Shown: in pieces, positions 1 to 26,298 of the stretch | Layout: every line of letters begins with the position of its first letter | Numbering within the stretch: the first letter of the stretch is position 1 | DNA from: a virus | Virus record (IMG/VR): IMGVR_UViG_3300001680_000217 | Span: 1-26,298 of that record | DNA: 26,298 nucleotides | Reading direction: 5' to 3' (one strand) | Position numbers and translations under genes: made by a program | Notes under the pieces: generated by a model | Databases searched by the model: none | The model's input: only the letters and a program-made list of their open reading frames with translations | Told to the model about the DNA's origin: nothing

Positions 1-1
1 C

Positions 2-823
2 TTTTACTATGACGGCCAGAATGATATTCTATACTTCACTGGTCAGACCGCTACAGGTCCAGCCGTTGTTGGTGCTAAAACTACTTATACATCTGGTACA
101 AGTGTAAGGCACGATATACCTGTAAATGTTACTAGTGTTAGTCTCAAGATGGCTGGCGGTGGTGGTGGTGGTAGGGGTTATGATGAGGCTTATCGAATTC
201 AAATCTACTCTGATCCAGATATTTACAATGTGTATTGTGGTGCTTCTGCCAATGGTGGTGATGGTGGTGATACCATTATTAAGCACTACAATTCTAGTGA
301 TGTTCTTCAAAATACTTATACTGCTGCAGGTGGTGATGGTGGTAATAGTGTAGATAATAACAACACTTCCAATGCCACCCCTGCAATGGCTAATGGTGAT
401 ACTTACAATAACGGAGGACCTACAGACCCGTTCACTGGAACTGGTGGTGACGGCATGGATCTTTCTGGTTGGACTACAGGTTATGCTAGTAGTTGGCCTT
501 CTAACAAGTATCCCCAAGCTGCAACTGGCGTTGGTGCAGGTGGTGGTGGTGGTGGTTGTGTTGAGATACAAAATGGTGGTAGCTTGAGATACAATTTCGC
601 TGAAGGTGGTGATGACGGTGTGTATGTGGCTACAAGTAGTGTAACTACTACAACTGGAGACTACCTGACAGTAACTGTAGGCTCAGGTGGCGCAGGTACT
701 GGTGTAGGATCTGGTGTCATTAGCTGGTCTGGCTCTAGTAACTCTAGTAGGTCCAGTTACGGTGCTGCTGATGCAGACGGCTCAGGTGGTGCTGCTGTGA
801 TAGAAATCTTAACTAAGTCTTAG
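2..823 (+). CDS. Glycine-rich tail fibre/appendage protein, C-terminal part (5' end outside window)
   Basis: The frame is open from the first bases of the window, so the ATG at 149 is internal and this is the 3' part of a larger gene (273 codons visible). It opens with a hydrophilic stretch and then IPVNVTSVSLKMAGGGGGG, which matches the start of the glycine-rich C-terminal domain common in phage tail fibres (a beta strand ending in a Gly run). Further GGDGG repeats follow, and it ends GSGGAAVIEILTKS, the usual closing strand of that domain. The role would be host adhesion at the tail tip. The next gene, 8 nt downstream, is a tail-assembly chaperone, which supports the assignment. The repeated ggtggtgatggt coding is low in complexity and prone to slippage. 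Domain type is fairly sure; which appendage it belongs to is not. Confidence 0.75.
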   Translation, partial: FYYDGQNDILYFTGQTATGPAVVGAKTTYTSGTSVRHDIPVNVTSVSLKMAGGGGGGRGYDEAYRIQIYSDPDIYNVYCGASANGGDGGDTIIKHYNSSDVLQNTYTAAGGDGGNSVDNNNTSNATPAMANGDTYNNGGPTDPFTGTGGDGMDLSGWTTGYASSWPSNKYPQAATGVGAGGGGGGCVEIQNGGSLRYNFAEGGDDGVYVATSSVTTTTGDYLTVTVGSGGAGTGVGSGVISWSGSSNSSRSSYGAADADGSGGAAVIEILTKS

Positions 824-831
824 GAGACAAC

Positions 832-1143
832 ATGTACACTTTAATTAATATACATACTGACATCGTACAAGATGTAGGTGTCTCTGAAGATGACTTCAAT
901 AATGGTAACTACATAGACGCTGAGTTCACTACTAAGGTAGTAAATCACAAGTCAGTAGAGTACTTATCTTGGGATGAAGTAAGAGAATGGAGAGCGGAAG
1001 AACTCAAAGATTCAGATTGGAGAGTTGCTATCGATTACCCTAATGAAGACCAAGAATCTTGGATATTTTATAGAAAGAGACTAAGGGACTTACCACAAGA
1101 CTACCTTGAAGTAGCAGATGGTGTTGTACCTGACAAACCTTAA
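832..1143 (+). CDS. Phage tail assembly chaperone
   Basis: This 103-residue protein would help fold or assemble the tail fibre encoded just upstream. Its C-terminal half has the signature of the phage tail assembly chaperone family (PF16778 type): an Arg/Glu helix around residues 50-60, SDW at 61-63, then W77 and Y80-R81 followed by RLRDLP at 83-88. The usual pattern in this family is SDW...W..YR..LRDLP. The N-terminal half is variable and unassigned, as is normal. An ATG preceded by TAGGAGACAAC sits 8 nt after the fibre stop codon, so the two are translated from the same message. The order fibre then chaperone is typical of tailed phages. The family call comes from recognised motifs, not a search. 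Confidence 0.75.
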   Translation: MYTLINIHTDIVQDVGVSEDDFNNGNYIDAEFTTKVVNHKSVEYLSWDEVREWRAEELKDSDWRVAIDYPNEDQESWIFYRKRLRDLPQDYLEVADGVVPDKP

Positions 1144-1152
1144 GGAGAGATT

Positions 1153-1563
1153 ATGAGTGCATATGATGATATATTCGCTGATTTCTACAGTGATAATGCT
1201 GATCTTGGAGTCAGCCAATTCGATGCCGCAAATAGCTTAGCTAATTATGTTGGAGTTGATCCTATTGAAACAGAACCTACCTATGAAGGTCAACAGAACA
1301 CTATGGGAATGTATGGCAAGATAGAGCCAACTGTTCCTTATGAGGTTGTTCCTGAAAAGAGGATGAATATTATCCAAGCGAATCCTTATACAGCTAAAAC
1401 ATCACCCCCGTTGTCTAGTAACAGTTTTTCTGATTTTCTTAATGATCCATTTAAAGAAGACGGCCTCTTAGATAGAGGGCTTGGGTTTGTACCTGGCCCT
1501 TTTGGGTGGGCGTGGTCTTTAATGCGTGGAGCAAACAAAGCTAACACTTGGTACAGTAAATAA
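1153..1563 (+). CDS. Small virion-cluster protein of unknown function (GQQNTMGMYG motif)
   Basis: A 136-residue protein not recognised as a known family. It has an acidic N-terminus, a Pro/Tyr-rich middle with EPTYEGQQNTMGMYG (about residues 42-56), then MNIIQANPY and a hydrophobic, Trp-containing segment near the C-terminus (GFVPGPFGWAWSLMRGA). The GQQ.TMGMYG block recurs in the 398-residue protein two genes downstream, and MNII..NP recurs in the next gene, so these neighbours appear to be built from shared short pieces. The start has a good SD (AAGGAGAG). Position between tail-assembly and internal-protein genes suggests a minor virion or ejected protein; this is inference only. Confidence 0.7.
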   Translation: MSAYDDIFADFYSDNADLGVSQFDAANSLANYVGVDPIETEPTYEGQQNTMGMYGKIEPTVPYEVVPEKRMNIIQANPYTAKTSPPLSSNSFSDFLNDPFKEDGLLDRGLGFVPGPFGWAWSLMRGANKANTWYSK

Positions 1564-1578
1564 TTACAGGAGTAATAT

Positions 1579-2136
1579 ATGGGATGGTGGACAGATACAA
1601 GATTTGATGACGGAACACAGAGTATGGATCGATTTGATAGTAACAATTGGCCAGAAGGAGAGCAGTACTTATTGCCTCAACCTATGAATATCATAGAGGA
1701 GAATCCTTTTAATGGCTTTACTCCAGAGAATGACATTCAGATGGAAGGCATTAATCCAGCTTACGAGGGAGAAGGCGGTGCGATGAATATGTCAGTATTC
1801 CCTACTGGTGAAGTCTTAGGCGGTCTTGGTAAAGGAGCCTTTGCGTTAGCAGGTATGGCTAATCCATATAAAGGTTGGGGTAGGATTACTGGTAGAGGCA
1901 TGGAAAGACACGCTCAAAATCTTGATAAGTTAAATAGACAAGGACCTCTTGCTAACGCAAAGAGGAAGGCTCAAACAGATTTTAATAATGCTGTTAAAAG
2001 GCAAGACAAAGTAGTTGACAAGGAAGCAGTAAAGGCAGGAAATGATGCAACAGACTTTAGAGATTATATGTTTGGTGTGAACTCTCCTTATAGAAGTAGA
2101 AGTCCTTGGATCAATCCTTCTTTCTGGAAAAAATAG
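1579..2136 (+). CDS. Small virion-cluster protein of unknown function
   Basis: A 185-residue protein with no recognised family. The N-terminal 60 residues are acidic and Trp/Asp/Asn-rich and contain PMNIIEENPF, matching MNIIQANPY in the preceding gene. NPAYEGEGGAMNM follows, resembling the PTYEGQQNTMGMYG block of its neighbours. A Gly/Ala-rich hydrophobic stretch (VLGGLGKGAFALAGMANPY) comes next, then a basic, probably helical region rich in Lys/Arg. It ends SPWINPSFWKK, related to the NPWIKPN motif of two other genes in this cluster. The start is set by CAGGAG, 7 nt before the ATG. Hydrophobic plus basic helical segments would fit a small ejected protein, but nothing proves it. Confidence 0.7.
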   Translation: MGWWTDTRFDDGTQSMDRFDSNNWPEGEQYLLPQPMNIIEENPFNGFTPENDIQMEGINPAYEGEGGAMNMSVFPTGEVLGGLGKGAFALAGMANPYKGWGRITGRGMERHAQNLDKLNRQGPLANAKRKAQTDFNNAVKRQDKVVDKEAVKAGNDATDFRDYMFGVNSPYRSRSPWINPSFWKK

Positions 2137-2145
2137 GAGAAACAT

Positions 2146-3342
2146 ATGGCAGGTATTGCACAACCAGATATTAGTTTTATAGATCAGTACAACAGCACTA
2201 CTGATGTTCCTTTTGAAGGAACGCCTACGAATTTAGACCAGGCTGCATATTGGAATGAATATGAGCGCAACCTTCCTAGGCAATCTGAGCCTACTTATCA
2301 GGGTCAACAGGATACGATGGGCATGTATGGCGGAGAGCCTTCTGTTCCATATACAACTGATGTAGTTCAGCCTATGGGATTTGATTACAATAAGTATTCT
2401 TCCATTACTCCTGGTCAAGAAGACAAGGTTGTAATAGATAGTAGTTTTGAAGATCAAGTTGCCTGGAGTGATTGGAATAAGGAAGAGGGTAGGGCTAAGT
2501 TCGATGCTCTACCATTTGCTGACAGGATAGCCCATGCCAACAAAAAGCTAAAGAAGTTCATTGGAAATATTCCTATTGTGCTTAACCCTGTCTTGGGGAC
2601 GGCTCTGGGCACTGCATCAGGTTTAAGTATTCTTAACAAGGCTAGACTAGCTGGCGCTCCTAAAGCCATTGATACTGTTACTAAACAATTTAAAGGAATG
2701 TATCCTACTCGTGAAGCAATCAACGGTGTTCACGCGCCTCCTCTTGGCCCGCATACGAAAGGAACAAGTCTAGATAATGCTTGGGTTGAAATGGGAGATG
2801 CATCAAAAAAGACTTGGAGCGATCAAAAATACATACAGGACTTAATGTCTAAACAAGGACGGATAGCTAGTCAAAGAGGGATTTCATCTGAATTTGGCAA
2901 CATATCTGTTCAAGCTCAGAATATGAAGAACTTAATGCAGAAAGCAGCTGGCAAGCCAGATTACATGGTTGATATATTTAAGTCTTTAGATCCAAAAGCT
3001 AAGGCACTAATACATTCAGGAGACTGGGTTGCCCTAAGCAGGAACTATCCAGAAGCTTTTTCAAGATTTAGATCTGCTATAGGAAAGTGGAAAGGTGGCC
3101 CTATGAATGTTGCTACTAAAAAGGTTCCAGCTAGAGAGGTCTTTATGGGAGAGGTTCCATTTGCAGATATGGATTTAACATCTCTTAGATTGACTGCTAA
3201 TAATCTTGGTGTTGGTTATCATAAATCAATGGATGCAACTGCAGTAAGAGCGTTACTGAATAAAGCTGTTGCTAAGAAAAGAAATAAAGTAACTCCTGTA
3301 GGACAGACATTACAAATGTTTGAGGGGCCTTTATCAAAATAA
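2146..3342 (+). CDS. Virion-cluster protein of unknown function, possible C-terminal HeH/SAP-like domain
   Basis: A 398-residue protein. Residues about 45-60 carry EPTYQGQQDTMGMYG, a diverged copy of the block in the gene at 1153. Around residues 140-170 there is a hydrophobic, Gly/Ala-rich segment (IPIVLNPVLGTALGTASGL) that could insert into or cross a membrane. The middle is basic and helical. The last about 50 residues include DLTSLRLTANNLGVGYHKSM followed by A..VRALLNKA, a pattern like small helix-extended-helix (HeH/SAP-like) nucleic-acid-binding domains at the ends of some phage proteins. The SD is TAGGAGA. A DNA-contacting internal virion protein is a reasonable guess; I did not recognise the family as a whole. 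Confidence 0.7.
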   Translation: MAGIAQPDISFIDQYNSTTDVPFEGTPTNLDQAAYWNEYERNLPRQSEPTYQGQQDTMGMYGGEPSVPYTTDVVQPMGFDYNKYSSITPGQEDKVVIDSSFEDQVAWSDWNKEEGRAKFDALPFADRIAHANKKLKKFIGNIPIVLNPVLGTALGTASGLSILNKARLAGAPKAIDTVTKQFKGMYPTREAINGVHAPPLGPHTKGTSLDNAWVEMGDASKKTWSDQKYIQDLMSKQGRIASQRGISSEFGNISVQAQNMKNLMQKAAGKPDYMVDIFKSLDPKAKALIHSGDWVALSRNYPEAFSRFRSAIGKWKGGPMNVATKKVPAREVFMGEVPFADMDLTSLRLTANNLGVGYHKSMDATAVRALLNKAVAKKRNKVTPVGQTLQMFEGPLSK

Positions 3343-3352
3343 AGGGGAATAG

Positions 3353-3793
3353 ATGTACTCAATAGAACAAGTAACTGGTGAAGATATACTTATCAGATAC
3401 AACAATATAAAGCACCAGCTTGATAGAGCGTTAGAACATTCAGATGGTGAATGGACTGCTGCTCAAATAGTTCATCAAGCAATTACAGACCCAACCATGT
3501 TTCACATATGGGAGGTCTTAAAAGATGGAGCCCCTATATCAATTGCTTCTTCTAGGGTTATTGAGTACAACAACTTTACATCACTGCATATAATAACAAT
3601 AGGCGGATCTGATATATACGAACAGATGCCTATGCTTATTACAGAGTTTGAGCAGATGATTAAGAAGTATGAACAAATAGACTTTTTAGAATACACAGGA
3701 CGTAGAGGATTCATCAAACAACTTAATACTGTTGGATGGAAAGAGATGTACGTCACAATGAGAAAGAACTTAAAGGAGAATTTAGATGTCTAA
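3353..3793 (+). CDS. GNAT-fold protein, T7 gp13-like
   Basis: A 146-residue protein with the layout of a degenerate GNAT acetyltransferase fold: central strands (HIWEVLKDGAPISIASSRVI, then SLHIITIGG), a helix (MPMLITEFEQMIKKY), then LEYTGRRGFIKQLNTVGWKEM near the C-terminus. That last block resembles the end of T7 gp13 (a helix ending in IRFLKTIGA), the small GNAT-like protein encoded just before the T7 internal core proteins. Position fits too: the next gene looks gp14-like and large internal proteins follow. No clear acetyl-CoA loop (Q/RxxGxG/A) is visible, so catalysis is doubtful and a structural or assembly role is more likely. The gene overlaps the next by 8 nt. Confidence 0.55.
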   Translation: MYSIEQVTGEDILIRYNNIKHQLDRALEHSDGEWTAAQIVHQAITDPTMFHIWEVLKDGAPISIASSRVIEYNNFTSLHIITIGGSDIYEQMPMLITEFEQMIKKYEQIDFLEYTGRRGFIKQLNTVGWKEMYVTMRKNLKENLDV

Positions 3794-4496
3794 AATTAAG
3801 ATTTATAACGGTATGACTTTTAACATGTCAACCAGTGAAGTGATTAGTCACGGTGAAGTTAGATATGTAGATTCATCTGACGTAGAATATACAAAAGGTG
3901 GAGACAAAACGTCAACCTCTACAAGTGGTTTCGCTACAGAGTTTAAGCCAGAGATTAAAGCGTTATTAGGAGATGCTAATGCTTTATATGGCGGTGGTCA
4001 ATTAGGTAAGGTTTCAGGGTTTAATGCAGATCAACTTGCAGCTCAGGCGCAAGGAAGAATTGGTGCTGCAAATCAAACATCATTAGAGCAGTCCTTAATG
4101 AATACTGCTAACCAAGGTGTAGACTTAAGTGGCATGAGGACTAAGGCTTCTCTAGAGGCGCAATCTGCATTGGGCTTAAGTGAAGGTGCTGCTGGTAGAA
4201 CAGGTAACTTAGGAGGCTCTAGGCAGGCTATTAATCAATCTAATATTAGTAATAATTTGGCTGCTCAATTTGCTGGAATAGATCAGCAAGCACAAGCAAC
4301 TAATTTTGCTAATCAACAATCTGCTATGCAAGCTCAAGGTACTGGCGCTCAGTCATTGGCTGGTATTGGTTCAGGCATTCAACAACAAGAACAGAACGTG
4401 GCAGACGCTCCATTTAAGGGTATCTCTCAATTGTCTAGCATCTATCACGGTGTTATGCCAAAAGAAACTAAGACTATTCAAAGTGGAGGCAAGTAA
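3786..4496 (+). CDS. Internal virion/ejection protein, T7 gp14-like in composition
   Basis: A 236-residue protein, strongly enriched in Gln, Ala, Gly, Ser and Asn from about residue 60 on (for example AAQFAGIDQQAQATNFANQQ), with few charges. This is the composition seen in small phage ejection proteins such as T7 gp14 or P22 gp7, which form part of the channel through which DNA and larger proteins leave the capsid. No sequence motif proves homology. It starts inside the end of the gp13-like gene, with AAAGGAG 6 nt before the ATG, and its stop shares an A with the next start (TAATG), so the three genes are translationally coupled. A scaffold-like or tape-measure-like role cannot be excluded. 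Confidence 0.5.
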   Translation: MSKIKIYNGMTFNMSTSEVISHGEVRYVDSSDVEYTKGGDKTSTSTSGFATEFKPEIKALLGDANALYGGGQLGKVSGFNADQLAAQAQGRIGAANQTSLEQSLMNTANQGVDLSGMRTKASLEAQSALGLSEGAAGRTGNLGGSRQAINQSNISNNLAAQFAGIDQQAQATNFANQQSAMQAQGTGAQSLAGIGSGIQQQEQNVADAPFKGISQLSSIYHGVMPKETKTIQSGGK

Positions 4497-4975
4497 TGCA
4501 TACAGATAAATACGGAAATGTAATCAACTCAAATGGTGATGAATTCTTCTCTGGGTACGATCAATATAGACAAGGAAAGACTGTAGTGCCTTATGGCACT
4601 AAGCCTGGATGGGGACAAGTTGGTATGGGCTATAGACAAGCGTCTCCATTAGCATCTGCAGCAGCAAAATCGGATGCTAAAGCCAGAATGGATCATATGA
4701 TGCGTGCTCGATGGGAACAACAACAAGCCCAACAAGCTCTTGAAGCGCAGGTACAAGAGCATGACGCTGGCTATAGTAATAAAAACCCTTGGATAAAACC
4801 AAACAATGAATGGAAATATGAAGATGAAGTTCCAGAAATTACTTATAGTGACCTTCCTGGTTATGGTGAAGAAGGAGAGACACCAGGCATGTATGGAGTT
4901 CCTGGTTATTCACCAGTCCCCGATTCTCAAGACTCTTGGTTTGGTGAAGGCGGTTGGTGGCCATCATTTCAATAG
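4496..4975 (+). CDS. Small virion-cluster protein with NPWIKPN/NEWKYED motifs, unknown function
   Basis: A 159-residue unrecognised protein. The first half is Gly/Tyr-rich, then there is an Ala/Gln/Arg helical stretch (residues about 65-90). Residues 97-103 read NPWIKPN and 104-110 NEWKYED. Both blocks occur again, in swapped order, near the C-terminus of the 1300-residue protein, and the underlying DNA is identical over 24 and 21 nt. The tail contains PGYGEEGETPGMYGVPGY, echoing the GMYG blocks of the genes at 1153 and 2146, and ends with aromatic residues (GGWWPSF). The start codon overlaps the upstream stop, with GGAGG as SD. Likely a virion or ejected accessory protein by context only. 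Confidence 0.7.
   Translation: MHTDKYGNVINSNGDEFFSGYDQYRQGKTVVPYGTKPGWGQVGMGYRQASPLASAAAKSDAKARMDHMMRARWEQQQAQQALEAQVQEHDAGYSNKNPWIKPNNEWKYEDEVPEITYSDLPGYGEEGETPGMYGVPGYSPVPDSQDSWFGEGGWWPSFQ
4782..4826 (+). repeat. Repeat pair, copy 1 (block A then block B)
   Basis: Two abutting blocks: A at 4782-4805 (24 nt) and B at 4806-4826 (21 nt). Each is found letter-for-letter near the end of the 1300-residue gene, A at 11706-11729 and B at 11682-11702, but in the opposite order. Both copies are on the + strand and in the same reading frame. Confidence 0.9.
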
Positions 4976-4984
4976 GAGAGATAT

Positions 4985-5434
4985 ATGAATTACTTTAATT
5001 CTCAGTATAACTGGGGCCCTTCCGTTAAAGATAAAGGCGATCCTTCATCTAATAACTTCTTAGAGAAGAATCTTAGAAAAGAATCTAAGAAAGGGTTTGA
5101 TCCAACCCCTAGAGATCATACTAGAAATGAACCTATCTCTGCTACAGAAGGTGTAATGAGAGGCTTTGCAGCTAAAGCTGCAGGACCACTTGGCCCATTT
5201 GTAAGTCTAGCATTTGCAGCAAATGATGATGCTAACAGATGGATTGAGACTCCAAAACCACAGACGGTTAGTGCTGAAGCTTTACCTGTTGGTAATACAA
5301 TGACAACTCAAATCCCAAGGTCTCAAACCCAAAGGTTTGCACAGGCTGGCCCTTTAGGTCCGCAACAATCACAAGAAGAACTAATGAGAATGCAGATGAT
5401 GCAACGAAATCAAGGAGGATATGGCTATGGCTAG
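4985..5434 (+). CDS. Small virion-cluster protein of unknown function
   Basis: A 149-residue protein with no recognised family. A charged N-terminal region (many Lys, Asp, Asn) precedes a hydrophobic, Ala/Gly-rich segment at about residues 60-80 (FAAKAAGPLGPFVSLAFAAN) that could be membrane-active. The C-terminal third is rich in Gln, Met, Pro and Gly, with two copies of a short pattern (AAGPLGPF and QAGPLGPQ), and ends GGYGYG. It follows the previous gene by 9 nt with AGGAGAG as SD, and its 3' end overlaps the start of the next gene. The pattern of one hydrophobic segment plus low-complexity flanks is shared with its neighbours; an ejected or minor virion role is inference. Confidence 0.65.
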   Translation: MNYFNSQYNWGPSVKDKGDPSSNNFLEKNLRKESKKGFDPTPRDHTRNEPISATEGVMRGFAAKAAGPLGPFVSLAFAANDDANRWIETPKPQTVSAEALPVGNTMTTQIPRSQTQRFAQAGPLGPQQSQEELMRMQMMQRNQGGYGYG

Positions 5435-5987
5435 AGCACAAGGTAATATATGGGGTCCGAGAGGATCAGGCATTCAACACGCCCCAGTTTCAATGGGAAT
5501 GATTAATACACCAGCGCCAGTTAGACCTAGTACTGATGACGATCTTGAAGCCTTGGCTTTACTTACATTGGCAGGTAAGGGAGTTGATAGGGTTAATATG
5601 GATTATCTTTCTGAATTCATTATTCCTGGTTATGGTAAAGAGGGTTGGCTTTTTGGAGCGGAGGGTAATTTATTTAACAAACCAAAGCCTCCTAAGAAGG
5701 AACCTAAAGTTGGCGATCAAAGTTCTCTTGCAACAGAGCCTGAGGTTATGGCTAGCCTTAGCGATATGGATAAACAAAGGGTGTATGGAATGTTTAATCC
5801 ATCTGCTGAAACTCAAGGAACAAAAGTTTCTTCAGCTCAAGGAATGCAAGGAATACAAGGTGATGTTGATACTCCAGAAGAGGTTCAGATCATGACAACA
5901 ATGTTAGACAACACTAAGGATCCTTTGAAAAGAGCTGCAATTAAAGCAGAGCTTCAACAGGCTAGTATTAGAATGAGAAGAGTATAG
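5427..5987 (+). CDS. Small virion-cluster protein of unknown function
   Basis: A 186-residue protein. Two in-frame ATGs exist at 5421 and 5427. The SD GGAGG (5414-5418) lies only 2 nt from the first but 8 nt from the second, so the second is the better start. The sequence has a helical, Leu/Ala-rich part (DDDLEALALLTLAGKGVD), then FIIPGYGKEGWLFGAEG, a Lys/Pro stretch, and a Gln/Met/Arg-rich C-terminus (AAIKAELQQASIRMRRV). I do not recognise a family. It overlaps the 3' end of the preceding gene by 8 nt and precedes the 699-residue internal protein by 9 nt, so all are part of one late message. Confidence 0.65.
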   Translation: MARAQGNIWGPRGSGIQHAPVSMGMINTPAPVRPSTDDDLEALALLTLAGKGVDRVNMDYLSEFIIPGYGKEGWLFGAEGNLFNKPKPPKKEPKVGDQSSLATEPEVMASLSDMDKQRVYGMFNPSAETQGTKVSSAQGMQGIQGDVDTPEEVQIMTTMLDNTKDPLKRAAIKAELQQASIRMRRV

Positions 5988-5996
5988 GAGAATATT

Positions 5997-8096
5997 ATGC
6001 CACACTATCCAAGACACTTACAAGATCAGGATCCTAGAGACCCTAACAATAATCTTTCAAGTACACAGACCATTAAGAAATATGCTGATGGCTCTGTTAT
6101 TAAAGAAGAGATTAGCAGTCCTAATAACAATCCTGAAGCAACAACAATTGCGATTGATAAAGAGCGTGAAAGAGTAAGAGCAGATGTTAAGAATCAGTTA
6201 AAGGTTAAAAAGAAAGAACAGCAAAGTGCTTTTGAGAACTCTAATCAAGACAGTCTTGGAGGTGCTAGTATTGCTGGTACAGATCAAGGTGCAGATGGTA
6301 TCGAGTGGGATGATCCTAGACATCCAGATCATCAAGCTTACTTAGCTACACTCGATAATTATTCTCCAAATCAGACATTCGTTACAAACCCTAGCCCTGC
6401 TGGTACAGATCAAAACGTTGTAAGTACTTTCCCTGATGGAACTACTAGTTCAGATACTAAAGATGGTAGAACATTTGAAAAGTCTTTAACTTTATCGCAA
6501 GATGATCCGTACTTTAGTAGCTATGCAACTGATGCTGATTTCGATGAGGTTCTTAATGAAGATGGAAGCTCAACCTTTACTTACAACAAAGGCGCTAATG
6601 CAATAAGTCCTCAAGTTGAGTCAGAGTTCTTTGATACAGCTCAAACTCCTACACTTGGTGAAGCAGCTGTAGCTTCAGGTGAGGGAACCTTAAGAGGTGT
6701 CCCTGAAGCTCCTGGTGCTTTGATTGATGCAGCAGGAAACCTTCTTGGTGCAGATACAAATGTACAAGGATATATTAGAGATAAAGTAGACGCTCTTTTT
6801 GGTGAAGGAACTGATGATGCTTCTTTAAAGGGATATGAAGATAAAGGTAGAACCTTTGGTGCTAGTATAGTTCCTCTTGGTATTCCTAAGGGAGTCGGCC
6901 TGAAGAATAAAGTCTTTGGAGATGGTTTAAAAGGTGGTCAAGGTAAAAACCTAACCGTAACTCCAAGGTCTAATCCTATTGATGCTGGCCTTCCAAGTCC
7001 TGCTACTGCAAGAGCTAACGCTGCTGCAGCACAAATGGATACGCTTAATAAAGGATTCAAGAATGTAACACCGAAAGCTGGTGTTAAATTTGATCCTAAG
7101 GCTAACGCTAAGACTAAGACTAAGACCTTAACAAGAGGCGAGTCTATAAACAAAGTTATTAAGCAGAACATGAGCACCTCAGCTAGAGGAGTTGCATTAA
7201 TCAATAACGGAACTGTTACTGAGAACGACTTAAACTTAGACTTCTCTGAAGATGGTTTACAAAACTCTATAAATAATGTCCTTCAAGATGAGCATGCTAA
7301 GTATTGGATGAATAAGGTCACTGAGAAGAAGAAAGACGCTGAAAAGTTCTTGGTTCAAAAAGAAGATTTAGAAAGAGAAGGAATGGTTCATAGTGACTTC
7401 ATTAAAGACTTGACTAAGATTGCTTTAACTGCTTTGTTTACAGGCGGTAGTGCAGCTCTTCGTGCTTACGGTAAAGATGAAGAAAGGAAGAAGGCTCAAG
7501 CAGATAAGATGGCTCAGATAGAACAGAAAGAGTTGAATGATAAGAACGCTGCTCAAACTAAAGCATTTGCTAAGCTTAATAAAGCTAATCAAACTCGTTC
7601 AGATAAGTTTAGAACAGAAACACGAGGTCAAATTGCATCACTACTAAGTCAGGGTGGAGCGAAGGGTCCTCTTAAATATCTGAGTGCTTCTTCTGAGAAT
7701 CTTCTTGGAGAGTTGCAAGGTAAGGTTGACTGGGGAAATCCTAAGATGAGAGGGGCAATACTAAAGGCTCATCAAGATGCTATCTTTGATGGCAACAAAG
7801 GCTTCTTTGCGGATGATAATGAAAGAGCTTCTAAGGCAAATATTGCTGGAAAGTTCTATCAGAATGTTGGTGTTATGGTTAATGGAGAAATCCTTTCTAG
7901 AGATAGTAATAGCATTAAAGGATCTGAGAAGGAAGACGTTGGTCTCTTTATGAGAAAGATGTTTAAGCAAGACAACCCTAATGAATGGTCAAACAATCTA
8001 CATGAAGAATTCCTGAAAGAAAAGAAAGCAGGTAATCTTACTGACACTTGGAAGAACAACTTCCCTGGTTGGGTGAATATGATTATGATTAAATAA
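5997..8096 (+). CDS. Internal virion/ejection protein (699 residues)
   Basis: A large, mainly hydrophilic protein. Residues 1-220 are low in complexity and rich in Asn, Asp, Ser and Thr, with a short repeat AGTDQ. A Gly/Ala/Pro-rich middle follows. Around residues 475-490 is a hydrophobic helix (KIALTALFTGGSAALRAYG), followed to about 550 by a Lys/Glu/Gln-rich stretch likely to be a long helix or coiled coil. The C-terminal 150 residues look globular. Size and position, after a gp14-like protein and before a 1300-residue protein, match the gp14-gp15-gp16 order of T7 core proteins, which build the DNA-ejection channel. I see no enzymatic motif and no clear sequence match to T7 gp15, so the assignment rests on order and composition. 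Confidence 0.6.
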   Translation: MPHYPRHLQDQDPRDPNNNLSSTQTIKKYADGSVIKEEISSPNNNPEATTIAIDKERERVRADVKNQLKVKKKEQQSAFENSNQDSLGGASIAGTDQGADGIEWDDPRHPDHQAYLATLDNYSPNQTFVTNPSPAGTDQNVVSTFPDGTTSSDTKDGRTFEKSLTLSQDDPYFSSYATDADFDEVLNEDGSSTFTYNKGANAISPQVESEFFDTAQTPTLGEAAVASGEGTLRGVPEAPGALIDAAGNLLGADTNVQGYIRDKVDALFGEGTDDASLKGYEDKGRTFGASIVPLGIPKGVGLKNKVFGDGLKGGQGKNLTVTPRSNPIDAGLPSPATARANAAAAQMDTLNKGFKNVTPKAGVKFDPKANAKTKTKTLTRGESINKVIKQNMSTSARGVALINNGTVTENDLNLDFSEDGLQNSINNVLQDEHAKYWMNKVTEKKKDAEKFLVQKEDLEREGMVHSDFIKDLTKIALTALFTGGSAALRAYGKDEERKKAQADKMAQIEQKELNDKNAAQTKAFAKLNKANQTRSDKFRTETRGQIASLLSQGGAKGPLKYLSASSENLLGELQGKVDWGNPKMRGAILKAHQDAIFDGNKGFFADDNERASKANIAGKFYQNVGVMVNGEILSRDSNSIKGSEKEDVGLFMRKMFKQDNPNEWSNNLHEEFLKEKKAGNLTDTWKNNFPGWVNMIMIK

Positions 8097-8110
8097 ACAC
8101 AGGAGTAATT

Positions 8111-11100
8111 ATGGCTACTAATAATGCCGAAGAAGAAGTCACACTAAGTGGTCGTAAATACACCCTATCTGATGCAGATACCTGGATAGACAGAGAGACT
8201 GGTAAAGTTTATCGTGGCAAAGGCTACGATGCTGAAGAGGTCTATCACGCAGGTACTAAAGAAGATCCGATGAAGTCTCCTGAGACCATGCAGGGATATA
8301 TGCAGACTCAAATTGTTGCAGATATGATGCGTGAGAAAGGCTTTGATGAGCTTAAAGAAGATGGAACTGGCTACTATGGTAGAACACTTGGTGTTCCATA
8401 CAATGAAGAGACTAACACCTCTGTATCTAGGAAGCTTCACTCTGAAGGATTAACCAGACTTAATCGCTATACTTCTGTTGAAGATCAAGAGGCGTATTGG
8501 GCTGGTAAAACAGCTAGACACTTGTTTGGTGATGATCCAGATTCATATTATGGTCATGCTAGAGAAGCTCTTGACGCGTCTAGAAAGTTTGATACTGAAT
8601 TCGTTAAAGGTACAGCAGATACTGAAGCAGAGTTTGCTAAGAAGCCTTGGCTATATAGTGATGTAATGTATCGTCATGAAGGTAGAACGCTAGACAATCA
8701 AGCAACTAATTCTTTTGGTACTGGTTGGGATTCTGGTTGGAATAACATCTATGGCTCTCTTAATGGTTTCAAAGCTGCACTTGGTGACGCTATGAACAAT
8801 GAAGAGATGTATCAGAGTGGCGTACTAGGAGTTGAAGAATACGAATATAAGAACTCTTTACTTCCTACCTACGCTAATGATGTTGGATCAATTGAAAACA
8901 TAAGAGATGCAGGTCGTTACATGGCAGGCATGATGGGTCAAGCCTTTCCTTATATCATTGGTATTGCAGGATCAGCTGTTGCTGGTGCTTATGTTGCTGG
9001 ACCTGCTGCTGCTGGTCTAGCTGTTGGTGCATTACCTCCTGCTATGACATATGCTGGTGAAGTATATGGAAGCATGGAAGGAGAAATGGACGAGCGTAAT
9101 GCTGCTACAGCTATGGCTGCTGGTATCGTTATGGGTGTATTAGATAGAGTTGGTTTGCATGGATTGCTTAATTCAAAGTCCCTACTTAAAGACGATGCAA
9201 TGAAGAGGATTGCTGTTGAGCTTCAAAAGAAAGAAGGATTGACTGAAGCTGCAGCTAAGGCTAAGGTTAAGTCTGCAACCTTTAATGTTGCTAAAGAAGT
9301 ATCTGATGCTGCAGGTAGGGTTGCTCACATTGAAATGAGCAAGTCTTTATTGGCCCAAGAGTTTGGTCAATCATTCTTAAAAGGTGCTGCAAGTGAGGGT
9401 GTAACTGAAGGACTTCAGGAGACTACTTCATATGCTGCTTCAGTAGCAGGATCAAAGAAAGAATGGAAAGAAGAAGACTATAAGCGAATCCTTATGAACG
9501 CTGTTACAGGTGGTGCACTACTTGGTGGTGCAATGGGCGGTGCAATAACTACTAGTCAAGGTGTTGGTTCTTTTAAATCACAACAAAGGAAGTTCTCTCA
9601 AGCTGCAGATGATGTGACTAAAGACTTCTTTGGTGAAGGTAATACTTTAGAGCAGTTAAGCTCTTGGGCTAACGACCTTAAGATGAATGCTGGTTTTAAT
9701 AATCAAGAGGCTGTAAGAAGGTCTCACGAATCATACAAGAAAGGTCAAAAGGCAGACACAGTTAAAGAGAAGGGTTGGTTTAAAACTGCTGTTGAACTTC
9801 CTGGAAAGGCTGTTCAGAAAGGCGGATCTAGAATGTTAGAGAAGATTATGGACAATCCTGAGATTAGTGATTCTGTTAAGCACAAGGTTGCAATTCTAAA
9901 GGATAACTTTGCTCCTTCTAACAAGTCTCATATGGCAGGTATGGCTGTAGCTAAATACAAAACAGTATTGATGCACAGCCTCTTAAACCATGCTGATATG
10001 ATGAAGTCTGAGTTTATTAGCATCTTTAATACTAAGAGAGGCGATAAGAACTATGACGCTAAGATGAAGGATTTTGAAGCTTGGCAGAAGGAAACTGATG
10101 CTAAACAATTAGATGGCCCTATGCATAAGAAGTATAGACATCTTACTGAAAAGCTTAATATCCTACATGAAAGAATCAATGACTCAACTGCGTCTCTTTG
10201 GCAGGCACATAAGAATATGGTTGGAGATTCTAGAACCCCTTTAGAGGGTTACTTCTACAAGTCTGCTGTGTTTAATCCAAATGCTGTTAGAAAGAATAAA
10301 GAGATGTTTGTCAGTACTTTAGTTAATGGTTGGACTTCTCCTAGTGTGAACGGAAAGCCTGGTGAAACTCATAAGCTTTCAAAAGCTGAGGCTCATCAAT
10401 TATGGAGTGATGTTGTTAACGGCCCTGAAGGGTATGCTCATGATGCAACACAAGATCTTGGGTTTAAACATCGTAAAGCTGGAACATTAAGAAAGACTAA
10501 GCTTGCTATTAGAGATTCTCAAATAATGAACGACATGTTCTTAGAGAAGGATCACTTCGAGAAGCTTAAGTTTAACATTACATCTACGATCAATCATGAT
10601 GTGGACTTAATGACACTTGGTAAAGACGGTTCAAACCTAGACAGAATGCTTCTAGATCTTGAAGAAGAGATGGGAGATCAATGGGATCCTCGTATCAATA
10701 CTCTTATTAAAGACTCTGTTGCTGCAGGTAGAGGAGATTACAAGCCGATTAAGAATAAGTTCTTGTCTAAGATGCAAGGACACTTAACCTTTGTTGGTAC
10801 AATCACTATGCTTGATACATCTGTTCTTGCTTCATTACCTGAAATTGGATTGTTATTACTTAACGCTCCTAAATATGGTGGTGTTCTAGGGCTTATAAGG
10901 AACGGCAGTAGGGATTTAAAGAAACATTACAAGAGATCCTTAATAGAGACAGCTCAGCATGTAAAGAGCGGTCTAGGACTAAATATGGACGAGTACACAC
11001 AGAACCAGTTGGACTTCTATAACTTCGGTTATGATTCAGCTAAGCATGGTGTGATGGGACATATGGATATTGGCCAAGAGATTGAGCACATGTCTAAGTT

Positions 11101-12013
11101 TAAGCAGAATATGCTTCAGGTTTTCTTTACGATGAACTTACTTAAACCTTTTACTGATGGTTCACGTGTTGTTAAGTTGTCTATGGCACAAGATGCAATC
11201 GTTGATGATTTGTATATTGTTTCTAGATACTTAGATGAAGGCAGTAACTATGCAGCTGATGCTTATGAAAGATTAAGAGACTTAAATGTAGATCCTGTTA
11301 AGTTGGCAGCAGAGTACAAAGCTGCTATTGTTCTTTTAAGAGCAGATCCGTCTCTCATTAATAGAGATGCAATGTATGACAGGATTGCTAACGATAAGAC
11401 TGGTGTGTTTAATCCTTTGTTAGAGCAATTAAAGATTGCTAGAATGTCTTATGTTGACAATGCTTTAGCTAATCCGAATGCGATTGATAGACCTTTATGG
11501 TATTCCAATCCTCATTTCAGATTGATGACTCAGTTCCAGGGCTTCTTATCAACCTTCACTTCTCATATCCTTCCTAGGATTTACAGACAAGTGAAGCACG
11601 GTAATCCTGAAGCTAGGTATCAGGCTGTGGCTATGGCTGCAACTATGATTATGTTCGGTATGCTTGGTCAAGATCTTAAAGATGAATGGAAATATGAAGA
11701 TGGTGAAAACCCTTGGATAAAACCAAACATGGGATTTGAAAGAGCGTTGTATGCATCTGGACTACTAGGCACAACTGCTAGACTTGCAGAGATTGTTCAT
11801 CCAATCTATGACTTTAAACAAGACCTCGCTGGACTTGCGACAGACATTGCTGGTCCATTTACAGGAACACTTGCAACTGGTAAGAAGATTGTAGAAAGTG
11901 TTCTCGATGGAGATGGTGCTAGAGCTGCATATTATGCTAAGAAGAATGTTTTCTTAATAGGTAGGTATCATGGGTTTAATCAAAGAGGTGGCTCGTCAGA
12001 GTCTGGTTTCTAA
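8111..12013 (+). CDS. Large internal virion/ejection protein (1300 residues) with membrane-like segments
   Basis: The length is close to T7 gp16 (1318), but no transglycosylase motif is visible at the N-terminus. Several Ala/Gly-rich hydrophobic segments stand out: residues about 270-312 (IIGIAGSAVAGAYVAGPAAA), 335-355, 464-486 (AVTGGALLGGAMGGAI), 891-930 and 1171-1190. Between the first and third sits EGVTEGLQETTSYAAS, a motif type seen in large phage ejection or polyvalent proteins. Much of the rest is charged and helical. Such proteins are thought to leave the capsid with the DNA and form a path through the envelope. The C-terminus holds DEWKYED (1191-1197) and NPWIKPN (1200-1206), shared in swapped order with the gene at 4496. 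The SD is CAGGAG. A role in carrying the next gene's polymerase into the cell is inference. Confidence 0.65.
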   Translation: MATNNAEEEVTLSGRKYTLSDADTWIDRETGKVYRGKGYDAEEVYHAGTKEDPMKSPETMQGYMQTQIVADMMREKGFDELKEDGTGYYGRTLGVPYNEETNTSVSRKLHSEGLTRLNRYTSVEDQEAYWAGKTARHLFGDDPDSYYGHAREALDASRKFDTEFVKGTADTEAEFAKKPWLYSDVMYRHEGRTLDNQATNSFGTGWDSGWNNIYGSLNGFKAALGDAMNNEEMYQSGVLGVEEYEYKNSLLPTYANDVGSIENIRDAGRYMAGMMGQAFPYIIGIAGSAVAGAYVAGPAAAGLAVGALPPAMTYAGEVYGSMEGEMDERNAATAMAAGIVMGVLDRVGLHGLLNSKSLLKDDAMKRIAVELQKKEGLTEAAAKAKVKSATFNVAKEVSDAAGRVAHIEMSKSLLAQEFGQSFLKGAASEGVTEGLQETTSYAASVAGSKKEWKEEDYKRILMNAVTGGALLGGAMGGAITTSQGVGSFKSQQRKFSQAADDVTKDFFGEGNTLEQLSSWANDLKMNAGFNNQEAVRRSHESYKKGQKADTVKEKGWFKTAVELPGKAVQKGGSRMLEKIMDNPEISDSVKHKVAILKDNFAPSNKSHMAGMAVAKYKTVLMHSLLNHADMMKSEFISIFNTKRGDKNYDAKMKDFEAWQKETDAKQLDGPMHKKYRHLTEKLNILHERINDSTASLWQAHKNMVGDSRTPLEGYFYKSAVFNPNAVRKNKEMFVSTLVNGWTSPSVNGKPGETHKLSKAEAHQLWSDVVNGPEGYAHDATQDLGFKHRKAGTLRKTKLAIRDSQIMNDMFLEKDHFEKLKFNITSTINHDVDLMTLGKDGSNLDRMLLDLEEEMGDQWDPRINTLIKDSVAAGRGDYKPIKNKFLSKMQGHLTFVGTITMLDTSVLASLPEIGLLLLNAPKYGGVLGLIRNGSRDLKKHYKRSLIETAQHVKSGLGLNMDEYTQNQLDFYNFGYDSAKHGVMGHMDIGQEIEHMSKFKQNMLQVFFTMNLLKPFTDGSRVVKLSMAQDAIVDDLYIVSRYLDEGSNYAADAYERLRDLNVDPVKLAAEYKAAIVLLRADPSLINRDAMYDRIANDKTGVFNPLLEQLKIARMSYVDNALANPNAIDRPLWYSNPHFRLMTQFQGFLSTFTSHILPRIYRQVKHGNPEARYQAVAMAATMIMFGMLGQDLKDEWKYEDGENPWIKPNMGFERALYASGLLGTTARLAEIVHPIYDFKQDLAGLATDIAGPFTGTLATGKKIVESVLDGDGARAAYYAKKNVFLIGRYHGFNQRGGSSESGF
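11682..11729 (+). repeat. Repeat pair, copy 2 (block B then block A)
   Basis: Block B at 11682-11702 and block A at 11706-11729, separated by 3 nt. Each is identical to its counterpart at 4806-4826 and 4782-4805, but the order is reversed. Both lie in frame in the 1300-residue gene and encode the same peptides as in copy 1. Confidence 0.9.
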
Positions 12014-12027
12014 TATAGGAGAGTTAC

Positions 12028-15000
12028 ATGGGTTACGCTAATATAAACATTGGGAATAAAACCCCAAACCCACAAAAGAATATTGATGCCGATTGGGGCA
12101 AGCAAGTCGCTGAAGATCAGAAGTTAAAGTCTGCTACTGGTGTTGTTGAAAATGCTGGGGGCTACAGCTCTGTTGAAGATGTTGTTAATATGCAGGATCT
12201 TTTAGATCAGTCTAATTATGATGTTGCTCTTGGGGTTAAAAGCCCTAGAGATGCTGCTATGGGGGTTATGCAAGAGATACCTCCTAGTCAAGGCAATAGG
12301 GCTGGCGGTGATTTATTCACTGGCCCTAATGTCGAGCATTATTCTGATATGGATCTTGTTAATCAAGGTGTTGGCCCTCAAGGTTCTGCTGCAGGCCCTT
12401 TAAGAGATGCTATTAACTATGACCTTCAAGACGAGGCTTTATCTATTGCAGGTGATCCAATTGTTTTGAAAGATCATACTGATTATTCTCAAATGGTTAT
12501 CAATGAGATTGGTAATGTCGCTTCAGGCATGTCTTCTAATCAGAAGATAGGCATGGATTACATATCAAGAACTGCAGAAGAACTTAAGATGGAACCATCT
12601 ACTGTTGCAGAGTATCTTAGGACTTGGGTTACAGACTTTAAGACGTTAGAAAATAACGGAATACCTGAGGCTTTCTCTGACACTGCCCTTCATGCTGTGC
12701 TTCATACATTGAAGATGCAGAAGTTATCAGAAGCTAAGAAAGAGCAGACTGGTGAAAAAGAAACTGTTGCTGAAGCTCAAGAGAAAGAGAACGCTTCTAT
12801 GGCAACTCATGAATCTATTGGTGCACTTATCGAGAGTGCTTTTCAAGTTAAGAATGGAACGCCTACAACTAGAGCTCTTGGTGGAGCATTAGCTTTAAGA
12901 GCTGTTACTGACGCACTTGGCTCTGTTGATTATGGAAGAGGTCATATTGAAGATAAGAATAATGCTGGATTGTTCCAGACTAAGCTTATCAATACAACTG
13001 GAGAGAAGACTCTTTGGGTTTCTGAGTTAACCGAAGCTGGCATTAATGCTGCTGAAAGCTTATCTGCTTTAGGCGAGTCTATTATTCCTGGCATGAAGAA
13101 GGATGTAAATCCTACCCCTCAGTTAAATGTTAAGACTGGTGAGATTGCTACTGTGTCTAGAGTCCTTCAAAGGAAGGAAGATAAACGTAGGAGAGCTGGT
13201 AAGGCTGTTGACACCAACAAAGGTATTAATGCTCTTAATGGTGCTGCTCATAGGATTAACAAAGAGGTTGCTCAACTTATCTCTGATTCATTACAGAATC
13301 CAGAAGCTGTCGATGTTATCGAAGGCCCTGGATATATGAATATCAAAGGTATCGAATGGAATGGAGCTATCCATAAACGTAAAGATGATGGGAGTACTTA
13401 TCGAGTAAGGTATGTGATCCAGAATGAGATCAATGGACAGCCTAATCCTAATCCAGGAAGGAAAGTTCCTAATCCGATGTATGGAAGAGACCCAAATGAG
13501 AAATCTCAATGGCTAACTGAACCAAACAACGGTGACTTCATGAAGGATTTAGTCTTTAACGAGACTCTTCAATGGGTTGCAGATCATGTTGGTGATGAGG
13601 CTTTCTATTACACACACTTCATTGGTGGTGCAAAGAGAGTTCACGTGGATCAAACGTTAGGCAACTACCAATCTAATAAATTAGCTAGAGGTTTAATTGA
13701 GTCTGCTATTCCTTATGCATATAGTCTGAAAGGTGATGGTGCGGTAGCTCTTAAAGCTGGAATTCTAAAGAAGTTTGGTCTTAATAAAGCCAAGCATGGT
13801 AGTAATAAACAGTTGGCTGCACAGTTCGATAGCATTGTTAAACCTTGGGCAACTCTTCAAGCTACATCTCCTGGTGGATTTCACCCAGAGTTAATTGAGT
13901 TAGCTGGTAAGGAAGAAGGCTGGTCTTCTTTGAGTGCTATTAATGAAGGTATTAAGCTTTTTAATGCTGAAAGAAATGGTGATTCTGAATATAGATCTGG
14001 CTTTATAACTGAGATTGATGGCACTGCTAATGGTGTTGCTATCAACTCTATGTATGCTGGTGATAGAAGATCTGCTGTTCTTACTGGAATGATTGGTTCT
14101 GATCCAGATAATGATGTCTATACAATTACCTCTAAGATGTTTAATGAGTTAGCTGCTCAGCATCAAGGCTCACTTGGCCCTAGATTTGCTAGGGTTTGGA
14201 ATCAGCTTACTGCTGACAGAAGTATGGCTAAGCAGCCTTTAATGACCTTTGGTTATGGTGCTGGTAATCCAGCAATCGCTGCAGGATTTAAAGAAGAACT
14301 TTGGAAAAGGTTTGATGAAGATGCTGAGTTTAAAGAGAAAGCTATGGATATTCTAGGCGTTGATAATCATGCTGATTTGGCTACGTTTGTTAATGAGTCT
14401 GCAGATATAATGGTTAGTGCAGTTGGAACAAACTTCCCTGCATTAAAGACTTTATCTAGAGTTATTTCTGCCATTACTTCTACTGCTGTCTTGTTGGGCA
14501 TCCCTCCTCATACGATTACTGATAACAATGATTTCATTGAGTTCGGTTTATCGAATAGGGTTATTGATGAGGATAAATCGTTTGCTGCTTCAGTTAGAAA
14601 AGGCAAAGGGGTTAGCTCTAAACAACGTGGACGTATAATCTCAATATCTCCAATGATGAGAGAGAACGATCCTGCTGGACTTTCTGCTGATAGGTATGGT
14701 ACTTTTGATGCTAAGACTATGCACGTTTCAACACTTAAGGCTTCTAGTCAGGCTCCAGTTCTTGTTACTCATGCTATTGACTCTTTAGTTATGATGAGAT
14801 CTATGGATAAGATGAAGCAGAAGTTAGGCAATAACTTCTATGCTGCTCAAATCTTTGATGGCGTTATGATGATGCCTGCTCATGCTCAAATGTTCTCTGA
14901 TGCTTTGCATAGAGAGTTGATCCATATGGGCAAGAACTACTCTATTGTAAACAGTCTTTTAGAGTCTCTTTATAATCAAGATCCTGGTCGTTTCAAAGAG

Positions 15001-15264
15001 ATGGCTCAGAGGAATGGTATGAAAGAAGGTGAAGACTTTAATGATTATGAAAAGGTAATGAAGCACGCTATTATGTCTACAAAGGAGAATGCGGAGATCG
15101 TTATTCCTGACATTCCTGTTTTTAATGTAAAGACTGGAGAGGAGACTTACCATTCTCTTCGTCAATTGGTTCCTTATCTTGAAGATCTAAGGGCTAAGTA
15201 TGTTAAAAAGATGAAGATAGAGAATATGTATCAGTACGGTTGGGACTTCCCAGCGAAGAAGTAA
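12028..15264 (+). CDS. Divergent single-subunit (T7-family) RNA polymerase, probably virion-packaged
   Basis: The 1078-residue protein shows the core of single-subunit RNA polymerases in order. INALNGAAHRIN (400-411) matches the T7 block AINIAQNTAWKIN. R537 with Q548 and ARG (553-555) matches the region after T7 R425, though the T/DxxGR motif itself is degenerate (GGAKR). Motif A is EIDGTANG with D664 (T7 D537). DVYTITSKMFNEL (696-708) matches T7 DIYGIVAKKVNEIL. Motif B is RSMAKQPLMTFGYG with R731, K735 and Y743, the exact 4 and 8 spacing of T7 R627/K631/Y639. Motif C is QIFDGV with D944 (T7 D812; the T7 His is Phe here), preceded by APVLVTHAIDS as in T7 APNFVHSQDGS. Both metal-binding Asp are present, so it should be active. 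Its size is close to the 1106-residue catalytic core of N4 vRNAP. It is the last late-arm gene, after ejection proteins, hence the packaging inference. About 390 N-terminal residues are unassigned. Confidence 0.88.
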   Translation: MGYANINIGNKTPNPQKNIDADWGKQVAEDQKLKSATGVVENAGGYSSVEDVVNMQDLLDQSNYDVALGVKSPRDAAMGVMQEIPPSQGNRAGGDLFTGPNVEHYSDMDLVNQGVGPQGSAAGPLRDAINYDLQDEALSIAGDPIVLKDHTDYSQMVINEIGNVASGMSSNQKIGMDYISRTAEELKMEPSTVAEYLRTWVTDFKTLENNGIPEAFSDTALHAVLHTLKMQKLSEAKKEQTGEKETVAEAQEKENASMATHESIGALIESAFQVKNGTPTTRALGGALALRAVTDALGSVDYGRGHIEDKNNAGLFQTKLINTTGEKTLWVSELTEAGINAAESLSALGESIIPGMKKDVNPTPQLNVKTGEIATVSRVLQRKEDKRRRAGKAVDTNKGINALNGAAHRINKEVAQLISDSLQNPEAVDVIEGPGYMNIKGIEWNGAIHKRKDDGSTYRVRYVIQNEINGQPNPNPGRKVPNPMYGRDPNEKSQWLTEPNNGDFMKDLVFNETLQWVADHVGDEAFYYTHFIGGAKRVHVDQTLGNYQSNKLARGLIESAIPYAYSLKGDGAVALKAGILKKFGLNKAKHGSNKQLAAQFDSIVKPWATLQATSPGGFHPELIELAGKEEGWSSLSAINEGIKLFNAERNGDSEYRSGFITEIDGTANGVAINSMYAGDRRSAVLTGMIGSDPDNDVYTITSKMFNELAAQHQGSLGPRFARVWNQLTADRSMAKQPLMTFGYGAGNPAIAAGFKEELWKRFDEDAEFKEKAMDILGVDNHADLATFVNESADIMVSAVGTNFPALKTLSRVISAITSTAVLLGIPPHTITDNNDFIEFGLSNRVIDEDKSFAASVRKGKGVSSKQRGRIISISPMMRENDPAGLSADRYGTFDAKTMHVSTLKASSQAPVLVTHAIDSLVMMRSMDKMKQKLGNNFYAAQIFDGVMMMPAHAQMFSDALHRELIHMGKNYSIVNSLLESLYNQDPGRFKEMAQRNGMKEGEDFNDYEKVMKHAIMSTKENAEIVIPDIPVFNVKTGEETYHSLRQLVPYLEDLRAKYVKKMKIENMYQYGWDFPAKK

Positions 15265-15268
15265 AAGC

Positions 15269-15318
15269 AAAAACCCCACAGGGATCCATTACGGAACCTT
15301 GTGGGGTTTTCTTTTTTA
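15269..15318. terminator. Bidirectional intrinsic terminator between convergent arms
   Basis: An 11-bp perfect stem, 15270-15280 (AAAACCCCACA) with 15300-15310 (TGTGGGGTTTT), extends inward by a G-T wobble and two G-C pairs. After one A-A mismatch there are three more pairs (15285-15287 with 15293-15295) around a 5-nt loop. On the + strand it is followed by a T-rich run (TTTTCTTTTTT); on the - strand by TTTTTGCTTTT. It lies in the 60-nt gap between the two convergent gene arms, so it should stop transcription from both sides. Confidence 0.9.
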
Positions 15319-15324
15319 ACTTGG

Positions 15325-16026
15325 CTAAAATCCATCTCGGTGTATCATGTACTTAGAGGTTATGTAAGCTTTCACAATACCACTCCTTACAATATCTTCT
15401 GCTTCAAACTTGTTTTCATCGAACCAACTTCCCATGCCTCTAATGACTTCTACAAACTTACAGACATCTAAGTCTTTAGCTTTGGTAAGGTCGCTTTGAA
15501 AGAAGTCTCCACAGAATATAACCTTTGAGTCTTTACCTAGTCTTGTGACAATACTATCTGCTTCATGAGCTGTGAAGTTCTGAAACTCATCTGCGATAAC
15601 AATCGTATTGTCTAAGGTAATTCCTCGTACATACGAAGTAGTTAAGAAGGTGATTAGTCCATGCTTCTTAAGTATCTCATATGCATCCCCTCTTCCAAAT
15701 AGGTTTGAACAAACTTGCTTGTATGGCAGTTCGTAAACCTCTCCCTTCTCATCAAGTCCTCCAGGCAAGAAGCCCAAGTCTCTAGTTGGTACTGCACTCC
15801 TAACAATTACAATCTTGTTTATGTTTTTGTTTGTTGTTAGGTCTTGAAGTGCCTTGAACAATGCCAAGAAGGTCTTTCCTGTTCCAGGGTAGCCAACTAG
15901 TATTTGACTCTTTCCGCTGTCGTAGTTCTCAAAGAACCTTCCTTGAGCATCTGTCATTGGATTTATATCTCTAAGACTGAGGTTCAGCTTGGCTATCATG
16001 TCTGAACCTTTCTTCTTCCTCTTCAT
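15325..16026 (-). CDS. phoH: PhoH-like P-loop ATPase
   Basis: A 233-residue PhoH-family protein. Walker A is GYPGTGKT (residues 45-52), followed by a strand with IVIVRSAVPTRDLGFLPG (72-89), which is typical of PhoH, and Walker B IVIADEFQNFT (142-152, with D146-E147; DEFQN replaces the usual DEAQN). KVIFCGDFFQSD matches the sensor motif (usually GD..Q.D). PhoH proteins are RNA/DNA-linked ATPases; phage copies are common, especially in marine phages, and their role in infection is not settled. It is the last gene of the right arm before the terminator and shares one base with the upstream stop (TAATG). A later ATG (M10) has an AAAGG upstream and is a possible alternative start. Confidence 0.9.
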   Translation of the reverse strand: MKRKKKGSDMIAKLNLSLRDINPMTDAQGRFFENYDSGKSQILVGYPGTGKTFLALFKALQDLTTNKNINKIVIVRSAVPTRDLGFLPGGLDEKGEVYELPYKQVCSNLFGRGDAYEILKKHGLITFLTTSYVRGITLDNTIVIADEFQNFTAHEADSIVTRLGKDSKVIFCGDFFQSDLTKAKDLDVCKFVEVIRGMGSWFDENKFEAEDIVRSGIVKAYITSKYMIHRDGF

Positions 16027-16301
16027 TAATACCCTCTTTGTTTCATTACAGCCTTAAGGTTTGACTCTGCCTCCTTCCTAGCTTGATTAGCAGTTCTAAA
16101 AGCTTCTGATTGGGCTAAGTCTGCTGGCACTCCTTTGTCTAGCAATGCTTGCTTCTCTGCCTTTAGGTTTTGCATTGATACTACGTCCATCATTGCGTCA
16201 TTGATTTCTGGTGTTCCTTCTAGTGCTGGATCTAAATTGAATTCAGATATGTATTCTGAATCTGTGATTCCGTGCAAACTCATTATGTTGTAATCTTTCA
16301 T
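16026..16301 (-). CDS. Small protein of unknown function (91 residues)
   Basis: A hydrophilic, probably helical protein. It has an acidic N-terminal half (SEYISEFNLDPALEGTPEIND) and a basic, Ala/Lys/Gln-rich second half (LKAEKQALLDKGVPADLAQ) ending NLKAVMKQRGY. No family is recognised. The start is well supported by AAGGAGA with 5 nt spacing. It is directly coupled to the PhoH-like gene: its stop TAA and the PhoH ATG overlap by one base, so the two products may be made in similar amounts and could work together. Confidence 0.65.
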   Translation of the reverse strand: MKDYNIMSLHGITDSEYISEFNLDPALEGTPEINDAMMDVVSMQNLKAEKQALLDKGVPADLAQSEAFRTANQARKEAESNLKAVMKQRGY

Positions 16302-16309
16302 ATGTCTCC

Positions 16310-16492
16310 TTAGTGGTTTATTATTATCTTGGGTTTCTCTTTTTCTTTATCTTCTTCAGATAGGTAATCTATCATGGCATCAATCATGTTCTCATCGTCT
16401 TTCACATTGAATACCATTTGAAGAACTTCTGTTCTTGTTAGTTTTGCCGTGTCATCGTCAATAATTGTAAATTCAGCTTTACAAATTCTCAT
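16310..16492 (-). CDS. Small acidic protein of unknown function (60 residues)
   Basis: Two in-frame ATGs exist, at 16498 and 16492. The SD AAGGAG abuts the first but lies 6 nt from the second, so the second is chosen. The product has a strand-like N-terminus (RICKAEFTIIDDDTAKLTR), then a helical acidic part with DDENMIDAMIDYLSEED and a Lys/Ile tail. No family is recognised. The 5' end overlaps the upstream gene by 14 nt. Confidence 0.55.
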   Translation of the reverse strand: MRICKAEFTIIDDDTAKLTRTEVLQMVFNVKDDENMIDAMIDYLSEEDKEKEKPKIIINH

Positions 16493-16742
16493 ACTCATCT
16501 CCTTTGTTAATGCTTATCTGCCTTTTAACTTCTCTAACTTCTTCAAATGCTAAGCAACTCATGCTTTTCAATATAGAAGATAAAGTAGTTTCAGCAATCT
16601 CAACTACCTCTTGAGATAATTGTTCGCTTTCTGAGGCATTCTGAGCCCTCTCAGCCATAGTCGCTAATCCCTTATAAAGAGTACTTTGAGCCCCTGTGTC
16701 GTAATCGTACAGCTTTTCGCAATACTTCTCTAAATCTGTCAT
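16479..16742 (-). CDS. Small helical protein of unknown function (87 residues)
   Basis: The sequence is mostly predicted helix, with many Glu, Ser, Ala and Leu (MAERAQNASESEQLSQEVVE), a single Cys pair (C9, C63) and no recognised motif. The start ATG overlaps the stop region of the upstream gene by 4 nt, the usual ATGA type of coupling in this arm. Function unknown. Confidence 0.6.
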   Translation of the reverse strand: MTDLEKYCEKLYDYDTGAQSTLYKGLATMAERAQNASESEQLSQEVVEIAETTLSSILKSMSCLAFEEVREVKRQISINKGDEYENL

Positions 16743-17035
16743 AAGAAATTCAGCTCCTTTAGATTTGCATATTTAATTTCTAAATCCTTTCTCCTTGCTT
16801 TCTCTTTTGCATAAGCTTTAACCCAAGATATTGATGAGTCCTTTTTTAGCATATGGTAAGCCTCTCTAAGAATCTGTTCACAGATTAATTCTTCGTCTCT
16901 GTTTAAGCATCTGTCCATGTAGCCATCATATGCTTTGTCTTTGTCTTGTCCTGATCGTTCTGCTAGTTCTGAATATTCTGCAGCTAATAAGCTACAGGCC
17001 TCTGTTTTCTTATCTATCCCAAAACTCATCTTCAA
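16739..17035 (-). CDS. Small helical, charged protein of unknown function (98 residues)
   Basis: The protein is helical and highly charged (EEL.CEQILREAYHMLKKD, then WVKAYAKEKARRKDLEIKYA); no family recognised. The start is uncertain. GGAGG (17041-17045) lies 5 nt from a TTG at 17035 and 11 nt from an ATG at 17029. The TTG is given because its spacing is better; using the ATG removes two residues. The gene overlaps the next by 4 nt. Its start lies inside the possible 41-codon frame described separately. Confidence 0.6.
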   Translation of the reverse strand: MKMSFGIDKKTEACSLLAAEYSELAERSGQDKDKAYDGYMDRCLNRDEELICEQILREAYHMLKKDSSISWVKAYAKEKARRKDLEIKYANLKELNFL

Positions 17036-17135
17036 CTTTACCTCCCCATTTAGTTAATTTATACTTAATCCTGATGAACAAGCAATAGATGCATATCTTA
17101 TGCCATCTGATTGCAAGCTTACTTAGCCCTTTCAA
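17010..17135 (-). CDS. Possible small basic/hydrophobic peptide (41 residues, TTG start)
   Basis: This frame exactly spans the otherwise empty 83-nt gap between two genes. It starts at TTG (17135) with GAGGG 6 nt upstream and ends at TAA (17010-17012). The product begins MKGLSKLAIRWHK, has a hydrophobic Cys-containing core (ICIYCLFIRI), a basic stretch and an acidic end (VEDEFWDR). It overlaps the upstream gene by 17 nt and the downstream one by 26 nt, like other overlaps in this arm. It is short and uses a weak start codon, so it may be spurious. An imperfect hairpin (17087-17108) also lies here. Confidence 0.35.
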   Translation of the reverse strand: MKGLSKLAIRWHKICIYCLFIRIKYKLTKWGGKVEDEFWDR

Positions 17136-17313
17136 ATTGAGCCCTCATGTAAGCCCTTAGTACACCTGGATCTCTCCAAGTACCCCCTGGCAGATCCTCC
17201 ATCCAACCAGCATCAAGATTAAGATCTATCTTATGCTTTAGCCTTATGAATTGACCTGCCTTTGAGTAACCTCCGTTACCTCTAGCTCTGTCTAACCCCT
17301 TCTTCTTTGCCAT
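17119..17313 (-). CDS. Small basic protein of unknown function (64 residues)
   Basis: The start is ATG at 17313, with TGAGGAT ending 4-6 nt upstream; an earlier in-frame ATG at 17325 lacks an SD. The product is basic and Gly/Arg-rich at the N-terminus (MAKKKGLDRARGNGGYSKAG), then IRLKHKIDLNLDAGWMEDLPGG, then a Arg-rich helix (VLRAYMRAQFERAK). The GTWRDPGVL segment looks like a conserved turn, but I do not recognise the family. The basic N-terminus could bind nucleic acid. It overlaps the upstream gene by 32 nt. Confidence 0.6.
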   Translation of the reverse strand: MAKKKGLDRARGNGGYSKAGQFIRLKHKIDLNLDAGWMEDLPGGTWRDPGVLRAYMRAQFERAK

Positions 17314-17467
17314 CAAAATCCTCATTAATTAGTTCGTTACACATTTGTATTGCTGAATCAAGATGGTGTACTGTTTCAGTATTAGATATTCCTTTCATAA
17401 TATCAAGCAGGTATTTAATACCTTCAATCTTTACTTTACAGTCGTTAAACGTGTGCATATTATTCAT
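17282..17467 (-). CDS. Small protein of unknown function (61 residues)
   Basis: Starts at ATG 17467, overlapping the upstream stop by 8 nt, with a GAG just upstream as a weak SD; a second ATG lies three codons on. The sequence is helical (KIEGIKYLLDIMKGISNTET, then HHLDSAIQMCNELINED), acidic in the C-terminal half. The pattern of two amphipathic helices resembles small phage proteins that bind host proteins, but there is no recognisable motif. Confidence 0.5.
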   Translation of the reverse strand: MNNMHTFNDCKVKIEGIKYLLDIMKGISNTETVHHLDSAIQMCNELINEDFDGKEEGVRQS

Positions 17468-17660
17468 ACTCAGTTGTCTTTATTTCCAAAACTTCCTCAC
17501 CATCTTCATCTATGTAGACTTTGTATTCGAGAGTGCCTTCATAATGATTGCTAAGTGCATATACAATTCCTTCATGATACATTTTCTCTCCCCATTTCCA
17601 TGTCACATAACACCCTGACATTGCTACTAATATTGTTAAAAACACAGCCTCTGCTACCAT
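17460..17660 (-). CDS. Small single-pass membrane protein (66 residues)
   Basis: A hydrophobic N-terminal segment (residues 3-21, AEAVFLTILVAMSGCYVTW) is followed by a charged domain with Tyr/Glu-rich strands (LEYKVYIDEDGEEVLEIK). This predicts one inner-membrane helix, or a signal anchor, with the acidic part on one side. The start is well supported by AAAGGAGAT 4-5 nt upstream. It is not an obvious holin or spanin, and the right arm is early, so a host-envelope or superinfection role is possible but unproven. It overlaps both neighbours by a few nt. Confidence 0.6.
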   Translation of the reverse strand: MVAEAVFLTILVAMSGCYVTWKWGEKMYHEGIVYALSNHYEGTLEYKVYIDEDGEEVLEIKTTEYE

Positions 17661-17827
17661 TCTATCTCCTTTGGTGTGTATGTTCCTTCAATAGACACGT
17701 ATTCAAATCCTAGCTCCTTCATTATTCTTAGAGTTTCAAGCCAAGCCATACATTGTTCTTCTGTTTCTACATTGTTGACTCTGCCTATTACTTTCCAACA
17801 ACACTGAATTGCTTCAGTTATATTCAT
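17654..17827 (-). CDS. Small protein of unknown function (57 residues)
   Basis: The chosen start is ATG 17827 with TAAGGA just upstream; a TTG at 17839 is in frame but less likely. The product is a compact alpha-beta type sequence: ITEAIQCCWKVIGRVNNVET, then CMAWLETLRIMKELGFEYVSIEGTYTPKEIEW, with two adjacent Cys. No family recognised. It overlaps the RusA-like gene by 14 nt and so is translated together with it. Confidence 0.6.
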   Translation of the reverse strand: MNITEAIQCCWKVIGRVNNVETEEQCMAWLETLRIMKELGFEYVSIEGTYTPKEIEW

Positions 17828-18227
17828 TTTCCTTACCAAGCTCTTCTCCTATGAGCTCAACAACATAGTAGTCTTTAATATCTTTTCCAGCATCTCCAAA
17901 GTCAACTTCAAAGCCTTTTACATGTTTGTAGTTGTCATCAAGTATCTTTCCTTTTTCCACTAAAGCGTCCATTAAGAACTTATGGCATGGAAACCAATAG
18001 TTATCTAAGTCTTTAGCTCGATTACCTTCAAAGTAGAAGGTGTAGGTTGGCCTAAGCCATTTGAATTTAGGTAGGGAGTCCACAAAGCCTTCAACAAGAT
18101 CGTGATAATCTTGTTTGCATTTGTTTTGTGCTCCCCAGTGCATGCGTTTAAAGATATTCATCGACAACTTTACTACTTTGCCCTTCCTAGTGAAGGTTGG
18201 ATATTCTAATACGGCATTGTATTTCAT
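17814..18227 (-). CDS. rusA: RusA-like Holliday junction resolvase
   Basis: A 137-residue protein. It has the RusA signature in the second half: KDLDNYWFPCHKFLMDAL (residues 72-89), with D73 and D75 as probable metal ligands, N76, K83 and D87, then GKILDDNYKHVKGF (93-106) with D97-D98. RusA family enzymes cut four-way DNA junctions and branched replication intermediates as dimers. Length is close to E. coli RusA (120). It overlaps the exonuclease gene by 4 nt (ATGA). Together with that exonuclease and the SSB it gives a recombination and concatemer-processing set. Confidence 0.88.
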   Translation of the reverse strand: MKYNAVLEYPTFTRKGKVVKLSMNIFKRMHWGAQNKCKQDYHDLVEGFVDSLPKFKWLRPTYTFYFEGNRAKDLDNYWFPCHKFLMDALVEKGKILDDNYKHVKGFEVDFGDAGKDIKDYYVVELIGEELGKENEYN

Positions 18228-19027
18228 TTGACCTTCCTAATAGACCAAGCACCAGTATTGTTGTTCTTTGTTAACTGCACTTGGTTGCCTTTGTATGATC
18301 TGTCACAAAGGTCTATTAGTTTTTGACGTAATTTCTTCTGAAGCTTTGTTGCAGCGTCACCGTCTTCTTTGGCTTTCTTCCAAAGATCAGTTACCTTAAC
18401 CCACGCCTCATCGCTTCTCTCAATCACGTCTTTATCTCCTGCCTCAGGTTTGCCCCTGAAGTATTTCGCCCATCCATCAAGTATCTGTTGCTGAACATTG
18501 TTATCTTGCTCTACAATCCTATGAAGTCCTGTTTTGTTTTTACGATCATAAACCCAAAAATGACATTCATCTTGACCCGATAATAACATCTGTTGCTGCA
18601 TTTGTGTGACATATTGTATTGGTAGCTCTTCGTTCAACTCCATAGTCTCCCATAGAGGGGCACAGGAGCCGTTCATAGGCACTTTTATCTCCACAATAGA
18701 CTTGTCTTTGCTTCGTCCATCTAATGATGCCATTAGAGACAATCCTTTGATTGTATCTGTAATGCAGCATGGGTCATATTTGCTTCCAATGAACTTCTCA
18801 AAAGACTCTCTTGCTTCGTCTTCTGTAGCTGAACCTATTCTCATAGCTTCGTTCATTGCAATTGTTATCTCGCCATTCTTAACCTTCCATAATTGCAATG
18901 GAGTCTTTGGTGTCCAAGGCGATACTTCTAATACAGCTGCTGCTTCTGATGCTGTACCGTGCTCTTTTCTCACTGCTAACCATTCCTCTGAGCCTTGAGG
19001 AAGATCTTCATCTGTATATATTTTCAT
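18224..19027 (-). CDS. YqaJ/lambda-type recombination exonuclease
   Basis: A 267-residue protein of the viral recombinase exonuclease (YqaJ, PD-(D/E)XK) family. Visible motifs: QGSEEWLAVRKEHGTASEAA (residues 11-30; the family's QG..EW...R.G.iTAS), GSATEDEARESFEKF (65-79), catalytic SLDG with D103, and IVEIKVP with E113 and K115, then QMQQQMLLSG (about 143-152), another conserved block. It would degrade one strand of duplex DNA to leave single-stranded tails for annealing. A dedicated annealing protein is not seen here; the SSB may serve. A 20-nt gap separates it from the oxygenase-like gene, and it is coupled to the RusA-like gene. Confidence 0.88.
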   Translation of the reverse strand: MKIYTDEDLPQGSEEWLAVRKEHGTASEAAAVLEVSPWTPKTPLQLWKVKNGEITIAMNEAMRIGSATEDEARESFEKFIGSKYDPCCITDTIKGLSLMASLDGRSKDKSIVEIKVPMNGSCAPLWETMELNEELPIQYVTQMQQQMLLSGQDECHFWVYDRKNKTGLHRIVEQDNNVQQQILDGWAKYFRGKPEAGDKDVIERSDEAWVKVTDLWKKAKEDGDAATKLQKKLRQKLIDLCDRSYKGNQVQLTKNNNTGAWSIRKVK

Positions 19028-19047
19028 TATTAGTCCTTAATTGTTAT

Positions 19048-19812
19048 TTAAAAGTATATTACATACCCTTCATCTGTAAGCACACCATGTCCTTGTATTG
19101 ACACCCTGTGTTCACCTTTCTCTACATCAACCATATTTGCTACTTGGTGTAATGTTTGGCCATCGTGTATGACCAATTCCCCTATGTTGTATTCAAAGTA
19201 CTTAGCTTTAAGCTTAACTCTCCTAAACATGTCTTCGTCCATACCGCAGAAGGTCTGAAAGTAAGTTATCTCTTCGCTAAGCTTTTCATCGTCCCAGTAG
19301 TTCATGCCCGAACCATTGGCAGGGGCTTGAAGCATTAAGGTAAATGAGATAGGTCTGATATATTTGAAATCAAATTCAGCTGAGTAATCAGGGTAGTCCC
19401 TATGTACTGAACCTCCCCCGTCTACTCCAGGAGTAGGAAGATCATCAGTATTAAAGATGTGAAAGCCTGGTATGTTAAATCCAGGCATTAGCATTACCCT
19501 CTCATTGAGAGCTCCTTCAAGGCAAGGTATTAGAATCTGATACATATCTTCAAAGTTCTCTAACAGTAAGTTATTGGTAAACTCAGCGTTCTCACCATGA
19601 GCATTCTCCATGTCTAAATATGTCGAAGTACCCAGTGTATAAAACGTTGTTGGTTCGTCTATATCTTTACCATTAACTCTTATCTCATCTGTTGTCTTGT
19701 TCCTTTCTGTAAAGTGTTCTTTAAAGGTTAGCACTCTCTGTGCTAGTTCTTTACTTCCTTCTTCACTGAAACAAGGCACTCTATAAAAGATTCCCTTGCT
19801 TATCTGCTTCAT
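19048..19812 (-). CDS. 2OG-Fe(II) oxygenase-like protein
   Basis: A 254-residue protein with the ligand pattern of 2-oxoglutarate/Fe(II) dioxygenases. HRD at 137-139 supplies H137 and D139 (HxD). The distal His is H222 in IGELVIHDGQTLHQV. R236 in HRVSIQGHG would bind the 2OG carboxylate. Between these, YIRPISFTLMLQAP and GSGMNYW look like the core barrel strands. The double-stranded beta helix is likely complete. The substrate is unknown: phage members are proposed to act on nucleic acids or proteins. The gene sits between helicase and exonuclease, overlapping the helicase by 4 nt, so a link to DNA repair, DNA modification or host protein modification is possible. Its family was assigned by motif only. 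Confidence 0.7.
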   Translation of the reverse strand: MKQISKGIFYRVPCFSEEGSKELAQRVLTFKEHFTERNKTTDEIRVNGKDIDEPTTFYTLGTSTYLDMENAHGENAEFTNNLLLENFEDMYQILIPCLEGALNERVMLMPGFNIPGFHIFNTDDLPTPGVDGGGSVHRDYPDYSAEFDFKYIRPISFTLMLQAPANGSGMNYWDDEKLSEEITYFQTFCGMDEDMFRRVKLKAKYFEYNIGELVIHDGQTLHQVANMVDVEKGEHRVSIQGHGVLTDEGYVIYF

Positions 19813-21377
19813 ATAATCATCTCCCCTTGCTTTTCATCAAATCTCTTGATGTATTCGTCAACTTTCTTAACTTCCTTTTCCTTCTCCCTTCGTTTAGCAT
19901 CGCGTATTTGAAGGTGTCTGATGTAGGATTTAGTTTCAGGAGTTGGCATACAAGGTTCGTAGTGCTGCTCAGGTGGCCATTCTCCAAATCTCTCTTTGTA
20001 TTTGAATGAAGCCCAGCCTTTCTTATAGTTCTTGATTTCAGCATGACCTAGTAGTTCTTCATAGAAGACCTCTCTGAAGTTTTCAGCATACTTAGCTTTC
20101 GCTTCAGCAAGCCTTGACTTCTTATCTACTAAACCAAGTTGAGAGTCTAAGTAAGCAACGTATTCAGATTTGGATACATGTGTCTTACCGCATGTTGGGC
20201 ATATATTAGCCCCTGTGTATGTTCTGAAACAGCCTTCACACACAATAACAGCTTCCTCAGCTTCTCTGTCTTTCCTCTCCTTCCTGGCTCTAACTATTCC
20301 ACTACTAAGATCCCATTGGTGTTCGTCATCAACAAAGCCGTTAATGTAAACAGCTCCTGAATGGTCAATCACCATAGCCCTATCCTTCCCTTTGAAAGGT
20401 CGTAAAACCCTTCCTACCATTTGGATATATAAACCTAAAGACTTAGTAGGCCTAGCAAGAACACATACTTCAGCACAAGGAGAATCGAAGCCTTCAGTAA
20501 GAACCATACAGTTGCAGATGACCATTATCTTTCCTGAGTTAAAATCATCCAAGATTTGATTCCTTTCATCGCTATCTGTAGTTCCGTCTAGATGAGCTGC
20601 AACAACTCCTATCTGTTTAAAGGATTCCATTAAGTTCATAGAATGCTTCACACCTGATGCGAATACAATTGTTTGCTTCCCTTTAGCGAAGTGCTGCCAA
20701 GTCCTAACAATGTCTCCTACCAGTTTAGGTTGATCCATTCTTTCGTTTAATGATTTAGAGTTGAAGTCTCCTCCAATTACCCCTATACCTTTCAAGTCAG
20801 GGACACTAGGCGAATAGTATTCAACATCGACTAATGAACCTTCCTTGGTTAGTTGTTTAATCCCTGGTGCTGTCACCATAGAATCGTAGATCGCTCCTAA
20901 TCCTGAACCGTCTCCTCTGATTGGTGTTGCAGTTAAGCCAATTAGCAAACTGTCTTTATAGAGGTCGATTAGTTTTAGGTAAGTATTACTTAGAGACCTG
21001 TGGCATTCATCAATGAAGACTATGTCAGCTTCTGGAAGCTCCATCTTCTTCTTGGTGATTGCCCTAGCCCTTAAAGTATCTACAGAAGCAATTTGTACAT
21101 CGTAAATATCGTTAGCTCTGTGGTTTGCCATGATAATGCCATGAGCGATTCCAGATTGTTCTAACTTATCCGATGCTTGTGTTATTAATTCCCTTCTGTG
21201 AGCTAAGAAGAGTACTTTCTTCTTAGATTTTGTAAAGTAGGTAACAAGGGCGGCTGCCATCACGGTCTTTCCAGATCCTGTGGCTGCCTGAAGTATTATT
21301 CTATTACTTCCCTTGTTATAGTTTTGGATAATCTTATTCAGAGTATCCTTTTGGTATTGTCTTAGCTCAAAGCTCAT
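19809..21377 (-). CDS. SF2 DEAD/DEAH-box helicase with C-terminal zinc ribbon
   Basis: A 522-residue helicase. Walker A ATGSGKT is at residues 32-38, motif II DECH at 123-126, motif III LTATP at 148-152, and the second RecA domain has GFDSP and motif VI QMVGRVLRP (319-327). A four-Cys zinc ribbon follows (C380, C383, C393, C396), then a charged C-terminal region rich in Lys/Arg/Glu. This is the phage/prophage helicase type often found beside P4-type primases. It may unwind replication or recombination intermediates. No DnaB-type replicative helicase is visible in the window, so this enzyme might fill that role, or the replicative helicase lies outside. The start ATG overlaps the stop of a possible 22-codon frame. 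Confidence 0.9.
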   Translation of the reverse strand: MSFELRQYQKDTLNKIIQNYNKGSNRIILQAATGSGKTVMAAALVTYFTKSKKKVLFLAHRRELITQASDKLEQSGIAHGIIMANHRANDIYDVQIASVDTLRARAITKKKMELPEADIVFIDECHRSLSNTYLKLIDLYKDSLLIGLTATPIRGDGSGLGAIYDSMVTAPGIKQLTKEGSLVDVEYYSPSVPDLKGIGVIGGDFNSKSLNERMDQPKLVGDIVRTWQHFAKGKQTIVFASGVKHSMNLMESFKQIGVVAAHLDGTTDSDERNQILDDFNSGKIMVICNCMVLTEGFDSPCAEVCVLARPTKSLGLYIQMVGRVLRPFKGKDRAMVIDHSGAVYINGFVDDEHQWDLSSGIVRARKERKDREAEEAVIVCEGCFRTYTGANICPTCGKTHVSKSEYVAYLDSQLGLVDKKSRLAEAKAKYAENFREVFYEELLGHAEIKNYKKGWASFKYKERFGEWPPEQHYEPCMPTPETKSYIRHLQIRDAKRREKEKEVKKVDEYIKRFDEKQGEMII

Positions 21378-21442
21378 CTAAACGTCAAGTATATTGTTAC
21401 GATTATGAAAGCTAAGAGATATAGGATTAAGAATCCTTCCAC
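21374..21442 (-). CDS. Possible 22-residue transmembrane peptide (GTG start)
   Basis: The 67-nt gap between SSB and helicase holds one open frame from GTG (21442) to TGA (21374-21376). The TGA overlaps the helicase ATG as ATGA. The product is almost entirely hydrophobic (FLILYLLAFIIVTIYL with a charged residue at each end), a textbook single membrane helix. The GTG lies 2 nt after the SSB stop, so it would be translated by reinitiation; no SD with normal spacing is present. It may be a real micropeptide or just a coupling leader for the helicase. Confidence 0.4.
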   Translation of the reverse strand: MEGFLILYLLAFIIVTIYLTFR

Positions 21443-21444
21443 CC

Positions 21445-21987
21445 TTAAAACGGGATGTCTTCATCGTCAGCTTCAACTTTTACGTCTGCTAAAGCTACTT
21501 CCTTTTGTTTCTCGAATGAGAATGTTGGTGTGAACTCATCTCCACTTGTTTCAAACTCTACAAGTTCTAATACTTGTACTGCTTGTAGTTCTAATGACAC
21601 GTTGTCTTTGCCATCACGACTCCAACCATGTGAAGAACACTGGATGTTACATACAGAGCCATTACCGATCAAATCAGTAAATGGATTTCCGTATGCGTCT
21701 ACTACTACTACTCCCTTCTTAGGCTTTCCACCTACACCGAATGTAGTTGACTTCTTAAGTTTGACTTGGCGTAATCCATCTTCTAATACTAGATCGTTGT
21801 CCATGTCTCTCTTGAACTTAGGGAAGAAACCAGTCTTCTTATAAGCATCTGCTTGTGCGTCTGATAAGATTACTTGAAGCGTCCAGTTGTCCATACCTTC
21901 ACCTTGGTATGGCTTCTCTACGTTATCGTCATTTAGTTTGGCCCATTGAACCTTTACGTTATTAAACTCATAGTTATTCTTTGACAT
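21445..21987 (-). CDS. ssb: Single-stranded DNA-binding protein (T7 gp2.5-like role)
   Basis: A 180-residue protein with the layout of phage SSBs related in role to T7 gp2.5: an OB-fold-like first 150 residues (VKVQWAKLN, DNWTLQVILS, LVEFETS) and an acidic tail. The tail ends DDEDIPF, almost identical to the DDDIPF end of bacterial SSB, which recruits many host repair and replication proteins. Aromatic and basic residues (KFKRD, QVKLKKSTTF) could contact DNA. The start has an AAAAGGA SD. It is placed in the replication/recombination block between a small protein and the helicase. In N4, host SSB supports virion RNA polymerase transcription; a parallel here is inference. Confidence 0.8.
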   Translation of the reverse strand: MSKNNYEFNNVKVQWAKLNDDNVEKPYQGEGMDNWTLQVILSDAQADAYKKTGFFPKFKRDMDNDLVLEDGLRQVKLKKSTTFGVGGKPKKGVVVVDAYGNPFTDLIGNGSVCNIQCSSHGWSRDGKDNVSLELQAVQVLELVEFETSGDEFTPTFSFEKQKEVALADVKVEADDEDIPF

Positions 21988-22005
21988 ATTGTTTTCCTTT
22001 TATTA

Positions 22006-22251
22006 TTAGACTGTTGTTGATTCTACGTTTTCTTTTATTTCACTAAGTTGTTTAGCTATTAACTCTAAACCACCCATTTGTGAGTCTGTGTCACTTAAAT
22101 CCATACACTCTCTTATAATGTCTGAAGATGTAGCGATACCTTCTAAGCTTTCAGATATATTCTCTAGATTTTTAGACACTCCATTTATTGCACTTACAAT
22201 TCTACTTATTTGATCTATAAATAGTATTTCCATATGTTGTTCATTTGTCAT
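22006..22251 (-). CDS. Small helical protein of unknown function (81 residues)
   Basis: The start is ATG 22251, with AAAAGGAG 7 nt upstream; the frame continues further upstream without stops, but that part lacks an SD and overlaps a strongly structured region, so it is not coding. The product is a likely coiled coil or helix bundle with heptad-like Ile/Leu spacing (ILFIDQISRIVSAINGVSKN, then LENISESLEGI) and an acidic tail. No family recognised. It is the first gene after the structured intergenic region, followed by SSB after 18 nt. Confidence 0.65.
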   Translation of the reverse strand: MTNEQHMEILFIDQISRIVSAINGVSKNLENISESLEGIATSSDIIRECMDLSDTDSQMGGLELIAKQLSEIKENVESTTV

Positions 22252-22278
22252 CTTATTACTCCTTTTATTATTATTAAA

Positions 22279-22304
22279 ATACCCCGTATAAAACATACAG
22301 GTAT
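22279..22304 (-). terminator. Hairpin with short T run upstream of the 81-residue gene (weak terminator or leader structure)
   Basis: On the - strand ATACC (22304-22300) pairs with GGTAT (22283-22279). The stem continues through a U-G wobble and four more pairs, with one bulged G and a five-nt loop. It is followed by TTTTAATAAT, then the SD and start codon of the next gene. Shape suggests a leaky intrinsic terminator or a translation-leader structure between the polymerase gene and the SSB block. Confidence 0.4.
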
Positions 22305-22316
22305 ATTGGTTTGGTC

Positions 22317-22407
22317 GAGAACCTCCTAGAAGGCACATCGTGCCTTCATTTGTTATGTAGCTAAGAGCACGACTTCTTAGCTTCAACTTAGTAAGCGGAA
22401 GGTTCTC
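22317..22407 (-). ncRNA. Structured three-way-junction element after the T7-like RNA polymerase gene
   Basis: An outer stem is formed by 22317-22324 (GAGAACCT) with 22400-22407 (AGGTTCTC), plus two G-C pairs past a bulged A. It encloses two hairpins: 22329-22347 (8-bp stem GAAGGCAC, 3-nt loop) and 22359-22382 (8-bp stem AGCTAAGA, 8-nt loop). All three stems are perfect or nearly so. The region lies in a 200-nt gap without a credible gene, directly downstream of the 811-residue polymerase gene. T7 has an RNase III processing hairpin at the equivalent place. Candidate roles are RNase III site, hairpin promoter, or stable RNA. Orientation is given as that of the flanking genes. Pairing was found by eye. 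Confidence 0.6.
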
Positions 22408-22423
22408 TATAAGGGTGCTATAG
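22407..22423. promoter_or_regulatory. Inverted CTATA/TATAG element, possible phage promoter
   Basis: CTATA (22407-22411) and TATAG (22419-22423) form a 5-bp inverted repeat around a 7-nt loop, just after the polymerase gene. TATAG at the start site is typical of T7- and SP6-type promoters. The rest does not match either, and no second copy in the window confirms a consensus, so this is only a candidate. Confidence 0.25.
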
Positions 22424-22451
22424 GAATGTTCTTAAGTATCAAGCACTTAGC

Positions 22452-24887
22452 TTAACAAAAGAAGTATTCCGATTCCCTTATTTTGCTCAAGTCTAAACTG
22501 CCTGTAGCAGGCTCTTGAACTTTAAACATATCATCGCAATTTACAAACTGAGCGTACATATCTGCAAACACATCGCAGTTATACATTTTGATAAAGACTT
22601 CTTTTGTTGTCTTAAGTAGCTCATCAACATCATCTGCATGTACTGAGAAGCTGTCGTGTATTGCTCCAAAAGAGGTTATATCAAGCTCTCTTAGTTTGTT
22701 TATTACTAATGACATATGGCTTGCGTCCATAGAATGAACATAGTTAGGACTAATCCCAGATGTTATTTCATGAACAGCAGGCTTGTCTGTCATTTCTCGA
22801 TAGACTAGTTGGATGTGTTTCTTACATATTCTTACCGCTACTTTCCTTTTGCTTGTCATCCATCTTTGAGATGAAACTGGAAATCCGCTAGGCGTTTCCC
22901 ATTCTGCCGATGTATATCCAAGCTTTTGAATCCTATGCTTTGTCAGTGCTTGTAAGTAGTTCTTAACTGCTACTGGCCCAGAGCATAGAGAGTTATATGT
23001 GTCAACAAGATCCTTTGCTAGTCTATTAGAAATAGCTCTTGTTATTCCATATTTGATTGTCATTCCAGCATCATAGCAGTCAGTGTAAATGATATTAGCA
23101 ATACATCTGACTCCAGCATCGTATGCCTTTGTCATTGTGCCTCGCTTACTAATACCTTTCCTTATTAACTTCATTGGAATGTTTGAAAGTATCTTTCCTA
23201 GGTCGTTATCAACGTTTCTATTTAAGATTCCTTTAGCTACTACAATATAAAAGTCTACTGGCTTTTTCTGAGGCATTAGTCCAACCATACTTCCTGCAAC
23301 TTCATCTTTGCTTATTGCAGCCAAGTGTTGCGTCCCATTAGAGGCTCCATCAATTGCTATTGGCATTTGCGTGTAGTATTCTCCATCTTCAGCTAAGAAT
23401 CTAACTATCTCAAAGCATAATGATAGGAATACCCAAGGCTTTTCAGCTCCCATCCATATATCTTTAGAATCTATCGGGTCTAAAGCTATATCTAGAATCA
23501 TATCTAAGTTGTTAGTTGTCCATAATTGCCTATCTTTTAGGGTCATCTTGTCAACTGATGTATCAGGTATGCCATCTATTGTTAAGTCTCTTATATAGTC
23601 TGTTTCAGTCCATTCTAATTCTTGTAACTCTTTGATAGAATAAGACTGATTGAAACTATTGGCAGCATGAACAAGTAAATGCTTATATCCTCTTGTAGTC
23701 ATTAACTTCTTTTCTGCAAACATCATGTGACCTCTTGCAAGATCTGATGATTGATATGAGAAGTAAGGATCACGAGCATAAACTCTTCCTCTAAAGTCTA
23801 AGAAGCTAGATAAGTAGAACTTGTATCCTAGCCACCCAGGTGCTTTTTCGTCACCATGTATTGTATTTAAGATAAAAGAGTCTCTATTGGCTTGTGATTG
23901 CTTTCTAAGGCACAATTGTTTAGATAGCCAATGTTGATTCTCTATTTCATATACTTTTGCGCATTTCTTAAGGTCTTTAACTAGGGCTTTGTATCTTTCT
24001 CCTTGTTTCTTTATCTTCCTTAAGTTTGCTTCTACCTTTGTCATCTTAGACTCTATAACTTTTACTGTTGTAGCATTCCCTTTATGAGGCTCGAATAAGA
24101 TGTCATTATGGTAAAGTTGAACACCTTTTAGATGGGAGTTAAGGTTTTTACGCTTTATATCTGAAGCTTCAAATTCTACCTCCTTCCCATCTTTTGTTTT
24201 AACCTTGATGTTTGTATCAATTAACCTTGAACGTAGCTTATTTGATACTTCAGCTATGCTAGGATTGATTTCCCATTGAACTTCTTCTAAGCTATTTACT
24301 GCATTTAAGAAAGGTTTTGGTGTTTCTTTGTCTATTTCAACATTCCCCTTAACTAGCTTATCTTTGCATCCGTTTACCATTCTTTCTTTGCCATTCCATT
24401 TAGGGAACTTTCTCATGCTTATGCCAGTTCGCTCCTTGACTAAGAACTTCACGCCAGTGAATTTATGCCCTAGTTCTAAGTGGTAAGGTTGAAGCCTTAC
24501 TTTGTGTTTTATACCTTTATCTACGATTTCTTCGTAAGTTAAGTATTCTTCTCTGTGAAGGGTTAGGTATTCGTTTTCTATTAACGCTTCAACAATCAAA
24601 CCGCCTAGTTGTATTGTCTTTGATTTGTGCTGATCTTCAACTCCCAATGATTTGCTTGCTATTTCTCCTATCTTTATTAATGTATTTGTAAGAAGTATTT
24701 GACCTTGATTCTTACAAAATGCATATGTTAGGTAGTTAAATGCGTCCATAATGATTGAATAGTTCCTAAAATCATCTCGTAAACATTTAGCATTTCTGTA
24801 GATTTGAACTGCTACGCTTTTGTTGTTTTTATAACTTGTTACTTTTTCCTCTATGATCCATACGACTTCCTGAATCTTATACTCCAT
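22452..24887 (-). CDS. T7-like single-subunit RNA polymerase (second polymerase)
   Basis: An 811-residue polymerase (T7: 883). The core is clear: FLNAVNSLEEVQWEIN matches the T7 block before the active site; DFRGRVYA holds R368 (T7 R425), followed by FSYQSSDLARG; motif A is IAIDGASNGTQH with D513; motif B is KGISKRGTMTKAYDAG with K581 and Y589 (T7 K631, Y639); motif C is IHDSFSVHADD with H744 and D745, preceded by ISPNYVHSMDASH. All metal and catalytic residues are present. Oddities: the T7 R627 position is K577, and Gly after the motif B Tyr is Asp590. The C-terminus ends EYFFC where T7 ends FAFA. It starts 1 nt after the primase stop. Transcription of later genes is the family role; its promoters are not known. 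Confidence 0.95.
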   Translation of the reverse strand: MEYKIQEVVWIIEEKVTSYKNNKSVAVQIYRNAKCLRDDFRNYSIIMDAFNYLTYAFCKNQGQILLTNTLIKIGEIASKSLGVEDQHKSKTIQLGGLIVEALIENEYLTLHREEYLTYEEIVDKGIKHKVRLQPYHLELGHKFTGVKFLVKERTGISMRKFPKWNGKERMVNGCKDKLVKGNVEIDKETPKPFLNAVNSLEEVQWEINPSIAEVSNKLRSRLIDTNIKVKTKDGKEVEFEASDIKRKNLNSHLKGVQLYHNDILFEPHKGNATTVKVIESKMTKVEANLRKIKKQGERYKALVKDLKKCAKVYEIENQHWLSKQLCLRKQSQANRDSFILNTIHGDEKAPGWLGYKFYLSSFLDFRGRVYARDPYFSYQSSDLARGHMMFAEKKLMTTRGYKHLLVHAANSFNQSYSIKELQELEWTETDYIRDLTIDGIPDTSVDKMTLKDRQLWTTNNLDMILDIALDPIDSKDIWMGAEKPWVFLSLCFEIVRFLAEDGEYYTQMPIAIDGASNGTQHLAAISKDEVAGSMVGLMPQKKPVDFYIVVAKGILNRNVDNDLGKILSNIPMKLIRKGISKRGTMTKAYDAGVRCIANIIYTDCYDAGMTIKYGITRAISNRLAKDLVDTYNSLCSGPVAVKNYLQALTKHRIQKLGYTSAEWETPSGFPVSSQRWMTSKRKVAVRICKKHIQLVYREMTDKPAVHEITSGISPNYVHSMDASHMSLVINKLRELDITSFGAIHDSFSVHADDVDELLKTTKEVFIKMYNCDVFADMYAQFVNCDDMFKVQEPATGSLDLSKIRESEYFFC

Positions 24888-24888
24888 A

Positions 24889-25809
24889 TTATTCCCCTAT
24901 ATTTTTTAGTAACACGTCATTCCAGTCTTGACCCATTCTGTCTGGCAACAAAACCCAGGCATCAATTCCTTTGGATTTCAATCTCTTTGCACATATATAT
25001 GCTGCAGCTTGACCAGCGTAGCTAGCATCGTGATCTGCATAGATTAACACAACCTTAACCTTTTCAGGTGGCACAAACTTTTCAAGACAACCAGAATTCA
25101 TTGCTGCAAATGCAGGAAGCCCACAATCTTTGTGAGCTCCATATGCTGATTCAATTCCTTCTGCTATACATATACTTTCTTCAAAGTCAGTATGTAGTCT
25201 GATCGCCCCTCCATTGACTGTTGTCTTTGGTCGCATTATCTTTCTACAAGGTTCTATATCCGCCTTCTTTCCGTCTTTTGTGTACGTGAGATGGTACGTG
25301 ATGCCATTGCCTTGCCAGTCCTGAACTAAAGAGATGAGAGTTTCGTACTCTCCTACTTTCTTCATGTCTTGATAGAAAGGAATAACGCCCATTTTTAGTC
25401 CGTCAGGGAATTCATCGAATCCTCTGCTTGCTAAGTAAGTTGGAACTGATCCGTAGCCCTGTATTGGTTCAGCTAGTTTTGCTATCCTTCTTAAGGCTGG
25501 TACTGGGTCATACGACGGGTTGTCTACTAGGTTGTTTTTGGTTATGCCTAAGACTGACTTAACTTGCTTAGTTGCATCAACAAAGCTCCAGCCATGATAT
25601 TGTTGCAAGAGTTTCCAACCATTCCCATTTCCACAACTAGTGCAGATATATAATCCTGCGTTTTCATAGTCTGTGAATCTGAATCTGTCTTTGCCTCCGC
25701 ACATAGGGCATGGCCCATGTTTTCCAGTCAAGAATTCTTCTGGAATGCCTAGTTCTAATAGGGTACTAGGCCATTTCCCAATGACCTCTTTGGTTACGTC
25801 TGCTCGCAT
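24889..25809 (-). CDS. P4-type DNA primase (zinc ribbon plus Toprim)
   Basis: A 306-residue primase. The N-terminal zinc ribbon has C34, C37, C56 and C59 (PCPMCGGKDRFRF, then LYICTSCGNGNGW), matching the zinc-binding domain of phage primase/helicases. A linker with ALRRIAKLAEPIQGYGSVPT leads to the Toprim domain: E217 in CIAEGIES, D259 and D261 in IYADHD, and QDWND (294-298). It would lay down RNA primers for replication. Unlike T7 gp4 or P4 alpha there is no helicase domain; the separate SF2 helicase in the same arm may cooperate. The SD GAGGAG lies 6 nt before the ATG. Confidence 0.9.
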   Translation of the reverse strand: MRADVTKEVIGKWPSTLLELGIPEEFLTGKHGPCPMCGGKDRFRFTDYENAGLYICTSCGNGNGWKLLQQYHGWSFVDATKQVKSVLGITKNNLVDNPSYDPVPALRRIAKLAEPIQGYGSVPTYLASRGFDEFPDGLKMGVIPFYQDMKKVGEYETLISLVQDWQGNGITYHLTYTKDGKKADIEPCRKIMRPKTTVNGGAIRLHTDFEESICIAEGIESAYGAHKDCGLPAFAAMNSGCLEKFVPPEKVKVVLIYADHDASYAGQAAAYICAKRLKSKGIDAWVLLPDRMGQDWNDVLLKNIGE

Positions 25810-25843
25810 GTTTACTCCTCAATTGTGGTTTATTTTAGCACCA

Positions 25844-26212
25844 TTATCTGCATTGGTATAACTCTTCTAAGCATTGATCTATACCTATGCTGTCAGTAAA
25901 GTATGGGTAGCTTGCTTTGGTTCCCCACCAAGCACCTTCAACTGTTCCAGATCTTGTATCAATCCAGATGTTAGGCCCACCAAATCCTACTAGGACTTCT
26001 GCTCCTTTGTAGGTCATGTCTGAGTTAATGATGTATGTAATATCTAGAGCGTCTTTGATATAGTCAAAACCTCCAACCATATCTCCTAGTTCGTACTGCT
26101 CATCGTCATTCCATTCTTCAATGTTTTCTTTGTTGATCTCAATGCCTTCTTCAATTTCTAAGGCGATTCTTTTTACTGAGCTTTCCAGCATCTGCTTTGT
26201 ATCATCTTTCAT
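25844..26212 (-). CDS. Conserved-looking phage protein of unknown function (122 residues)
   Basis: An acidic, helical N-terminal half (RIALEIEEGIEINKENIEEW) leads into a compact beta-rich domain with VLVGFGGPNIWIDTRSGTV and GAWWGTKASYPYF, then a C-terminal helix. The dense Gly/Trp pattern looks like a conserved fold, but I cannot name the family. The start ATG overlaps the stop of the partial upstream gene (ATGA) and has GGAG 7 nt upstream. That SD is partly inside a hairpin. It is 34 nt before the primase gene. Confidence 0.65.
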   Translation of the reverse strand: MKDDTKQMLESSVKRIALEIEEGIEINKENIEEWNDDEQYELGDMVGGFDYIKDALDITYIINSDMTYKGAEVLVGFGGPNIWIDTRSGTVEGAWWGTKASYPYFTDSIGIDQCLEELYQCR

Positions 26213-26298
26213 ATTATTACTCCATTATGTATAATGGCTCTAAGTGAGCCGTCCTGTTCTATTTCCCTTTGAACACACTCCTCAAGTGCTCGGTTCAC
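26209..26298 (-). CDS. 3' end of an unknown gene (start outside or at window edge)
   Basis: Of the three - strand frames at the right edge only this one is open. It runs from the window end to TGA, which overlaps the next ATG as ATGA, the coupling used throughout this arm. The visible 29 residues are mostly charged and helical (EECVQREIEQDGSLRAIIH). No function can be given. Confidence 0.5.
   Translation of the reverse strand: MNRALEECVQREIEQDGSLRAIIHNGVII
26222..26250 (-). promoter_or_regulatory. Two mutually exclusive hairpins over the SD of the 122-residue gene
   Basis: On the - strand, GGCTC (26250-26246) pairs with GAGCC (26240-26236), and CCATTAT (26237-26231) pairs with ATAATGG (26228-26222). 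The two share the CC at 26237-26236, so both cannot form fully. The second hairpin holds the GG of the SD GGAG (26223-26220). This could tune translation of the gene at 25844. The pairing also lies inside the end of the upstream coding frame. Confidence 0.35.

Follow-up and report, generated by a model that had tools for sequence, protein, structure and literature searches.

Directly behind the T7-like RNA polymerase gene of the viral record IMGVR_UViG_3300001680_000217 lies a foldable stretch of DNA, and the question it raises is which RNA is folded here and what this fold might do for the genes that come next. The window, by which we mean the whole stretch analyzed, comprises 26,298 bases. 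Reading from the left end, structural genes occupy the plus strand up to about 15.3 kb; the remainder, through to the right end, carries replication genes on the minus strand, including those for PhoH, a RusA-like resolvase, an exonuclease, a helicase, a gp2.5-like single-stranded DNA-binding protein (SSB), a single-subunit RNA polymerase, and a primase. The polymerase and SSB genes are both minus-strand genes, and it is therefore the RNA of this strand that concerns us. An unusual non-coding stretch of about 200 nt after the polymerase gene had been described in a sequence-only reading of this DNA, and exactly 200 nt (22252-22451) in fact separate the stop codon of the polymerase from the next open reading frame (ORF) with an ATG start. 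A longer, TTG-started form of this small ORF (22006-22386) crosses the folded region and gave no sign of translation, and a search of the window for tRNA and tmRNA genes found none. Our preferred reading, to which we give a probability of about 0.55, is that the fold belongs to the structured 5' leader of a phage-polymerase transcript that runs into the small ORF, the SSB gene, and the helicase gene.

On the minus strand, the 91 nt from 22317 to 22407 fold with -36.0 kcal/mol, as against -19.4 ± 3.1 kcal/mol for 200 dinucleotide shuffles (z -5.36), none of which was as good (0/200). The plus-strand fold of the same interval is nearly as stable (z -4.88), as perfect inverted repeats would lead one to expect. 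Architecturally, the minus-strand RNA is a three-way junction in which a 10-bp outer stem with one G.U pair encloses two perfect 8-bp hairpins (Table 1), and the coordinates and pairings proposed for it from the sequence are correct, as is the claim that a T run is missing after both hairpins. Three features had gone unmentioned there, namely a terminator-like hairpin 3 that starts 9 nt beyond the 91-nt structure, a promoter motif abutting this structure, and a complementarity between its two hairpins.

Table 1. Features of the polymerase/SSB interval in the window, followed by regions in other viral contigs (L numbers).
Feature	Coordinates	Strand	Basis
Single-subunit (T7-like) RNA polymerase gene, 811 aa	22452-24887	-	PHROG 414, E 3.6e-109
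Predicted phage RNA polymerase promoter ATTCCTATAGCACCCTTATAG, predicted +1 at 22407	22407-22427	-	Motif shared with close relatives
Outer stem, 5' arm GAGAACCUUC, beginning at the predicted +1	22398-22407	-	Fold
Hairpin 1, AGCUAAGA[AGUCGUGC]UCUUAGCU, 8-nt loop at 22367-22374	22359-22382	-	Fold
Loop-1 strand of proposed loop-loop helix, GUCGUGC	22367-22373	-	Complementarity
A-rich 11-nt linker ACAUAACAAAU	22348-22358	-	
Hairpin 2, GAAGGCAC[GAU]GUGCCUUC; GAAG[GCACGAUGUGC]CUUC if loop-loop paired	22329-22347	-	Fold
Hairpin-2 strand of proposed loop-loop helix, GCACGAU	22337-22343	-	Complementarity
Outer stem, 3' arm GGAGGUUCUC	22317-22326	-	Fold
Hairpin 3, terminator-like, then weak U tract	22278-22307	-	
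Small ORF, 81 aa, without family match, between leader and SSB	22006-22251	-	
gp2.5-like SSB gene	21445-21987	-	PHROG 112, E 8.6e-8
Hairpin pairs with UGUGGUAG/CUACCACA loops, unrelated contigs	L200:1395-1512; L216:3321-3434; L205:11639-11751; L229:11678-11796; L201:4474-4593; L155:2558-2671		
Tandem-promoter regions ahead of terminase, relatives	L018:10112-10590; L016:6777-7376; L020:3664-4050; L031:5348-5776; L032:6318-6792		

To place the start of this RNA, we turned to the close relatives, i.e., ten contigs whose polymerases are 59-71% identical to that of the window. In all ten, the motif ATTCCTAt..tG(t/c)CCTTATAG (in a second rendering, CCTTATAGAG) or a close variant is located right behind the polymerase stop. 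The motif is present two to three times per genome, with one or two extra sites ahead of the terminase region in most of these relatives. Scanning the ten whole contigs with up to two mismatches gave 22 matches, of which 20 were exact, as opposed to one match for the reversed control pattern in the same contigs. Moreover, the motif ends in TATAG, as does the T7 promoter, and by analogy with the latter (TATA|G) we infer 22407 as the predicted +1. The motif thus looks like a promoter of this polymerase, a predicted one, and provides a candidate promoter for a group of uncultured phages. More conspicuously, the predicted +1 coincides exactly with the first base of the outer stem, and since the fold begins there, the simplest view of the 91-nt structure is that the next message starts with it. 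Both the promoter motif and the fold starting at its predicted +1 are strongly supported by sequence, and the folded RNA is probably the 5' end of the next transcript. A general rule that transcripts of this group start with a 5' hairpin was also tried and not upheld, with a 5'-terminal hairpin being found at about half of the other promoter sites and absent from about half.

Structured leaders occur in the same interval of the relatives, and these, together with the promoter motif, support the earlier suggestion of a control point separating the polymerase from the SSB/helicase block. Specifically, the leaders of L002, L004/L005, and L010 have two hairpins with complementary loops. Searches with polymerase profiles added about 30 more distant contigs, and in most of these (about 20 relatives) a hairpin pair of this kind, with the loops GUGGUAG and CUACCAC, is positioned 90-220 nt ahead of the SSB start. 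The two-hairpin element was found down to about 46% polymerase identity. In the nearest relative, L002, the loops read GUAGCAG/CUGCUAC, and so have changed at two positions on both sides relative to GUGGUAG/CUACCAC while keeping the same register. The linker in the relatives is mostly A-rich and 8-14 nt long, and the distant members usually have U5-U8 behind hairpin 2 and a promoter-like sequence shortly before hairpin 1. In one contig (L122), the element lies 390 nt ahead of the SSB ATG, and the order promoter, element, small ORF, and SSB is like that of the window.

An alignment of 20 elements from the relatives gave 22 of 30 stem pairs changed on both sides (14.1 ± 1.8 when shuffled, 0/500), and a covariation score of 0.364 versus 0.157 for shuffled alignments and 0.06-0.11 for slid partners, such that the hairpin stems of the relatives' element are well supported by covariation. 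For the stems proposed from the window alone the outcome is divided: the two-hairpin arrangement is conserved with covariation among the relatives, and the outer stem is not, a counterpart having been sought in the relatives and found in none. The loop-loop helix pairs in 98.6% of the alignment cells, and the GUGGUAG/CUACCAC loops are conserved far more strongly than the stems; as this helix is nearly invariant within the 20-element set, its pairing rests mainly on the exceptions, L002 and the window. Altogether, a two-hairpin module with covarying stems and complementary loops at the polymerase/SSB boundary of most relatives is supported. No such element was seen in L003, L007, L074, and L075, which makes it dispensable. 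As separate observations, loop 2 runs on as ACCUCC in most of the distant members (L080:4089-4197, L084:4542-4650, L091:3630-3742, and L092:3081-3191), a continuation similar to the anti-Shine-Dalgarno sequence of 16S rRNA, such that pairing with a ribosome site is conceivable, and in L081:3478-3588 hairpin 2 is kept (CACCACACCTCC loop) and hairpin 1 is lost, this being a natural half-element.

Whether the window belongs to this family was judged on several properties. Its leader lies downstream of a phage-type promoter in the interval from the polymerase gene to the SSB gene, and has tandem hairpins, a first loop of about 8 nt, and an A-rich linker. About 7 bp can form between its loops, in the register of the family, though four hairpin-2 pairs must open for this. 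The family loop sequences GUGGUAG/CUACCAC are not present in the window or in L002, which have other, compensated ones, and a U run directly behind hairpin 2 is absent from the window, L002, and L004, with hairpin 3 of the window having a weak one. A covariance model made here (R1) found no match in 22252-22451 with filters off, and because R1 misses the window leader, it is position, architecture, and the complementary loops that speak for membership, and not sequence. The best R1 match in the window (15218-15321) was rejected as a family member, since it is an ordinary-looking terminator between convergent genes. Here, a strong terminator-like hairpin with a U tract lies between the converging structural and replication blocks, and R1 matches it on both strands.

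With regard to the window's own loops, the proposed helix has 7 bp, six of them Watson-Crick and one G.U, and differs from GUGGUAG/CUACCAC at three positions changed on both sides, in the same register. As in the family, loop 1 has 8 nt and the kissing bases abut the 3' arm. None of 3000 leader shuffles reached the kissing score. Across 672 stretches of the contig, however, at least one other non-overlapping stretch scored slightly better (-34.1 versus -33.3), and about 1% of random loop-1 sequences would be expected to match hairpin 2, so that loop complementarity alone is not rare within these 26 kb. The kissing form also needs four good pairs of hairpin 2 to be opened and competes with its upper half (GCAC/GUGC). 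By rough energies, the nested fold has -36.0 kcal/mol, and the open fold has -25.3, to which the loop helix would contribute about -9.3; so modeled, the kissing and closed-hairpin-2 states would be in near balance, which suits a switch but does not demonstrate one. For the window itself the evidence for this 7-bp pairing is suggestive, and we consider kissing between its two hairpins rather probable.

As for how the preferred 5' leader might work, we suggest that it acts in cis and sets how much of the SSB-operon message is made or survives. In the window, the outer stem would hide the 5' end from end-dependent decay, and indeed its first four leader bases are paired with P = 1.00; given the mixed 5'-terminal pairing at the promoter sites of the group, such protection is plausible in the window and not a family rule. 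The paired-hairpin module, in turn, may gate a downstream terminator-like hairpin or a ribosome site. In the distant members, kissing of the terminator loop by hairpin 1 could tune partial termination by the phage polymerase, a role that hairpin 3 would take over in the window. Attenuation, 5'-end protection, and SSB autoregulation are all candidate mechanisms, with partial termination (attenuation) being preferred for the family owing to the U run behind hairpin 2 in distant relatives. If the supply of SSB is what is controlled, this would be a second and structurally different answer to the problem that T4 solves with its gene 32 pseudoknot.

Such a comparison brings forward the strongest alternative, which we nonetheless regard as unlikely, that the leader serves autogenous control as in T4 gene 32, with SSB nucleating on the folded RNA, spreading over the A/U-rich leader behind it, and blocking ribosomes. 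The likeness is that of a folded element in a phage SSB leader followed by A/U-rich sequence and a ribosome site, a layout that T4 and RB69 use with a pseudoknot and that stays while the operator sequence diverges between these phages (PMC535899). Here too, A/U-rich sequence and the ribosome site come after the element, and nearly all polymerase relatives possessing the element have it in their SSB leader. Against this, the T4/RB69 operator is a pseudoknot of about 28 nt, as opposed to two hairpins with kissing loops, and the SSB concerned is gp2.5-like and not gp32-like, hence of a different family. Moreover, the 81-aa ORF intervenes between leader and SSB in the window, many relatives have a U run and 150-200 nt between the element and SSB, unlike the T4/RB69 arrangement, and similar elements of unrelated contigs lie ahead of genes other than SSB.

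Slightly less likely again is a stand-alone small RNA of 100-150 nt, extending from promoter to terminator, whose complementary loops would let it act in trans or form an RNA oligomer, with phi29 pRNA as a comparable user of loop-loop pairing. Distant relatives have the outline of such an RNA, in that a promoter-like motif comes a short way ahead of the element and U5-U8 after it, and loops conserved far beyond their stems would be expected of a shared partner. Yet the window, L002, and L004 are without the U run behind hairpin 2, and the different loop sequences of L002 and the window argue against a fixed trans partner.

In T7, the interval after gene 1 contains the promoters phi1.1A/B, the RNase III site R1.1, and the primary origin, the last of these consisting of a polymerase promoter and an A/T-rich stretch after the polymerase gene. 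The window resembles this interval in having a polymerase promoter and a structured RNA directly after the polymerase gene, but the structure is another one, begins at the predicted +1, and has helices that are short for a typical RNase III site. It is improbable, in our estimation, that the leader is the primer RNA of a T7-like primary origin, since strong folding of the 5' leader would be unexpected for a primer and comparable leaders precede other genes in other contigs, even though the gene position and parts (a phage promoter followed by A/T-rich sequence) are T7-like. The match to a T7 RNase III site put forward in the sequence-only reading fares worst, being favored only by a position after the polymerase gene that is shared with T7. 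Transcripts of T7 are processed by RNase III, with R1.1 as a 60-nt hairpin substrate cut from a precursor (PMC4858673), whereas the longest helix here is 10 bp and short for a typical substrate, the structure starts at the predicted +1 and not inside a precursor, and the outer stem is not conserved. For the preferred leader, the loose T7 analogy gives way to a testable anatomy that runs from a predicted start site through a pair of hairpins with their proposed loop-loop helix and a terminator-like hairpin to the SSB operon.

Tandem-hairpin attenuators such as ANTAR targets, and likewise the guanidine-II riboswitch, also place two hairpins side by side, of which the second adjoins or overlaps a terminator. 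Unlike these, the element described here has no ACGR loops, forms a long Watson-Crick loop-loop helix, and has no match in Rfam. A three-way junction is contained in phi29 pRNA as well. In this RNA, the loops of two hairpins are complementary (PMC7357161), though the likeness is one of analogy only, as phage, position, and gene context are unrelated and the loop helix has 4 bp versus 7 bp here.

Neither the window nor the elements of its relatives matched Rfam 15 at gathering or permissive thresholds, the sole gathering-level match being a tRNA elsewhere in L002, and blastn of the window region and these elements against GenBank phages gave no meaningful match. What emerges is a covarying RNA element at a fixed gene boundary that is absent from Rfam 15 and unmatched in GenBank phages by blastn. 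Moreover, an exact search of viral contigs for the window's own leader start returned none, no relatives of the polymerase were found in bacterial genomes, no convincing element was seen near the polymerase of the cultivated phages HTVC119P and CRP-7, and a literature search on the loop sequences or on kissing loops in such phages found nothing relevant. A scan based on SSB led to 13 further contigs (L257, L263-L273, and L278), in which an SSB 68-73% identical to that of the window follows a different gene and lacks such a leader, suggesting from gene order that SSB moves between phage backbones.

Outside the polymerase group, a pattern search of viral contigs (TGTGGTAG...CTACCACA) gave at least 134 distinct matches, and among the 134 matches listed, seven have a contiguous flanking stem of at least 10 bp, as compared with 0.58 expected from shuffled flanks. 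Judging by gene names read from translated sequence and not by family search, such pairs are found upstream of a primase-region ORF (L200) and of a TnpB-like gene (L229), and next to replication genes (L216 and L205), with weaker cases (L201 group) preceding a GIY-YIG endonuclease. It was also noticed that hairpin pairs in contigs unrelated in gene content often end with a U run just before an ORF. These pairs look like the same element beyond the polymerase group. We entertain, tentatively, that a widespread, unlisted class of phage leaders acts as two-state switches in unrelated phages and counts the window among its divergent members. In the design of such a class, a first hairpin, its 8-nt loop typically being UGUGGUAG, would kiss a terminator-like hairpin (loop CUACCACA) ahead of replication or mobile-element genes.

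Two further observations concern other loci in the relatives. Ahead of the terminase genes there are two tandem promoter copies, and in the roughly 400-600 nt behind each of them no plausible gene lies on the sense strand. The first of these stretches has a conserved fold of about 140 columns in which 21 of 60 predicted pairs are double-changed (z -3.2 in L018), and this fold had no match in Rfam; the second stretch in L018 folds no better than its shuffles. Finally, a repeated motif, AAGTAAAAGTCAAGGCTATTCGTTCCTCATAGAGTAGCCTTTATC, precedes small genes at three sites of a single relative (L020, minus strand, at 2527, 2885, and 3147; also L019, minus strand, at 230), and may be another repeated control element.
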